The position numbers and the translations under genes were made by a program. The notes below the pieces were generated by a model that worked only from the letters and a program-made list of their open reading frames with translations, was not told the origin of the DNA and ran no database searches. From Kitasatospora sp. DSM 101779 (lineage in GTDB: Bacteria > Actinomycetota > Actinomycetes > Streptomycetales > Streptomycetaceae): a DNA stretch of 64,000 nucleotides. Below are positions 1 through 64,000 of this stretch, in pieces. Within the stretch, counting starts at the first letter, position 1, and each line of letters opens with the position of its first letter. The stretch is taken from assembly GCF_025655475.1 (NCBI RefSeq), contig NZ_JAHTIK010000001.1:2975734-3039733 (forward strand). The letters run 5' to 3'.

Positions 1-27
1 GACGTCCGCGGCGGTGAAGTTCGCCAT
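1..27 (-). CDS. tsf: Elongation factor Ts, N-terminal fragment
   Basis: Only the first nine codons are inside the window. They read MANFTAADV, the typical start of actinobacterial EF-Ts, the nucleotide exchange factor for EF-Tu. The gene runs off the left edge. It lies 130 bp downstream of rpsB on the same strand, the usual rpsB-tsf order, which supports the call despite the short fragment. Confidence 0.85.
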
Positions 28-157
28 GGTGTGATCTCTTCTCACGTCTCGCGTGTCTGCGTGGGGTGGTGCCGGGGGCCGCTGGTTCGGCCCCGGCACG
101 GGAGAGAGGGGCACCTACCGGTGTCGTACCCGGTGGGTGCCCCTCACCCTTGGTACG

Positions 158-1033
158 TCAGGCCTGCTCGGCCTCGGCGGCCGGAGCCTCGGCGGCGGGG
201 GCCTCAGCGGCCGGCGCCTCGGCGGCCGGTGCCTCGGCGGCGGGGGCCTCGGCGGCCTTCTGGCCCTCGAGGATGTCCTTCTCCCAGTCGGCCAGCGGCT
301 GGTCGGCGCCCGGCTCGGCCTTGGCGTCGCCCTTGGCGACACCGGCACGGGACTTCAGGCCCTCGGCGACGGCGTCGGCGATCACACGGGTCAGCAGGGT
401 GACGGAACGGATCGCGTCATCGTTGCCCGGGATCTTGTAGTCGACCTCGTCGGGGTCGCAGTTGGTGTCGAGGATGGCGACGACCGGGATGTTGAGCTTC
501 CGGGCCTCGCCGACCGCGATGTGCTCCTTCTTGGTGTCCACGATCCAGACGGCGCTGGGAACGCGCTGCATGTCGCGGATACCGCCGAGGGTCTTCTCCA
601 GCTTGTCGTACTCACGCTGGAGGACCAGGAGCTCCTTCTTGGTGAGGCCGGAACCGGCCACATCCGTGAAGTCGATCTCGCTGAGCTCCTTGAGGCGCTG
701 CAGACGCTTGTAGACGGTCGAGAAGTTGGTCAGCATGCCGCCGAGCCAGCGCTGGTTCACGTAGGGCATGCCCACGCGGGTGGCCTGCTCGGCGATGGCC
801 TCCTGGGCCTGCTTCTTGGTGCCGACGAAGAGGATGCTGCCGCCGTGGGCAACGGTCTCCTTGACGAACTCGAAGGCGCGGTCGATGTAGTTCAGCGACT
901 GCAGGAGGTCGATGATGTAGATGCCGTTGCGCTCCGTGAAGATGAAGCGCTTCATCTTCGGGTTCCAACGACGGGTCTGGTGACCGAAGTGGACGCCGCT
1001 CTCCAGCAGCTCCCGCATCGTGACGACGGCCAT
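158..1033 (-). CDS. rpsB: 30S ribosomal protein S2
   Basis: The 291-residue protein starts [19 protein letters not shown] and carries the S2 signature regions ([12 protein letters not shown], the FVGTKKQAQ stretch, WLGGMLTNF). S2 belongs to the small ribosomal subunit. The ATG at 1033 is preceded by GAGGAG at good spacing; the frame stays open upstream to 1354, but that part has no S2 similarity. The C-terminus is a low-complexity tail of about six alanine/proline/glutamate pentapeptide units (PAAEA-type), encoded by a degenerate 15-bp repeat at roughly 172-261. Such acidic Ala-rich tails are common on streptomycete S2, but copy number varies. Confidence 0.97.
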
Positions 1034-1470
1034 GGCCGTGCTCCTCAGTTTTACGCCCGGCGCGCCGCTCCGCGGAGGAGTCGGGGAACCGGGTCTCTCG
1101 GTTGTGTCCGCGACGGCCGGGTGACCGCCACGCCTGACGCCCCGGACGTGCCAAGCCGCCGCGGCCTGGGCGGCACTGGGCCGGCAGGCTCGGCGGACCG
1201 AGCGGCACTCGCACCGGACGGAGACCACGCCGACCCCTTGCGGGGCGGCCGCTCCACCAGTGGCGGGGCGTGCGAAGTCGACCCGGTGGACCGGGTCGCG
1301 TGTGAAGTGTACGGGAAGGCCCGAGTTGCGGGCGACTCCGGCGGTCCGGTGCACCGGGGCGGGCAGGGGCGAGCGGGGATCATTTCAGCGCGGCGTGAGA
1401 CGGCGTTCACTCCCGGCCGGGCCCCGCTCCCCAGAGGTCCGGCGTTGTTCACCCTGCCGGGTGACAGCGG

Positions 1471-1496
1471 TTGTCCACAGGGCGGGGTTGTCCACA
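1471..1496. promoter_or_regulatory. Pair of DnaA-box-like sites
   Basis: Two perfect copies of TTGTCCACA stand at 1471-1479 and 1488-1496, 17 bp apart start to start. This nonamer matches the preferred DnaA box of Streptomyces. The surrounding sequence is itself a 17-bp direct repeat. A matching pair in the opposite orientation occurs at 9579-9604. Binding by DnaA is inferred from the motif only. Confidence 0.5.
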
Positions 1497-1585
1497 GGCC
1501 TTGTGGCGGGGCGCACGGTCCGGGCCCGCGGGGGCCAGCCTGGCCGGCATGAACCGTCCGATCCTTCTGCCGCGCCGGTGGCCAC

Positions 1586-1735
1586 CGTCCTGCCGACCCC
1601 TGTCCTGGAAGTCCGTGTCCTGGCGGGCCCTGTCCTGGGAGTCCCTGTTCTGGAAGTCCGTGCCCTGGAAGTCCCTGTCCTGGAAGTCCGTGCCCTGGGA
1701 GCCCCTGTCCCGGCGGGCCCTGTTCCGTGGGTCTC
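1586..1735. repeat. Degenerate 15-bp tandem array, about ten units
   Basis: From 1601 the units follow the pattern TGTCCTGGAAGTCCG with drift (for example TGTCCTGGCGGGCCC, TGTTCTGGAAGTCCG, TGCCCTGGAAGTCCC), each exactly 15 bp. A weaker first unit lies at 1586-1600 and the last clear one ends at 1735. Because 15 is a multiple of three, each frame encodes a five-residue period. The array sits just before the chosen start of the M23 gene. Confidence 0.85.
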
Positions 1736-1809
1736 CGCTGTCGCCGTCGCCCTCCCCGGAGGCGGTTGCTTCGTCGGGCCCGCTCCGGTGGGTCGGGAAG
1801 GCCTTCGGG

Positions 1810-3540
1810 GTGCGCCCCACGCAAGGCCGGGTCCTCACAGCCCGTCCGGCGCCGCCGCCCGCGCCGGACTACCGCGGCGGGCTGCTGCTTGCGCTGATGC
1901 TCGCCGGGACCGTCTCCCTGATGCTTCCGGCGGCGCAACCCGGGCCCGGCGGCCATCGTGCCGGCCGGCCGAGTGCGGTCCGACTGGTCGGTGCGGAGGC
2001 TTCGGATGCGGCTTTGAGGACAGCCGTCTGGCAGGACGGACAAGGGTCGGACGGCGTCCGACCCGATCAGGGTGCAACGCTCGGACAGGGTGCGCCGCCC
2101 GGGCAGGGTGGAACGCCCGGGCAGGGTGGCGGCCGGGTGTGGCCGGTGGGCGGGCCGTCTGCGCTGCTTCGTCGGTTCGAGCCGCCGCCCGCACGATGGG
2201 CGGCCGGGCATCGGGGCGTCGATGTTGCGGCGCCCGCCGGTACCTCGGTCCGGGCCGCCGCTCCCGGCGTCGTCTCGTTCTCCGGATCGGTGGCCGGGCG
2301 CCCGGTGGTCACGGTGACGCACCCGGCCTCCGGCAATCCCCCGCTGCGGACGACCTACCTGCCCGTCGAGGGCTCGGTCGCCGCTGGTACAGCCGTCGGC
2401 GCCGGCGAGGTCATCGGGACGCTCGCCGACAGCGGCCACCATTGCCCCGCCGGGAACTGCCTGCACTGGGGACTGCTGCGCGGCCCGCGCTACCTCGACC
2501 CGCTCGCCCTGCTCGGCACCGGCCGCGTCCGGCTGCTCCCGCTGGACCACCGCGCCTTCGGCAATCGCACTGGCAGTAACGGTGGCAGCCGGGCGGTGAC
2601 TGCGAACCGGGCACCTCAGCCGGCGTCCCCCGAGGTGGAGTCCCCTGAGGCGGAGTCCGACTGTCGGCGGTCGACGGCCGGATCCGGAGCGGCGGCTGTC
2701 TGCGGGGCCGGCCTACCTGCGGTCGGAGCCCGCCAGCCCGTCCAGGGCCAGGGCGACGGCTGCGTCGGCGATCACCGCGGCCTCCTCCGGTGTGGCCCGC
2801 TCCGCCTGGCGCGAGGCCGAGTCGACCACGCCCTGCAGCAGCAGAGCGGCGAGGCGCGGATTCGCGTGGCCGAGCTCGGCCAGGGCTTCGACGACCAGGG
2901 TGACCAGGCCGCTGTGCGCCGCCCGGATCCGCTCGCGGGCCGCATCGTCCAGCTCCACCTCGGAGATAGCCGTCACCGCGAGGTGCCGCGGGTCGGCCGC
3001 CAGGTGCAGCTGCCCGCGGACGTACGCCTCCAGCCGGTCCCGAGCGTTGTCACACACGGCCATCCCCGCCTCGATCTCGGCGGTCCAGAGCGGGAGGTCG
3101 ACAGCGCAGAGCTCCTCCACCACGGCCGCCCGGGAGCGGAAGTACTCGTACACGGAAGACCGCGCCAGCCCCGTCCGGGCGGCGAGGGCCGCGAAGGTCA
3201 AGGCCTCCCGGCCACCCTCGGCGAGCAGCAGGCGGGCGGCGTCCAGGAGGGCGGCCCGCTGCAACTGGCGATGCTCGGCCACCGTGGCGGCCCTGATCTT
3301 CGGCACACCCCTACTGTACGGAGCCTTACGGCAGGGCCGACCGCCACCACGCGAACCTCCCGGCGCGCCCCGGCGCACAGCCCGATCCGCGCGCCGCGTC
3401 CCGACACGGCGCCACCCCGTCCAGTCCGATCCCGTCCAGTCCGATCCCGCCCGATTCGAGCCGGTCCGATTCGAGCCGGTCCGAACCTGTCCGGTCCGAA
3501 CCGGTCTGCTGGCCACGCTCGACCCCGGCGTGGCCGCTGA
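1810..3540 (+). CDS. M23/LytM-domain exported protein with run-on 3' end
   Basis: From a GTG at 1810 (GGAAGG eight bases upstream) the protein begins with a short basic/proline stretch and a hydrophobic segment (about residues 22-38, GGLLLALMLAGTVSLMLP), a probable signal or anchor. The LytM fold follows: the zinc motif GHRGVD near 2209, APAGTSVRAAAPGVV, then NCLHWGLLRG near 2455. M23 enzymes are peptidoglycan endopeptidases, but the usual H-x-H is C-L-H here, so either Cys replaces a ligand or the domain is a non-catalytic LytM factor. Family similarity ends near 2580. The frame then has no stop until 3540 and crosses the whole antisense TetR gene, so the true 3' end is uncertain. An alternative upstream ATG at 1549 would put the 15-bp array in frame. 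Confidence 0.55.
   Translation: MRPTQGRVLTARPAPPPAPDYRGGLLLALMLAGTVSLMLPAAQPGPGGHRAGRPSAVRLVGAEASDAALRTAVWQDGQGSDGVRPDQGATLGQGAPPGQGGTPGQGGGRVWPVGGPSALLRRFEPPPARWAAGHRGVDVAAPAGTSVRAAAPGVVSFSGSVAGRPVVTVTHPASGNPPLRTTYLPVEGSVAAGTAVGAGEVIGTLADSGHHCPAGNCLHWGLLRGPRYLDPLALLGTGRVRLLPLDHRAFGNRTGSNGGSRAVTANRAPQPASPEVESPEAESDCRRSTAGSGAAAVCGAGLPAVGARQPVQGQGDGCVGDHRGLLRCGPLRLARGRVDHALQQQSGEARIRVAELGQGFDDQGDQAAVRRPDPLAGRIVQLHLGDSRHREVPRVGRQVQLPADVRLQPVPSVVTHGHPRLDLGGPEREVDSAELLHHGRPGAEVLVHGRPRQPRPGGEGREGQGLPATLGEQQAGGVQEGGPLQLAMLGHRGGPDLRHTPTVRSLTAGPTATTRTSRRAPAHSPIRAPRPDTAPPRPVRSRPVRSRPIRAGPIRAGPNLSGPNRSAGHARPRRGR
2062..2138 (+). repeat. 18-bp tandem repeat inside the M23 gene
   Basis: About four units of 18 bp beginning CAGGGTG encode repeated six-residue units of the form QGxxxG (QGATLG, QGAPPG, QGGTPG, QGGGR). 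They form a glycine/glutamine-rich linker between the membrane segment and the LytM domain. Confidence 0.7.
2713..3306 (-). CDS. TetR-family transcriptional regulator
   Basis: The 197-residue protein has a TetR-type DNA-binding domain at the N-terminus: helix-turn-helix at about residues 36-60 (LTFAALAARTGLARSSVYEYF) followed by the FRSRAAVVEE connector. The C-terminal ligand domain is generic and the ligand cannot be predicted. I chose GTG at 3306 because it opens the conserved region and a -10-like TACAGT lies exactly 6 nt upstream (3313-3318), suggesting a leaderless transcript. The frame is open back to 3561 but that stretch encodes repeats only. The gene is convergent to, and fully overlapped by, the run-on M23 frame; the TetR side is clearly the real gene there. 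Confidence 0.85.
   Translation of the reverse strand: MPKIRAATVAEHRQLQRAALLDAARLLLAEGGREALTFAALAARTGLARSSVYEYFRSRAAVVEELCAVDLPLWTAEIEAGMAVCDNARDRLEAYVRGQLHLAADPRHLAVTAISEVELDDAARERIRAAHSGLVTLVVEALAELGHANPRLAALLLQGVVDSASRQAERATPEEAAVIADAAVALALDGLAGSDRR
3419..3508. repeat. Degenerate 15-bp tandem array between tetR and whiG
   Basis: Six consecutive 15-bp units start at 3419: two identical copies of GTCCAGTCCGATCCC, then GCCCGATTCGAGCCG, GTCCGATTCGAGCCG, GTCCGAACCTGTCCG and GTCCGAACCGGTCTG. It lies in the 260-bp spacer between whiG and the tetR start. Period and style match the array at 1586-1735, but the unit differs. Confidence 0.85.
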
Positions 3541-3566
3541 GCAGCTGCCCGATCGCGTCAAGGGCG

Positions 3567-5651
3567 TCAGCGGACGTCCGAGAGCTTCGCCCGCAGTTGC
3601 AGCACCGACTTGGTGTGGATCTGGCTGACCCGGCTCTCGGTCACTCCGAGCACCTGACCGATCTCCGCCAGGGTGAGGCCCTCGTAGTAGTAGAGCGTCA
3701 CCACCGTCTTCTCCCGTTCGGGCAGGGTGCTGACCGCGGTGGCGAGCAGGCGGCGGAGCTCGCGGTCCTCCGCGATCTCCACCGGATTGTCCGCGCCGGT
3801 GTCCTCCAGGGTGTCCATCAGCGTGAGGGCGTCGCCGCTCTCCCCGATGGGATGGATCAGCTCGTCGAGGGCCATCACGTTGGCGAGCGACAGCTGGCTG
3901 AAGATCGCGTGCAGATCCTCCAGCGTGATGCCCATCTCGGCGGCCACTTCGGGCTCGTGCGGCGTGCGCCGCAGCCGGGCCTCCAGGGTGGCGTACGTTC
4001 GCTCAACGGTCTTGGCCTTCTGCCGCACCGACCGGGGGATCCAGTCGAGCGCACGGAGTTCGTCGATGATCGCGCCACGGATCCGGCTGATCGCGTAGGT
4101 CTCGAACTTGATCGCGCGATCGATGTCGAACTTCTCGATAGCGTCGATCAGCCCGAACACCCCGGAGGACACGAAGTCGGCCTGTTCCACATTGGCCGGC
4201 AGGCCCACGCCCACCCGGCCCGCCACGTACTTGACCAGTGGCGAATAGTGCAGGATCAGCTGTTCACGGAGCCGCGGGTCCCCCGACTCCTTGTAGGAGC
4301 GCCAGAGCATCTCCAGCGCACTGCGCTCGGCGGGAACCTTCGCCGCACGGCCCCCCGAGGGCTGCTGACCGAGCCTCCCGGACGGCGACACCGCAGGCTG
4401 AGCCGCAGCGGGTGACACGGGTGGCTTGACGGGCGACGGCACCGGCTTGGTGGCCGTGATCTCCGGGTGGGGCACTGCCGATGTGCCCGGCTCGGGGTCA
4501 GCCGATCGGTGGCCGCCGGGCTCCGTGCGGACGTCGTCCGCCCTGCCCGAGTCCGTGGCGGAAACCGCCTGCGGTGTCGGCGGCTGCCCGGGTGTCGGAA
4601 CCGTCGGGGTCGAGGTGGAGGTCGGCGTCGGCGTCGGGCGGACGGTTTTCGCTGCGGACGAGCCATTCCGGGCCTGGTCCGCTTCGGCCGGTTCCGGGTG
4701 GGCGGGCTCCCGGGGTGCCACCGGCCGTCCGACGGTCTCGACGCCGTCCGGCACCCGTTCGTGTCCTCCTCCCCCGCCGGGCGGACGCATCGGCACCGGC
4801 CGGACTGGGCCCGGCAGCCGTCGCGCCGCCGACCGCTCTGCACTCCCGGCTCCGCCGGAGCCCACGGTGCCGTCGGATCCGGCGCGGCGGGCGGTCGGCC
4901 AGCGCCCGTCCCCGCCCGACGCCGACGGCGTGCTCAGGGCCGCCGGGGGCTGGTCAGCGCGGGCATGGACACGGGCGTGGCTCGGCTCGGCCTCGTACTC
5001 GGTGATGCGTGCGCCGCCGCGGAAGGACCGCTCGCCTGCGCCGCCCTCGGCGGGGCGCCGTTGCTCGGGACGTGCCTCCGGGTACCGCTGGCGGGCCGCA
5101 CCCAGCCGGGCTCTGTCCGTGCCGTCCGTGCGGTCCCTCAGCTCCGCGCGCTGCCACTCGTGCGACTGCGGACCGCAGGCCGCGTCCGGGGCCGTCGGCA
5201 GACCGACCGACCGTGCATGCGTGGTGGCCGCGGCGGACGGGACGGCCGGCGGACGGGCGGATGTCACGGGGTCGGCCGGCGCGCCCGACACCTCGGTCGA
5301 TGCCGCGGCAGCAGGGCCCATGGGGGCGCGCGGCACCAGCGGCTGCGCCGGAGTGGGCGGGGCGGCGGGCGCCGCGGACGGCGTGGGTGCCGCCGGTCCG
5401 GGCCGCTGGGGCGGGGAGGGCGGGGCTCCTGCGCTGCGGGCGTCCTGCTGGCCTGGTGAGAGCGGCCGACCCGGTACGCGGGTCGGGCCCACCGACCGGG
5501 CGGGGTTCAACAGCGTCGGCCCCTGCGGTCCGAGGTCCGCCGCGGGACGGGCCCCGGCCCCAGCCCTTCCCGCAGACCGGGCGTCACCGGTCACCCTGTG
5601 TCCCGGAATGTTTGTGGGCATGCGTTGGTCTGCGCCGTTCTGCCGAGTCAT
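3567..5651 (-). CDS. whiG: RNA polymerase sigma factor WhiG with long N-terminal extension
   Basis: The last 251 residues (from about 4322 to the stop) are a clear WhiG/FliA-type sigma factor: [18 protein letters not shown], the region 2 stretch [40 protein letters not shown], and region 4 [20 protein letters not shown] with the [13 protein letters not shown] helix. In Streptomyces WhiG directs RNA polymerase to early sporulation genes and is held by the anti-sigma RsiG with c-di-GMP. Known homologues are about 280 residues. Here the frame continues about 443 residues upstream as a Pro/Ala/Arg/Thr-rich low-complexity region without a known domain. The start is unresolved: ATG 5651, ATG 5621, or an internal GTG nearer 4390; none has a good ribosome site. 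It is the last gene after yraN-comM-dprA. Confidence 0.85.
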
Positions 5652-5785
5652 GTGCTGATAGGGAAGCCACAAAGGAGCGTAGCGTGACCACGTCGCTGCG
5701 GTGTGCTACCGCCACTCGGTCGTCGCCCGATCCGGTGGCCCACCCGGCGCGTGCCCGCGACGCGCGCCGGGGTGTGTCGCGACCT

Positions 5786-7072
5786 TCAACGACGCCTCAC
5801 CAGCCGCCAGTGGGCGCCGAATCGCTCGACGTAGCCGAGCGACACCAACTCGTACAGATGCTGCAGCACCGCATCCGGAGAAAGTCCTGCCTCCCGGGCG
5901 AGTCGGTCGACCGGTGCGCCGTCCGCGCATGCGGGTACGGCCTCCAGGACGCGGGCCACCGACGGCTCCAACAGGTCCCGGGGCAGGACCGGGCCGGACC
6001 GGGGTGGTGCGAGGTCGTCGCCGATCGCTCCGACGAGTTCGGCGATCTCGGCGGCGTCGGTCACCAGCGTGGCGCCGCCGCTGCGGATCAGCGCGTGCAC
6101 ACCGGCCGACAGCTCCGAGGTGACCGGTCCGGCGACGCCCATCGTGTGCCGGTTGAGGTCCCGCGCGCGCCGGGCAGTGCTCAGTGCTCCGCTGCGGACG
6201 GCCGCCTCGACGACGACGGTGCCACGGGTGAGCGCCGCTATGACGCGGTTCCGCAGGACGAAGCGGAAGCGGTTGGGGTGGACGCCCGGTGGCAGCTCGC
6301 TGACCAGCAGCCCCTGCTCGGAGATGCGGCGGATCAGCTCGGCGTTGCCGGGCGGGTAGCTCATGTCGACCCCGCAGGCGAGGACGCCGACGGTGGCACC
6401 GCCCACGGCGAGGGCACCCCGGTGTGCGGCCGAGTCGATCCCGTACGCCGCTCCGGACACCACCACCCAGCCGCGCTCGGCCAGTTGCGAGGCGATCTCG
6501 CCGGCGACGTGCGCACCGTAGGCGGTGCACGCCCGGGAGCCGACCAGGGCGACCGAGCGCAGGGCCAGCAATCGGAGTGACCCGGTGCCCCGCACCCAGA
6601 GGCCGACCGGCCGTCCCTCCTTGAGGTCGTCCAGCTGACTGGGCCATTCGGGATCGCCCGGAATGATGAACCGTCCGCCGTGGCCCCGGACGTGGCGGAG
6701 GTCTGCGACGGGATCGAGCGCCCCGCAGCGGGCCCGGTAGTCGGCGACCCGGCCCGGGTCGAGGCCGAGCGGTCCGGGATGCAACCGGCCTCGCACGACA
6801 TCGACGACCGTGGTGGCGCCGAGCTCGCCGAGCCAACGCCCCATCACCGCATCGCCGGGTTCGATCAACCGGGTGAGGGCGGCCCTGGCCAGACGCTCGG
6901 GTGACGGGGGTGGAGCTCCGCCGGGCGGCGACTCCCGCGCCGCTTCGCCCGGCAGGCACGTGCGGGGGCGGACCTCCGCAGGCGCGTCCTCGATGTCGGC
7001 CGTGTGCGGCGAAGCCGTGGAGATGCCTCCGGTGCTCGTGCCGATGGTTCTGGTGCTGGTGGTGCTGTCCAT
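5786..7072 (-). CDS. dprA: DNA-processing protein DprA
   Basis: This 428-residue protein has the Rossmann-like DprA/Smf core: VALVGSRACTAYG, VVSGAAYGIDSAAHRGAL, GVDMSYPPGNAELI and the VRSGALSTARRA stretch. DprA binds single-stranded DNA and loads RecA during uptake and recombination. The C-terminus (about the last 60 residues, from PACADGAPVDRLAREAGL) is a winged-helix domain. ATG 7072 is chosen because GAGGAG precedes it by seven bases; the frame is open further upstream. The first 70 residues are Ser/Thr/Pro-rich and not conserved. It follows comM after 44 bp, the usual comM-dprA pair. Confidence 0.95.
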   Translation of the reverse strand: MDSTTSTRTIGTSTGGISTASPHTADIEDAPAEVRPRTCLPGEAARESPPGGAPPPSPERLARAALTRLIEPGDAVMGRWLGELGATTVVDVVRGRLHPGPLGLDPGRVADYRARCGALDPVADLRHVRGHGGRFIIPGDPEWPSQLDDLKEGRPVGLWVRGTGSLRLLALRSVALVGSRACTAYGAHVAGEIASQLAERGWVVVSGAAYGIDSAAHRGALAVGGATVGVLACGVDMSYPPGNAELIRRISEQGLLVSELPPGVHPNRFRFVLRNRVIAALTRGTVVVEAAVRSGALSTARRARDLNRHTMGVAGPVTSELSAGVHALIRSGGATLVTDAAEIAELVGAIGDDLAPPRSGPVLPRDLLEPSVARVLEAVPACADGAPVDRLAREAGLSPDAVLQHLYELVSLGYVERFGAHWRLVRRR

Positions 7073-7116
7073 GCCGGACTCCTCGGGAAGCTGCGCCGGT
7101 TCGGCGGGCCGTGCGG

Positions 7117-8772
7117 TCAGACGTCGGCGATGCACTCGCCGTGGTCGAGGTGGGTGTCACGCGGGAGTCGGGGGCGCTCGGCCATCGGGCCGCGGTGCAC
7201 ACCGGTCCGCAGGGCGAGGGCCGTCCGGACGTCGGACCGCCCGGGTCGGTCGCGGCCCGAGAGGTCGGCGATCGTCCAGGCCACCCGCAGCACCCGGTCG
7301 AGCCCGCGGGCCGTCAGCAGTCCACGTTCCAGGTCGCGTTCGGCGTCGGTGAGCGCGTCGGGCTGCAGTCGCCAGCGCGTCCGCAGCTCGTGACCGGGAA
7401 CCTCCGCGTTGGTGCGCCACGGTGTCTCGGCGAGCCGGGCGGCCGCCCGTTGGCGGGCGGCCAGGACGCGGGAGGCCACCACGGCGGTGGTCTCGGCGGC
7501 GTTGTCGCGGGTCATCAGTTCGGCCCGCGAGACCGAGGTCACCTGGACCTGGAGGTCGACGCGGTCCAGCAGGGGGCCGGACAGTCTGGCCTGGTACCGG
7601 TTGACCATGGTCGGTGTGCACTCGCAGCCCTCGCCGCGGATCGAATGACGCCCGCACGGGCACGGGTTGGCCGCCAGGCAGAGCAGGAAGCGGGCCGGCA
7701 GGCGCATGGACCCGGCCGCGCGGGCGATCATCACCTCGCCGGACTCCAGCGGTTGCCGCAGGGCGTCGAGGACCCGCACCGGGAACTCGGGCGCCTCGTC
7801 CAGGAAGAGCACTCCGCGGTGGGCCAGGGAGACGGCCCCGGGTCGCGGCATCCCGCTGCCGCCTCCGACGATGGCGGGCATCGTCGTGGAGTGGTGCGGC
7901 GCGCAGTAGGGCGGGCTGTCGATGAGCGGCCGGTTGGGCGGCAGCAGTCCGGCGACCGAGTGCACGGCCGTCACCTCCAGCGCCTCCGTCTCGGTGAGCG
8001 GCGGGAGCAGCGAGGGCAGCCGCTCGGCCAGCATGGTCTTGCCCGCGCCTGGCGGCCCCTTGAGGTAGAGGTGGTGGCCGCCGGCGGCCGCGATCTCCAG
8101 GGCGTGGCGGGCCTCGTACTGGCCGGCGACGTCCGCGAGGTCGGGCCGGATCGCGTTCTCGGCTGCGATGTCGCGGACGCCGATGCCGGGCAGCAGCAGC
8201 CCGGCCAGGAGGGGGTCCGGCCGGCCGAGGAGCGTCTCCGGCTCGTCGTCGGGCGGGGTGGCGTCGGTGAGCAGGGCGATCAGTTGGCGCAGGCTGCGGA
8301 CGCCCATCACGGAGACTCCCGGGACGAGGGAGGCCTCCGCCGCGGTCTGCTCCGCCACGACGACCTGGCGGTAACCCGCATCGGCCGCTGCGAGGACGGA
8401 CGGCAGGACGCCCCGGACGGGCCGTACCCGGCCGTCCAGGCCCAGCTCGCCGATGATGAGGAGTTCGGCGATGACGGCAGGATCGATCCGGTCCGCGGCC
8501 GCCAGCACGGCGCACGCGACGGCCAGGTCGAAGCCGCTTCCGCTCTTCGGTACGGAGGCCGGGCTGAGGCCGACGGTGAGCTTGCGCTGCGGCCAGCTCT
8601 CTCCGCTGTTGACGACCGCGGCGCGGACCCGGTCGCGGGCCTCCGAGAGCGCCTTGTCGGGCAGTCCGACCAGGGTGAACGCGGCCACGCCGGGTTCGAG
8701 GTCGGCCTGGACCTCGACCACCACGCCGTCGACGCCGACGAGCGCGACCGAACAGGTGCGGGCGAAGGTCAT
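7117..8772 (-). CDS. comM: ComM/YifB-type Mg-chelatase-like AAA+ ATPase
   Basis: The 551-residue protein begins with a Lon-substrate-like ChlI fold (PGVAAFTLVGLPDKALSEAR) and continues into an AAA+ module: Walker A GPPGAGKT, Walker B VLFLDEAPEF, and a conserved cysteine cluster NPCPCGRH. The C-terminal helical domain is of the Mg_chelatase_C type. ComM homologues act as helicases that help branch migration of incoming DNA; a role in streptomycetes is inferred. The start overlaps the yraN end closely (one base between the TGA and the ATG), suggesting translational coupling. It is followed by dprA. Confidence 0.94.
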   Translation of the reverse strand: MTFARTCSVALVGVDGVVVEVQADLEPGVAAFTLVGLPDKALSEARDRVRAAVVNSGESWPQRKLTVGLSPASVPKSGSGFDLAVACAVLAAADRIDPAVIAELLIIGELGLDGRVRPVRGVLPSVLAAADAGYRQVVVAEQTAAEASLVPGVSVMGVRSLRQLIALLTDATPPDDEPETLLGRPDPLLAGLLLPGIGVRDIAAENAIRPDLADVAGQYEARHALEIAAAGGHHLYLKGPPGAGKTMLAERLPSLLPPLTETEALEVTAVHSVAGLLPPNRPLIDSPPYCAPHHSTTMPAIVGGGSGMPRPGAVSLAHRGVLFLDEAPEFPVRVLDALRQPLESGEVMIARAAGSMRLPARFLLCLAANPCPCGRHSIRGEGCECTPTMVNRYQARLSGPLLDRVDLQVQVTSVSRAELMTRDNAAETTAVVASRVLAARQRAAARLAETPWRTNAEVPGHELRTRWRLQPDALTDAERDLERGLLTARGLDRVLRVAWTIADLSGRDRPGRSDVRTALALRTGVHRGPMAERPRLPRDTHLDHGECIADV

Positions 8773-8773
8773 C

Positions 8774-9511
8774 TCAGACCGCCCCTCGGAGGTGCTCGAC
8801 CTGGGCAGCGCCCTTGAGCCGGTTGACGACGGCCACCAGGTCGATGCGGACACCGCCGGGCGGCGGTGGCGTCGGCGGGCCGGCACGGAGGACTGCCGCG
8901 TCCGGGGCGCACGTGGCGCCGCCCTTCGTCGCGGTCCGCTTCCGGGCCCGGCCCTTCCCGGCCACGGGCTTGTCGCCCGGCGCTTCGGCGTGTTCCCGGG
9001 CCGGCAGTTCCTGGGCCGACCGCTCCTGCTCCGACCGCTCCCGGGCCGGACTCCCGGTACGCCGCGCGGTCTTCATCCTCGGGCGCCCACCAGCGGCTTC
9101 CGCCGGCGCCGCGAGGTCCCGGTCCGAGCGATCCCGATCCGGGCAGTCCGGCCGTGGGAGCCCGTCCGCCGTCGACGGCGCGACCAGGCCGTCGCTCCGG
9201 GGCAGGTAGGTCACTCGCTCGGCGAGCAGTTCGAAGTAGGTGGGCCAGCGTTCGGCGAGCCATCGCTCGGCGAGTCTTCGCAGCCGGTCGGCCTTCGACC
9301 TGTCGATGCCCTCGGTGGGTTGCTGGAACGCGTTCTCCGAACGCGTCTTGACCTCGCAGATCGCGAGGGTGTCGCCGTCCAGCGCGACGATGTCGAGTTC
9401 ACCCTCGGCGCACCGCCAGTTGCGTTCGAGGATGTGCAGGCCTTCGTGGGCGAGCCTGCGGGCGGCCACTTCTTCGCCGTAGCGGCCGAGACCGTTGTTG
9501 GGACTCTGCAC
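8774..9511 (-). CDS. YraN/UPF0102 nuclease-like protein with low-complexity insertion
   Basis: The first 89 residues match the UPF0102 (YraN) family, a restriction-endonuclease-like fold with [10 protein letters not shown] and ICEVKTRS as the predicted active-site strand. The family's last strand, [11 protein letters not shown], is found only at residues 219-229. Between them lie about 125 residues rich in Arg, Asp, Ser, Pro and Glu, absent from typical family members, which total about 120 residues. Part of the insertion is coded by 15-bp repeats. GTG 9511 is chosen because GGAGG lies eight bases upstream; ATG 9517 is only two bases from it. The gene precedes comM with a single-base gap. Confidence 0.88.
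8992..9051 (-). repeat. 15-bp tandem repeat within yraN
   Basis: Four units of 15 bp run from 8992 to 9051 (plus-strand GTTCCCGGGCCGGCA, GTTCCTGGGCCGACC, GCTCCTGCTCCGACC, GCTCCCGGGCCGGAC). In the yraN frame they give the pentapeptides [21 protein letters not shown] weaker set of three units follows at 9113-9157, coding for the DRDRSDRD stretch. Confidence 0.75.
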
Positions 9512-9578
9512 GGCCATCACCTCCGTGCCAGGGAGGTTGCCGTGCGGGCCGTGGCGGGAGCGGTGCAGTGTCAGAACC

Positions 9579-9604
9579 TGTGGACAACCGGGGCCTGTGG
9601 ATAA
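9579..9604. promoter_or_regulatory. Second pair of DnaA-box-like sites
   Basis: TGTGGACAA at 9579-9587 and TGTGGATAA at 9596-9604 are DnaA-box-like nonamers read on the minus strand (TTGTCCACA and TTATCCACA). Spacing is 17 bp start to start, as at 1471-1496, and both lie in a 17-bp direct repeat beginning CCTGTGGA. The pair is 68 bp upstream of yraN. Confidence 0.5.
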
Positions 9605-9774
9605 CCCGGGTCCCCCTCAGGGGTGGCTTTCGGGAGCCGCTCTGGACACCGGGCGATCGGCCCGTCCATGCTCGGTGCTCCGGACGCGGCGATGCCCGCT
9701 GCCGACAGCCGATGCCGCCGATCGCTCTCGGCCGTGGCATCCGCGCCCGACAGGCGCGCCGGACGCCTCGCGGC

Positions 9775-10101
9775 TCAGTTGCCGAACGAGGCGTCGTCCG
9801 ACGGCAGCTCCAGGTCGCTCTTCGCCAGCTCCTCGATGTTGACGTCCTTGAAGGTCAGGACCCGCACCTTGCGGACGAACCTGGCCGGCCGGTACATGTC
9901 CCAGACCCACGCATCCGCCATCGACACCTCGAAGAACACCTCGCCCTGCACCGAGTGGACCTGCAGGTCGTAGTCGTTCGTGAGGTAGAACCGTCGCTCG
10001 GTCTCGATCACGAATTTGAAGAGCCCGACGACGTCCCGGTACTCCCGGTAGAGCTTGAGCTCCATCTCGGTCTCGTACTTCTCGAGGTCTTCGGCACTCA
10101 T
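9775..10101 (-). CDS. DUF2469 family protein
   Basis: The 108-residue acidic protein (MSAEDLEKYETEMELKLYREY ... VQGEVFFEVSMADAWVWDMYRP ... TFKDVNIEEL) matches a family conserved across actinobacteria, with no known activity. GAGGGGA precedes the ATG. It lies downstream of the Nudix gene and upstream of yraN, a conserved neighbourhood. No membrane segment or catalytic motif is visible. Confidence 0.9.
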   Translation of the reverse strand: MSAEDLEKYETEMELKLYREYRDVVGLFKFVIETERRFYLTNDYDLQVHSVQGEVFFEVSMADAWVWDMYRPARFVRKVRVLTFKDVNIEELAKSDLELPSDDASFGN

Positions 10102-10156
10102 CCAGGCGTCCCCTCACTCGTCACGTCCACCCCATTGTGGACCACCGCACCCGCCG

Positions 10157-10711
10157 TCAAAGCCGTACCGGCGGGACTGGCGGGCCTTCCGTGAGCAGCT
10201 GTTCGACCAGCTCGGCCAGGCCCACCGGGTAGACCGTCTCGGCGGTGGCGCGGAGCTCGTCGACCGTCCACCAGCGGGCGGCGAGCAGCTGGGCGTGCTC
10301 ACCGTCCCCGCCACTCACCGGGCCGGCACTCGCCCCGCCGCCACCAGTCGTGCCGGTGGTCGCCGGTTCGGGACCTGCCGCCCCGGCGTCGACGAGGCCG
10401 AAGGCGTCCGGCTCGGCCTCGGTCCGGGCCAGGTGGAACCACTGTTCCTGCTCGTACGCCTGCCCCCGGAAGGAGAACGACACCATGCCGTACGCGACCA
10501 CGGGCCCCAGTTCCACCTCGGCCGGCCCGATCTCCTCGGCCAGCTCGCGCAGAGCCGCCTCGCGGACGCTCTCGCCCGGCTCCAGCCCGCCGCCCGGGGT
10601 GATCCACCAGGTGGTGCCGGGGACGGCCGGGTCGAGGCCGCGGAGGAGCAGCACCCGGTCACTGCGGTCCAGCAGCAGGACGCGGGCGGCGCGCCGGCGC
10701 AGGACGGCCAA
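10157..10711 (-). CDS. Nudix hydrolase
   Basis: The protein has a full Nudix box, GGGLEPGESVREAALRELAEEIG, the metal-binding helix that hydrolyses nucleoside diphosphates linked to another moiety. The substrate cannot be told from sequence. A Gly/Thr/Ser-rich stretch of about 30 residues (GAAGPEPATTGTTGGGG...) interrupts the domain after the EQEQWFHLARTE strand and looks like another low-complexity insertion. An AGGAGG overlaps a GTG at 10720, leaving no spacing; TTG 10711, eight bases downstream, fits the ribosome site better, so I use it. It follows the fourth signal peptidase gene, as mutT does in S. lividans. Confidence 0.9.
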   Translation of the reverse strand: MAVLRRRAARVLLLDRSDRVLLLRGLDPAVPGTTWWITPGGGLEPGESVREAALRELAEEIGPAEVELGPVVAYGMVSFSFRGQAYEQEQWFHLARTEAEPDAFGLVDAGAAGPEPATTGTTGGGGASAGPVSGGDGEHAQLLAARWWTVDELRATAETVYPVGLAELVEQLLTEGPPVPPVRL

Positions 10712-10757
10712 TCCGGTCACCTCCTGGTCCCAGGGTCCGCCGCGGCGGCCGGCGGTG

Positions 10758-11510
10758 TCAGCGGCGGGATCGGCGGGCCGCCCAGCGGACGAGCGACACC
10801 GCCCAGCCGGCGGCCCCGGCCGCGAGGACGAGGGTGCCGCCGCCGACCGCCGCGTACGCGGCGGGGACGAGCAGCCCGTGCTTCGAGGCTGCCGGCCCCT
10901 TCACGGTGTCGAAGGCCGTCGTCCGCGGCACGGCGGCCATCCTGGCCGAGGGCCAGACGATGCCCTCGACCCGGGCGACCACGTCGGTCGCGGCCACGGT
11001 ACCGCTCGCGAGGTCGAGGTGGCTGCGGGAGTCGAGCGAGTTGGACCGGGAGTCGCCGAGCAGGAAGATCCGTCCCTCGGGCACGGCGATGCGGTACCCC
11101 TCGCCGGGGCCGAGGTGCTGGTCGGTGTAGGGCTCGTCGACGGGGGTGCCGTTGACGGTGAGGCGGCCGTCCGAGCCGCAGCAGGCGACGGTGTCGCCGC
11201 CCACGGCGACGACCCGCTTGACCATGGTCGCGCCGCCCCAGAGGGGTTCGCTGAAGACGACGATGTCGCCCCGGCCGACCGACGCGCCGTCGGTCCGGTG
11301 GGCGAGCACGGTGTCGCCGTTCTGCAGGGTGGGCGTCATCGACGTGGTGGGGATGCGGTACGGCTCGTACTGCAGCGCAAGGAGGGCGAATCCGCCGACC
11401 AGCATCGCGAAGCCGACGGCGATGGCGACGCCCTGCAGCACCGAGGCGATGCTCCGGCGGGGCCTGCGGGGTGTCGCCGCGGTGGGCGGACGCTCCGTGA
11501 CACTGCTCAT
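10758..11510 (-). CDS. sipZ: Type I signal peptidase, SipZ-like
   Basis: This 250-residue membrane protease cleaves signal peptides from exported proteins. It has an N-terminal membrane helix (about residues 22-48), the nucleophile serine in IPTTSMTPTL, the general-base lysine in MVKRVVAVGGD, and the GDSRSNSLDSR box. A second hydrophobic segment near the C-terminus (AAVGGGTLVLAAGAAGWAV) suggests a second membrane anchor. AGGAAGG lies upstream of ATG 11510. It is the last of four paralogues; the name follows the gene order known from S. lividans (sipW, X, Y, Z, then mutT), so the letter is positional inference. Confidence 0.9.
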   Translation of the reverse strand: MSSVTERPPTAATPRRPRRSIASVLQGVAIAVGFAMLVGGFALLALQYEPYRIPTTSMTPTLQNGDTVLAHRTDGASVGRGDIVVFSEPLWGGATMVKRVVAVGGDTVACCGSDGRLTVNGTPVDEPYTDQHLGPGEGYRIAVPEGRIFLLGDSRSNSLDSRSHLDLASGTVAATDVVARVEGIVWPSARMAAVPRTTAFDTVKGPAASKHGLLVPAAYAAVGGGTLVLAAGAAGWAVSLVRWAARRSRR

Positions 11511-11732
11511 CGCGGTCGCACCTTCCTGGTCGGTGCGGGCCCGTCCGGCCCGCTCCCGAGTGGTCCGCGCCTGCGGTACGGGCACTGCACCGGGCTCCGG
11601 AGAGCCGGCGAGCCGCGGCACGTCCGAGCAGATTACTCGTCGGTACCGCGGCTCGCGCAAGAGTCGGCGGCGGATCGGCAGCGGTCCGTTTCCCAGGACC
11701 CGCCCGACCGGCTCCTCCGGCCGGCGTCCGTG

Positions 11733-12722
11733 TCAGCGGCGGCGGCGCAGCCACCAGACGGCCGGCACGGCGGCCGCGGCGCCCGCCATCGGCGGCACGA
11801 GCGGCGCGGAGGCGGAGAGGCCCTTCTGGTCGAAGGTGTCCGGCACCGGCAGGGTGGCCCAGTCGCCGATCGGCCAGGCGACGACGAAGGCGCGGCCGAC
11901 GACGTTCTTGACCGGCACCGTGCCGCCACCGGGCTGGTCCTGGTGGTAGCGGGAGTCCAGCGAGTCGCCGCGGTGGTCGCCCATGACCCAGATGCGGCCC
12001 TCCGGGACCTTCACCGGGCCGAAGGGCTTCTCGCCGCAGGGGGTGTTGCCCGGGTAGAGGTACGGCTCGTCGAGCGCGACGCCGTTCACCTTGACCGGGC
12101 CGCTGCCCTGGCACTCGACCGTGTCGCCGCCCACCGCGATGACCCGCTTGATCAGGTCCTTCTCGTTGGAGGAGGGCATCAGGCCGATGAAGCTGAACAC
12201 GTTCTGGATGCCGCGGACGAAGGCGTTGTTGTTCTGCTGGGTCGGCTCGTCGTTCAGCCAGCCGCCCGGGTCGTGGAAGACGACGACTTCACCGCGCTCC
12301 GGCTCGGATCCGAACCAGGGGGTCAGCTTGTCGACCAGGACGCGGTCGCCGATCTTCAGCGTCTGCTCCATCGAGCCGGACGGGATCGAGAAGGCCTGGA
12401 CGAAGAAGGTCTTGATCACCAGCGCCAGGATCAGCGCGATGCCGATCAGGATCGGCAGTTCCTTCCAGAACGACCGCTGCCGCTGCGGCCGCGGCGCAGC
12501 CTGATCGGGGCTGTCCTGCGCGGTGTCGTTCTCCTCCGCGGCCTCACTCACCACGTCCTCCGCGTCGTTCGGGGCACCGACGAGCCTACCGCCGGCCGCG
12601 GCAGCCGTGCCCGCGTCGACGGGCTGCACGGCCTGTGCGGACTGGGCCGACCGGACCGCGCGGCCCCCCGTGCCCTCGGGCTCCGGGGCGCCCGAGCGGG
12701 CACCGACCACCAGATCCCCCAC
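11733..12722 (-). CDS. sipY: Type I signal peptidase, SipY-like
   Basis: The 329-residue protein has an N-terminal cytoplasmic region of about 100 residues, Ala/Glu/Asp-rich and not conserved, then one membrane helix (ELPILIGIALILALVIKTFF), the catalytic serine in IPSGSMEQTL and lysine in DLIKRVIAVGGD. The WVMGDHRGDSLDSR box is intact. A short hydrophobic C-terminal stretch ends in four arginines. GTG 12722 is chosen because GGAGGAG lies five bases upstream. A spacer of about 220 bp separates it from sipZ, so sipZ may have its own promoter. Confidence 0.9.
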   Translation of the reverse strand: MGDLVVGARSGAPEPEGTGGRAVRSAQSAQAVQPVDAGTAAAAGGRLVGAPNDAEDVVSEAAEENDTAQDSPDQAAPRPQRQRSFWKELPILIGIALILALVIKTFFVQAFSIPSGSMEQTLKIGDRVLVDKLTPWFGSEPERGEVVVFHDPGGWLNDEPTQQNNNAFVRGIQNVFSFIGLMPSSNEKDLIKRVIAVGGDTVECQGSGPVKVNGVALDEPYLYPGNTPCGEKPFGPVKVPEGRIWVMGDHRGDSLDSRYHQDQPGGGTVPVKNVVGRAFVVAWPIGDWATLPVPDTFDQKGLSASAPLVPPMAGAAAAVPAVWWLRRRR

Positions 12723-12972
12723 GACATCTCCTCCCTGCTGTGCGGACGCCCGCGCGCCCGCGCTCACCAGTGCCGCACAGCGGGCACCACGCTCCGTAAC
12801 CGACCGTCGACCCGCATCAGCCTGCCCGTCGAGGGCTTGTCCGACACCGGTGGCGACCCGGGAACCCGGGAAGGTCACGAGAGACCATGCGCCGAGCATT
12901 CCAGCACTTCTCTATCACTCCCGATCGGCCCGTCCGTGCTCCCACACGGCGGGCCGATCCATCAACCGGACA

Positions 12973-13953
12973 TCAACCGGACCGGCGTGTCCGCCGCGAC
13001 CCGGCCGACCTCCGCCTGACGGCGAACGGAAGGACGCCCAACACACCCATAACGAGCGAGGGTTCCGCAGGAGTCGGCGGAAGGCCGACCAATCCGGTCG
13101 GCGCGGGCAGCGCCGCGGCCTGAGCCCGTGCCGTCGAACCGGTCGGAACGGGGGACGTTCCGACCGCGGAACCGGCCCGGATCGAGGAGAGTGACGTCGG
13201 CACGTCGAGTTGACCGAGCCTCGGCAGCGGCCAGGCGATGAGGAAGGCGCGTCCGACGACGTTGCTCACCGGGATGGTGCCGTTGCCGGGGTTGGACATG
13301 TGGAAGCGGGAGTCCGCCGAGAGGTCGCGGTGGTCGCCCATCACCCACAGCCGCCCCGCGGGCACGCTGACCTTGAACGGCTGGCGGGAGGGCACGTTGC
13401 CCGGTGCCAGGTAGGGCTCGTCCACCGGCGTGCCGTTGACGCTCACCCGGCCCTTGGCGTCGCAGCACTCCACGGTGTCGCCGGCGACGCCGATGACCCG
13501 CTTGATCAGATCGTGCTCGTTGTCGGAGGGCAGCAGGCCCACCGAGGAGAAGACCTGCTTGACCTTCTTGACCACCGGTCCGTCGTCGGACGTCCCGCGG
13601 TCGGTCTCCAGCCAGCCGCCGGGGTCGCGGAAGACCACGACCTCGCCCCGGCCCGGCTCGTTGCCGAACCAGGGCGTGAGCTTGTCCACCAGGACGCGAT
13701 CGCCGATCTGGATGGTCTCCTCCATCGACCCCGAGGGGATGACGAAGACCTGGACGAAGAACGTCTTCAGCACCAGCGCGATCACCAGGGCGACGACCAC
13801 CACCAGGGGTATCTCGCGCAGCAGCGAACGCCGCCGCCGGCGGGCGGCCCGCTGTGCCGTCCGGCGCCGGTCGGCGCGACCGCGTACCGGGGCGGTCGAG
13901 CGGCCGTCCACCGGCTCCGCCTCGATCGTCCTTCCCCTACCTCGGGTGCCCAT
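12973..13953 (-). CDS. sipX: Type I signal peptidase, SipX-like
   Basis: The 326-residue paralogue has an Arg-rich cytoplasmic N-terminus, a membrane helix (IPLVVVVALVIALVLKTFF), IPSGSMEETI with the nucleophile serine, DLIKRVIGVAGD with the lysine base, and WVMGDHRDLSADSR. About 80 residues after the last box are Ala/Pro/Ser-rich and end in a basic tail. ATG 13953 (or GTG 13959) lies within the last codons of the preceding sip gene, so the two are probably translationally coupled. A GGGGGG run upstream serves as ribosome site. Confidence 0.9.
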   Translation of the reverse strand: MGTRGRGRTIEAEPVDGRSTAPVRGRADRRRTAQRAARRRRRSLLREIPLVVVVALVIALVLKTFFVQVFVIPSGSMEETIQIGDRVLVDKLTPWFGNEPGRGEVVVFRDPGGWLETDRGTSDDGPVVKKVKQVFSSVGLLPSDNEHDLIKRVIGVAGDTVECCDAKGRVSVNGTPVDEPYLAPGNVPSRQPFKVSVPAGRLWVMGDHRDLSADSRFHMSNPGNGTIPVSNVVGRAFLIAWPLPRLGQLDVPTSLSSIRAGSAVGTSPVPTGSTARAQAAALPAPTGLVGLPPTPAEPSLVMGVLGVLPFAVRRRSAGSRRTRRSG

Positions 13954-14752
13954 GGCCACCAGTCCCCCCTGTTGCGGCGAAAGCCTCCGGCCGGTCGAGC
14001 GACGTCCATCGGCCGAACGGGAAGACCACCCACTCGGCGCGGCCGATCACCTTGGACTCCGGGACCGTGCCGCCGCCGGGCTCCCCGAGGTGGTCGCGCG
14101 AGTCACGGGAGTCACTGCGGTGGTCCCCCATCACCCAGAGCCGTCCGCTCGGCACCACCACGTCGAAGGGCACGCGCGACGGCGCGTCCCCCGGCGCCAG
14201 GTAGGCGCTCTCGTCCAGCGGTACCCCGTTCACCCTGAGCCGTCCGTCCGATCCGCAGCACGTCACCCTGTCGCCGCCCACGCCGATCACCCGCTTCACG
14301 AACACCGAGTCGCCTCCGGGAGCGAGTCCCAGCCGGTCGAGCAGCCGCCGACCGGCCGAGGGTTCGTCCGCGTACGGCAGGAAGGAACCGGTGCCGTCGA
14401 AAACAACGATGTCGCCGCGCCGGACGTGCCCGCCGAAGGCGTACGCGAGTTCATTGGCGACCACCCGGTCGCCGGGCCGCAGGGTGTTCTCCATCGAACC
14501 GGACGGCACCGCGAACGGCCGTGCCACGAAGGCGTTCACCACGAGCAGCAGGATCAGGCACGTCCCGCCGATCAGCAGGAGGTCGCGCCCCCACCCCCTG
14601 CCGGGCTCGTCCTCCGGGCCTTCCTCCTGCCCTCCTTCCGGACCGGGCTCCCGGTCCGGACCGGCGGAAACGACCACGGACCGCGCCGGATGGTCCGCAC
14701 CGTCGGGTGCGGACCATCCGTCGCAGTCCGTGGAAGGTTCGTGCGTGGTCAT
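13937..14752 (-). CDS. sipW: Type I signal peptidase, SipW-like
   Basis: The 271-residue first paralogue has an acidic, Gly/Pro/Glu-rich N-terminus, a membrane helix (LLLIGGTCLILLLVVNAFV), VPSGSMENTL, VFVKRVIGVGGD and WVMGDHRSDSRDSR, all the boxes of an active signal peptidase. No C-terminal membrane segment follows. ATG 14752 begins the region; the ribosome site is weak (GGGGGA). It lies about 100 bp after rplS and overlaps the next sip gene by 17 bp. Confidence 0.9.
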   Translation of the reverse strand: MTTHEPSTDCDGWSAPDGADHPARSVVVSAGPDREPGPEGGQEEGPEDEPGRGWGRDLLLIGGTCLILLLVVNAFVARPFAVPSGSMENTLRPGDRVVANELAYAFGGHVRRGDIVVFDGTGSFLPYADEPSAGRRLLDRLGLAPGGDSVFVKRVIGVGGDRVTCCGSDGRLRVNGVPLDESAYLAPGDAPSRVPFDVVVPSGRLWVMGDHRSDSRDSRDHLGEPGGGTVPESKVIGRAEWVVFPFGRWTSLDRPEAFAATGGTGGHGHPR

Positions 14753-14852
14753 CGGGCTGAGCTTATCCCCCAGGCCTGAAAGGCCAAGGCCTACGGCCCG
14801 GGAGCTTGGGCCCGACCCGAGACTCCGTGCCCCGGCGAGCCGGGACGACGGA

Positions 14853-15203
14853 TCAGTTGTCGCGCTTCTCCTTGATCTTCGCGGCCTTGCCGCGCAGGTC
14901 ACGGAGGTAGTACAGCTTGGCGCGGCGAACGGCACCGCGGGTCACGACCTCGATCTTCTCGACGACCGGGGTGTGCACCGGGAAGGTGCGCTCCACGCCG
15001 ACGTTGAAGCTGACCTTGCGAACGGTGAAGGTCTCACCGATGCCGGAGCCCTGACGGCGGATGACGACGCCCTGGAAGACCTGGACGCGGGAGCGGTTGC
15101 CCTCGATGACCCGGACGTGAACCTTGAGGGTGTCACCCGGACGGAAGGAGGGGATGTCGGACCGCAGCGAGGCCGCGTCGACAGCAGCGAGCTTGTTGCT
15201 CAT
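14853..15203 (-). CDS. rplS: 50S ribosomal protein L19
   Basis: The 116-residue protein carries L19 hallmarks ([71 protein letters not shown]). L19 sits at the 30S-50S interface. ATG 15203 has GGAGAG upstream. It follows trmD after 155 bp, the standard rpsP-rimM-trmD-rplS order. Confidence 0.97.
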
Positions 15204-15358
15204 GGTGCTCTCCATCGCAGACGCCACAGGCCGTCCACGGAAAATCGTGAGAAAGGATGGTGCTGCGGGCCGCATCGGCTGGCGACGAACCCCCTGTGGC
15301 GAGCGCATCGGGCCACGTGACGGCCCCGAGGGGACGCCCAGCGACAGACAACAGTCGC

Positions 15359-16177
15359 CTATTCTTCCACAGCTCCGGCCGTCGGCCGAAATCGGCCGGC
15401 CTCCTCGTCCCAGACCAGGCCGAGCAGGTTGAGCGCCTCGCGCTCCTTCTTGTCGAAGGCGCCGAGCCGCCAACGCTCGACCAGGTCGGGCCGGTTGGCC
15501 AGGGTCCGGGCGAAGGCCTGCTCACGGCGCCAGCGCGCGATCCTGCCGTGGTGGCCGCTGAGCAGCACCTCCGGCACCTCGCGGCCGCGCCATTCGGCGG
15601 GCTTGGTGTAGACGGGGCCTTCGAGCAGGTCTGCCATGGCACCCGGGGCGAAGGAGTCGTCCCGGTGGGACTCGGCGTTGCCCAGCACACCCGGCAGCAG
15701 CCGGGCGATCGCCTCGACCATCACCAGGACGGCCACCTCGCCGCCCGCCAGCACGTAGTCGCCGATCGACGCCTCCACCACCGGCATGCGGGTGGCGGCC
15801 TCCTCGATGACCCGGCGGTCGATGCCCTCGTACCGGGCCGGGGCGAAGGCGAGCCAGGAGCGGCCGGCCAGTTCCTGGGCAAGCTCCTGGGTGAACGGGC
15901 GGCCGCTGGGGGTCGGGACGACCAGGGTCGGCACCTCTCCCTCCGGCCCCTGGGCGAGGACGGCGTCCAGGGCGGCGCCCCACGGCTCGGGCTTCATCAC
16001 CATGCCGGGCCCGCCCCCGTACGGGGTGTCGTCGACGGTGCGGTGCACATCGGTCGTCCAGCTGCGGAGGTCGTGCAGGTGCACGTCCAGCTGGCCGCGC
16101 GCCCGCGCCTTGCCGACCAGGGAGACGTTCAGCGGCTCCAGGTACTCGGGGAAGATCGTGACGACGTCAATCCGCAT
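15359..16177 (-). CDS. trmD: tRNA (guanine37-N1)-methyltransferase TrmD
   Basis: The 272-residue SPOUT methyltransferase adds m1G at position 37 of tRNAs, preventing frameshifts. Visible motifs are the start [16 protein letters not shown], the [15 protein letters not shown] loop, [15 protein letters not shown] and the trefoil-knot SAM site [17 protein letters not shown]. The ATG lies one base after the rimM stop region and has GAGTGAG upstream, so it is coupled to rimM. Confidence 0.97.
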
Positions 16178-16178
16178 C

Positions 16179-16811
16179 TCACTCACGCCCGGCACCACCC
16201 GCCGGTGCCTCGCCGCCGTCGGCGTCACCGGCCCCGGCCTCGGACTCACCGCTCCCGGACACCGGCCCGTCGGAGTCTGCCCCGGACTCGTCGGAGGACT
16301 CCAGCGGCTCGATCAACCCGGCCGGCGGCGTGATCACCGCGCGCTGGTTCTCCAGGTCGATGGTGGGGACGATCTGCTCGACGAACGGCACCAGCACCTC
16401 GGTGCCGTCCGGCCGGGTGACGGTCAGCAGGTCCTGGTACGGCAGGTGGAGGACCTCGGAGAGCTCTCCGACCAGGGTGCCGTCGGCGAGCACCACGTCC
16501 AGGCCGATCAGCTGGTGGTCGTAGTACTCGTCCGGGTCGTCGGGGCTCTCGTCCGGGTCGATCTCGGCGATGAGCATGGTGCCGCGCAGCGCCTCGGCGG
16601 CGTTGCGGTCCTTGACGCCGGCGAAGCGGAGCAGCAGTCGGCCGCTGTGCACCCGGCCGGACTCGACCGTCAGCGGGCCGGTGGACGCCGGGTCGGTGAG
16701 CAGGACGGCGCCCGGCCCGAGCCGGAGTTCGGGTTCGTCGGTGCGGACTTCGACACTGACGTCGCCCCTGATGCCGTGGGCACGGCCGATCCGGCCGACG
16801 ACGAGCTGCAC
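16179..16811 (-). CDS. rimM: 16S rRNA processing protein RimM
   Basis: RimM helps assemble the 30S head. The 210-residue protein has the RimM N-terminal barrel ([18 protein letters not shown]) and the PRC-like C-terminal barrel ([13 protein letters not shown] ... [18 protein letters not shown]). About 35 residues at the C-terminus are acidic and Gly/Ser-rich. GTG 16811 is chosen because AGGAG lies ten bases upstream and it opens the conserved region. A strong hairpin at 17002-17036 separates it from khpA, so rimM-trmD-rplS may be partly independent of rpsP-khpA. Confidence 0.95.
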
Positions 16812-16867
16812 GGTGATCGTTCTCCTGGGTGTTGCCGCGCCCCACGGCGCGTTCCTGGCTGGCTGAC

Positions 16868-16912
16868 CTGGCACTGGCGGATCTGGCACTGGCGGATCTG
16901 GATCCGTCCGAC
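16868..16912. repeat. 15-bp tandem repeat upstream of rimM
   Basis: CTGGCACTGGCGGAT occurs twice in perfect tandem (16868-16882, 16883-16897), followed by the diverged CTGGATCCGTCCGAC. Read on the plus strand it spells LADLA-like pentapeptides, but no gene is evident. It lies in the spacer between the khpA terminator and the rimM ribosome site. Confidence 0.8.
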
Positions 16913-17001
16913 CCCGCGGAGGGCCTGCCCGGCGGAGGGCCGACCCCATGGAGGGCCGACCCGGCGGCGTCCGGCGCCGCGGCCGGCGGTGAACGCCAGA
17001 A

Positions 17002-17036
17002 GGGCCGGCCGGGACGACGTGCGTCCCGGCCGGCCC
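17002..17036. terminator. Hairpin between khpA and rimM
   Basis: A perfect 15-bp stem (17002-17016 with 17022-17036) with a five-base loop and no U-run. Its position after khpA suggests termination or attenuation within the rpsP-khpA-rimM-trmD-rplS group. Confidence 0.8.
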
Positions 17037-17068
17037 CTGGTACCTGACGATGACCTGACGGCTCCGCG

Positions 17069-17308
17069 TCAGCGGATGCTGTCCACGTCGACGAGGTCGA
17101 CCCGGACGTTGCGGCCGCCGAGCGCACCCACCACGGTGCGCAGTGCGCGGGCCGTGCGGCCCCCGCGGCCGATCACCTTGCCGAGGTCGTCGGGGTGGAC
17201 CCGGACCTCGATGGTGTTGCCCCGGCGCAGGTTGCGCGAGCGCACCTGCACCTCGTCGGGGTGCTCGACGATGCCCTTCACCAGGTGGTCGAGGGCTTCC
17301 TCGATCAT
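17069..17308 (-). CDS. khpA: KH-domain RNA-binding protein KhpA
   Basis: The 79-residue protein is a single KH domain with the diagnostic [15 protein letters not shown] loop (GxxG). KhpA binds RNA, often with KhpB, and is linked to cell-size control in Gram-positives. It starts two bases after the rpsP stop, so the two are co-translated. This rpsP-khpA-rimM order is standard in actinobacteria. Confidence 0.95.
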
Positions 17309-17310
17309 GC

Positions 17311-17742
17311 TCAGGCCTCGGTGGAGGCGGCCTCGGCGTCAGCCTCGGCCTTGTCCGCCTTCTTGGCCTTCGGGGTGATGGCAACACCGGTGGTGCTGTC
17401 CTCGAACCCGGCGACGGCCTTGGCGAACAGGTGCGAGAAGTCCTCGACCTTGGGCTCGGCGACCTTCAGCGGCTCCGGCGCGGGCAGGCCCTTGAACTTC
17501 TGCCAGTCACCGGTCAGCTTGAGGATGGCGAGGACCGGCTCGGTCGGCTGGGCGCCGACGGACAGCCAGTACTGGGCGCGGTCGCCGTCGACCTCGATCT
17601 TCGAGGGGTTGTAGGTCGGCTGGTAGATGCCGATCTCCTCGATCGCGCGGCCGTCACGCTTGGTGCGGGAGTCGGCGACGACGATGCGGTAGTGCGGGGA
17701 GCGAATCTTGCCGAGACGCTTCAGCTTGATCTTGACTGCCAC
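17311..17742 (-). CDS. rpsP: 30S ribosomal protein S16
   Basis: The protein starts [20 protein letters not shown] and contains [21 protein letters not shown] and [13 protein letters not shown], as in S16. At 143 residues it is longer than the ~90-residue E. coli form because of an Ala/Lys/Glu-rich tail usual in actinobacteria. GTG 17742 has AGGAG upstream; the frame beyond it has no S16 similarity. Confidence 0.96.
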
Positions 17743-18214
17743 GGGAGTGGATTCTCCTGGTGTTGACGTGGGTGAGCGGCCGCTGCCACCGCGTGGGGTT
17801 GCGGCGACCGGCCGTTCAAGGGACACGCCAGCCGTAGGAGAGAGGGGTCCTGCCCGGCTGCCGAGTACTCAGCTGTCCATTCTGCCACAGTCGGGCCGAG
17901 GCCCCGAACCGGCCCGCGCGGGGCCGCCGCCGCCGGAGCGGTGGACGGGGAGCGACGGGGGGGCGGAAGGTAGGGCGGCGGCAGGGGCACGCAGGACGCG
18001 GAGACCGCCGATGACCCGGGGAGGGCGACGCCGGCACGGCACGGAGCCCCGGCAGATCTGCCGGGGGCGGTGCACGGCGACGAGCGGGACGACAGCACGG
18101 ACGACAGCACTGCAGATCGGCCCGACCGAGGGCCCCCGCCCCCGGTAGAGCCGAGCACAGCGAACTGTCGAGTTGGAGGGTGGTCACCGACGGCGCACGG
18201 CCGCCGGCCGGTAC
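17743..18214. other. Intergenic region downstream of the zincin-like gene and upstream of rpsP
   Basis: The 472 bp hold the rpsP leader and a 20-bp perfect palindrome at 18047-18066. No reading frame here shows a recognisable protein. The sequence is rich in C/G runs. Confidence 0.5.
18047..18066. promoter_or_regulatory. 20-bp perfect palindrome
   Basis: CCCCGGCAGATCTGCCGGGG is fully self-complementary with no loop. It could be an operator for a dimeric regulator or a terminator for the gene at 18215-18793. No U-run follows in either direction. Function is unknown. Confidence 0.55.
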
Positions 18215-18793
18215 TCAGCCGATCTTGAACGGCTGCTGGCAGGCACCGCAGACGATGGACGCCTGTGCGAGCACGGAGGGGACGACACGGACGTTCCGCC
18301 CACAACCGCACACAGCCTTGACGCGCACGCCGCCACCGGACGAGCCGTGCCTCGCCGCCGGGCCGCGGAAGGCCCGGTGGCCGCCCTCGCCCGCCACGGC
18401 GAGCTGGTGGGCGCCGAGGGCGCGCTCCAGTCGCTCGATGGTGTCGGCGTACCTGTCCTGCGTCTCCTTGAGCATGGTCACCTGGGAGAAGCCGCTGCTG
18501 GCGTGCGGCTCGACCGGGTGGGCCAGCCCGAGCTCGGAGGCGAGCATCAGGAAGCGCCGGTTGTGGTAGCGACCGGCCCGCGAGGTGTCGCGGATCTCCC
18601 GCGCAGCGGCCAGTCCGTGGGCGGCTTCGTGCAGCAGGCGCTCGAAACCGAGCCGGGTGCCGCACGCCGAGGAGGACTCGCCGATCAGCGCCTCGGGCGA
18701 GGCGAGATCGGGCAGGTCCTGGTGGTGGGCCTGGATGTCGCTCCAGGCGGCGGCCAGTTCGGCCGCGAGGACGAGAGGCTGTGTCGTGCTCAC
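18215..18793 (-). CDS. Putative zincin-type metalloprotease with C-terminal zinc ribbon
   Basis: I do not recognise a characterised family member, but the 192-residue protein has a clear HExxH motif in ERLLHEAAHGLAAAR (near residue 55) and a GRYHNRRFLMLASELGL stretch typical of a streptomycete family usually annotated hypothetical. The last 35 residues contain C-x-C and C-x2-C pairs (VCGCGRNVR ... VCGACQQPF), a likely zinc ribbon. This pattern resembles SprT-like proteins, which combine a zincin with a zinc ribbon. There is no signal peptide, so it is cytoplasmic. GTG 18793 has no evident ribosome site. It stands alone between rpsP and proS. Confidence 0.7.
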   Translation of the reverse strand: MSTTQPLVLAAELAAAWSDIQAHHQDLPDLASPEALIGESSSACGTRLGFERLLHEAAHGLAAAREIRDTSRAGRYHNRRFLMLASELGLAHPVEPHASSGFSQVTMLKETQDRYADTIERLERALGAHQLAVAGEGGHRAFRGPAARHGSSGGGVRVKAVCGCGRNVRVVPSVLAQASIVCGACQQPFKIG

Positions 18794-19242
18794 GCTGGAC
18801 CAACGATGGAGAGAGGGCCGATGTTCCGCGAGTTCCCGTTCACCGGGAATTCCCAGCTATCTCTCAGGAATGCGCACTCGCTCCTGAATTGCGTTGTTCT
18901 GACCTGACGCAAGACCAACCCCCTGCATCTGTGGACCCGTCGATTCTCGGCGGGCTCTCGGCTATCACCCGGGAACGCGCACGCCGCCCCTAGGCGGACG
19001 GCCGCAGCCCGGTCAAAATTGACAGGGCCACGGGCCGTATACCGTACCGCTTGTTTCGCACCGCCGGGAGTTGACCGGCGAGTAGCATCGACGAGCAGTG
19101 TGCAAACCACGGTTAACAATCCGCTGAATCGGCACCGAATTGCAACGGAACCGGTTCCGCAACGGCTTCGGTTTGTACCGTTCCCTGCACGGTGCCACCC
19201 GCCCGCTCCACGATCGTTGGCTCCCGGAGCGGGCGGAGCCGG
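18794..19242. other. AT-richer intergenic region upstream of the zincin-like gene
   Basis: These 449 bp are lower in GC than their surroundings. A short inverted repeat TTCCCG-TTCAC-CGGGAA lies near 18833-18849, and TTGACA/TTGACC hexamers near 19018 and 19070 could be -35 elements, but no well-spaced -10 is found. A frame of 109 codons on the minus strand lacks recognisable features. It may hold regulatory sequence for the zincin-like gene. Confidence 0.45.
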
Positions 19243-20655
19243 TCAGTAGGCGCGGGCGACGATCGCGACGTTGCCGGGCTGGTCGTCGGTCTCCGGGACG
19301 GAGCCGTCGGCGGCGACGATGCAGCGCACCGAGACGCCCTGCTCGGCCAGCTTGGCCTCGCCCTCCGGGCCGAGGTCGGCCCAGGAGATGCGGCCCCAGC
19401 CGGTGGCGGCGGCCTCGACGGCCTCCTCGATGGAGGTGACGTCGACCGTGCGGGCCTCGCGGCGCTCGCGGGACTGGCGGAGCAGCAGCTCCTGGTCCTC
19501 GTCGAGGATGCCGGGCACGGTCGCGGCCAGCGAGTCGGCCGGGACGGGCTCCTTGCCGCCGGCGATCCGGCGGACCAGCATCGCGGTGCCGTTCTCCAGG
19601 TCGCGCGGGCCGATCTCGATGCGCAGCGGAACGCCCTTGAGCTCCCAGTCGACCGCGCGGCGGCCGAAGGGGGTGTCCGTCCGGTCGTCGACCACGGTGC
19701 GCACGCCCGCGGCCTCCAGCGCGGCGCCGATCTCGCGGACCTTGGCGAGCACCGCGTCGTCGCCCTTGATCGCCAGCACCACGGCCTGGACGGCGGCGAG
19801 GCGCGGGGGCACCCGCAGGCCGCTGTCGTCGCCGTGGGACATGATCAGGCCGCCGACCATGCGGGTGGAGACGCCCCAGGAGGTCTGCCAGACGTACTCG
19901 CGCTCGGCGCCCTGCAGCTGGTACGTGGTGTTGAACGCCTTGGCGAAGTTCTGGCCCAGCTCGTGGCTGGTGCCCATCTGCAGGGCCTTGCCGTCGCCCA
20001 TCATGCCCTCGAGGGTGAGGGTGTTGATGGCGCCGGCGAAGCGCTCGCGGGCGGTCTTGCGGCCGAGCACCACGTCGATGCCGAGCACGTTGGTCATGAA
20101 GTCGCCGTACACCTCGGTGTGGATGCGCGAGGCGTAGGCGCGGGCGTCCTCGTAGGTGGCGTGGGCGGTGTGGCCCTCCTGCCAGAGGAACTCGGTGGTG
20201 CGCAGGAAGACCCGCGGGCGCAGCTCCCAGCGGACGACGTTGGCCCACTGGTTGATCAGCAGCGGGAGGTCGCGGTGGCTCTGGACCCACTTCGAGAAGT
20301 ACTCGTTGATGATCGTCTCGGAGGTGGGGCGGACGACGACCGGCTCCTCCAGCTCCTTGCCGCCGCCGTGCGTGACCACGGCGAGCTCGGGCGCGAAGCC
20401 CTCGACGTGCTCGGCCTCCTTGGTCAGGTAGGACTGCGGGATGAACATCGGGAAGTAGGCGTTCTGGGCGCCGGCTCGCTTGATGCGGGCGTCCATCTCC
20501 TGCTGCATCCGCTCCCACAGGCTGTACCCGTACGGTCGGATCACCATCGTTCCGCGCACCGGACCGTTGTCGGCCAGTTCGGCCTTGTTGATCAGGTCCT
20601 GGTACCAGCGGGGAAAGTCTTCCGACTGGGGGGTGAGTACGGGTGTCTTGGCCAT
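19243..20655 (-). CDS. proS: Prolyl-tRNA synthetase
   Basis: The 470-residue class II synthetase joins proline to tRNA-Pro. Motif 2 region (RPTSETIINEYFSKW ... PLLINQWANVVRWE), RTTEFLWQEGHTAHAT and the motif 3 segment MSHGDDSGLRVPPRLA are visible, followed by the anticodon-binding domain and a C-terminal domain ending in a conserved tyrosine (VARAY). It is the short archaeal/eukaryotic-type ProRS without the editing insertion of the E. coli type. ATG 20655 begins MAKTPVLTPQSEDFPRWY. Confidence 0.96.
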   Translation of the reverse strand: MAKTPVLTPQSEDFPRWYQDLINKAELADNGPVRGTMVIRPYGYSLWERMQQEMDARIKRAGAQNAYFPMFIPQSYLTKEAEHVEGFAPELAVVTHGGGKELEEPVVVRPTSETIINEYFSKWVQSHRDLPLLINQWANVVRWELRPRVFLRTTEFLWQEGHTAHATYEDARAYASRIHTEVYGDFMTNVLGIDVVLGRKTARERFAGAINTLTLEGMMGDGKALQMGTSHELGQNFAKAFNTTYQLQGAEREYVWQTSWGVSTRMVGGLIMSHGDDSGLRVPPRLAAVQAVVLAIKGDDAVLAKVREIGAALEAAGVRTVVDDRTDTPFGRRAVDWELKGVPLRIEIGPRDLENGTAMLVRRIAGGKEPVPADSLAATVPGILDEDQELLLRQSRERREARTVDVTSIEEAVEAAATGWGRISWADLGPEGEAKLAEQGVSVRCIVAADGSVPETDDQPGNVAIVARAY

Positions 20656-20854
20656 GGGGCGAATGGTACGGCGATCGACGTGCCGACCGTGAATCCGTTT
20701 CACCGGCGCACTGCGGGGGCGCACACCTCGGCGCACGGACACTCCCTGCACACCTCTGGACGTCGGGGCCGGGGCGCTGTTCGCTGGAAGGCGGGGCGGG
20801 ACACGACCGGGGGGAGCCGGAGCATCGGACGCACACACCGATTGGGAGGCCGCG

Positions 20855-21673
20855 ATGGCTTCAGCGCAGGTGACCGGTACGACCGCGCAGCGCCCGCACG
20901 CGGGTGGCGGAGCGGGGTCGCACGGTCGGGCGCGTGACTGGGCGGAGATCCAGGAGCGGATGCTGGTGCCGCTCTACCAGGCGGTCTACCGGCGGCTGGA
21001 GGTCGGTCCGGCGACCAGCCTGCTCGGCCTCGGATGCCGCTCGGGGCTCGCCCTGCTGCTCGCCGCGGAGCGCGGCGCGCAGGTGGCCGGGCTGGAGCCG
21101 GAGGCGGAGCTGCGCGAGCTCGCGGAGGGCCGGCGGCTGCGGGTGGCGGGCGTCGGCGGCGTCGACCGGTCGGGTCAACCCGTCCCCCGCTCGGCGTATT
21201 CGCTGGTCACCGTTTTCGAGGAGCTCGCCTACGTGGCTGATCCGGCCGTGCTGGTGCTGGAGGCGGCGGCGCTCACCCTGCAGGGCGGGCACGTCGTGCT
21301 GGCCGGCTGGGGCCCGCCGGAGCGGTGCGAGAGCGCGAGCGTGCTGGAGGTGGCCCGGCGCCGGTCGGCCCGGACACCGTCGGTCGACCCGTTCGCGCTG
21401 AGCTCCCCCGGCGCACTGGAGGAGCTGTGCGCGGGCGTCGGGCTCCGACCCGCCGGCAGCGGCCGGGTCTCCTGCCCCTTCGCCTACCCGGACCTCGACA
21501 GCGCGGTACGCGGCATGCTCTCCACCGGTCTGTACGAGGGTGCGATCGAGGAGTGGGGACCGGCCCTGGTGACCAAGGAGCTGGAGGAGGCGCTGCACCC
21601 CTTCGTGCAGGCGGACGCCTCCGTCCGGATGGCCAACGTGTTCCGGTACGTGGTGGCCGAGCAGCCCCGCTGA
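20855..21673 (+). CDS. SAM-dependent methyltransferase-like protein
   Basis: The 272-residue protein resembles class I methyltransferases: SLLGLGCRSGLALLLAAERG is the glycine-rich SAM loop, VAGLEPEAELRELA has the acidic end of strand 2, and SAYSLVTVFEELAYVADP the strand 4 region. Substrate is unknown. GGGAGG precedes ATG 20855. It is divergent from proS and convergent with the GNAT gene. The first 25 residues are low complexity. Confidence 0.8.
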   Translation: MASAQVTGTTAQRPHAGGGAGSHGRARDWAEIQERMLVPLYQAVYRRLEVGPATSLLGLGCRSGLALLLAAERGAQVAGLEPEAELRELAEGRRLRVAGVGGVDRSGQPVPRSAYSLVTVFEELAYVADPAVLVLEAAALTLQGGHVVLAGWGPPERCESASVLEVARRRSARTPSVDPFALSSPGALEELCAGVGLRPAGSGRVSCPFAYPDLDSAVRGMLSTGLYEGAIEEWGPALVTKELEEALHPFVQADASVRMANVFRYVVAEQPR

Positions 21674-21742
21674 GCCGCCGCTGGCCCGGGGCCGACGACC
21701 GTCCGCTCCGGGCACGGCCCGGCCGAGCGGGGCGGCCGCGGG

Positions 21743-22285
21743 TCAGCGGTCGAGCGGGGTCCACTCCTCGGCGGTGAGCGCGTACCGCTCGTGGTCGCGC
21801 CAGGCGCCGGAGAGGAAGAGCATCCGCGGGGTGAAGCCCTCGTGCCGGAAGCCGAGCCGCTCGGCCATGGCGATGGAGCGGGTGTTGTCGGGCTGCACGT
21901 TGATCTCCAGCCGGTGCAGGCCGAGTCCGCCGCGCTCGTTGGGGGCGAAGCAGCGGTCGACCACCAGCTGCATGCCCTCGGACATCCGCCCGGTGCCCGC
22001 GTAGGGCAGGTAGGAGTCGTAGCCGAGGGCGCCGTTGCAGAAGCGGCCCATCACGATGTTGGCCACGTTGCACTTGCCGACGAGCCCGCCGGTGGCGATG
22101 TCCTCGATCAGGAAGGTGCGCAGGCCCGGCCCCTGACGGTCCAGCAGTTCGGCGAGGCCGTCCGGCTCCACCGGGTTCCACCGCCCTATGTGCTCGGCCG
22201 AGCGCCGCACCGCCTCGGCGTACGGGGCCACGTCGTCCGGTCGGGGTTCCCTGATCCTCACTCGCACACCACCATCATCGGGCAT
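21743..22285 (-). CDS. GNAT-family acetyltransferase, RimJ-like
   Basis: The 180-residue protein has the layout of RimJ/RimL-type N-acetyltransferases: RVRIREPRPDDVAPYAEAVRRS at the start, LVGKCNVANIVMG, the acetyl-CoA loop region GRMSEGMQLVVDRCF, HRLEINVQPDNTRSIAMAERLGFRHEG. Substrate (protein N-terminus or small amine) is unknown. ATG 22285 has no clear ribosome site; an in-frame GTG at 22267 is an alternative. Confidence 0.88.
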   Translation of the reverse strand: MPDDGGVRVRIREPRPDDVAPYAEAVRRSAEHIGRWNPVEPDGLAELLDRQGPGLRTFLIEDIATGGLVGKCNVANIVMGRFCNGALGYDSYLPYAGTGRMSEGMQLVVDRCFAPNERGGLGLHRLEINVQPDNTRSIAMAERLGFRHEGFTPRMLFLSGAWRDHERYALTAEEWTPLDR

Positions 22286-22445
22286 GTGTGCGGTCGGACG
22301 CCGGGCGACCCCGCGCGGACGGCCGCCGCGGGTCCTGGGACGCCGGAACCGGCGCCGCGGGCGACGGGACCGGCGCCGGGGCACCGGGGACGCCGCCGGC
22401 CCGCAGCCCCGGGCGAGGGGCGGCGGGCCGGCGGGCGGGGACCCG

Positions 22446-24008
22446 TCAGAGCAGGTCCTTGAACTCCTTGGGCAGTTCGAAGTCGGCCGGGCCCTTGCCC
22501 GCGCCGAGGCCGAAGGCGCCGCCCGGCGTGGTCTGCTGCTGGCCGGGCCCGAGGGCGCGGCGCTCGGCGGCCGCCGCCTCCTCCTGGGCCCGCTTCAGCG
22601 GGTTGCCGGACTTGCGCTTGCCCTTGGCGACGGGCGCCTTCTTGGCGGAGCGCTTGCCGCCGCCGCCCATCCCGGGGATGCCCGGCATGCCGGGGATGCC
22701 CTTGCCCGAGGCCATCGCGGACATCATCTTGCGGGCCTCGAAGAACCGCTCGACCAGGTTGTTGACCTCGCCGACCTGGACGCCGGAGCCCTTGGCGATG
22801 CGCAGCCGGCGCGAGCCGTTGATCAGCTTCGGGTCGGTGCGCTCGGCCGGGGTCATCGACTTGATGATCGCGCCGACGCGGTCGACGTCCTTGTCGTCGA
22901 TGTTGTTGATCTGGTCGCGGATCTGGCCCATGCCCGGCAGCATCCCGAGCAGCTTGGAGATCGACCCCATCTTGCGGACCTGCTCCAACTGGGACAGGAA
23001 GTCGTCCAGCGTGAAGTCCTTGCCGCCGCCCTGCAGCTTGGAGGCCATCTTCTCGGCCTCGGCCTGCGAGAAGGTCTGCTCGGCCTTCTCGATGAGCGAG
23101 AGCATGTCGCCCATGCCGAGGATGCGCGAGGCCATCCGGTCCGGGTGGAAGGCGTCGAAGTCGTCGACCTTCTCGCCGTTGGAGGCGAACATGATCTGGC
23201 GGCCGGTCACGTGCGCGACGGAGAGCGCGGCACCGCCGCGGGCGTCGCCGTCGAGCTTGGAGAGCACCACGCCGGTGAAGTCGACGCCGTCGAGGAAGGC
23301 CTGCGCGGTGGTGACCGCGTCCTGGCCGACCATGGCGTCGACCACGAACAGGACCTCGTCCGGGTTGATCGCGGCCCGGATGTCGGCGGCCTGCTGCATC
23401 ATCTCGGCGTCGATGCCGAGGCGGCCGGCGGTGTCGACGATGACCACGTCGTACTGCTTCTGGCGGGCGTACTCGATCGAGTCGCGGGCCACCTTCACCG
23501 GGTCGCCGACGCCGTTGCCCGGCTCCGGGCCGTAGAAGGCCACACCGGCGCGTTCGGCCACGACGCCGAGCTGGGTGACCGCGTTGGGGCGCTGGAGGTC
23601 GCAGGCGACCAGCAGCGGGGTGTGCTTCTGCTTCTTCAGCCAGTGGCCGAGCTTGCCGGCGAGGGTGGTCTTACCGGCACCCTGCAGACCGGCCAGCATG
23701 ATGACCGTCGGGCCGTTCTTGGCGTAGCGCAGGCGCCGGGTCTCGCCGCCGAGGATGCTGATGAGCTCCTCGTTGACGATCTTGATGATCTGCTGCGCCG
23801 GGTTCAGCGCGCCGGAGACCTCCGCGCCGAGGGCGCGGTCCTTGACCTGCTTGATGAAGGCCCGCACCACCGGGAGAGCGACGTCCGCCTCCAGCAGCGC
23901 GATCCGGATCTCGCGGGCGGTGGCGTCGATGTCCGCCTCACTGAGGCGGCCCTTGCCCCGGAGGTTCTTGAACGTCGCTGCGAGGCGGTCGGAGAGAGTG
24001 TCGAACAC
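22446..24008 (-). CDS. ffh: Signal recognition particle protein Ffh
   Basis: The 520-residue SRP54 GTPase has the N-domain (VFDTLSDRLAATFKNLRGKG), G1 GLQGAGKTTLAGKL, G3 DTAGRLGID, G4 TKLDGDARGG (as SKLDGD) and the methionine-rich M domain that binds 4.5S RNA and signal sequences. It targets membrane and exported proteins to the translocon with FtsY (31527-32750). The C-terminal 60 residues are basic, Gly/Gln-rich. GTG 24008 is chosen because the conserved VFDTL start is there and AAGGGA lies upstream. Confidence 0.96.
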   Translation of the reverse strand: MFDTLSDRLAATFKNLRGKGRLSEADIDATAREIRIALLEADVALPVVRAFIKQVKDRALGAEVSGALNPAQQIIKIVNEELISILGGETRRLRYAKNGPTVIMLAGLQGAGKTTLAGKLGHWLKKQKHTPLLVACDLQRPNAVTQLGVVAERAGVAFYGPEPGNGVGDPVKVARDSIEYARQKQYDVVIVDTAGRLGIDAEMMQQAADIRAAINPDEVLFVVDAMVGQDAVTTAQAFLDGVDFTGVVLSKLDGDARGGAALSVAHVTGRQIMFASNGEKVDDFDAFHPDRMASRILGMGDMLSLIEKAEQTFSQAEAEKMASKLQGGGKDFTLDDFLSQLEQVRKMGSISKLLGMLPGMGQIRDQINNIDDKDVDRVGAIIKSMTPAERTDPKLINGSRRLRIAKGSGVQVGEVNNLVERFFEARKMMSAMASGKGIPGMPGIPGMGGGGKRSAKKAPVAKGKRKSGNPLKRAQEEAAAAERRALGPGQQQTTPGGAFGLGAGKGPADFELPKEFKDLL

Positions 24009-24140
24009 GTCGGTCGCGGGTCCCTTGCGGCATCGGTACGGGTACTGTCGTCGCCCCCCAGGGTATCCGCCCGCCCGGCGAACGGTCTCCACCCCGGAAT
24101 CCCGGCGGGCGCACCGGTGTCCCGGGCGCCCGCGCCGGGC

Positions 24141-26582
24141 TCAGCCGAGCGCCTCCTGCACCGCTGCGGCCACCTGCGCCGCACGGGCCGCCGCCAGCGG
24201 CAGGCCCTCCGCGTCGGTCACGTAGAAGGCGTCCACCGCGTCGGCACCGAGGGTGGAGACGTGTGCGGTGCGCACCCGCACGCCGGCCGCGTCCAGGGCC
24301 CGGCCGATCCGGTGCAGCAGACCGGGTGCGTCGTGCGCGCGGACCTCCAGGATGGTCGCGCTGGATGAGGCGCCGGGGGCGACCGAGACCACCGGGGGCG
24401 GGGTGGCGATGCCGCGCCGCCGGGGCGCGGCGGCGTCGCGTTCGGCGAGCTTGCGGGCGACGTCCAGCGAGCCGTCCAGGGCGCGGCGCAGGTCCGCGCG
24501 CAGCCGGGCCGCCTCCGGCAGTTCGCCGTACTCGGCGGCGACCGTCCAGGAGAGCAGCAGGACCGGGCCGGCGTCGATCGGGTCGAGCTCGCGCAGCGAG
24601 GCGGAGCGGACGGTGAGCCGGTGCAGCGCCAGGACGCCCGCGACGGTGCCGAGCAGCCCGGGGCGGTCCGGGATGGCCAGGGTGAGTTCGACGCCCATCG
24701 GCTCGGTGCCGGTGGTGTCCTGCTCGGCGTGGGCGTGCAGCGAGAGCGCGGGCCCGCCGGTGCGGGCGGCCTCCACCGCGAGCCGCTCCTCCTCGGCGGT
24801 CGGGTCGCCGGCCGGCGGGTGGCTGACGCCGCCGGCCAGGCGCGCGGCGGCGCGGGCCACCAGGTTGCCCACCAGCGAGGCGCGCCAGCTGCTCCAGGCG
24901 GCGGGGCCGGTGGCGGTGGCGTCGGCCTCGGTCAGGGCGTGCAGCAGCTCCAGGTGCGGCAGGGTGCCGACCACCTTGGTGAGCGCGTCGACGGTGGCCG
25001 GGTCGTCGGGGTCGCGGCGGGTGGCGGTGTCGATCAGGGTCAGGTGGTGGCGGACCAGCAGGGCGAGGGTGTCGGTGTCCGTCTTGTCGAAGCCCATCCG
25101 GGCGGCGACGTCGCGGACGATGACCTCGCCGGCCTCGGAGTGGTCGCCGGGCCAGCCCTTGCCGATGTCGTGCAGCAGGGCGGCGACGAGCAGCAGGTCG
25201 GGGCGGGCCACCCGGCGGGTCATCGCGGCGGCCTTCACGGCGGTCTCGATCAGGTGCCGGTCGACCGTCCAGCGGTGCACGGCGTTGCGCTGCGGGCGGC
25301 AGCGGACCCGCTCCCAGTCCGGCAGCAGCCGGGTGATCAGGCCCTCCGCCTCCAGCGCCTCCCAGACCGGCAGGCATGCCTCTCCGGCGCCGAGCAGGGT
25401 GATCAGCTGCTCGCGGGCCTCGTCCGGCCAGGGCACCGGAAGCGGCTTGGTCTCGGCGGCCAGCCGCCGGACGGTGGCGTAGCCGACGGTGAGGCCGGCC
25501 TGGGCGGCCGCGGCGGCGGCGCGCAGCGGCAGCACCGGGTCCTGGGCGGGGCGGGCGCCCTGGGCGAGCACGGCCTCGCCGTCCTGCTCGACGACGCCCT
25601 CGGCGAGCGGGCGGCGCTCGACGGCGCCCTTGGCGACCGCGCCGGAGCCGCGGCCGGTGCCGCTGAACGGGAAGGCGATCCGGGCGAGCCGGCGGCCGCG
25701 GCTGCTGCGGGCGGCGAGGACGCGGTCCACGGCGCGCCAGGTGACGTCGGAGGCGTAGGTGATGGTGCGGGCGGCCTCGTAGACCTGGCGCAGCAGGGTG
25801 TCGGCGTCGAGGACGCCGAGCCGGGCGGCGACCTGGTCCTGGTCCTGCAGGCTGAGGCGCTCGGTCGCGCGGCCGGTGGCGAGGTGCAGGGCGTCGCGGA
25901 CGTCGGCGAGGCGGGCGGCGGCGGCCTCCAGGCCGTCGCGGGGGGCGTCGGCGAGCCAGGTGGCGGCGATGGCGTTGAGCGCCACCACGTCGCGCAGGCC
26001 GCCGCGGGCCTCCTTGAGGTCGGGTTCGAGGAGGAAGGAGAGCTCGCCGTGGCGTTCGGCGCGTTCGGCGCAGAGCTGCTGGAGTTCGGGCAGCCGGCCG
26101 GCGGCGCCGGCCCGCCAGTCGGCGAGCAGGGTGGAGCGCAGCGAGGCGGTGAGCGCGGCGTCGCCGGCGATGTGGCGGGCGTCCAGCAGCCCGAGCTGGG
26201 CCTTCAGGTCGTCCGCGGCGACGGTGCGGGCCTCGTCGAGGGTGCGGACGGCGTGGTCGAGGGCGGCGCCGGAGTCCCAGACCGGGTACCAGATGCGTTC
26301 CGGCAGCCGGGGGTCGATGGGCCCGTCGTGCAGCAGCAGGACGTCGAGGTCGCTGCGCGGGGAGAGTTCGCCGCGGCCGTAGCCGCCGACGGCGACCAGG
26401 GCCGTGCCGGCGGGAGCGCCCGCGTCCCGGTAGAGCCCCGCGAGCCAGCCGTCGGTGAGCCGGGCGAGCGCGGTGCGGCGGGCGGCGCCGCCGAGACCGG
26501 GGTCGGCGAGCAGCCGGGTGCGGGCCGCGCCGTGGTCGTCCGGGCGGGCCGGGTCGGAGGGGTGGGCTTCGGTCGCGGTCAC
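24141..26582 (-). CDS. glnD: PII nucleotidyltransferase GlnD
   Basis: This 813-residue enzyme modifies GlnK in response to nitrogen. The nucleotidyltransferase motif is VAVGGYGRGELSPRSDLDVLLL; an HD domain follows (LLVAALLHDIGKGWPGDHSE), and two ACT-type domains are at the C-terminus (IPDRPGLLGTVAGVL and HDAPGLLHRIGRALD), which sense glutamine. In S. coelicolor GlnD adenylylates rather than uridylylates GlnK; that is known for the family member there. GTG 26582 opens the frame's Ser/Asp-rich start. It lies 140 bp after glnK and a strong hairpin, so it may have separate expression. Confidence 0.94.
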   Translation of the reverse strand: MTATEAHPSDPARPDDHGAARTRLLADPGLGGAARRTALARLTDGWLAGLYRDAGAPAGTALVAVGGYGRGELSPRSDLDVLLLHDGPIDPRLPERIWYPVWDSGAALDHAVRTLDEARTVAADDLKAQLGLLDARHIAGDAALTASLRSTLLADWRAGAAGRLPELQQLCAERAERHGELSFLLEPDLKEARGGLRDVVALNAIAATWLADAPRDGLEAAAARLADVRDALHLATGRATERLSLQDQDQVAARLGVLDADTLLRQVYEAARTITYASDVTWRAVDRVLAARSSRGRRLARIAFPFSGTGRGSGAVAKGAVERRPLAEGVVEQDGEAVLAQGARPAQDPVLPLRAAAAAAQAGLTVGYATVRRLAAETKPLPVPWPDEAREQLITLLGAGEACLPVWEALEAEGLITRLLPDWERVRCRPQRNAVHRWTVDRHLIETAVKAAAMTRRVARPDLLLVAALLHDIGKGWPGDHSEAGEVIVRDVAARMGFDKTDTDTLALLVRHHLTLIDTATRRDPDDPATVDALTKVVGTLPHLELLHALTEADATATGPAAWSSWRASLVGNLVARAAARLAGGVSHPPAGDPTAEEERLAVEAARTGGPALSLHAHAEQDTTGTEPMGVELTLAIPDRPGLLGTVAGVLALHRLTVRSASLRELDPIDAGPVLLLSWTVAAEYGELPEAARLRADLRRALDGSLDVARKLAERDAAAPRRRGIATPPPVVSVAPGASSSATILEVRAHDAPGLLHRIGRALDAAGVRVRTAHVSTLGADAVDAFYVTDAEGLPLAAARAAQVAAAVQEALG

Positions 26583-26625
26583 GTCGGAGATCCCATCCGT
26601 GGGGCGGGGTGCCGGATACGCGTCC

Positions 26626-26653
26626 GGCGGACCTGCCGGTGGGCAGGTCCGCC
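26626..26653. terminator. Hairpin between glnK and glnD
   Basis: A perfect 12-bp stem (26626-26637 with 26642-26653) with a four-base loop, downstream of glnK on the minus strand. No U-run, as usual for high-GC actinobacteria. Confidence 0.7.
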
Positions 26654-26722
26654 AAGAGCGTGTGGTGCTGATGCTAGGCCTCGTCCGACGGTTCCCGCCG
26701 CGCGCGAACCGTCCGACGGGTC

Positions 26723-28738
<2,016 letters not shown>

Positions 28739-30193
28739 TCAGACCGCCGAGGCGAACTCCGGGATGTCCTGCACGACCCGCTCGGCGAGCCGGGCGACCT
28801 CGGGCACGCCCTTGTACTGCCGGTTGGCGGCCTCGGTGGTCTTGCGCACCCGGGTGTTCAGCCGCTCGGAGCGGACCTTGGTGGCGATGTCGACGGCCTG
28901 CTCGGCCATCACCGCGGCCTGCTCCGGTTCGTTCTGCAGCAGGTGGACGCTGGCCATGCCGATCAGGTTGAAGGCGTAGCTGCGGACGTGGTCGCCGTCC
29001 TGGCGGAACAGGTCGACGGCGCGCTCCATCACCGGCGCGGACATCGAGGCGTACAGCTGGCTGCGGCTGGAGTGGTACGCGAGGTCGCGGAAGGAGTGCG
29101 CGTTCTCGGCGTTGAGCTCGGCCTCGGAGAAGAACTTGAGCCAGTTCGGATCGGCGTCGCCGGTGCGGCAGTCGCTGAAGGTGTCCTCGGCCAGGCGGGC
29201 GGCCCGGGCGCAGCGGTTGACCTCGCCGATGGTGGCGTAGGCGCGGGCCTCCATCGCGTACAGCAGCGCCTGCTGGCGGGGGGTGGCGGTGTCGCGGCTG
29301 CCGTACTGGGCGAGGTGGATCAGCTCCAGGGCGTCCTCACCGCGGTTGAGGTGGATCATCTGGCGGCTCATGTCGGTCAGGATGAGGGCGCCGAACGGGC
29401 GGTCCCCCGCTTCCTTGGCGGCATGGAGGGCCAGCACGTAGTACTTCTGGGCGCTGGGGTGCATGCCGACGTCGTAGGACATCCAGCCGGCCAGGTGGGC
29501 GAGTTCGGCGGTGAGCCGGAACAGCCGCTTGGTGGTGCCCTCCGGGTAGGACTCCTGCAGCAGGTCGGTGACCTCGTGGAGCTGGCCGACCACGGCCTTG
29601 CGGCGCAGGCCGCCGCCGTTCTGCGCGTCCCACTGGCGGAACATCACCGTGGTCTGTTCGAGCAGTTGGATCTCGGGCTCGGAGAGCCGGCCGGTGTACG
29701 GCTCCCCGCCGTTGGCGGCGGTGAGGATCGGGGTCGGCGCGCCGCCGGGGCCGGGGGTGAGCCAGCGCTGCATCGGCTCGATCAGGGCGGCGCCGGCGGT
29801 CAGGGCGAGCGAGGTGCCGAGGAAGCCGCGGCGGTTGAGCATCAGGTCGCTGCGGGAGTACTCACTGATCAGCTGGACGGTCTGGTCGCCGCTCCAGGGC
29901 AGGTCGACGCCGCCGCCGACGGTGGACACCGGGACGGCGGCGCGCAGACCGAGGTCCTCCACCGAGACCACCGAGCCGAAGCGCTCGGAGAACAGTTCGG
30001 ACATGATCTTCGGGATGGGCTCGCGCGGTTGTTCGCCGTCGAGCCAGCGGCGCACCCGGGAGGTGTCGGTGCTGACGTGGTGGGCGCCGATCTGGCGGGC
30101 CCGACGGTTGACCTGACGTGCCAACTCGCCCTTGGACCAGCCGCTTCGGGCGAACCACGACGTCAGCTTCTCGTTCGGTTGCTTCTCTCCCAT
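28739..30193 (-). CDS. nsdA: NsdA, negative regulator of differentiation and antibiotic production
   Basis: The 484-residue protein (MGEKQPNEKLTSWFARSGWSKGEL start, long helical body from TGRLSEPEIQLLEQ onwards with TPR-like repeats) matches NsdA, whose loss in S. coelicolor increases sporulation and antibiotic production. The N-terminus resembles a helix-turn-helix (KGELARQVNRRARQIG). A twin-arginine-like segment LNRRGFLGTSLALTAGAAL occurs inside the chain near residue 120. GGGGA lies upstream of ATG 30193. It is followed by amtB, as in S. coelicolor. Confidence 0.93.
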   Translation of the reverse strand: MGEKQPNEKLTSWFARSGWSKGELARQVNRRARQIGAHHVSTDTSRVRRWLDGEQPREPIPKIMSELFSERFGSVVSVEDLGLRAAVPVSTVGGGVDLPWSGDQTVQLISEYSRSDLMLNRRGFLGTSLALTAGAALIEPMQRWLTPGPGGAPTPILTAANGGEPYTGRLSEPEIQLLEQTTVMFRQWDAQNGGGLRRKAVVGQLHEVTDLLQESYPEGTTKRLFRLTAELAHLAGWMSYDVGMHPSAQKYYVLALHAAKEAGDRPFGALILTDMSRQMIHLNRGEDALELIHLAQYGSRDTATPRQQALLYAMEARAYATIGEVNRCARAARLAEDTFSDCRTGDADPNWLKFFSEAELNAENAHSFRDLAYHSSRSQLYASMSAPVMERAVDLFRQDGDHVRSYAFNLIGMASVHLLQNEPEQAAVMAEQAVDIATKVRSERLNTRVRKTTEAANRQYKGVPEVARLAERVVQDIPEFASAV

Positions 30194-30743
30194 GGGAACG
30201 TCCCCATCCCGCCCGGCCCCGCCTCGGGGCCCCGCTCGTGGTGCCCGACGGTTCGGGCGCTTGCTCGACGTACCGTGCCTGCTCGACTGCCGAGGAGGCG
30301 GACCCCCGTACTGTGGACGGTCCGCTGTGCTCCGTGTGCCGAACGTAACGTGATTTCCGCCATCCGGGGGAGCACCGCCGAGGAAACGCCACCTTTCGCC
30401 ACCCCTGAGAGTGAACAAACAGTGGCTGCGTCGCGCTTCACTAGGTAGCCGGTTCGCAGTGACCCCGGCACATGCCCGACGAATGGGCTCCCGCCCTGGG
30501 GGCGGATCAACTGCCGCCGATGCTACCGGTTTTGACGGCACGCCAGACGACGGAGGAACCCTCGTGCGACTGCGACCTCCCGGTCTGCGCAGCTCCGGGG
30601 CCCGCCGGCTGCTGGAACGCGCCACACGAATCGGAGCGCATCCGACGGCGCGCGCCTCCGGTGCACCACCCGCACCGCGCGGACCGTCCGACGCACCGTC
30701 ACAGTCCCGTAACCACCGGCATCCAGAACCTGTTGGGGGAGGC
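30194..30743. other. Divergent spacer between nsdA and the primase-like gene
   Basis: The 550 bp are the leader of nsdA on one side and of the gene at 30744 on the other. A short direct repeat GTCGAGCA(G/A)G occurs twice on the minus strand near 30262-30285. I see no confident promoter and no recognisable protein, although an in-frame upstream extension of the 30744 gene stays open to 30411. Confidence 0.4.
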
Positions 30744-31445
30744 ATGGACAACCTGTTCGGCGAACTCCGGCTGCGGCACCTGCGGCTGGCGCCGCGCGGC
30801 ACCCTGCGGCGCACCAGGGCCACCACCCTCCGGGCGGCCGGCGAGTACACCGCCCGCCTCGGCTGGACGGTCGTCGCGGGGGCGGCCCGCGCCCACCACC
30901 GCTCCCCCGCGGTCTGCGACTGCGCCGCCGCGCACTGCGCCGCCCCCGGTCTGCACGCGGTGCCCGGCCCGAAGGCAGCGCCCGGCACCCCGGCGGACGA
31001 ACTGCGGACGCTGCTCGCCGCGGACGCGCCGGTGCTGCTGCCGGTGGGACTGCACTTCGACGTCCTGGACGTCCCGGAGCAGCCCGGTCTGCAGGCGCTC
31101 GTCCGGCTGGAGCGGATGGGCACCCAGGTCGGACCGGTGATCTCCTCGCCGGCCGGCCGGCTGCTGTTCTTCGTCGCCCCCGGCACCGCGCGCCGGCTCC
31201 CCGAACTGCTCTACCGGATGGGCTGGGACGACGCCTCTCTCGACCTGGTCTGCCATGGCGCGGGGTCGTACGTGGCGGCGCCGCCGACCGTGCTCGGCGG
31301 GCTCGGTCCGATGCGCTGGCTGCGCCGCCCGACCCGGGAGAGCGCGGCCTGTCCGCCCGAGGCCCGGCTCCTGCTCGGCACGCTGGCGTACGCCTGCCAC
31401 CGCGGGCGGGCCCGCGAGTGCGAGCCGGCCTGGCTGGCCTCCTGA
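30744..31445 (+). CDS. Bifunctional DNA primase/polymerase-like domain protein
   Basis: The 233-residue protein resembles the N-terminal prim-pol-like domain seen in many streptomycete proteins: AGEYTARLGWTVVAGA, CDCAAAHCAAPGLH (a cysteine/histidine cluster), PVLLPVGLHFDVLDVP and LVCHGAGSYVAAPPT. There is no helicase part. The catalytic state cannot be judged, so replication activity is only possible. GGGGGAGG precedes ATG 30744. It is convergent with ftsY across a strong hairpin. Confidence 0.75.
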   Translation: MDNLFGELRLRHLRLAPRGTLRRTRATTLRAAGEYTARLGWTVVAGAARAHHRSPAVCDCAAAHCAAPGLHAVPGPKAAPGTPADELRTLLAADAPVLLPVGLHFDVLDVPEQPGLQALVRLERMGTQVGPVISSPAGRLLFFVAPGTARRLPELLYRMGWDDASLDLVCHGAGSYVAAPPTVLGGLGPMRWLRRPTRESAACPPEARLLLGTLAYACHRGRARECEPAWLAS

Positions 31446-31461
31446 GCCGCGTCGTACCGAA

Positions 31462-31505
31462 AGCGGCGGGCCGCCGCCCCGGTGCCGGGGCGGCGGCCCG
31501 CCGCT
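31462..31505. terminator. Bidirectional hairpin between convergent genes
   Basis: A perfect inverted repeat with arms 31462-31482 and 31485-31505 around TG; folding would leave a slightly larger loop. It lies 17 bp after the primase-like stop and 22 bp after the ftsY stop, serving both. Confidence 0.85.
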
Positions 31506-31526
31506 GTGCTGTGGTGGCCGTGCGGT

Positions 31527-32750
31527 TCAGTCGCCGATCAGGGCGTCCACGAAGGCTGCCGGCTCGAACGGCGCCAGGTCGTCGGCCCCCTCGCCGAGGC
31601 CGACCAGCTTGACCGGCACGCCGAGTTCGCGCTGGACGGAGACCACGATGCCGCCCTTGGCCGTGCCGTCGAGCTTGGTCAGCACGATGCCGGTGATGTC
31701 GACGACCTCGGCGAAGACCCGGGCCTGGACGAGGCCGTTCTGGCCCGTGGTGGCGTCCAGGACGAGCAGCACCTCGTCGACCGGGCCGTGCTTCTCGACG
31801 ACGCGCTTGACCTTGCCGAGCTCGTCCATCAGGCCGGTCTTGGTGTGCAGCCGGCCCGCGGTGTCGATCAGCACGGTGTCGACGCCCTCGGCGATGCCCT
31901 CCTTGACGGCGTCGAACGCGACCGAGGCCGGGTCGCCGCCCTCGGGCCCGCGGACGGTGTGGGCGCCGACCCGCTCGCCCCAGGTCTGCAGCTGGTCCGC
32001 GGCGGCGGCACGGAAGGTGTCGGCCGCACCGAGCACCACCCGGCGGCCGTCGGCGACCAGCACGCGGGCGAGCTTGCCGGTGGTGGTGGTCTTGCCGACG
32101 CCGTTGACGCCGACGACCAGGACGACCGCCGGGCCCTCCTCGTGCTTGGTGGAGCGGACGGTGCGGTCGGCGTCCGGGCCGATCAGCGCGACGAGCTCCT
32201 CGTGCAGCAGGCCGCGCAGCTCGGCCGGGGTACGGGTGCCGAGCACCTTGACCCGGGTGCGGAGGTTGTCGACCAGCTCCTGGGTGGCCGCGACGCCGAT
32301 GTCCGCGGTGAGCAGGGTCTCCTCGATCTCCTCCCAGGTGTCCTCGTCGAGGCGGTCCCGGGAGAGCAGGGTGAGCAGGCCCTTGCCGAGCGCGTTCTGC
32401 GAACGGGAGAGCCGGGAGCGCAGCCGGACGAGCCGGCCCGCGGTGGGTTCGGGAACCTCGACCGCCGGCGGGGCCGCGGCCTCCGCCGGGGCCTCCACCG
32501 GAACCTCGGGGGCCTCGGGGACGGGGGCGGCCTCGGGGGCCTCGGGGAGCTGTACCTCCTCGATGGTCTGGACGGGCGCCTCGACGGGCGGGGCGGACTC
32601 CTCGCCGACCTGCGGCTCGCGCGGCGGCGTGATGACGGGTGCCTCGGACTTGGGAGGCAGCGGCTTGCGTCGTCTGCCGTTGACGACGAGTCCCGCGATC
32701 GCGCCGATGGCGACCACGGCGATGACTACGGCAAGGATCACGTATTCCAT
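31527..32750 (-). CDS. ftsY: SRP receptor FtsY
   Basis: The 407-residue GTPase is the membrane receptor for Ffh. It has an N-terminal hydrophobic anchor (residues 3-23), an acidic Pro/Glu/Ala-rich linker, the N-domain (LSRSQNALGKGLLTLL), G1 GVNGVGKTTTTGKLA, DTAGRLHTK, and G4 [16 protein letters not shown] precedes ATG 32750. It follows smc after 91 bp, the conserved smc-ftsY order. Confidence 0.97.
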   Translation of the reverse strand: MEYVILAVVIAVVAIGAIAGLVVNGRRRKPLPPKSEAPVITPPREPQVGEESAPPVEAPVQTIEEVQLPEAPEAAPVPEAPEVPVEAPAEAAAPPAVEVPEPTAGRLVRLRSRLSRSQNALGKGLLTLLSRDRLDEDTWEEIEETLLTADIGVAATQELVDNLRTRVKVLGTRTPAELRGLLHEELVALIGPDADRTVRSTKHEEGPAVVLVVGVNGVGKTTTTGKLARVLVADGRRVVLGAADTFRAAAADQLQTWGERVGAHTVRGPEGGDPASVAFDAVKEGIAEGVDTVLIDTAGRLHTKTGLMDELGKVKRVVEKHGPVDEVLLVLDATTGQNGLVQARVFAEVVDITGIVLTKLDGTAKGGIVVSVQRELGVPVKLVGLGEGADDLAPFEPAAFVDALIGD

Positions 32751-32841
32751 AACCCCCCCAGTATCGGCGACGCCCCCGTGCCGCCGGGAGTAGCCGGACG
32801 GCGTGGCTCGGTCACCATCCGTGGGCCGCCGTGGCCGGGGC

Positions 32842-35800
32842 TCAGCCGGCCGGGGCCGGGGTGCGCCTCTCCTTGTGCTCTTCGCGCAGGCGCTGGCTGA
32901 TCACCTGGGAGATGCCGTCGCCCTTCATGGTGACGCCGTAGAGGGCGTCGGCGGCCTCCATGGTGAGCTTCTGGTGGGTGATGACGATCAGCTGGGAGCT
33001 CTCCCGGAGCTCCTCCATGATCGCGATCAGTCGGCGCAGGTTGGTCTCGTCGAGCGCCGCCTCCACCTCGTCCATCACGTAGAAGGGGCTGGGGCGGGCC
33101 TTGAAGATGGAGACCAGCAGGGCGACCGCGGTCAGCGAGCGCTCGCCGCCGGAGAGCAGCGACAGCCGCTTGACCTTCTTGCCGGGCGGCCTGGCCTCCA
33201 CCTCGACGCCGGTGGTGAGCATGGATTCGGGGTCGGTCAGCACCAGCCGGCCCTCGCCGCCGGGGAAGAGCCGGGAGAAGACGCCTTCGAACTGGGCGGC
33301 GGTGTCCTGGAACGCGGCGCTGAACAGCTGCTCGACCCGCGCGTCGACGTCGCGGACGATGTCCATCAGGTCGCGTCGGCTCTTCTTGAGGTCGTCGAGC
33401 TGCTCGCCGAGGAAGCGGTGCCGCTCCTCCAGCGCGGCGAACTCCTCCAGTGCCAGCGGGTTGACCTTGCCGAGCTGCTGGTAGGCGCGTTCGGCGGCCT
33501 TGAGCCGCTTCTCCTGTTCAGCCCGGTCGTACGGGCGGGGTTCGCCGGGCTCGGCACCGTCCTCCGGCACGGGCGGCGGGACGGGCTGGTCGGGGCCGTA
33601 GCCGTCGATCAGCTCCTGGCCGCCGATGCCGAACTCCTCCAGCGCACGGGACTCCAACTGCTCGATGCGCAGCCGCTTCTCGGCGCGCAGCACCTCGTCG
33701 CGGTGGCCCGCGTCGACGAGGCGGTCGAGCTCGGCCTTGAGTTCGCGGCCGTGCTCGCGGGCGGTGCGCAGTTCGGCCTCCCGGCCGGTGCGGTCCTCCT
33801 CGACGGCAGTGCGTTCGGCGTCGGCGGCGGCGAGCGAGGACTCGACGGCGGCGAGCAGCACCCGGGCGCCGGCGGCGACCGCGGTGGCGACCGCGGCCTC
33901 GTGCCGGGCGCGGGCGCGGCGGCGGGCGGCGCGGGCGCGGGCCTCGCGTTCGGCGGCGGCGGCGCGGTCGAGCTGGTCGGCGCGGCCGGCCAGCGAACGG
34001 ACCCGCTCCTCATGCGTGCGGACGGCGAGCCTGGCCTCCACCTCGGCCGCCCGGGCGGCGGTTCCGGCGGCTGCCAGGCGGTCGCGTTCGGCGGTGTCGG
34101 GCTCGTCCTCGCCGGCGGCGTCGAGTTCCTCGGCGGCCTCCAGCCGGGCGGCGAGTTCCTCCGCTGCGTCCTGGGCCTCGACCAGGCCCTGTTCGGCGCG
34201 CTGCGCGGCGGCGGCGAGGCGTTCGGACTCGTCGGCGGCGGCCCGGGCCTGTCCGGCGGACCGGCCGAGGGCACCGGCCAGTTGGGCGCGTTCCTTCTCC
34301 GCACGGCGCCGGGCGGCGGCCGACTCGTCCTGGGCGAGCGAGAGTTCGCGGCGGCGTTCGGCAGCGGCGGCGAGTTCTTCCGCCAACTGTTCGCACTGGG
34401 TGTCGAGTTCGTCGATACGGCGGGCCGCCTCGGCGACCTGGGCCTGGGTCTCCAGCAGGCTGGGCGCACCGGCCGCGCCGCCCTGGGCCCAGGCGGCGGC
34501 GAACAGGTCGCCGTCGGCGGTGACGGCGGTGAGTCCGGGGTGCCGGGCGGTCAGCCGGCCGGCGGCGGCGAGGTCGGCGACGACGGCCGTCCGGGCGAGC
34601 AGGGTGTCGACGGCGGCGCGCAGGCCGGCGGGGGCGTCGACCAGGTCGGCCGCCCAGCGGGCGCCGTCGGGGAGCTGGGGCCGTTCGGTCGGCCCGGTGG
34701 CAGGTGCGGCGGTCGGGCCGGGGGCGTCGGCGAGCAGCAGGGCGGCGCGGCCGGCGTCCTGTTTGCGCAGCAGCCGGAGCGCCTCGGCGGCGGTGTCCGG
34801 TCCGTCGACGGCGACGGCCTCGGCGGCGGCGCCGAGCGCGGCGGCGAGGGCGGTCTCATGGCCGGGGTGCACGGTGATCAGTTCGGCGGCGGAGCCGAGC
34901 ACGCCGGCGGGGCGGTCGGCGGCGGTGAGCAGCGTGCCGCTGCCGTCCTTGCGGCGCAGGCCCAGGGAGAGCGCCTCGTGGCGGGCGGTCAGGCCGGCCC
35001 GTTCGCGTTCGGCGGCCGCGGCGGCGTCCCGGGCCGCGGCCAGTGCGCGTTCGGCCTCCTGCAGGTCGGCGCGGGCCTGTTCGTGGGCGCGTTCCTGGTC
35101 GTCGTCGGCGGCGGCGAGGCCGTCGCTCTCCTCCTGGAGCTGCCGGTACTCCTGCTGGGCGGTGTCGGCGCGCTGCCGGGCCTCGGCGGCGGCCTCGGTG
35201 AGCCGGCCGATCTCGGCACCGGCGGCGGCGGCCCGGGAGCGGGCGGCCGCGGCCTGGCCCTGCAGCCGGGCGAGGCCCTCGCGGCGGTCGGCGATGGCGC
35301 GGGCCGCGCTCTTCAGCCGGGCTTCTTCGGCGGAGAGGGAGCGTTCGAGCTCGCCGCGGGTCTCGACGGCCTCGGCGAGGGCGTACTGCGCCTCCTCCAG
35401 GGCCTCGGTGAGGGCTGTCTCCTCCTCGCGGACCCGGGCGGCCTCGGCGGCGAGCTCCTCGGGGTCGCGGCCACGCCGCTCCTCGCCCTGGACGCCGGCC
35501 TGGGCGTGCCGGACCTTCGCCTCGGCGAGTCCGATGGTGCCGCGGGTGCGCTCGGTGAGCGCGGAGAGCCGGTACCAGGTCTGCCGGACGACTTCCAGCC
35601 GCGGCCCGAGCTGCTCGACCTGCGCCTCCAGGACGGCCTCGCGCTGGACCGCCGCGGCGAGCTGCTGCTCGACGGTGGTGCGGCGGACCTTGAGGGCGAG
35701 CTCGTCGGCGATCTCGGCCTCGACGGCACGGCGCAGGGCGAGCAGGTCGTCGGCGAGCAGGCGCAGCCGGGCGTCGCGCAGTTCGGCCTGGATTCCGGCG

Positions 35801-36444
35801 GCGCGGCGGGCGATCCGGGCCTGTCGGCCGAGCGGGCCGAGCTGGCGGCGCAGCTCCGCGACCAGGTCCTGGACGCGGTTGAGGTTGCCCTGCATCGCGT
35901 CGAGCTTCCGCAGCGCCTTCTCCTTGCGCTTGCGGTGCTTGAGGACGCCGGCGGCCTCCTCGATGAAGGCGCGGCGACCCATCGGGTCGGCCTGCAGGAC
36001 GGAGTCCAGCCGGCCCTGGCCGACGATGACGTGCATCTCGCGGCCGATGCCGGAGTCGGAGAGCAGCTCCTGGATGTCGAGCAGCCGGCAGACGGTGCCG
36101 TTGAGCGCGTACTCGCTGCCGCCGTTGCGGAACATCGTCCGGGTGATGGTGACTTCGGAGTAGTCGATGGGCAGCGCGCCGTCGGTGTTGTCGATGGTGA
36201 GGCTGACCTCGGCGCGGCCGAGCGGGGCGCGGCCGCCGGCGCCGGCGAAGATGACGTCCTCCATCTTGCCGCCGCGCAGCGACTTGGCGCCCTGTTCGCC
36301 CATCACCCACGAGAGGGCGTCGACGACGTTGGACTTCCCGGATCCGTTCGGGCCGACCACGCAGGTGATGCCGGGTTCGAACCGCAGGGTCGTGGCCGAG
36401 GCGAACGACTTGAACCCGCGCAGCGTCAGACTCTTCAGGTGCAC
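32842..36444 (-). CDS. smc: Chromosome partition protein Smc
   Basis: The 1200-residue protein organises and segregates chromosomes. Walker A GPNGSGKSNVVDAL is at the N-terminus, two long coiled coils surround a hinge at about residues 500-650, and the signature LLSGGERSLTAVAL plus Walker B FYVMDEVEAALDETN are at the C-terminus. GTG 36444 has GAGGAGG upstream. A large antisense frame covers it, but the Smc motifs decide the strand. Confidence 0.97.
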   Translation of the reverse strand: MHLKSLTLRGFKSFASATTLRFEPGITCVVGPNGSGKSNVVDALSWVMGEQGAKSLRGGKMEDVIFAGAGGRAPLGRAEVSLTIDNTDGALPIDYSEVTITRTMFRNGGSEYALNGTVCRLLDIQELLSDSGIGREMHVIVGQGRLDSVLQADPMGRRAFIEEAAGVLKHRKRKEKALRKLDAMQGNLNRVQDLVAELRRQLGPLGRQARIARRAAGIQAELRDARLRLLADDLLALRRAVEAEIADELALKVRRTTVEQQLAAAVQREAVLEAQVEQLGPRLEVVRQTWYRLSALTERTRGTIGLAEAKVRHAQAGVQGEERRGRDPEELAAEAARVREEETALTEALEEAQYALAEAVETRGELERSLSAEEARLKSAARAIADRREGLARLQGQAAAARSRAAAAGAEIGRLTEAAAEARQRADTAQQEYRQLQEESDGLAAADDDQERAHEQARADLQEAERALAAARDAAAAAERERAGLTARHEALSLGLRRKDGSGTLLTAADRPAGVLGSAAELITVHPGHETALAAALGAAAEAVAVDGPDTAAEALRLLRKQDAGRAALLLADAPGPTAAPATGPTERPQLPDGARWAADLVDAPAGLRAAVDTLLARTAVVADLAAAGRLTARHPGLTAVTADGDLFAAAWAQGGAAGAPSLLETQAQVAEAARRIDELDTQCEQLAEELAAAAERRRELSLAQDESAAARRRAEKERAQLAGALGRSAGQARAAADESERLAAAAQRAEQGLVEAQDAAEELAARLEAAEELDAAGEDEPDTAERDRLAAAGTAARAAEVEARLAVRTHEERVRSLAGRADQLDRAAAAEREARARAARRRARARHEAAVATAVAAGARVLLAAVESSLAAADAERTAVEEDRTGREAELRTAREHGRELKAELDRLVDAGHRDEVLRAEKRLRIEQLESRALEEFGIGGQELIDGYGPDQPVPPPVPEDGAEPGEPRPYDRAEQEKRLKAAERAYQQLGKVNPLALEEFAALEERHRFLGEQLDDLKKSRRDLMDIVRDVDARVEQLFSAAFQDTAAQFEGVFSRLFPGGEGRLVLTDPESMLTTGVEVEARPPGKKVKRLSLLSGGERSLTAVALLVSIFKARPSPFYVMDEVEAALDETNLRRLIAIMEELRESSQLIVITHQKLTMEAADALYGVTMKGDGISQVISQRLREEHKERRTPAPAG

Positions 36445-36581
36445 CCGTCCGACCTCCTCGCCAGCGTGCGGCGCTGTGCTGGCGACTGTATCCGGCCATG
36501 GGCAGGAGACGGCGTCAGGAGGCGGTTTGACTGCGACGCGGCATGGGCAGCATTCGCGCGGGGAGGGCTCCGGACACGACG

Positions 36582-36607
36582 AAGGGACGCCACACCGGAC
36601 GTCCCTT
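36582..36607. terminator. Hairpin downstream of the small coiled-coil gene
   Basis: Arms AAGGGACG (36582-36589) and CGTCCCTT (36600-36607) form an 8-bp stem with a ten-base loop, between the small gene's stop and the smc start. Confidence 0.55.
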
Positions 36608-36674
36608 GCAGGCTGCGATCCCTTTCGGGAAGCTCAGTGCACCGACGGCGTCGATCGATCGGATCGTGCGAGGA

Positions 36675-36878
36675 TCAGGTCAGCGCAGGCTCCCGGTGAT
36701 CCATGTCGATGCTGGTGAGCAGCGAGTGCTCGTCGGCGACAGCGGCGAGAGCGTCGTTCTCCGTCCGGAGCCGGAGAAGTTCGGCCTCCAGATCCTGAAC
36801 ACGCTGCTGCAGCCGTCGCATCTCGGAGAGCATTCGCGGGTCGGGGCCGCCGACGTACCCGAGAAGCGCCTTTGCCAT
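36675..36878 (-). CDS. Small coiled-coil protein, hypothetical
   Basis: The 67-residue protein starts MAKALLGYVGGPDPRML and continues as a helix with a heptad pattern (MRRLQQRVQDLEAELLRLRTENDAL), then SLLTSIDMDHREPA. I recall similar small proteins in other actinomycetes but not a function. GGAGGA before ATG 36878 supports the start. It lies upstream of smc on the same strand. Confidence 0.75.
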   Translation of the reverse strand: MAKALLGYVGGPDPRMLSEMRRLQQRVQDLEAELLRLRTENDALAAVADEHSLLTSIDMDHREPALT

Positions 36879-37226
36879 GATGTATGGTCCTCCACGCTGA
36901 GTGACCGAACCGTTTTGCGGTACTGGTCTAGGGGGAAGGGGTGCGCACTCCTCGTCCACCCGAACGTGCTGGCTGGGCACTCCAGGGCGGCCGCAGTGAG
37001 CTGGGCACACGACGGCTCGACCCTGCCGGGTAAACGCGGACTGGTGCGCGGGCTTCCAGCGTCTCACCAAAGACGGTACGGGTCAACACGATCACCGCAC
37101 GCTACCGCACCCCTCTCACCTGCATGGCGGACAGGTCACACCATGGGGTAGGGCGGGCCACCAGAGCCGGTGGATCACTGCTGGTGCGGAGTCAACCACG
37201 AGTCTGCCCGAATGGCAACCGGACGA
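36879..37226. other. Intergenic region between acyP terminator and small coiled-coil gene
   Basis: This 348-bp leader includes a -10-like TAGACC on the minus strand at 36925-36930 without a clear -35, and a small inverted repeat ACCGTTTTGCGGT at 36909-36921. No protein is recognised. Confidence 0.4.
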
Positions 37227-37275
37227 CACCGGCAGTTGCCGGAGGGTCTCTCCACCCCTCCGGCAACTGCGGTGT
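37227..37275. terminator. acyP terminator hairpin
   Basis: A 15-bp perfect stem (37232-37246 with 37256-37270) with nine-base loop TCTCTCCAC, extended by further pairs (CACCG/GGTG). It ends just before the acyP stop region, typical for a factor-independent terminator in this group. Confidence 0.85.
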
Positions 37276-37276
37276 G

Positions 37277-37600
37277 CTAGCGGATCGCGAATCCGTCGTA
37301 CCCGTCCCCGGTCGCGGTCCAGATCTCGGTGACCCCGCTGACCTGGCCCGGAGTGTCCGGGCCGCGCAGCAGGACGAGGAGTTCCTCGCAGTCGGCGTGC
37401 AGTCCTTCGGCCACGACCTGCACCCGGCCGTCGCCGAGGTTCACGGCGTACCCGGTCAGTCCGATCTCCAGGGCGCGGGCCCTGGTCCACCACCGGAAGC
37501 CGACCTCCTGGACCCGGCCGCGGACCCAGGCGGTGACCCGGACGGGCCGGACACCGTCGTGCCCCAGCGTGTGATGGCCGTAACTGTCGTGACCGTGCAT
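37277..37600 (-). CDS. acyP: Acylphosphatase
   Basis: The 107-residue protein has the acylphosphatase fold: [19 protein letters not shown] with the phosphate-binding loop and catalytic arginine (GFR), and [17 protein letters not shown] with the catalytic asparagine. It hydrolyses carboxyl phosphates. The N-terminus [16 protein letters not shown] has five histidines in 16 residues, absent from most relatives. ATG 37600 is 6 nt after TATGGT (37607-37612 on the opposite strand), suggesting leaderless mRNA. Confidence 0.93.
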
Positions 37601-37789
37601 GCCACGACCATAGTGCGCCCCCGGACGGCCGGTGCGAAGCGGTTTCACCGCACCCGCACGGCACCTCCGCGACCCCGCGGAGCCCTTCGCGAGTCCCTCG
37701 GAAGGGTGAGCGGAATGCGATCGGACGGAATCACCCGCCCGGCCGTGCGCCGGCCGCCCGGCGCGCGCGGCGGAGTGTGGCGTGACGGC

Positions 37790-39106
37790 TCAGAAGCCGC
37801 CGCCGAAGTCCCCTCCGCCGCCGAAGTCTCCGCCGCCACCGCCGTCGAAGCCGCCGAAGTCGTTCTGGTCGAAGTCCGCGCCGGAGTACTCGCCGCCCTC
37901 GGGGCCGCCCTGGTAGCCGTCGGCGCCCCAGGCGCTGCCGGGCGAGGCGAGCACCGAGCCGAGCACGGTGCCGGCCACCAGACCGGGCAGCATGCCCGAG
38001 CCGAAGTAGCCGCCGGCCCAGGGGCTGTAGGCGGGCCCGGCGTTCCAGTACGGCTCGCGGCCGTGCGCGGTGGGCACGGTGCGGACGTCCGGGTCCAGGC
38101 CGGAGCGCAGCCGCGCGGCGTCCTGCGCGCAGACGGGCACGCCGCGCGGCGCCCCGCCGGCCGGCGCCCAGTCGGCGTCCTCCACGGACGGGCCGTGCCG
38201 CGGGTCGAAGAAGCACGGCGGGCGGCGCTCGGGCAGCGGCCGCTTCTCGCGGCGGGCCGCGAGCACGGCCAGCGAGAACCGGCCGTCCTCCAGCGCCTCG
38301 GTCACCGGCCGGACGTCCTCCGGCCCGGCGGCCGCGTCCATTCGCTGCTTGGCCTGCTCGTAGGCGTCCAGCGCCCGGGTGTAGTCGGTGCGCTGCTCGT
38401 CGTCGGCGTCGGCCGCGCGGGGGTCGAAGTCGAGCCGGTCGAGCTCCTCGCCGAAGGCGGTGATGTCCTCGTCGACGACGGTGCGCAGCTGGGCGAGCTC
38501 GGTCCGGCGCTGCTCTTCCTTGCGCCGCTTGGCGCGCCGGAAGAGCAGCAGGACGCCGCCGCCGGCGAGGGCCAGCAGGACGAGCGGCACCACGATCGCG
38601 GCGGTGCTCACCCCGCCGGAGGCCACGCCGTGTCCACGGGTCTGCGGGGCGGCCTGGTCGACGAAGTCGTTCAGGGTGCCGTTGATGTCGTTCGGGTGGG
38701 CCCGGAAGGCGGCACCGGCGATCCGGTCGGCGGAGACCGGGGGCAGAGCCTGGCGGTCGGAGAACGCCTTGAACTGCTCGCCGCGCCAGATCGCGTACAC
38801 CCCGACGATGCCGACCTCGGCGCGCAGGTCGCCGGCGACCGTGGCGGCGGGGTACTGGTCGTTCGCCGGGACGACCGCGACGAAGATCGGCTTGCCGGTG
38901 TCGGCGATCTTCTTGGTGAGGTCGGCGGCCTGGGCCTCGGTGAAGCGTCCGGTCATCGACGGGTCGACGTAGACCTTGCCCTGCTTGAGGGCCGCCGCGG
39001 CGTCGGGCACCCCGGCCGCGGACGCCGCCGCCGGGGCGAGGAGCAGCAGCACGCCGGTCAGCAGCGCGGTGAGCGCGAGCGCCGGGCGGTGCAGGAGGGT
39101 TCTCAT
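37790..39106 (-). CDS. TPM-like membrane protein with Gly-rich tail
   Basis: The 438-residue protein has a signal peptide (ALALTALLTGVLLLLAPAAASAA), an extracytoplasmic domain (RFTEAQAADLTKKIADTGKPIFVAVVP), one membrane segment near residues 170-190 (STAAIVVPLVLLALAGGGVLLLF), then a charged cytoplasmic helical part and a Gly/Asp/Phe tail (FDGGGGGDFGGGG). This architecture resembles TPM/YgcG-type proteins, whose activity is not settled. GGAG precedes ATG 39106. It is divergent from the DMT-like gene. Confidence 0.75.
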   Translation of the reverse strand: MRTLLHRPALALTALLTGVLLLLAPAAASAAGVPDAAAALKQGKVYVDPSMTGRFTEAQAADLTKKIADTGKPIFVAVVPANDQYPAATVAGDLRAEVGIVGVYAIWRGEQFKAFSDRQALPPVSADRIAGAAFRAHPNDINGTLNDFVDQAAPQTRGHGVASGGVSTAAIVVPLVLLALAGGGVLLLFRRAKRRKEEQRRTELAQLRTVVDEDITAFGEELDRLDFDPRAADADDEQRTDYTRALDAYEQAKQRMDAAAGPEDVRPVTEALEDGRFSLAVLAARREKRPLPERRPPCFFDPRHGPSVEDADWAPAGGAPRGVPVCAQDAARLRSGLDPDVRTVPTAHGREPYWNAGPAYSPWAGGYFGSGMLPGLVAGTVLGSVLASPGSAWGADGYQGGPEGGEYSGADFDQNDFGGFDGGGGGDFGGGGDFGGGF

Positions 39107-39289
39107 GTCTCCGACGCTACCGCCCCGGCGGGTGCTCCCCCTCCTGCGGTCGCACGGCAGGCGCCCGGATCTGCACCCCCGGTCTGATCCCGCCCCCGCC
39201 GACCGGCCGGAACACCCCCCGGTGGGAACGGGCTGCGCCGCGGACCCGGCATAGTGGTGCCTGCCAGCCCGCTCATGATCGGAGCCCCA

Positions 39290-40210
39290 GTGTTCATCGG
39301 TCTCGTCACCGCCGTCGCGGCATCCGCCTGCTACGGCACCGGCTCCGTCCTGCAGGCGCTCGGCGCCCGGCGCTCGGCGCGCGAGGAGGCGGCCCGGTCC
39401 GAGGGCGGGGTGTCGCTGACCGAGCACGGCGGTCCGAGCCTGTCGTCGACCGCGAAGGCGGCCGTGACCTGGGAGTTCATCCTCGGCACGGTGCTGGACT
39501 TCGTCGGATTCGGCCTGGGTGCGCTGGCGGCCCGGCTGCTGCCGCTGTTCCTCTCCCAGACGATCATCAGCGCCAACCTGGTGATCACCGCCCTGCTCAG
39601 CGTCAAGTTGCTGGGGCTGCGGCTCAAGCAGCTGGAATGGGTGTCGATCGGCGTGCTGTGCGGGGCCCTGGTGATGCTGGCCGTGGCGGCCGGGCCCGAG
39701 GGCGGCCACGTGGTCGCGCGGGCGGTGCACTGGTGGCTGCTGGCGGTGACGGTGGTGCTGATCGCGGGCGGCAGCCTGCTGGTGCGGCGGATGGGGCGCA
39801 GCGGGGCGATCGTGGCGGGCCTGCTGTCGGGCCTCGGCTTCGGCGCGCTGGGCATCGGCGTGCGGATCCTGGACGGCGTCGACCCGTTCGACCTGGTGGC
39901 GCTGGTGTCGGACCCGGCCCTGTACACCATCCTGGTCGGCGGCCTCGGCGGGATGTACCTGCACACGGTGGCCCTGCAGGTCGGCTCGGTGAACGGGGCG
40001 ACCGCCGCGCTGGTGGTCGGCGAGACGGTGGTGCCGGGCGCGGTCGGGGTGATCTGGCTGGGCGACTCCTCGCGGGACGGCCTGGGCTGGCTGGCCGCGA
40101 TCGGCTTCGTCCTGGCGGTGGTGAGCGCGGTCGGCGTCGCCTGGTTCGGCGAGGACGAGGGTGCCCTCCACGGCGTCGAACCCCACCAGCCCGAGCTCGC
40201 CGAGCGCTGA
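39290..40210 (+). CDS. DMT-like integral membrane protein
   Basis: The 306-residue protein has about nine hydrophobic segments and resembles drug/metabolite transporter or NIPA-like proteins (GLVTAVAASACYGTGSVLQALGA, LSQTIISANLVITALLSV, GETVVPGAVGVIWLGD). Substrate unknown. GTG 39290 is chosen because GGAG lies six bases upstream; ATG 39275 is possible. It is convergent with mutM over a repeat element. Confidence 0.75.
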   Translation: MFIGLVTAVAASACYGTGSVLQALGARRSAREEAARSEGGVSLTEHGGPSLSSTAKAAVTWEFILGTVLDFVGFGLGALAARLLPLFLSQTIISANLVITALLSVKLLGLRLKQLEWVSIGVLCGALVMLAVAAGPEGGHVVARAVHWWLLAVTVVLIAGGSLLVRRMGRSGAIVAGLLSGLGFGALGIGVRILDGVDPFDLVALVSDPALYTILVGGLGGMYLHTVALQVGSVNGATAALVVGETVVPGAVGVIWLGDSSRDGLGWLAAIGFVLAVVSAVGVAWFGEDEGALHGVEPHQPELAER

Positions 40211-40234
40211 GCACTCCCCCCGGGGGCAGCACCC

Positions 40235-40395
40235 CGGGGGGCAGCACCTCAGGGGCGCGTGGGGCCGCTCCCGGCCGAAGGCTGGGGGGGGAGAGCTGCG
40301 CAGTCCGGGATTGGGCACCGGTACGCAGTCGATCAGGCCCTGAGTCTCTACGGCGGCCCGCTCCCCCATTACGCAGTTCCCCGCGCCCCTGGCGG
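40235..40395. repeat. Dispersed hairpin repeat at a convergent gene end
   Basis: The left part (40235-40291) has GCAGCACCTCAGGGGCGCGT, then CGAAGGCTGGGGGG. The right part ends TACGCAGTTCCCCGCGCCCCT near 40372-40391, which is the complement of AGGGGCGCG...GGGG at the left, so the whole can fold. The left part recurs at 54801-54858. Such sequences are scattered through streptomycete genomes. It fills the spacer between the DMT-like gene and mutM. Confidence 0.7.
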
Positions 40396-40407
40396 TCTGC
40401 CGTGCAT

Positions 40408-41271
40408 CTACCGCTGACGCGGTACGGGCTGGCAGCGGGGGCAGAAGTAGCTGGAGCGGTTCATCCACGCGGCGCGGCGGATCGGTGTCCCGCAGCGGTG
40501 GCAGGGCGCGCCCTCGCGCCCGTAGGCGTCGAGGTCGCGGGCGAAGTAGCCGCTCTCGCCGTTCACGTTGACGTAGAGGCTGTCGAAGGTGGTGCCGCCG
40601 ACGGCGAGCGCCGCGTTCATCACGTCCCGGGCGTGGCCGAGGAGTTCGGCGGCGCGGGGGCGGGTGATGCCGGCGGTGGGCCGGTCGTAGTGGAGCTTGG
40701 CGCGCCAGAGCGACTCGTCGGCGTAGATGTTGCCGACGCCGCTGATCAGCGTCTGGTCGAGCAGGGCCCGCTTGACGGTCGTTCGCCGGGCCCGCAGTGC
40801 GGTGACGAAGGCGGCGTCGTCGAAGCGTCCGTCGAGCGGGTCGCGGGCGATGTGGGCGAGCGAGACGGGGGTGGCCTCCGGATCGCCGTCCTCGGCCTCC
40901 TCGACCGCGAGGCCGCCGAAGGTCCGCTGGTCGACGAAGCGCAGTTCGCGGCCGCCGTCCGTGAACCGGAACCGCACCCGCAGGTGGGTCTCGTCGGGGG
41001 CGGCCGGGTCCTGGACGAGCAGCTGTCCGCTCATGCCGAGGTGGCCGACCATCGAGTGGCCGGTGCCGGGGAGCGGCACCCAGAGGTACTTGCCGCGGCG
41101 GTGGGCCTCGCCGAAGGTGGTGCCGACGAGGCGGGCGGCGAAGTCCTGGCCGCCGGCGGTGTGCCGGCGGACCGAGCGCGGGTGCAGGACCTGCACCTCG
41201 GCGACGGTGCGGCCGGCCGTCCAGCGGGCCAGGCCGCGGCGGACCACCTCGACCTCGGGGAGCTCGGGCAT
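40408..41271 (-). CDS. mutM: Formamidopyrimidine-DNA glycosylase
   Basis: The 287-residue enzyme excises oxidised purines. After Met removal Pro1 and Glu2 are catalytic ([14 protein letters not shown]); the conserved [35 protein letters not shown] and the C-terminal zinc finger CHRCGTPI ... YFCPRCQP are present. It follows rnc after 10 bp. Confidence 0.96.
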
Positions 41272-41281
41272 GCGGGCCGCC

Positions 41282-42058
41282 TCAGCCGGTGGTGTCGGGC
41301 GTGCTCTCGGCGTACTTGGCCTTGATGGCGCGCCACGCGCTCTCGGCGGCCTTCTGCTCGGCCTCCTTCTTCGAGCGGCCGCTGCCGTGCCCGAAGTCCT
41401 GGCCGGCGACGCGCGCGGCGGCGTCGAAGGTCTTCTCGTGGTCGGGGCCGGACTCGGAGACCACGTACTCCGGCACGCCGATGCCGACGGCGGCGGTGAG
41501 CTCCTGGAGGCTGGTCTTCCAGTCCAGGCCGGCGCCGAGCTGCGAGGACTCTTCGATCAGCGGGTCGAACAGCCGGTGGACGAACTCGGTGGCGGCGTCC
41601 AGGCCGCGGTCGAGGTAGACGGCGCCGATCACGGCCTCGACGGTGTCGGCGAGGATCGACGACTTGTCGCGGCCGCCGGTGCCTTCCTCGCCCTTGCCGA
41701 GGCGGATGAAGGTGCCGAGCTCCAGGCCGCGGCCGACCTCGGCGAGCGCGCGGGAGTTCACCACCGCGGCGCGGAGTTTGGCGAGCGTGCCCTCGGCGAC
41801 CTCCGGGTGGAGGCGGTAGAGGGTGTCGGTCACCACCAGGCCCAGCACCGAGTCGCCGAGGAACTCGAGGCGCTCGTTGGTGGGCAGCCCGCCGTTCTCG
41901 TACGCGTACGAGCGGTGGGTGAGGGCGCGTACCAGAAGGGCGCGCTCGAGCTCGTACCCGAGGCGCCCTTCCAGGACGTCGTATTCGGTCGAGGCCGGCC
42001 CGCCGCCCTTGCCCCCGTTCGAAGGGCCCGGCTTGCGGGAGGAGTTGCCGTCCGACAT
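41282..42058 (-). CDS. rnc: Ribonuclease III
   Basis: The 258-residue nuclease cuts double-stranded RNA. The signature [18 protein letters not shown] has the catalytic Glu/Asp, [15 protein letters not shown] a second acidic set, and the C-terminal part ([14 protein letters not shown] ... [16 protein letters not shown]) is a dsRNA-binding domain. ATG 42058 has GGGG upstream. It follows rpmF after 20 bp. In S. coelicolor rnc (absB) controls antibiotic production. Confidence 0.96.
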
Positions 42059-42078
42059 CGATCCGTGCACCCCGCCGA

Positions 42079-42252
42079 TCAGACCGAGAGGACCTGGCGA
42101 CGGTTGTACGTGCCGCAGCTCGGGCACGCGATGTGCGCGAGCTTCGGCTCGTGGCAGCGGTCGCACGCGACGAGCGCGGGCGCGACGGCCTTCCAGTTGG
42201 ACCGGCGGTGGCGCGTGTTGCTGCGCGACATCTTCCGCTTCGGAACAGCCAC
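42079..42252 (-). CDS. rpmF: 50S ribosomal protein L32
   Basis: The 57-residue protein reads [18 protein letters not shown] then [19 protein letters not shown] and [17 protein letters not shown]. The two C-x2-C pairs make this the zinc-binding form. GGAG precedes GTG 42252. It lies two bases after yceD and 20 before rnc, the usual yceD-rpmF-rnc order. Confidence 0.97.
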
Positions 42253-42254
42253 GG

Positions 42255-42899
42255 CTACTTCTCCTGGTTCTCGGCGAGACCCTCACGGGTGTCGCTGTTC
42301 TTGTTCTCGTCACCCTCGTCGCCGGGGGCGGCGGAGAGTCCCTGCAGAGCCGCCCACCGGGGGTCGACGGCGTCGTGGTGGTGGGCCGGGTCGTCGCTCA
42401 GGCGTGCCCCGCACTCGGGGCAGAGGCCCAGGCAGTCGTCCTGGCACACCGGCTGCAGCGGCAGTGCGAGCACCACCGCGTCACGCAGCACCGGCTGGAG
42501 GTCGAAGAAGTCGCCCTCCAGTCGGTAAGTCTCGTCCTCGGAGTCCTCGTCGAGGTCCTCCGTCCCGGCCGTCCGGGCGCGGTGGCGCTCGTCGGACTCC
42601 GGGTAGTAGTAGAGCTCCTGGAAGTCGACCTCCAGGTCGTCCTCCATCGGCTCCAGGCAGCGCACGCACTCGCCCTCGACGTGCGTCTCGGCGGTGCCGG
42701 TGACCAGCACGCCCTCGACGACCGACTCCAGGCGGAGCTCCAGGGAGATCCCGCTCTTCTCCGGCACCCCGATGACGTCCGCGATGCCCAGGCCCTGCGG
42801 GGCCTCCAGGGTCCGCGACACCGTGCGCATCGAGCCGGGGCGACGACCGAGTTCGTGCGTGTCGAACACGAGTGGGTCGCGGTGGTCGAGGCGGTTCAA
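42255..42899 (-). CDS. yceD: YceD (DUF177) family protein
   Basis: The 214-residue acidic protein has the conserved cysteine patterns of DUF177: [11 protein letters not shown] and [16 protein letters not shown]. The family is linked to 23S rRNA or ribosome assembly in plants and bacteria; the mechanism is not settled. TTG 42899 has AGGA five bases upstream. It precedes rpmF by two bases. Confidence 0.9.
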
Positions 42900-43072
42900 G
42901 GTGTCCTGACTTCCTGGGGGGCGGTACGCATCCCTGCGTTCCGCGGATCCTTCTTCGGGGGTGTGCGTGGCCGGTGTGCGGGCACGCGACGGGGCCGGTG
43001 CGAACAGGCCGGAGTGGTCAGACTACCGGAGACTCGGGCCAGGCCCAAAGTCGGTGCCCGACCCTCCGTCCG

Positions 43073-44209
43073 TCAGCGGCCGCCGAGCTCCCTCAGCCGG
43101 GTCATGTCGATCATGCTGGTGTCGAAGAAGCTCGTCTCGTCCAGACCGGCCTGCTGCTGGTGCGGCAGCTGGGCCTGCGGCTGCTGCTGGTAGCCGTACT
43201 GGTTGCCGTACGGGTCGGCCTGGTAGCCCTGCTGCTGGTAGTAGCCGTCCGCCACGCCCTCCTGCCCCTGGTAGGCCGCGGCGGGCTGCTGGTAGCCGTA
43301 CTGGTTGCCGTACGGGTCGGCCTGGCCGCCCGCGGAGGGGTCGTAGCCGCCGCCGTACACGTCGGCGTACTGCGGGGCGCCCTGGTTGCCGTACGGGTCC
43401 TCGCCCGGGTTCTGCCAGCCGGCCGCGGCGGGCGTCTGGTCGGGCCAGGCCTGCTGCTGTGGCACCTCCTCGCGGTACCAGGGCTGCTCCTCGCCCTCGG
43501 TCGCGAAGCCGGCGGCGACCGCCTCGGCACGGTCCTTCTGCTGCTGGGCCTCGTCGGCGGCGGCCAGGTAGGCGCCGAGCTCGTCGATCGGCTTCTTGCC
43601 GAGCAGCTTGTCGCGGCCCTTGCCGACCGCCTCCAGGGTGGCGCCGAGCACCGCCTCCAGGGTGGCGAGCTTGGCGTCGACGTACTCGTCGGCCTCCGGG
43701 CTCGGGCTGACCCGCGGCTGGAACTCCTCGCCGTCCTCGCCCGTGCCGTCCTCCGGCTCGTACACGCCCGCGCCGCGCAGCTTCTGCCGGCCGCGGCCGA
43801 CCGCGCCGAGCGTCTTGGTCAGCACGACCTCGAAGTTGGCGAGCTTGGAGTCGACGTAGTCGTCGGCCTCGGCGCGCTTGGCCTCCACCTCGGCGCGGGC
43901 CTCGGCGAGGATCCGGTCCGCCTCCGCCCGGGCGCGCATCACGACCTCGGTGTCGGAGATGAGCGAGCCGCGCTCGTCGTGCGCCCCGCGGATGATCTCC
44001 TCGGCCTGGGCGTGCGCGTCCGCGACCATCTGCTGGTGGTCGGCGACCACCGACTGGGCCTGCGCGAGCTCGGCGGGCAGCGCGGCCTTCAGGTCGCGGA
44101 GCATGCCGACCAGGTCGGCCCGGTTCACCACGCACGACGCCGACATCGGCATGGCGCGGGCGTTCTCCACCGACGCGACGATCTCGTCCAGTTGCTGCTG
44201 CACGTCCAC
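43073..44209 (-). CDS. DivIVA-like coiled-coil protein with QY-rich tail
   Basis: The 378-residue protein is a streptomycete protein annotated as cell-division initiation or ATP-synthase-b-like. It has an N-terminal helix (MDVQQQLDEIVASVENARAM), a coiled coil with AEADRILAEARAEVEAKRAEA, and two related blocks: DDYVDSKLANFEVVLTKTL...GRGRQKLRG and DEYVDAKLATLEAVLGATL...GKGRDKLLG. The C-terminal third is Gln/Tyr/Gly/Pro-rich with repeats of DPYGNQYGYQQ, and ends TSMIDMTRLRELGGR. Ribosome site is weak (GGAAAG). It sits between coaD and yceD. Confidence 0.75.
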   Translation of the reverse strand: MDVQQQLDEIVASVENARAMPMSASCVVNRADLVGMLRDLKAALPAELAQAQSVVADHQQMVADAHAQAEEIIRGAHDERGSLISDTEVVMRARAEADRILAEARAEVEAKRAEADDYVDSKLANFEVVLTKTLGAVGRGRQKLRGAGVYEPEDGTGEDGEEFQPRVSPSPEADEYVDAKLATLEAVLGATLEAVGKGRDKLLGKKPIDELGAYLAAADEAQQQKDRAEAVAAGFATEGEEQPWYREEVPQQQAWPDQTPAAAGWQNPGEDPYGNQGAPQYADVYGGGYDPSAGGQADPYGNQYGYQQPAAAYQGQEGVADGYYQQQGYQADPYGNQYGYQQQPQAQLPHQQQAGLDETSFFDTSMIDMTRLRELGGR

Positions 44210-44435
44210 GGGCGCTTCTGTCTTTCCGTGTGCCGCCGGGGATCCTGGCGGAGGCAGGCCCCGGCGGCACAGAGTCGCCGCGGGGCAGGACTACAGACTG
44301 TACGGCCACAGGGGGCGCGGCTCACAACATCCGGCGCGGCCGGACCGTTCCGGCCGGCCGGGGGTTGTGACGGTTCGCCAGGATTGTCCGTTTCGGCCGC
44401 AGTCGTTCCGACCCGGGCGCGCCCCCCACCGCCGG

Positions 44436-44500
44436 CCGCTGCGCCCGGCGTCGTCAGCCGCTGCGCTCGGCGTCGTCAGCCGCTGCGCTCGGCGATCCGG
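44436..44500. repeat. 22-bp tandem triplication across the coaD stop
   Basis: The unit CCGCTGCGC(C/T)CGGCGTCGTCAG occurs at 44436-44457, 44458-44479 and, diverged at the end, from 44480. It duplicates the last codons (ERSG) and the TGA of coaD, so the coaD 3' end is followed by two copies of itself. Confidence 0.75.
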
Positions 44501-44961
44501 TCGACCAGCCGGCGGTGCACCGTCGCGGGCAGCAGGTGCGAGACGTCGCCGCCGAGCGAGGCCACCTCCTTGACCAGGGTCGAGGAGAGGAAGCTGTAGG
44601 TCGGCGACGTGGGCACGAAGAGCGTCTCGACACCCGTGAGCCCGTGGTTCATCTGGGCCATCTGCAGCTCGTAGTCGAAGTCGCTGACCGCCCGCAGGCC
44701 CTTGATGATCGCCGGGATGCCGCGCTCCCGACAGAAGTCGACCAGCAGGCCGTTGTGCGACTCGACCTGCACGTTCCCGAGCTTGGCGGTGGTCTCCTCG
44801 ATGAGCCCGATGCGCTCCTCGATGGTGAACATGCCCTGCTTGTTCTTGTTGATCAGGACGGCGACATGGACCACGTCGTAGAGCCGCGAGGCCCGCTCGA
44901 TGATGTCGAGGTGTCCGTTGGTGATGGGGTCGAAGGACCCCGGACAGACGGCGCGGCGCAT
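44476..44961 (-). CDS. coaD: Phosphopantetheine adenylyltransferase
   Basis: The 161-residue enzyme converts 4'-phosphopantetheine and ATP to dephospho-CoA. The nucleotide motif is SFDPITNGHLDI (TxGH), with KGLRAVSDFDYELQMAQMN and PTYSFLSSTLVKEVA. It follows rsmD after 30 bp, the conserved rsmD-coaD pair. Confidence 0.97.
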   Translation of the reverse strand: MRRAVCPGSFDPITNGHLDIIERASRLYDVVHVAVLINKNKQGMFTIEERIGLIEETTAKLGNVQVESHNGLLVDFCRERGIPAIIKGLRAVSDFDYELQMAQMNHGLTGVETLFVPTSPTYSFLSSTLVKEVASLGGDVSHLLPATVHRRLVDRIAERSG

Positions 44962-44991
44962 GTCGTGTGCTCCCTTGTGGGGTAACCGGTG

Positions 44992-45576
44992 CTACGAGTG
45001 TCGATCGGCCTCGTCGGCGGCGCGACCGTACCAGAGGGTGCCCTCGCCGTACCTGCGCGAGCGCAGCGCTTCGAAGCCCTCCGGCCAGCCGAACCCGCCA
45101 CCGCGGGTGCTGCGTTCCACGGTGACCAGAACGTCCTCCGCGATCCAGCCCCCTGCACGGAGTGTGATCAGCATCTCGCGCACCTGGTCGTCCGTCACCG
45201 AGTACGGCGGGTCCATGAACACCAGGTCGTACGGGGCCGCCGGGGCGGGCCCGGCGATCACCCGCTCGGCCCGGTCGGCGCGCACCTCGGCGCCCGGCAG
45301 GCCCAGGGTGCGCACGTTCTCCCGGATCACCCGGGCCGCGCTCGCGTCCGACTCCACCATCAGCGCGTGCTCCGCGCCGCGGGAGAGCGCCTCCAGGCCG
45401 ACCGCGCCGGACCCGCCGAACAGGTCGAGCATCCGCGCCCCGTGCACGGTGCCGCGCAGCGCCTCCAGCGTGGAGAACATCGCCTCCCGCGCCTTGTCGG
45501 AGGTGGGGCGGGTGGTCCGGCCGGGCGGTACGGCCAGCCGGCGGCCGCCGGCGGTGCCGGCGATGACGCGGGTCAT
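44992..45576 (-). CDS. rsmD: 16S rRNA (guanine966-N2)-methyltransferase RsmD
   Basis: The 194-residue enzyme has IAGTAGGRRLAVPPG, the SAM loop MLDLFGGSGAVGLEAL and the catalytic DPPY in VFMDPPYSVTDDQ. ATG 45576 is preceded by GAGGA at somewhat long spacing. It follows the hairpin at 45607-45639. Confidence 0.95.
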   Translation of the reverse strand: MTRVIAGTAGGRRLAVPPGRTTRPTSDKAREAMFSTLEALRGTVHGARMLDLFGGSGAVGLEALSRGAEHALMVESDASAARVIRENVRTLGLPGAEVRADRAERVIAGPAPAAPYDLVFMDPPYSVTDDQVREMLITLRAGGWIAEDVLVTVERSTRGGGFGWPEGFEALRSRRYGEGTLWYGRAADEADRHS

Positions 45577-45606
45577 GGGGTGCGCGGTCCTCTCGTGCCT
45601 GTCGCT

Positions 45607-45639
45607 GGGGAGCCCCGCCGGCGAGCGGCGGGGCTCCCC
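45607..45639. terminator. Hairpin upstream of rsmD
   Basis: Perfect 14-bp stem (45607-45620 with 45626-45639), loop GCGAG. It ends the transcript coming from recG and the 45669 gene, so rsmD-coaD may start their own. Confidence 0.85.
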
Positions 45640-45668
45640 CATTCAAGCGCGCCGCGCGGCCGGACGCG

Positions 45669-46181
45669 TCACTCGGCCGGTGCGGCCGACCCCAGCAGCG
45701 CCGGCGAGGCGAACCGCGACCAGGACAGGCAGCCGTCCGGCGGGCAGTGCTCGGGGCGGCGCGGGTCGTGGCCGAGCTCGCGGAGCTTGGTGCGGACGGA
45801 GTCCGGCGTGCGGCCATAGCGGGCGGCGATCCGGGCGATCGTCTCGCCGCCGTGGAAGCGGCGGACGAGCTCCTCCTCGTGCTGCGGCACCCAGGGGGCG
45901 CCGTGGCCCGGGTACAGCTCGCGCAGCACGTCGCGGTCGGGGATCGGCTCGGAGACGTCGGCGACGATCGCGAGGGCGCGCAGCGCCCGGTTGAGCGCGA
46001 TGCGCAGGCTGGCGACGTCCTCCACCGGCAGCCGGAGCCGGCCGGAGGCGAACGGGGTGGCGGCCGCCCCTTCGCGCCAGCCGTTCAGGGTGAGGGTGAC
46101 CTCGCGGTCGTCCTCGCTCGCGAGCTCGATCCGGAAGACCTTGTCGCCGAGCGGCAGCTCGTTGAGATGACGGAATGCCAT
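45669..46181 (-). CDS. Hypothetical protein with helix-turn-helix-like segment
   Basis: The 170-residue protein starts MAFRHLNELPLGDKVFRIEL; its first half looks like a beta domain (TLTLNGWREGAAATPFASGRLRLPVEDV). The second half has HEEELVRRFHGGETIARIAARYGRTPDSVRTKLRELGH, which reads as a helix-turn-helix. I do not know a function; DNA binding is inferred. It lies between recG and the hairpin before rsmD. Confidence 0.75.
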   Translation of the reverse strand: MAFRHLNELPLGDKVFRIELASEDDREVTLTLNGWREGAAATPFASGRLRLPVEDVASLRIALNRALRALAIVADVSEPIPDRDVLRELYPGHGAPWVPQHEEELVRRFHGGETIARIAARYGRTPDSVRTKLRELGHDPRRPEHCPPDGCLSWSRFASPALLGSAAPAE

Positions 46182-46285
46182 GGAGACCCCCAAGTGTCGT
46201 GCCGGGCAAGCATGTTGGGAGTGCGCCCGAACAACACCATTCTCCCTCCGGGCACTGACAGTCGCCGGGCCCCGGGGCCGGCCCG

Positions 46286-48487
46286 TCAGCCCTTCTCCAG
46301 GTACTCGGCGCGGTCCTCGTCGAGCAGGCTCTCCAGGGCGGTGCGCAGGTCGGGATGGGCCGCGAGATCCGGGTCGGCGGCGACCAGGCGGGTGGCCTCC
46401 TCGCGGGCGGTGGCGATGACCTCCTCGTCCGCCAGGACGCTGAGCACCTTGAGCGAGGACTTCACGCCCGACTGCGCCTGACCGAGCACGTCGCCCTCGC
46501 GGCGCTGCTCCAGGTCGATCCGGGAGAGCTCGAAGCCGTCCAGGGTGCCGGCCACCGCGTCCAGCCGGGCCCGGGCGGGGCTCGCCGCCGGCATGTCGGT
46601 GACCAGCAGGCAGAGCCCGGCGGCGCTGCCGCGCCCGACCCGGCCGCGCAGCTGGTGCAGCTGGGAGACGCCGAAGCGGTCGGCGTCCATGATGACCATC
46701 ACGGTGGAGTTGGGGACGTTGACGCCGACCTCGATGACGGTGGTGGCGACCAGCACGTCGACCTGGCCGGCCGCGAAGCGTTTCATGACGTCGTCCTTGG
46801 CCTCCGGCGCGAGCCGGCCGTGCAGGATTTCGATCCGCAGGCCGGCGAGCGGCCCCTTCACGAGCATCTCGGCCGTCTCGACCACGGACAGCGGCGGCCG
46901 CCGGTCGTCGCTCTCCGCGCCGACGTCCTCCAGGTCCTCCTCGGAGGACCTCCGCTTCTTCCGGGGCTCCTCGGGCTCGTCGCCGATCCGCGGGCAGACC
47001 ACGTACGCCTGGTGGCCCTTGCCGACCTCCTCGCGTACCCGCTCCCAGGTGCGGGCGAGGAAGTTGGGCTTCTCGGCGGCCGGCACCACGTGGCTGGAGA
47101 TCGGCGAGCGGCCGGCCGGCAGCTGGTCGAGGACGGAGGTCTCCAGGTCGCCGAAGACGGTCATGGCGACGGTGCGCGGGATCGGCGTCGCCGTCATCAC
47201 CAGCAGGTGCGCCGGCCGCTCTCCCTTGGCGCGCAGCGCGTCGCGCTGCTCGACGCCGAACCGGTGCTGCTCGTCGACGACGACCAGGCCGAGATCCTGG
47301 AACTGCACCTTGTCCTCGATCAGGGCGTGCGTGCCGACGGTGATCCCGGCGTCGCCGCAGGCCATGTCGAGCATCGCCTGGCGGCGGGCGGGCACGCCCA
47401 TGGAACCGGTGAGCAGCACCACCTTGGTGCCGAGTTCGGAGCCGCCGAGCATGCCGCCCTCGGCGAGGTCGCCCATCATCTCCACGATCGAGCGGTGGTG
47501 CTGCTGGGCGAGCACCTCGGTGGGGGCGAGCATCACGGCCTGGCCGCCCGCGTCGACGACGCCGAGCATGGCGCGCAGCGCGACGAGGGTCTTGCCGGAG
47601 CCGACCTCGCCCTGCAGCAGCCGGTGCATCGGGTGCTCGCTCGCGAGGTCGTCGAAGATCTCGGCGCACACCTTCTGCTGACCGTCCGTCAGCCGGAAGG
47701 GCAGCCGCTCGTCGAAGGCGTCGAGCAGGCCGGCGGGGCGGCGGTGCCGGGCGGTGGCGGGCAGCGCCGAGTCGGCGGCGCGGCGGCGGGCGAGGGCGAC
47801 CTGCAGGACGAAGGCCTCGTCCCAGCGCAGCCGGTCCTGGGCGCGTTCGCGGTCGGCCTGGGTGCGCGGCCGGTGGATGAGTTCGAGGGCCTCGGGCAGC
47901 GGGATCAGGCCGTGGGCGGTGCGCAGCTCGGCGGGCAGCGGTTCGCCGACGTCCTCGAGGTGCTTGTCCAGGGCGACCTCGACGCACTTGACCAGCTTCC
48001 AGCTGGGCATCTGGGCGCTGGCCGGGTAGACCGGGATGAGCCGGCCGGCGAAGGCGCTGGCGGCGCCGCTGTCGGCGTCCTCGTCGAGCAGCTGGTAGTC
48101 GGGCGAGGCGAGCTGCCGGGTGCGGTTGAAGAGGCCGACCTTGCCGGCGAACAGGCCCTGCGCACCGGGGCGGAGCTCCTTCTGCCGCCAGCCCTGGTTG
48201 AAGAAGACGAGGGTGAGCCGGCTGCGGCCGTCGGTGACGATCACCTCCAGCCGGTCGCCCTTGCGGCCGCGGAACGGGATGAGGGTGACCTTCTCGATCC
48301 GGGCGAGGACGGTGGCGTGCTCGTCCACCTCCAGCTCGTCGAGGCTGGTGAGCTGGCCGCGCTCGACGTACCGCCGCGGGTAGTGGTGCAGCAGGTCGCC
48401 GACCGTGCGCAGCTTGAGGGAGTCGGCGAGGACCTTGGCGGTGCGGTCGCCGACCAGCTTGGTCAGTGGTTCATCGAGAGCGCCCAT
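46286..48487 (-). CDS. recG: ATP-dependent DNA helicase RecG
   Basis: The 733-residue helicase remodels stalled forks and Holliday junctions. It has the wedge/OB domain at the N-terminus, Walker A GEVGSGKT, the DEQH box VVDEQHRFGVEQRD, TATPIPRTVAM, and the helicase C domain ending LHQLRGRVGRGS. GTG 48490 and ATG 48487 are adjacent; ATG is used. It follows the fakA-like gene after 48 bp. Confidence 0.96.
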   Translation of the reverse strand: MGALDEPLTKLVGDRTAKVLADSLKLRTVGDLLHHYPRRYVERGQLTSLDELEVDEHATVLARIEKVTLIPFRGRKGDRLEVIVTDGRSRLTLVFFNQGWRQKELRPGAQGLFAGKVGLFNRTRQLASPDYQLLDEDADSGAASAFAGRLIPVYPASAQMPSWKLVKCVEVALDKHLEDVGEPLPAELRTAHGLIPLPEALELIHRPRTQADRERAQDRLRWDEAFVLQVALARRRAADSALPATARHRRPAGLLDAFDERLPFRLTDGQQKVCAEIFDDLASEHPMHRLLQGEVGSGKTLVALRAMLGVVDAGGQAVMLAPTEVLAQQHHRSIVEMMGDLAEGGMLGGSELGTKVVLLTGSMGVPARRQAMLDMACGDAGITVGTHALIEDKVQFQDLGLVVVDEQHRFGVEQRDALRAKGERPAHLLVMTATPIPRTVAMTVFGDLETSVLDQLPAGRSPISSHVVPAAEKPNFLARTWERVREEVGKGHQAYVVCPRIGDEPEEPRKKRRSSEEDLEDVGAESDDRRPPLSVVETAEMLVKGPLAGLRIEILHGRLAPEAKDDVMKRFAAGQVDVLVATTVIEVGVNVPNSTVMVIMDADRFGVSQLHQLRGRVGRGSAAGLCLLVTDMPAASPARARLDAVAGTLDGFELSRIDLEQRREGDVLGQAQSGVKSSLKVLSVLADEEVIATAREEATRLVAADPDLAAHPDLRTALESLLDEDRAEYLEKG

Positions 48488-48535
48488 CACGCCCTATTGG
48501 ACACCACGGCGACGACAGTGCGGGCCCACCCGGAC

Positions 48536-50173
48536 TCACTCCACGCCGATGAGCAGCAGCTCGGACTCCTGGCCGCCGTGGTAGACGACGGTGTCGACCT
48601 CGGGGCGCTGCCGCCGGGCGTGGGCGACGAGGTCCTCGGCGAGGTGCTCGGGGGCGTCGGCGCCGAGCACGAGGGTGACGAGTTCACCGCCGGCGGCGAG
48701 CATCCGGTCGAGCAGGGTGCCGGCGGTCTCGGCGGTGTCGGTGCCGATGACGGCGACGTCGCCGTCGATCAGGCCTAGCACGTCGCCGGCCTGGCAGACG
48801 CCGGCCATCGTCCAGGACTCGCCCTCGGCGACGGCGAGTTCGGCGTGCCGGGTGGCGCCGGCCGCGGAGGTCATGGCGACCACGTCCTCGTCGAAGCGGC
48901 GGCCGGCGTCGTGGACGGCGAGCGCGGCGAGTCCCTGGACCGGGGAGCGGGTGGGCAGCACGGCGATCCGCAGGCCCTCCTCGCGGAGCTGGTCGGCGGC
49001 GGCCCCGGCGGCGGCGCGCAGTTCGGGGTCGTTGAGCAGCACGATCACCTCGCGGGCGGCGCAGCGGCGGACGGCGTCGGCGAGCTCGGCGCTGACCGGC
49101 GGGCGGTCCGGGTCGGCGTGCAGCACGGCCGAGCCGGCCTGCTCGCAGAGCTCGGCGAGGCCGTGGCCGCTGACCACGCTGAGTACGGCCCGGGCGGGGG
49201 CGGAGGGCTCGGAGCCGCTTCCGGTGGCGCCGGCACGGGCCGCCGCCTCGGCGAAGTGGGTGATCCGGATCCGGTAGGGCCGGCCCGCCTCCACGCCGGC
49301 CTCGACGGCGGCGCCGGCGTCGTCGACGTGCACGTGGACGTTCCACAGGCCGTCGCCGCCGCCGACCACCAGGGAGTCGCCGAGGGCGGCGAGGCGGGTG
49401 CGCAGGGCGGGCATCGCGTCCTCCTCGGCCTCCAGCAGGTAGATGACCTCGAAGGCGGGGTGGCCGGGCAGCCGCGCGTGGCCCTCGCAGCTGTCGTGGT
49501 GGGCGGGGAGCGGCCGGACGGTCTCGTGCCGCAGCGCCATCGGTCCCATCGGGGTGTGGCCGAGGACGGTGTCGGCGAGCGCGCCGAGGACGGCGACCAG
49601 TCCGCGCCCGCCGGCGTCGACCACGCCGGCCTCGGCGAGGACGTCGAGCTGCTCCGGGGTGTGCTGGAGGGCGGTACGGGCGGCGGCGCAGGCGGTGCGG
49701 GCGGTGTCGGCGAGGCTGCCGTCCTCGGCCGCGGCGGCGCGGGCGGCCTCGGCGGCGACGGTGAGCAGGGTGCCCTCGACCGGGTCGGCGACGGCCCGGT
49801 AGGCGGCCTCGGCGGCGCGCGGCAGGGCGCGGCGCAGGGCGGGGGCGTCGCCGCCGTCGGCCAGGCCCTCGGCGAGGCCGCGCAGCCACTGGGCGAGGAT
49901 CACGCCGGAGTTGCCGCGGGCGCCGATGAGCGCGCCGCGGGCCATCGCCGCGGTGATCGGTCCGAGGCCGTCGCCGTCGGAGGCCGGGTCGCCGGCGGCC
50001 TCCTCGGCGGCCTCGGCGGCTGCCTCGACGGTCAGGTAGAGGTTGGTGCCGGTGTCGCCGTCCGGGACGGGGTAGACGTTGAGCGCGTCGATCTCCTCCC
50101 GGGCCTGACCGAGGGCGGTCAGCGCCAGGCGGCACCAGGTGCGGACGGCCGTGGCGTCGAGCGTGTCCAGCAC
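48536..50173 (-). CDS. DAK2/FakA-like kinase-domain protein
   Basis: The 545-residue protein has a DhaL (DAK2) domain at the N-terminus: NVYPVPDGDTGTNLYLTV with magnesium-binding aspartates and GARGNSGVILAQWLRG. The middle and C-terminal domains match FakA/YloV proteins, which phosphorylate fatty acids held by FakB (DegV-type). No DegV gene is in the window. GTG 50173 has GGAGGAG upstream. It is divergent from rpmB and precedes recG. Confidence 0.88.
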   Translation of the reverse strand: MLDTLDATAVRTWCRLALTALGQAREEIDALNVYPVPDGDTGTNLYLTVEAAAEAAEEAAGDPASDGDGLGPITAAMARGALIGARGNSGVILAQWLRGLAEGLADGGDAPALRRALPRAAEAAYRAVADPVEGTLLTVAAEAARAAAAEDGSLADTARTACAAARTALQHTPEQLDVLAEAGVVDAGGRGLVAVLGALADTVLGHTPMGPMALRHETVRPLPAHHDSCEGHARLPGHPAFEVIYLLEAEEDAMPALRTRLAALGDSLVVGGGDGLWNVHVHVDDAGAAVEAGVEAGRPYRIRITHFAEAAARAGATGSGSEPSAPARAVLSVVSGHGLAELCEQAGSAVLHADPDRPPVSAELADAVRRCAAREVIVLLNDPELRAAAGAAADQLREEGLRIAVLPTRSPVQGLAALAVHDAGRRFDEDVVAMTSAAGATRHAELAVAEGESWTMAGVCQAGDVLGLIDGDVAVIGTDTAETAGTLLDRMLAAGGELVTLVLGADAPEHLAEDLVAHARRQRPEVDTVVYHGGQESELLLIGVE

Positions 50174-50499
50174 CAGGTCTCCTCCGGGTGAACGCCACGG
50201 GAACGCCCGCCGGCGCGCGGGCTGACCGGAGGCGGTGGCTGTGGGGCGATGCTGGCAGGTTATCGGGGCCGGGCGGGGGCGTCGCGGCCGGGAGCGTCCG
50301 GGGCCCGCGCGGCGCCCGGGCACGATCACCGGCCCCGACATGGTAGTTTCGTAGCTCGGGAGCAGCCGTTGTATGCTCTCCCGGTTGCCTGGAACAACCC
50401 GGGCTCACCCCTTGATCCGATTCGCTCCACGTGCGTGGTGCCGGTGGGTTCAGCCGGGGTTTTCGAACGTACCTGATCTGAAGTCTTGGAGTGACTCCT
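50174..50499. other. Divergent spacer between fakA-like gene and rpmB
   Basis: The 326 bp contain the promoters of both genes. For rpmB a -10 TATGCT at about 50373-50378 with TTCGTA 18 bp before is plausible. The rest is leader; no protein is recognised. Confidence 0.5.
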
Positions 50500-50685
50500 G
50501 TGGCTGCCAACTGCGACGTCTGCGGCAAGGGGCCGGGCTTCGGCAACAGCATCTCCCACTCTCACCGCCGTACCCCCCGTCGTTGGAACCCCAACATCCA
50601 GACGGTGCGCGCTGTGATTGGGCGGACGCCGAAGCGGCTCAACGTCTGCACCTCGTGCATCAAGGCCGGTAAGGTCTCGCGCTGA
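50500..50685 (+). CDS. rpmB: 50S ribosomal protein L28
   Basis: The 61-residue protein reads [18 protein letters not shown] then [18 protein letters not shown] and [17 protein letters not shown]. The two C-x2-C pairs show the zinc-binding form. GGAG lies nine bases before GTG 50500. A terminator follows at 50716. Confidence 0.97.
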
Positions 50686-50715
50686 CGCGCAGACCGGTAA
50701 GCCGGTCCTCCGGAC

Positions 50716-50756
50716 AGCCGATCCACCCTCGGGTGGGTCGGCTTTCCTGCTTTTCC
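50716..50756 (+). terminator. rpmB intrinsic terminator
   Basis: Stem 50716-50728 with 50731-50743 (one G-T pair), followed by TTCCTGCTTTT, so it has a real T-rich tail, unusual for this genome. Confidence 0.85.
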
Positions 50757-50838
50757 CGTCCGGCCGGCCCGATCGGCCCGGCCGGTCGCGCGGCGCGGTC
50801 CGCGGGAGCCGTCGCCGGCCCCCGCGGGGATGTGGCGG

Positions 50839-51672
50839 TCAGCCGCGGATGCGCCACGCGTGGTCGACCGGGCCGATCCCGGCACCCAGGGCGAAGCCGG
50901 CCGCGATCGCGCCGGTGACGTACTCCTTGGCGGCGCCGACGGCCTCCGGCACGGCGCTGCCCTTGGCGAGCTCGGCGGCGACCGCGCTGGCCAGGGTGCA
51001 GCCGGTGCCGTGGGTGTGCCGGTTGTCGTAGCGCGCCGCCCGGTACCAGTGACGCTCCCCGTCGGCGCCGGCCAGCAGGTCGACGGCCTCGCCGGCCAGG
51101 TGGCCGCCCTTGACCAGCGCCCAGCGCGGCCCGAGGGCGAGCACGGCCTCGGCGGCGGCCGGCAGGTCCTTCTCGTCCTCGACGACCACGCCGGTGAGCT
51201 GCGCCACCTCGTGCAGGTTGGGGGTGGCGACCGTCGCGACCGGCAGCAGCCGCTCGCGGACGGTGGCGACCGCCTCGGCGGCGAGCAGCGCGTCCCCGTG
51301 CTTGGACACCCCGACCGGGTCGACCACGACCGGCGCGCCGATGCCGGTCAGCAGCTCGGAGACGGTCTCGACCAGCTCGACCGAGGCCAGCATGCCCGTC
51401 TTCACCGCCTGCACGCCGATGTCGTCGACCACGCTGCGGAACTGCGCCCGGACGGCCTCCGCGGGCAGCTCCCAGTAGCCCTGGACGCCCAGCGAGTTCT
51501 GCGCGGTGACGGCGGTGATCACGCTCATCCCGTGCACGCCGAGCGCGAGCATCGCCTTGAGGTCGGCCTGGATGCCGGCACCCCCGCCGCTGTCCGATCC
51601 GGCCACCGTGAGCACACGGGGCGGAGCGGCGGAGCCGGCGGCGGACACGGAGGACGGTTCAGTCGAAGCCAT
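50839..51672 (-). CDS. thiD: Hydroxymethylpyrimidine/phosphomethylpyrimidine kinase
   Basis: The 277-residue ribokinase-fold enzyme makes HMP-PP for thiamine. Motifs: [45 protein letters not shown] and the C-terminal [19 protein letters not shown] 51672 has TAGGTT 7 nt upstream, hinting at a leaderless start, though it also lies 24 bp after pfkA. Confidence 0.95.
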
Positions 51673-51696
51673 GCCCGACAACCTACCGGGGAGGCC

Positions 51697-52722
51697 TCAG
51701 AGCACCGCTTCCGACTCCAGCCACCGGTACTCGGGGACCGTCTTGAGTTCGCGTACGCCGTCGGCGATCGGCAGCAGCTCGATCTCGGTGCCGCGCAGGG
51801 CCGTGAAGTGCCCGAAGGCGCCCTTGTGGACGGCCTCGACGGCGTGCCAGCCGAAGCGGGTGGCGAGTGCCCGGTCGCGGGCGGTCGGGCAGCCGCCGCG
51901 CTGGGTGTGGCCGAGGATCACCGGCCGGGCCTCGGTGCCGAGGATCTCCTCCAGCTCGCGGGCCAGCTTGTTGCCGATGCCGCCGAAGGTCTGGTGGCCG
52001 TACTGGTCGAGGCCGCCGTGGTCGAAGCGCAGGGTGCCGGGCATCGGCCGGGCGCCCTCGGCGACGGCGATGATGGCGAACTTCTTGCCGCGCCGGAAGC
52101 GCTCCTCGACCATCCGCGCCACGGCCTCGATGTCGAACGGCTTCTCCGGGATCAGGATGCCGTGGGCGCCGCCGGCCATGCCCGCCGTGAGGGTGATCCA
52201 GCCGGTGTGCCGTCCCATCAGCTCCACCACCATCACCCGTTGGTGCGACTCGGCGGTGGTCTTCAGCCGGTCGATCGCCTCGGTGGCGACGTGCACGGCG
52301 GTGTCGAAGCCGAAGGTGACGTCGGTGGCGTCGATGTCGTTGTCGATGGTCTTGGGCACCCCGACCACCGGCAGCCCGGCGTCGCTGAACATCCCGGCGG
52401 CGGTCAGCGTGCCCTCGCCGCCGATGGTGATCAGGGCCTCGATGCCGAGGCCGGCGGCGAGGGAGCGGGACTCCCGGACGGCCTGCTCGATGCGGTCCCG
52501 CCGTACCCGGGCGGAGCCGAGTACGGTGCCGCCGAGGGTGAGCAGACCGGTGACGTCGTCGTGCGAGACCGTGCGGGCCCGCCCCTCGATCAGGCCGAGG
52601 AAGCCGTCCTCGATGCCGATGATCTCGTCCCCGTGCACGTCGGTGCCGCGGTGGACGATCGAGCGGATGACCGCGTTGAGGCCGGGGCAGTCGCCGCCGC
52701 TGGTGAGGACGCCGATACGCAT
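51697..52722 (-). CDS. pfkA: 6-phosphofructokinase
   Basis: The 341-residue enzyme has [19 protein letters not shown], the IGGEGT stretch and PKTIDNDID, then [10 protein letters not shown]. Glycine in GGEGT (not aspartate) at the position that separates ATP- from PPi-dependent forms suggests ATP use. GGGAGACC precedes ATG 52722. It is followed by thiD. Confidence 0.95.
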
Positions 52723-52893
52723 GGTGGCCTGGTCTCCCTGGGGCGGGGCGGCCCCGAGTCGTCAACGGTCCGGGCCGGTCGGCACCGGGCGGCCGGGCCG
52801 GACGGGTCGGCCGCCCCGGCACCACGGCAAGACTACGCGCTGCCACCGTCCCGGCGGCCCCACCGCGCCCGGCCCCGGCTCACCCGTTCGGGG

Positions 52894-53862
52894 TCACTCG
52901 GCGGCGAAGTGGTCCCAGCCGCCGACCCGTTCCCACGGCGCCCCGTCGACGGTGACCCGGCCGCCGCGGCCGGGCCGGGCGGTGCGCACGACCTCGCCGA
53001 CCACCCGCCACCGGGCGGGCAGCTGCACGCTCTTGGGGAAGGTCGCCACGATGGCGTGGTCCTCGCCGCCGGACAGCACCCACAGCAGCGGGTCCACGCC
53101 GACCGCCTGCCCGATGTCGGCCATCTGCGCGGGGACGTCGAAGTCGGCGGCGCGCAGGTCGATGTCCACCCCGCTGGCCGCGGCGACGTGGCCGAGGTCG
53201 GCCACCAGGCCGTCGCTGACGTCGACCATCGACGTGGCGCCGAGGTCCGCGGCGGCCGGGCCGGCGTGGTACGGCGGCTCGGGGCGGCGGTGCGCCTCGA
53301 CGAAGGCCCGCGGCGAGCGGAAGCCCCGCTGGAGGACCGTCAGCCCGGCCGCCGACCAGCCCAGCCAGCCGGTGACGGCGACCACGTCGCCCACCTGGGC
53401 GCCGGAGCGCAGCACCGGGCGGCGGCCCTGCAGGTCGCCGAGGGCGGTGATGGCGAGGGTGACGGCGTCGCCGCGCACCACGTCGCCGCCGACGACGGCG
53501 GCCCCGGCCACCTTGCACTCGTCGCGCAGCCCGTCCATCAGCTCGGTGGCCCAGGTCGCGGGCAGGTCGGCCGGGGCGACGAAGCCGAGCAGGATCGCCG
53601 TCGGCACGGCGCCCATCGCGGCCACGTCCGCGAGGTTCTGCGCCGCGGACTTGCGGCCCACGTCGTAGGCGGTGGACCAGTCCCGGCGGAAGTGCCGGCC
53701 CTCGATCAGCACGTCGGTGGTGGCCACCACCCGGCCGTCCGGGGCCTTCACCACGGCCGCGTCGTCGCCGGGGCCGAGGTCGACGGCCGGTGTCGGCGTG
53801 AGCCGGGCGGTGAGCTCCCTGATGAGTCCGAACTCGCCGAGTTCGCCCACGGTCCCCTGCAT
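52894..53862 (-). CDS. thiL: Thiamine-monophosphate kinase
   Basis: The 322-residue kinase makes thiamine diphosphate. It has [16 protein letters not shown], the GPGDDAAVV metal site, [30 protein letters not shown] and [23 protein letters not shown] precedes ATG 53862. It heads thiL-pfkA-thiD. Confidence 0.95.
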
Positions 53863-54022
53863 CTGCCGTCCTCTCAACTCAACCGGCGCGGTGGTCGCGC
53901 GCCCCCGCGCGCAGCGTACGCCCTCGAGCCCTGCAGAAAGTCTCCCCTCCCCGGGGAGGGGCGCGGTAGCGTGGTGATCAGACTGACGGCCAGCCCACCC
54001 CCCAGCCGCCTGGAGGTCCCCC

Positions 54023-54256
54023 GTGGTACAGGCGTACATCCTGATCCAGACCGAAGTGGGCAAGGCCACCGCGGTCGCCGAGTCCATCGGCAAGATCCAA
54101 GGCGTCGTCCAGGCCGAGGACGTCACCGGCCCGTACGACGTGATCGTGCGCGCCGAGGCCGAATCCATCGACGACCTCGGCCGCCTGGTGGTCGCCCAGG
54201 TGCAGCAGATCGAGGGCATCACGCGCACGCTGACCTGTCCGGTGGTGCGCCTGTAG
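54023..54256 (+). CDS. Stand-alone Lrp/AsnC ligand-binding (RAM) domain protein
   Basis: The 77-residue protein (MVQAYILIQTEVGKA ... GPYDVIVRAEAESIDDLGRLVV) is only the effector domain of Lrp regulators with no DNA-binding part. Such proteins form dimers or oligomers and may bind amino acids. GGAGG precedes GTG 54023. It is divergent from thiL. Confidence 0.93.
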   Translation: MVQAYILIQTEVGKATAVAESIGKIQGVVQAEDVTGPYDVIVRAEAESIDDLGRLVVAQVQQIEGITRTLTCPVVRL

Positions 54257-54275
54257 GCGCGGATACCATCGGCGG

Positions 54276-54779
54276 GTGGCATCCTCCCGTCCGTTCGCGT
54301 CGCTCCCCGCCCCCGTCCGCTGGCTCGCCCCGCCCGCGGCGCTGCTGGGCTGCGTGCTGCTGCTCGTCGGCAACGGCGGCGGCGAGGAGGTCGCACCGCC
54401 GGTGCCGTCGGCCGCCGTCGCGCAGTACTGCGCGGCGCTCGACCGGGCGCTGCCGGGGTCCGTCCAGGGCCACGCCCGCCGCGATCCGTCGCCCGCCTCG
54501 CCGTACACCGCCGCCTGGGCGAGCTCGCCGCGGACGGTGCTGCGCTGCGGCATCGACCGCCCCGGGTACCTGGACGACGAGCCGCTGAAGAACTCCCCCG
54601 AGGTCAACGGGGTGCAGTGGGGCTTCTCCAAGGACGGCAACGGCGGGTACCGCTTCGTCACCACGCTGCGCAAGGCGTACGTCGAGGTGCTGGTGCCCGA
54701 GGGCGCGTACCCGAACTACGCCGACCCGATCCCGGCGATCTCCGACGCCGTGAAGACGGCGGTCCCCGAGGGCCTCTGA
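54276..54779 (+). CDS. DUF3515 family membrane-anchored protein
   Basis: The 167-residue protein has an N-terminal membrane segment or signal (APPAALLGCVLLLVGNGG) and then a small domain with AVAQYCAALDRALPGSV and CGIDRPGY. It matches DUF3515 of actinobacteria, function unknown. TACCAT lies 6 nt before GTG 54276, so the transcript is probably leaderless. Confidence 0.88.
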   Translation: MASSRPFASLPAPVRWLAPPAALLGCVLLLVGNGGGEEVAPPVPSAAVAQYCAALDRALPGSVQGHARRDPSPASPYTAAWASSPRTVLRCGIDRPGYLDDEPLKNSPEVNGVQWGFSKDGNGGYRFVTTLRKAYVEVLVPEGAYPNYADPIPAISDAVKTAVPEGL

Positions 54780-54800
54780 GAACGGCATTAAAGGGGCCAG

Positions 54801-54885
54801 GGAGGGCAGCACCACGGGGCGCGTGGGGGGCACCTCCCCGCCCGAAGGCTGGGGGGTGCCCCCCACACGCCCCTGAGTGGTCGCC
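54801..54885. repeat. Dispersed hairpin repeat, second copy
   Basis: 54801-54858 matches the element at 40235-40291 (GCAGCACC, GGGGCGCGTGGGG, CGAAGGCTGGGGGG). Here GGGGCGCGTGGGGGGCACC pairs with GGTGCCCCCCACACGCCCC to form a long hairpin between the DUF3515 stop and the ddl stop, where it can terminate both. Confidence 0.75.
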
Positions 54886-54903
54886 CCGGGGCCGCCCCGG
54901 CGG

Positions 54904-56049
54904 CTACCGCAGGCCGGTGGAGCGGCGCAGCGCCGCCTGCAGCAGACGGTCGATCAGCTCCGGGTAGGGCATCCCGGTGGCCTCCCACATCTTCGGGTAG
55001 GCGGAGATCGGGGTGAAGCCGGGCATGGTGTTGATCTCGTTGACCATCCACCGGCCGTCGTTCAGCAGGAAGAAGTCGACCCGGGCGAGGCCCTCGCAGC
55101 CGAGCGCCTCGAAGGCGGCCACGGCCTGGCGGCGGATCTCGGCGGTCTCCTCGGCGGTGAGCCTCGCCGGGATCTCGACCTCGGAGGAGTCGATGTACTT
55201 GGCCTCGAAGTCGTAGAACTCGAAGTCGCCGCCGACCAGGACCTCGGCGGGCAGGCTGGCGCGCGGGCCGTCCTCGAACTCCAGGACGGCGCACTCGATC
55301 TCGCGGCCCTCGACGCCCTTCTCCACGATGACCTTGGGATCGTGGCTGCGGGCCTCCTCGATCGCCGCGTCCAGGTCGGCGAGGTCCTTGACCTTGCTGA
55401 TGCCCATGGACGAGCCGGCCCGGCAGGGCTTCACGAACAGCGGCAGACCGAGCGCGGCGATCCGCTCGCGGGCGGCGGCCCGGCCCTCCTCGGTCTCCCA
55501 CTCGCGCGGGCGGACGACCGTCCAGTCGCCGACGCCGATGCCGTGCGAGGCGAGGATCCGCTTGGTGAACTCCTTGTCCATGCCGGCCGCGCTGGCGAGC
55601 ACGCCGGAGCCGACGTACGGCACCCCGGAGAGCTCCAGCATGCCCTGCAGCGTGCCGTCCTCGCCCCAGGGGCCGTGCAGCAGCGGCAGGACGACGTCGA
55701 CCTCGCCGAGCACCTTGGGGGTGCTGCCGGGCTCGCTCAGGACGACCTCGCGGTTGCCCGGGGCGGCCGGCAGGGAGACCTGGCCCTCGGCGGACTCGGC
55801 GACCTGGTCCACGTCGGGCAGCTTGCCGTCGGTGATGGCCATCCGGGACGGCTCGTCGCCGACGAGCGCCCAGCGGCCCTCGTGGGTGATGCCGATGGGC
55901 AGCACCTCGTACTTGCTCCGGTCGATCGCGCGCAGCACGCTCGCGGCCGTGACGACCGAGATGCCGTGCTCGGAGCTGCGGCCACCGAAGACGATCGCGA
56001 CCCGGGGCTTGCCGCCGGGCTGGTTCGGGGAGGTCTGTTCGATGCTCAT
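54904..56049 (-). CDS. ddl: D-alanine--D-alanine ligase
   Basis: The 381-residue ATP-grasp enzyme makes D-Ala-D-Ala for peptidoglycan. It has VAIVFGGRSSEHGISV, LHGPWGEDGTLQGMLE, FVKPCRAGSSMGISKV, FYDFEAKYIDSSEVEIP (a loop usual in D-Ala ligases) and WMVNEINTMPGFT. The start MSIEQTSPNQPGG has no strong ribosome site. It is the last of plsC-gpsA-ddl. Confidence 0.95.
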   Translation of the reverse strand: MSIEQTSPNQPGGKPRVAIVFGGRSSEHGISVVTAASVLRAIDRSKYEVLPIGITHEGRWALVGDEPSRMAITDGKLPDVDQVAESAEGQVSLPAAPGNREVVLSEPGSTPKVLGEVDVVLPLLHGPWGEDGTLQGMLELSGVPYVGSGVLASAAGMDKEFTKRILASHGIGVGDWTVVRPREWETEEGRAAARERIAALGLPLFVKPCRAGSSMGISKVKDLADLDAAIEEARSHDPKVIVEKGVEGREIECAVLEFEDGPRASLPAEVLVGGDFEFYDFEAKYIDSSEVEIPARLTAEETAEIRRQAVAAFEALGCEGLARVDFFLLNDGRWMVNEINTMPGFTPISAYPKMWEATGMPYPELIDRLLQAALRRSTGLR

Positions 56050-56088
56050 ATCGGACGTGAGACTACCGTGCGAAACCCGCGGTTCCGG

Positions 56089-57090
56089 TCACCGTCGCTC
56101 CGGCTTCGCCGAGCGCGCCATCAGACCGGCGAGCACCTCCTGGGTGGGGCGCCCGTTGTGGACGACGTCCACCACGGCCTCCACGATCGGCATGTCGACC
56201 CCGTTGCGCCGGGCCAGGTCGAGCACCGACTCGCAGGACTTCACACCCTCCGCGGTCTGCTTGGTGGCGGCCACGGTCTCCTCCAGGGTCATGCCCCGGC
56301 CGAGATTCATGCCGAAGGTGTTGTTGCGCGACAGCGGCGAGGAGCAGGTGGCGACCAGGTCGCCCATGCCGGCGAGGCCGGCGAAGGTGTGTGCGTCCGC
56401 GCCGAGCGCGAGGCCGAGCCGGGTGGTCTCGGCCAGGCCGCGGGTGATCAGGGTGGCCTTGGTGTTGTCGCCGAGGCCCATGCCGGCCGCCATGCCGACG
56501 GCCAGGCCGATGACGTTCTTGACCGCGCCGCCGAGCTCGCAGCCCACCACGTCGGTGTTGGTGTAAGGCCGGAAGTACGGGGTGTGGCAGGCCTTCTGGA
56601 AGCGCTGGGCGACCGCCTCGTCGGTGCAGGCGACCACACTGGCGGCCGGCTGCCGGCGGGCGATCTCCATGGCGAGGTTGGGACCGGAGACGACCGCGAC
56701 GCGCTCCGGGCCGACGCCGGCGACCTCCTGGATCACCTCGCTCATCCGCTCGGCGGTGCCGAGTTCGATGCCCTTCATCAGGCTGACCAGGACGGTCTGC
56801 GGCTCGATCAGCGGCGCCCAGGCCGCCAGGTTGGCGCGCAGCGTCTGCGAGGGCACCGCGAGCACCGCGAAGTCGGCGCCGGCCAGTGCCTCGGCGGCGT
56901 CGGTGGTGGCCCGCACGCGGGCGGGCAGTTCGATGCCCGGCAGGTAGTCCGGGTTCTCGTGGGTACGGTCGATCGCGTCGACGAGCTCCTTGCGGCGCCC
57001 CCAGAGCACGACCTCGCAGCCGGCGTCGGCGAGCACCATCGCGAAGGCGGTGCCCCAGGATCCGGTCCCGAACACGGCGCAGCGGGTCAC
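56089..57090 (-). CDS. gpsA: Glycerol-3-phosphate dehydrogenase [NAD(P)+]
   Basis: The 333-residue enzyme makes sn-glycerol 3-phosphate. N-terminal [17 protein letters not shown] is the NAD loop; [24 protein letters not shown] and the catalytic lysine in [14 protein letters not shown] are present. GTG 57090 overlaps the plsC stop by four bases (GTGA), so the two are coupled. Confidence 0.96.
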
Positions 57091-57902
57091 TCGGCACGCT
57101 CCTCGGCGGCGCCCTCGCGGGCGCGGTCGCGCTTGGCGGCCGCGGCGGCGGCCCGCTCGCGGGCGGCCTTGCGCATGTCGTAGCGCTCGGCGGGGGCCTT
57201 CTCGCCGCGGATGCCCTCCAGGACGGCGGTGATGGCCGCCATGATGTCCTCGGTGGCGTCCCTGAGCACCTGGGCGGTGAGCTCCTGCCCCTGGTACTTG
57301 CTCAGGTCGACCGGCGGGCCGGCCGCGACCGTCACCTTGTGCCGCGGGAAGAGGTGGTACTTGCCCTTACCGCCGCGGCCGTACGGCGGGATGATCTCGT
57401 GGGCGCCCCAGTGGGCGACCGGGATGACCGGCGCACCGGTCATCAGCGCGACGCGGGCGGCGCCGCTCTTGCCGGTCATCGGCCAGAGGTCGGGGTCGCG
57501 GGTCAGCGTGCCCTCGGGGTAGAACTGCACGCACTGGCCGCCGTTGATGGCGTCGATGGCGGCGCGGAACGCCTCGGCGGCGTCGGTGGACTCGCGGAAC
57601 ACCGGGATCTGGCCGGTCTTGCGCAGCATGAAGCCGATGAACGGCACCGAGAACAGCTGGGACTTGCCGAGTATCCGCGGCGGGCGGCCGCTGTTGTACT
57701 GCCAGTGGGCGTAGAACACCGGGTCGATCACCGAATTGTGGTTCACGGCCGCGATGAAGCCGCCCTCCTTCGGCAGGTTCTCCCAGCCGCTCCATTCGGT
57801 CTTCGCCAGCGCATTGGTCACCGGCTTCACGAGGACCGCCGCGAAGCGGTACCAGATCCCGTAGTCGGCGTTGCCGAAACTGGCGTACGAGCGGCGGGCC
57901 AC
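57087..57902 (-). CDS. plsC: 1-acyl-sn-glycerol-3-phosphate acyltransferase
   Basis: The 271-residue membrane enzyme has the acyltransferase motifs NHNSVIDP (H-x4-D) and [11 protein letters not shown]. It makes phosphatidic acid. A basic Ala/Arg/Glu-rich tail follows. GTG 57902 is chosen because GAGGAGG lies close upstream; the frame is open far upstream but without similarity. It is translationally coupled to gpsA. Confidence 0.94.
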
Positions 57903-58205
57903 CCAGCTCCTCCTCATCCGGTGCGGCACGTGGGGTGCCGCGGTCCTCGATCGCCGCCCGGTGTGCCCGGTCGGGGCCCCGGCGCCGGCCCCCGTACGCC
58001 GTTCGCTGCCGCGCTTCGACGGGGTGTGACCTGCTGCTCTCCACCGGCCGGGACGGCCGGGAGGGCCCGGGGCGCCGACCAGTCTCACCCGCGGGCGGAC
58101 CGGCTGTCGAGCAGCCGCCCTGGGCAGGCCCCGGGCGAGTGACCAAACGCACGCGAATCGCGGCCGCCTGGCCCGGGCCCGGGACCCGACGCCACAATGG
58201 CGCCG
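57903..58205. other. Divergent spacer between plsC and cofC
   Basis: About 300 bp with the two leaders. A -10-like CACAAT at 58193-58198 lies 7 nt before the chosen cofC start. Nothing else is recognised. Confidence 0.4.
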
Positions 58206-58883
58206 ATGACCGAGGACACCGTACGCCCCGCCGGCCGTCCGCCGCTGCCACCGGCTCCGGCGCTGTGGTCGCTGGTGCTGCCGGTGAAGCCCCCCGCGGT
58301 GGCCAAGAGCCGGCTGGAGCCGTTCGCCGGACCGCACCGCCCGCGGCTGGCGCTGGCCTTCGCCCTGGACACCGCGCGGGCCGCGCTGGCCTGCCCGGCG
58401 GTCGCCCGGGTGCTGGCGGTGACCCGGGACGCCGCGGCCGCGGAGCAACTCGCTCGCCTCGGCGTGCTGGTGGTGCCGGACGAGCCCGGCGGCGGCCTCA
58501 ACGCCGCCCTGGAGCACGGGGCCGCGCGCGCCGCGGTGCTCGCACCGCACGCTCCGGTGGCGGCGCTCTCCGCCGACCTGCCGGCGCTGCGGCCCGCCGA
58601 ACTCGCCCGTGTGCTGGCCGCGGTGCCGCCCGGCGGCCGGGCCTTCCTGGCGGACGCCCCCGGCCTGGGCACCACGCTGCTCGCCGCACCGTCCGCCGCC
58701 GAGCTGCGGCCCGCCTTCGGCGACGGGTCGCGGCGGCGGCACGCCCTCGGCGGTGCGTGCGAACTGGAGTTGGCCGACGTGGCCTCGGTGCGGCGGGACG
58801 TGGACACCGGGGAGGACCTGCGCGAGGCGCTGGCCCTCGGTGTGGGGCCGCTGACGGCCGCCGCGGCGGCCGCCCTGGTGTGA
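58206..58883 (+). CDS. cofC: 2-phospho-L-lactate guanylyltransferase (CofC/FbiD)
   Basis: The protein of about 225 residues has WSLVLPVKPPAVAKSRLEP, the AVTRDAAAAEQLARLG region, VVPDEPGGGLNAALEHG and ALSADLPALRPAELA, as in CofC/FbiD, which activates phospholactate or PEP for coenzyme F420. ATG 58206 (or 58197) is the start; no ribosome site, but CACAAT 7 nt upstream suggests leaderless mRNA. Confidence 0.9.
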   Translation: MTEDTVRPAGRPPLPPAPALWSLVLPVKPPAVAKSRLEPFAGPHRPRLALAFALDTARAALACPAVARVLAVTRDAAAAEQLARLGVLVVPDEPGGGLNAALEHGAARAAVLAPHAPVAALSADLPALRPAELARVLAAVPPGGRAFLADAPGLGTTLLAAPSAAELRPAFGDGSRRRHALGGACELELADVASVRRDVDTGEDLREALALGVGPLTAAAAAALV

Positions 58884-58904
58884 CCGCTCGCTATGCTGTC
58901 GGCC

Positions 58905-59129
58905 ATGCAGGCCACCGCGTTCACCTTCGACCCCGGCACCCGGGCGGGCTCCGTCCTGCTCGACGACGGCACGCCGGTGCCCTTCGACGCGGCGGCCTTC
59001 GACGCCGGGGGCCTGCGGCTGCTGCGGCCCGGCCAGCGGGTGCGGATCCGCACCGAGGGCGAGGGCGCCGAGCGCCGGGTGGTCTTCGTGACCCTGCAGA
59101 CCTTCCCCGACCCGGGCGCCGAGGGCTGA
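58905..59129 (+). CDS. Small OB-fold/cold-shock-like protein
   Basis: The 74-residue protein (MQATAFTFDPGTRAGSVLLDD, then DGTPVPFDAAAFDAGGLRLL and RPGQRVRIRTEG) resembles the cold-shock fold but lacks the aromatic RNP residues. It is small and conserved in streptomycetes next to cofC. TATGCT lies 7 nt before ATG 58905, so a leaderless start is likely. Confidence 0.8.
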   Translation: MQATAFTFDPGTRAGSVLLDDGTPVPFDAAAFDAGGLRLLRPGQRVRIRTEGEGAERRVVFVTLQTFPDPGAEG

Positions 59130-59193
59130 GCCCCTCCGGCGCGCCGCCGCCCGGCCGGTCCGGGACGGCACCGCCGAACCCGAAGGACACGAA

Positions 59194-59247
59194 AGAGCTG
59201 CGCCGGCCCGCCTCCGGAATCCCGGATCCGCGGGCCGCCGCAGCTCT
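59194..59247. terminator. Hairpin between csp-like gene and hupS
   Basis: Arms 59194-59211 and 59230-59247 form a stem with one mismatch and an 18-base loop between the convergent csp-like and hupS genes. Confidence 0.75.
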
Positions 59248-59289
59248 CGCCGTGCTCTGACCGGCCGTCGCCCGAAGGGCCGACAGAGC

Positions 59290-59991
59290 CTACTTGGCGG
59301 CGGTCTTGCGCGCGGTGGTCTTGCGCGTCGTGGTCTTCTTCGCCGGGGCGGTCTTCTTGGCCGTCGCGGTGGTCTTCTTGGCGGTGGCGGTGGTCTTCTT
59401 GGCCGCCGCGGCCGTGGTCTTGGCGGGGGCCGCCTTCTTGGCCGTCGCGGTGGTCTTCTTCGCCGCCGCGGTGGTCTTGGCGGGGGCCGCCTTCTTGGCC
59501 GTCGCGGTGGTCTTCTTCGCCGCCGCGGTGGTGCGGGTCGTGGTGGTGGTCTTCTTCGCGGCCGTCTTCTTGGTGGCCGCGGCCGCGGTGCCGGCGGCGG
59601 CCGCGACGCGCTTGGTGGCGGCGCGCTTGGTCGCGGCCGCGGTGGCGCCGCTCTTGCCCGGGGTGAGCGAGCCCTTGGGGGCCTTCTTGACCGAGGGGCC
59701 TTCCTTCGGCAGCTTCTTGGAGCCGCTGACGAGGTCCTTGAAGCCCTGGCCCGGGCGGAAGCGCGGGACGGAGGTCTTCTTGACCTTGACCCGCTCACCG
59801 GTCTGCGGGTTGCGGGCGAAGCGCGCGGAGCGCTCCACCTTCTCGAAGGTGCCGAAGCCGGTGACCGAGACCCGGTCACCGGCCACGACGGCACGCACCA
59901 TGGTGTCGAGCACTGCGTCGACGGCCTCTGCGGCAGCCTTGCGACCGCCCAGCTGCTCGGCCACCGCTTCGACAAGCTGAGCCTTGTTCAC
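59290..59991 (-). CDS. hupS: HU-type nucleoid protein with Lys/Ala/Thr-rich tail
   Basis: The 233-residue protein has a full HU domain (VNKAQLVEAVAEQLGG, TGFGTFEKVERSARFARNPQTGE, PRFRPGQGFKDLV) followed by about 130 residues of Lys/Ala/Thr repeats (KKTTATAKKAAPAKTTA), like histone H1. HupS acts in spore chromosome condensation in S. coelicolor. GTG 59991 has AAGGGGAAG upstream. A promoter is at 60042-60070. Confidence 0.95.
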   Translation of the reverse strand: MNKAQLVEAVAEQLGGRKAAAEAVDAVLDTMVRAVVAGDRVSVTGFGTFEKVERSARFARNPQTGERVKVKKTSVPRFRPGQGFKDLVSGSKKLPKEGPSVKKAPKGSLTPGKSGATAAATKRAATKRVAAAAGTAAAATKKTAAKKTTTTTRTTAAAKKTTATAKKAAPAKTTAAAKKTTATAKKAAPAKTTAAAAKKTTATAKKTTATAKKTAPAKKTTTRKTTARKTAAK

Positions 59992-60015
59992 GTCTTCCCC
60001 TTCGGAAACGGGCGC

Positions 60016-60031
60016 CGGATGAATCCATCCG
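60016..60031. promoter_or_regulatory. Inverted repeat in the hupS leader
   Basis: CGGATG-AATC-CATCCG lies between the hupS promoter and its ribosome site and could form a small hairpin in the leader RNA. Confidence 0.5.
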
Positions 60032-60041
60032 TTCATTTCGC

Positions 60042-60070
60042 ACGTTAGGTATGTATCTGCGGACTTTCAA
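60042..60070 (-). promoter_or_regulatory. hupS promoter
   Basis: On the minus strand TTGAAA (60070-60065) and TAACGT (60047-60042) are 17 bp apart, in an AT-rich stretch 51 bp before the hupS start. Confidence 0.75.
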
Positions 60071-60124
60071 TTACCAAACGCGTGAATCACCCTAGTGTCG
60101 CAATGGATTTGCGCGTTCGCGACC

Positions 60125-60472
60125 TCAGCCGAGCGGCGGGCGCCCCGCGTCGAGGTCCTGCACAAAGCGACTCAACCGCCGGGCCGCCCCCGGGAGATCA
60201 CGCTTGGCGGTCTCCGTGACGATCAGCAGTTGACGGGTGAGAGCGGTCTTTGCTTCCGCTGACACGTTCAGCGCAGATACGCGAGCGTGGGCTTGCTTCA
60301 ACCGCTCGGCCACAAGCGCGTAGAGCGCCTCGGCTTCCGGGTCGTCCGGTTCCTCAGCAGGTGAGGTCTGGTCGTCCGTCCGGCCGTCAATTCGACCGCC
60401 GGCTGCACCGCCGTTCACCTCCGGGTGCGCGGGATCGCCGCCCGCGTACGGAGGTTCGTCGTGCCGGTGCAT
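60125..60472 (-). CDS. Hypothetical actinobacterial protein
   Basis: The 115-residue protein has a His/Gly/Pro/Asp-rich start and a helical second half (ALYALVAERLKQAHARVSAL, AKTALTRQLLIVTETAKRDL). I do not know its function. ATG 60472 has CACAAT 6 nt upstream, suggesting leaderless mRNA. It lies between leuD and hupS. Confidence 0.7.
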   Translation of the reverse strand: MHRHDEPPYAGGDPAHPEVNGGAAGGRIDGRTDDQTSPAEEPDDPEAEALYALVAERLKQAHARVSALNVSAEAKTALTRQLLIVTETAKRDLPGAARRLSRFVQDLDAGRPPLG

Positions 60473-60622
60473 GCAACGATTGTGCCATCTGTTGTGATGT
60501 GCCCTGCGCAAGGGGGCTCTTGGGCAAATGCCCGCTGGCGTTCCGAGTGGGTGTCAGACCCGAACTCGGACTCGAACTCCGGTCGGCCCGGAGAGCCGCG
60601 GCGAAGCACTCGGGCGGCCGAA

Positions 60623-60666
60623 CGCCGGATGGCCCGCCCCCCCGAGGGGAGGCGGGCCATCCGGCG
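60623..60666. terminator. leuD terminator hairpin
   Basis: Perfect 16-bp stem (60623-60638 with 60651-60666) and a 12-base loop just after the leuD stop. Confidence 0.85.
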
Positions 60667-60687
60667 TACGCGGGGAACTGCCGCCGG

Positions 60688-61284
60688 TCAGGCGACCGGC
60701 AGGGTGCGCGGCTTGAACGAGGGGCGGGTCGCCTCGAAAGCGGCGATGTCGCCCTCGTTCTGCAGCGTGATGCTGATGTCGTCCAGGCCGTTCAGCAGGC
60801 GCCAGCGGACGTTGTCGTCGAGCTCGAAGGAGGCCGTCACGCCCTCGGCGCGGACCTCGCGGGCCTCCAGGTCGACGGTGATCTCGGCGGCCGGGTCGGC
60901 CTCGACCAGCTCCCAGAGGCGCTCGACGGTCTCCTGCGGCAGGACGACGGTCAGCAGGCCGTTCTTCAGCGAGTTGCCGCGGAAGATGTCGGCGAAGCGC
61001 GAGGAGATGACGGCCTGGAAGCCGTAGTTCTGCAGCGCCCAGACGGCGTGCTCGCGGGACGAGCCGGTGCCGAACTCGGGGCCGGCCACCAGGACGCTGG
61101 CGCCCTGCCGCTCGGGGCGGTTGAGGACGAAGTCCTCGTCCTTGCGCCAGGCCTCGAAGAGGCCGTCCTCGAAGCCGGAGCGGGTGACCTTCTTCAGCCA
61201 GTGCGCCGGGATGATCTGGTCGGTGTCCACGTTGCTGCGGCGCAGCGGGACGGCCCGGCCGGTGTGGGTGGTGAACTTCTCCAT
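60688..61284 (-). CDS. leuD: 3-isopropylmalate dehydratase small subunit
   Basis: The 198-residue subunit pairs with LeuC to isomerise 2-isopropylmalate. It starts [20 protein letters not shown] and has [14 protein letters not shown]. It follows leuC after three bases. Confidence 0.97.
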
Positions 61285-61287
61285 GGC

Positions 61288-62709
<1,422 letters not shown>

Positions 62710-62823
62710 CGCTTTCCCTCCAGCCGGCCGCATTGCCGGCCTTCTCGTGTCGTCGAGGTCTCTTCCGGTGCCGCCCTGGTGAGGCTCGCTGCGGAGTCGC
62801 GACCTGCACGCCGGATCGTCTGT

Positions 62824-62859
62824 CCAGGATGTGGACGCTTGGGTGAAGGTCCATCCTGG
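62824..62859. promoter_or_regulatory. Inverted repeat in the leuC-ndgR spacer
   Basis: CCAGGATGTGGAC (62824-62836) and GTCCATCCTGG (62849-62859) are near-complementary arms. It lies between the divergent genes and could be an NdgR operator for leuCD or ndgR. NdgR regulating leuCD is known; binding here is inferred. Confidence 0.6.
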
Positions 62860-62911
62860 GTGTCTCCCGGGCTGCTGCATCAAGAGTGGCGCTTTTCTCG
62901 GAAGATTGAAC

Positions 62912-62940
62912 TTGCGTCTCGCCCACTGAGACTGCAGTAT
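62912..62940 (+). promoter_or_regulatory. ndgR promoter
   Basis: TTGCGT (62912-62917) and CAGTAT (62935-62940) are 17 bp apart, and the ATG follows the -10 by 6 nt, so transcription likely starts at or next to the start codon. Confidence 0.75.
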
Positions 62941-62946
62941 CGAGAC

Positions 62947-63660
62947 ATGGACAACACTAGCGGCGTCGGCGTTCTCGACAAGGCCGCTCTGGTGCTGAGC
63001 GCACTGGAGTCGGGCCCCGCCACGTTGGCGGGGCTGGTCGCCGCCACCGGTCTGGCGCGGCCCACGGCCCACCGACTTGCCGTCGCACTCGAACACCACC
63101 GCCTGGTCACCAGGGACATGCAGGGCCGGTTCATCCTCGGCCCCCGACTCGCCGAGCTCTCCGCCGCCGCGGGCGAGGACCGCCTGCTCGCCACCGCCGG
63201 GCCGGTGCTCACGCACCTGCGCGACGTCACCGGCGAGAGCGCCCAGCTCTACCGCCGCCAGGGCGAGATGCGCATCTGCGTCGCCGCCGCCGAGCGGCTC
63301 TCGGGCCTGCGGGACACCGTCCCGGTCGGCTCCACCCTGCCGATGAAGGCCGGGTCGGCCGCCCAGGTCCTGCTGGCCTGGGAGGAACCCGAGCGCCTCC
63401 ACCGCGGCCTGCAGGGCGCCCGCTTCACCGCGACGGCGCTCAGCGGCGTGCGGCGCCGCGGCTGGGCCCAGTCGATCGGCGAGCGCGAGCCGGGCGTGGC
63501 GTCCGTCTCCGCGCCCGTCCGCGGCCCCTCCAACCGCGTGGTGGCCGCCGTCTCGGTGTCCGGCCCGATCGAGCGCCTCACCCGCCACCCGGGCCGGCTG
63601 CACGCCCAGGCCATCATCGAGGCCGCCAACCGCCTCACCGAGGCGCTCCGCCGCGGCTGA
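62947..63660 (+). CDS. ndgR: IclR-family regulator NdgR
   Basis: The 237-residue protein has the IclR winged helix ([30 protein letters not shown]) and effector domain ([18 protein letters not shown]). Its place beside leuCD matches NdgR, a regulator of leucine and other amino-acid genes in Streptomyces. It is probably leaderless. Confidence 0.95.
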
Positions 63661-63683
63661 CGGCCACGGACGCCGGAGAACGA

Positions 63684-63722
63684 CCGAAGGGCCCGCCCCG
63701 GAACAGGGGGCGGGCCCTTCGG
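63684..63722. terminator. ndgR terminator
   Basis: Arms 63684-63699 and 63706-63722 form a 16-bp stem (one extra G on the right) with a six-base loop soon after the ndgR stop. Confidence 0.85.
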
Positions 63723-63814
63723 ATTGCGCGCGGGAATTCCGGCCCGTTCGGACCTGTTCACGAAAGGCCCGGATCCGGAAAACAAAAAAGCCCCGGTCAC
63801 CCGGAGCTTGTTGG

Positions 63815-63886
63815 CTGGGGTACCAGGACTCGAACCTAGACTAAATGAACCAGAATCACTCGTGCTGCCAATTACACCATACCCCA
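63815..63886 (-). tRNA. tRNA-Gln (CTG)
   Basis: On the minus strand the acceptor TGGGGTA (from 63886) pairs with TACCCCA (ends 63816), discriminator G at 63815, then an encoded CCA at 63814-63812. The T-loop GGTTCGAGTCC and anticodon loop TTCTGGT with CTG are present. Confidence 0.95.
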
Positions 63887-63890
63887 AAAG

Positions 63891-63963
63891 TACCCCCGAC
63901 CGGATTCGAACCGGCGCTACCGCCTTGAGAGGGCGGCGTGCTAGGCCGCTACACAACGGGGGC
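63891..63963 (-). tRNA. tRNA-Glu (CTC)
   Basis: Acceptor GCCCCCG (from 63963) pairs with CGGGGGT, discriminator A at 63891. Anticodon loop CTCTCAA gives CTC; T-loop GGTTCGAATCC. CCA is not encoded. Confidence 0.95.
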
Positions 63964-63987
63964 CCGCACCACCGAGGTGGCGCTGAG

Positions 63988-64000
63988 TACCCCCGACCGG
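63988..64000 (-). tRNA. Edge of a second tRNA-Glu-like gene
   Basis: The last 13 bases (TACCCCCGACCGG) are identical to the 3' end of the tRNA-Glu at 63891-63903, so a further copy probably begins at the window edge. Confidence 0.6.

Follow-up and report, generated by a model that had tools for sequence, protein, structure and literature searches.

We find that a 192-residue protein encoded between proS and rpsP in Kitasatospora sp. DSM 101779 is best explained as a domesticated, stripped-down SprT metalloprotein of mobile-element origin, expressed from an ECF-sigma-type promoter, and not as a standard DNA-protein crosslink protease; we place the probability of this whole reading at roughly 55%. 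Because part of the fold has been lost while the metal site and the promoter have stayed unchanged, the protein is probably a captured protease that now serves another purpose. Throughout, "the window" denotes the whole 64,000-nt stretch of DNA that we analysed, and we refer to the protein encoded there and its close counterparts as short forms, as distinct from longer, complete relatives (long forms).

A near-universal gene between proS and rpsP

The coding sequence (18215..18793, minus strand) starts at a GTG codon (18791..18793, minus strand), where GTGAGCACGA is nucleotide-identical across all 25 aligned loci. Its codon-position GC is 0.736/0.539/0.907, and median pairwise dN/dS is ~0.10 among Kitasatospora-type loci and ~0.13 among loci of other Streptomycetaceae genera (45 pairs in each case); because of these properties, we regard it as a real coding gene under purifying selection. 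Conservation in Kitasatospora-type loci is about equal to that of ribosomal protein S16.

Matches to the window protein (E ≤ 1e-5) occur in 290 of 297 Streptomycetaceae genomes, with identities of 74-100% among the matches listed; in two genomes (G074 and G115) the best matches are clearly weaker. The seven genomes without a match belong to two genera. A profile search at E ≤ 0.001 recovered no member from any of them (0/7), and rpsP is present in all seven. Two genomes from one of these genera (L252 and L254) have proS adjoining rpsP with no such gene between, and in a stretch from the other genus (L253) proS falls outside the region inspected; the promoter motif described below is missing from all three stretches. 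Absence in these two genera could reflect loss instead of prior absence. Of 394 genomes of the class, 49 have a match: 40 from the family (our own genome included) and nine from outside it, where the matches are scattered and some contain stops. Within the subset of matches inspected, four family genomes (G064, G101, G107 and G110) carry a further match resembling the long form.

The gene order read along the minus strand is ffh, a GNAT gene, proS, the SprT-derived gene, rpsP, a KH gene, rimM, trmD and rplS, with an MTase gene on the plus strand between the GNAT gene and proS. The flanking arrangement, with proS upstream and rpsP-KH downstream, is kept in all 51 Kitasatospora/Streptacidiphilus-type loci (L007-L056 and L058, some of whose records carry other names, and one of which, L018, ends inside the block). 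Among 15 further loci of the family, rpsP lies downstream in 15 and proS upstream in 10; proS was not found in the other five stretches around the gene. The proS of the window (19243-20838, minus strand) is itself an archaeal/eukaryotic-type prolyl-tRNA synthetase (TIGR00408, 480 bits), and a bacterial-type enzyme is encoded elsewhere in the genome (G000:C1:2325622-2327274; TIGR00409, 574 bits). A second synthetase might serve in resistance or regulation.

Two copies of the gene stand out. That of Streptacidiphilus sp. 4-A2 (L058:5995-6309) has a frameshift after IRDTSRAG, which is either an assembly error or a pseudogene, and Streptomyces sp. NBC_01643 carries a short form on a 712-kb plasmid (L122:5998-6588), with a dN/dS of 0.11 against L124.

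The intergenic region between proS and the gene (18794..19242) is AT-richer, as the earlier note had remarked of some 450 bp upstream: its 449 bp have a GC content of 63.5%, against 73.2% for the window, which ranks it within the bottom 0.4% when 449-bp windows are sampled at 50-bp steps. The gap on the downstream side is 75.0% GC. Across 25 aligned upstream regions, the AT-richer region is not conserved between genera outside the promoter, which sits at its gene-side end. No Rfam family reached its gathering score within 17700-19400, and the sigma-70 promoter and terminator patterns looked for around the gene were absent.

A nearly invariant ECF-type promoter motif precedes the gene

Upstream of the start codon we identified a -35 element, GGAAC (18823..18827, minus strand), and a -10 element, CGTTG (18801..18805, minus strand), the latter 7 nt from the GTG. 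Among the 25 aligned loci, GGAAC-N17-CGTT is present in all and CGTTG in 23, the -10 element of the remaining two (L045 and L051) being CGTTT. More widely, GGAAC-N17-CGTT lies upstream of 104 of 105 distinct short-form coding sequences; the sole exception is the plasmid paralogue L122, whose -10 element is altered. The distance from the end of CGTT to the start codon is 8 nt in 93 cases, 9 nt in 10 and 5 nt in one. Because this leaves little room between the -10 element and the start codon, the mRNA is probably leaderless.

We read GGAAC-N17-CGTT as an ECF-sigma-type promoter on the basis of its resemblance to the SigR consensus GGAAT-N18-GTT (PMC2375139, PMC9205884), the BldN consensus CGTAACN16CGTTGA (PMC2375139) and SigE sites such as TGGAAC-N17-CGTCTA (PMC6767563, PMC10771440), as these are given in extracts of the cited papers. 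Judged against the same extracts, none of the three sigma factors fits exactly as the reader of the promoter: the gene's -35 element is GGAAC where that of SigR is GGAAT, and its -10 element is CGTTG where the SigE site has CGTCTA.

The exact sequence GGAAC-N17-CGTTG occurs 13 times in the genome, compared with no occurrence of the reversed pattern, and may therefore be over-represented. Nine of the 13 sites, including that of the SprT-derived gene, overlap an open frame of more than 120 codons. When a start codon 3-11 nt downstream is also required, three distinct sites remain, the gene's own included, and again none for the reversed pattern. We propose no regulon from these sites, and no common theme was apparent among the downstream open reading frames. 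One site outside long open frames (L209; G000:C1:3859769-3859795) lies ~135 nt before an open reading frame whose translation is FtsH-like, and may be another promoter read by this sigma factor.

In nine loci belonging to other Streptomycetaceae genera (L124, L126-L128, L130-L132, L136 and L138), an additional conserved block, approximately GCAAATTATTTGGGATGCCCCGGAAT, is found just upstream of the -35 element. It is absent from the aligned Kitasatospora-type loci, and is possibly an operator or UP element.

Long relatives support SprT ancestry

The earlier note had described a family without an assigned role, and this description stands: no Pfam, NCBIfam or PADLOC family was matched above threshold, and the only assignment was to phrog_6361, of "unknown function" (8e-11 for the window protein). 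Direct searches with the window protein returned no sequence relative in Pfam, NCBIfam, PADLOC or the PDB, and the Pfam search gave no match to PF10263 (SprT-like). Weak matches to CCHC_BCL-11A, XopO and 5gm1 were set aside as chance-level.

The relationship becomes visible through the wider family, for which we aligned 40 members (A1) and compared 20 short with 20 long forms. All 40 match phrog_6361, and 16 match PF10263 at E ≤ 0.1 (best 1.9e-4). L240, a viral member, reaches 34.2 bits, above the curated PF10263 cut-off of 25.6, and four long forms, three actinobacterial and one from Nannocystis (L060, L063, L065 and L067), score 17-22 bits, below that cut-off. In profile-profile comparison with hhalign, the 20 long forms aligned to 11 SprT-like proteins with a probability of 87% across 68 columns, or 77% in global mode; the corresponding values were 9% for YgjP-like proteins and 0.15% for reversed SprT. 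SprT and YgjP themselves aligned to each other at 94%, as expected for related zincins. Short forms aligned to SprT at 43% over 31 columns and to YgjP at 11%.

Other sequence searches returned no match. A profile (A2) had none among PDB sequences. Membership of ImmA/IrrE, a second family with which the earlier note had suggested comparison, is not supported: its profile PF06114 (M78) matched 0 of 40 members at E ≤ 0.1, the single M78 match of the genome lying at another locus. No PF10263 match in our genome exceeded the cut-off; one below it (L084) reads as YgjP-like from its HELAH...HGPRFW sequence, and we do not count it as a second SprT.

Structural comparison of the long form points in the same direction. 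A model of L063 (pLDDT 87.5) has strands at residues 35-40, 54-61 and 73-79 ahead of the HExxH helix, and its best solved match is 6mdx_A (Z 8.1, rmsd 3.0, 100 aligned residues), with 6mdw at Z 7.8. Both entries bear the title "Mechanism of protease dependent DPC repair", and we take them to be the human DNA-repair protease SPRTN. This match came from rescoring Foldseek's list, and a Z of about 8 is modest; plain Foldseek gave no match at E ≤ 0.001 for either the long-form or the window model. The next fold matches of the long form are minigluzincins, YbeY and other zincins; for these zincin neighbours (minigluzincins/selecase, YbeY and IrrE; Z 3.8-7.1), there is no Pfam sequence match in the family. 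With long relatives matching PF10263, the SprT profile and the 6mdx fold, SprT ancestry is well supported.

The long relatives are mobile and the short forms probably have a single origin

The long relatives, which are 30-40% identical, are carried by phages, plasmids and integrative elements of actinobacteria. Matches were present in 47 plasmid records (three at 60-80% identity, representing the short form or near it, and 44 below 60%), in four phage records from two phages, and on 24 viral contigs, several of them near-identical. Two of the plasmid members are annotated as "SprT-like domain-containing". Genes near the long forms encode FtsK/SpoIIIE, RepSA(pSAM2), a tyrosine integrase, GntR and terminase (eight open reading frames annotated, seven with a Pfam match; recurrent six-frame clusters held many shadow frames), and also a relaxase and, in phages, a Holliday-junction resolvase, helicase and primase. 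Counted by eye, 57 of the 58 proteins listed have HExxH, the short forms L058 and L122 being among the 58; five of the 57 read HEACH, HELAH or HEMVH, outside the narrow pattern used by our script. In gp24 of the Streptomyces phage Attoomi (L123:4980-5522), the motif reads HVATH, such that the metal histidines are kept and the catalytic Glu is lost, making this protein a candidate natural pseudo-protease.

The 20 short forms included in a 64-row tree make up one clade (support 100/100), whose stem measures 1.94 changes per column. This clade groups with long forms of phage, plasmid, viral and, in a few cases, genomic origin at 93/84, with an inner fork at 80/53, which is modest; the tree was rooted at the midpoint and drew long-branch warnings. 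A single origin of the short forms is supported by the strength of their clade and by the empty proS-rpsP gap in two genomes of a genus lacking the gene.

The phage and plasmid members of phrog_6361 that we inspected, a family to which Pas43 of the Actinoplanes phage phiAsp2 belongs, mostly have the long, complete form, unlike the window protein. The phiAsp2 record names SC2E1.07 of S. coelicolor as similar. This is presumably SCO5590, with rpsP as SCO5591, and we presume it to be the orthologue of the window gene. In a published gene table, S. noursei is given an "SCO5590" gene of 591 bp, the length of a 196-residue short form. In the main texts of the open-licence literature searched, SCO5590 appears only in that gene table, without a function, and is absent from a review of Streptomyces development; SC2E1.07 is not named in the open-licence literature searched, and a search there for SprT-like together with Streptomyces, plasmid and metalloprotease gave no use of the term SprT-like among the matches listed.

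Two strands are missing while the metal site is retained

What separates the short from the long forms is a junction after A31 (18700..18701, minus strand), at which strands b1 and b2 are missing. The ~36 alignment columns that hold them are absent in 20 of 20 short rows, and a relic of b3 (PEALIGE) is retained. The N-terminal three-stranded zincin sheet, of which L063 has all three strands, is thus not found in the window protein: because these columns are absent, its model (pLDDT 80.8) reaches the HExxH helix without a preceding strand. The AlphaFold model contains no metal or partner and is of middling confidence at residues 31-50. No zincin was present among its best 50 of 193 chains with Z ≥ 2 (best Z 4.3), which we treat as weak evidence, the missing sequence being the stronger fact. 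The earlier note had named a structure without a zincin fold as a refutation, and at the level of prediction this is what we observe. Its proposal of a small SprT-type protease survives in part: the ancestry is borne out through the long relatives, whereas the protein itself is incomplete. No observation made here points directly to a part in DNA-protein crosslink repair.

The putative metal site is retained. HEAAH occupies residues 55-59 (18617..18631, minus strand) and includes the putative general base E56. The third candidate ligand, H77 (18563..18565, minus strand), lies within GRYHNRRF and aligns with the SprT GHD/GHG histidine; SprT-like proteins carry their third histidine ligand ~12-20 residues past HExxH, in HGxxF. 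A zinc ribbon with four cysteines, C162xC164...C182xxC185 (18239..18310, minus strand), lies in the C-terminal part of the protein. Across 97 distinct short-form proteins (the frameshifted L058 excluded), H55, E56, H59, H77 and all four ribbon cysteines are without variation, and position 58 is A or V; among 105 distinct coding sequences, 67 encode HEAAH and 38 HEAVH. The HExxH and four cysteines from which the earlier note had started are thus conserved among the short forms, and the note's other refuting condition, a HExxH not conserved across the family, does not hold. When the protein sequence was shuffled 5000 times, HExxH arose in 146 of the shuffles and CxC...CxxC in one, so that it is conservation that carries the case for the former. 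In all, 105 of 192 positions never vary in the 97 proteins, including the block R68-L82.

Two further, largely invariant segments belong to the short clade and are not shared by the long forms. ESSSACG (residues 39-45; 18659..18679, minus strand), beside HExxH, is invariant in the 97 proteins; its C44 column holds Arg or Ala in all 20 long forms. The RG-rich linker FRGPAARHGSSGGGVR (residues 142-157; 18323..18370, minus strand) is invariant at 13 of 16 positions, with A146 and G150 kept in 96 of 97 proteins and position 147 variable; despite this conservation, residues 137-154 are modelled with low confidence.

Compared with PF10263 and SPRTN, then, the short form shares the HExxH helix, a third histidine in HN(R/K)xF that resembles HGxxF, and homology through the long relatives. 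It differs in lacking b1-b2 and any zincin among the best 50 of 193 model matches, and in its invariant ESSSACG and linker. Its C-terminal zinc ribbon, with four invariant cysteines, may correspond to that of SprT, but it is of the CxC...CxxC type, and PF17283, the SprT zinc ribbon, was matched by one of 40 members, at E 0.04.

Probably a captured protease with a new job

The history that we propose would begin with a SprT-like metallopeptidase of actinobacterial phages, plasmids and integrative conjugative elements, a single copy of which would have inserted between proS and rpsP in the ancestor of most Streptomycetaceae. The b1-b2 hairpin of the zincin sheet would then have been lost, the invariant segments near the active-site helix (ESSSACG) and before the ribbon (the Arg/Gly-rich linker) gained, and a fixed ECF-sigma-type promoter acquired, giving a leaderless mRNA. 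After the loss of fold, the gene would have been frozen.

In its present role, H55, H59 and H77 would bind a metal, and the zinc ribbon and basic linker would hold a nucleic acid or nucleoprotein partner. The E56 metal site may hydrolyse one specific partner and not crosslinked proteins generally, or a partner may complete the missing sheet. Hydrolysis may be retained: the unbroken conservation of E56 (97 of 97 proteins), a residue dispensable at a site where the metal is only structural, argues for it, and the missing sheet argues that it would not proceed in the ordinary way. Expression would be raised under ECF-controlled stress, and the position of C44 beside the metal helix, together with the promoter, hints at possible stress-linked gating.

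The invariance of E56, and of HExxH in 105 of 105 coding sequences, also speaks against the leading alternative, a pseudo-protease whose metal has a structural role only and which acts, without catalysis, as a zinc adaptor or regulator contacting nucleic acid or a protein through its ribbon and linker: a general base is needless at a structural site. We consider this a possible but clearly second-placed explanation. It would account for the loss of b1-b2, which support substrate binding, and for the absence of a zincin among the best 50 of 193 matches to the window model; the newly invariant C44 could occupy the open coordination place of the metal, and a phage relative, with its HVATH, already lacks the Glu.

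A canonical SprT/SPRTN-type protease of DNA-protein crosslinks is unlikely. Ancestry, the SPRTN-like fold of the long relatives, the zinc ribbon and the location of phage and plasmid relatives near replication or transfer genes would all suit it, but the window protein has neither b1-b2 nor a zincin-like model, and its invariant clade-specific motifs argue for a specialised partner.

More speculatively, and with a chance that we judge slim, the captured protease could be a split, redox-gated zincin. Having been captured once, it would receive its shed strands from a partner or a second copy, docked on the edge-strand relic, of which residues E34, L36, I37 and E39 are invariant; C44 would act as a cysteine switch, and thiol or envelope stress acting through an ECF sigma factor would both make and unlock the protein.

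A non-peptidase reaction at an HExxH+H site with iron or zinc, such as hydroxylation or RNA cleavage like that of YbeY, seems improbable: YbeY, at Z 5.6-5.9, and the HExxH-bearing oxygenase domain of 8s5f, at Z 3.7, both stand in the fold list of the long form, and the chromosomal neighbours are translation genes, but these Z scores are low and there is no Pfam-level sequence link to YbeY or an oxygenase. That the gene is a decaying mobile-element leftover without a host function, as the mobility of related genes and the altered -10 element of the plasmid paralogue L122 might suggest, is already contradicted by a dN/dS of ~0.1, near-universal presence and a nearly invariant promoter, and we give it almost no weight.

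The gene is near-universal and slowly evolving in these antibiotic producers, without a function in the literature searched. On the reading that we prefer, of a captured and reduced SprT metalloprotein, it offers a case of domestication of a phage or plasmid protease in which the fold is reduced and the metal site retained, and its ECF-type promoter, nearly invariant and probably giving a leaderless mRNA, provides a regulatory handle on it. If catalysis persists, the protein would show how small a part of a zincin suffices; if it does not, it would show how a protease becomes a stress adaptor.
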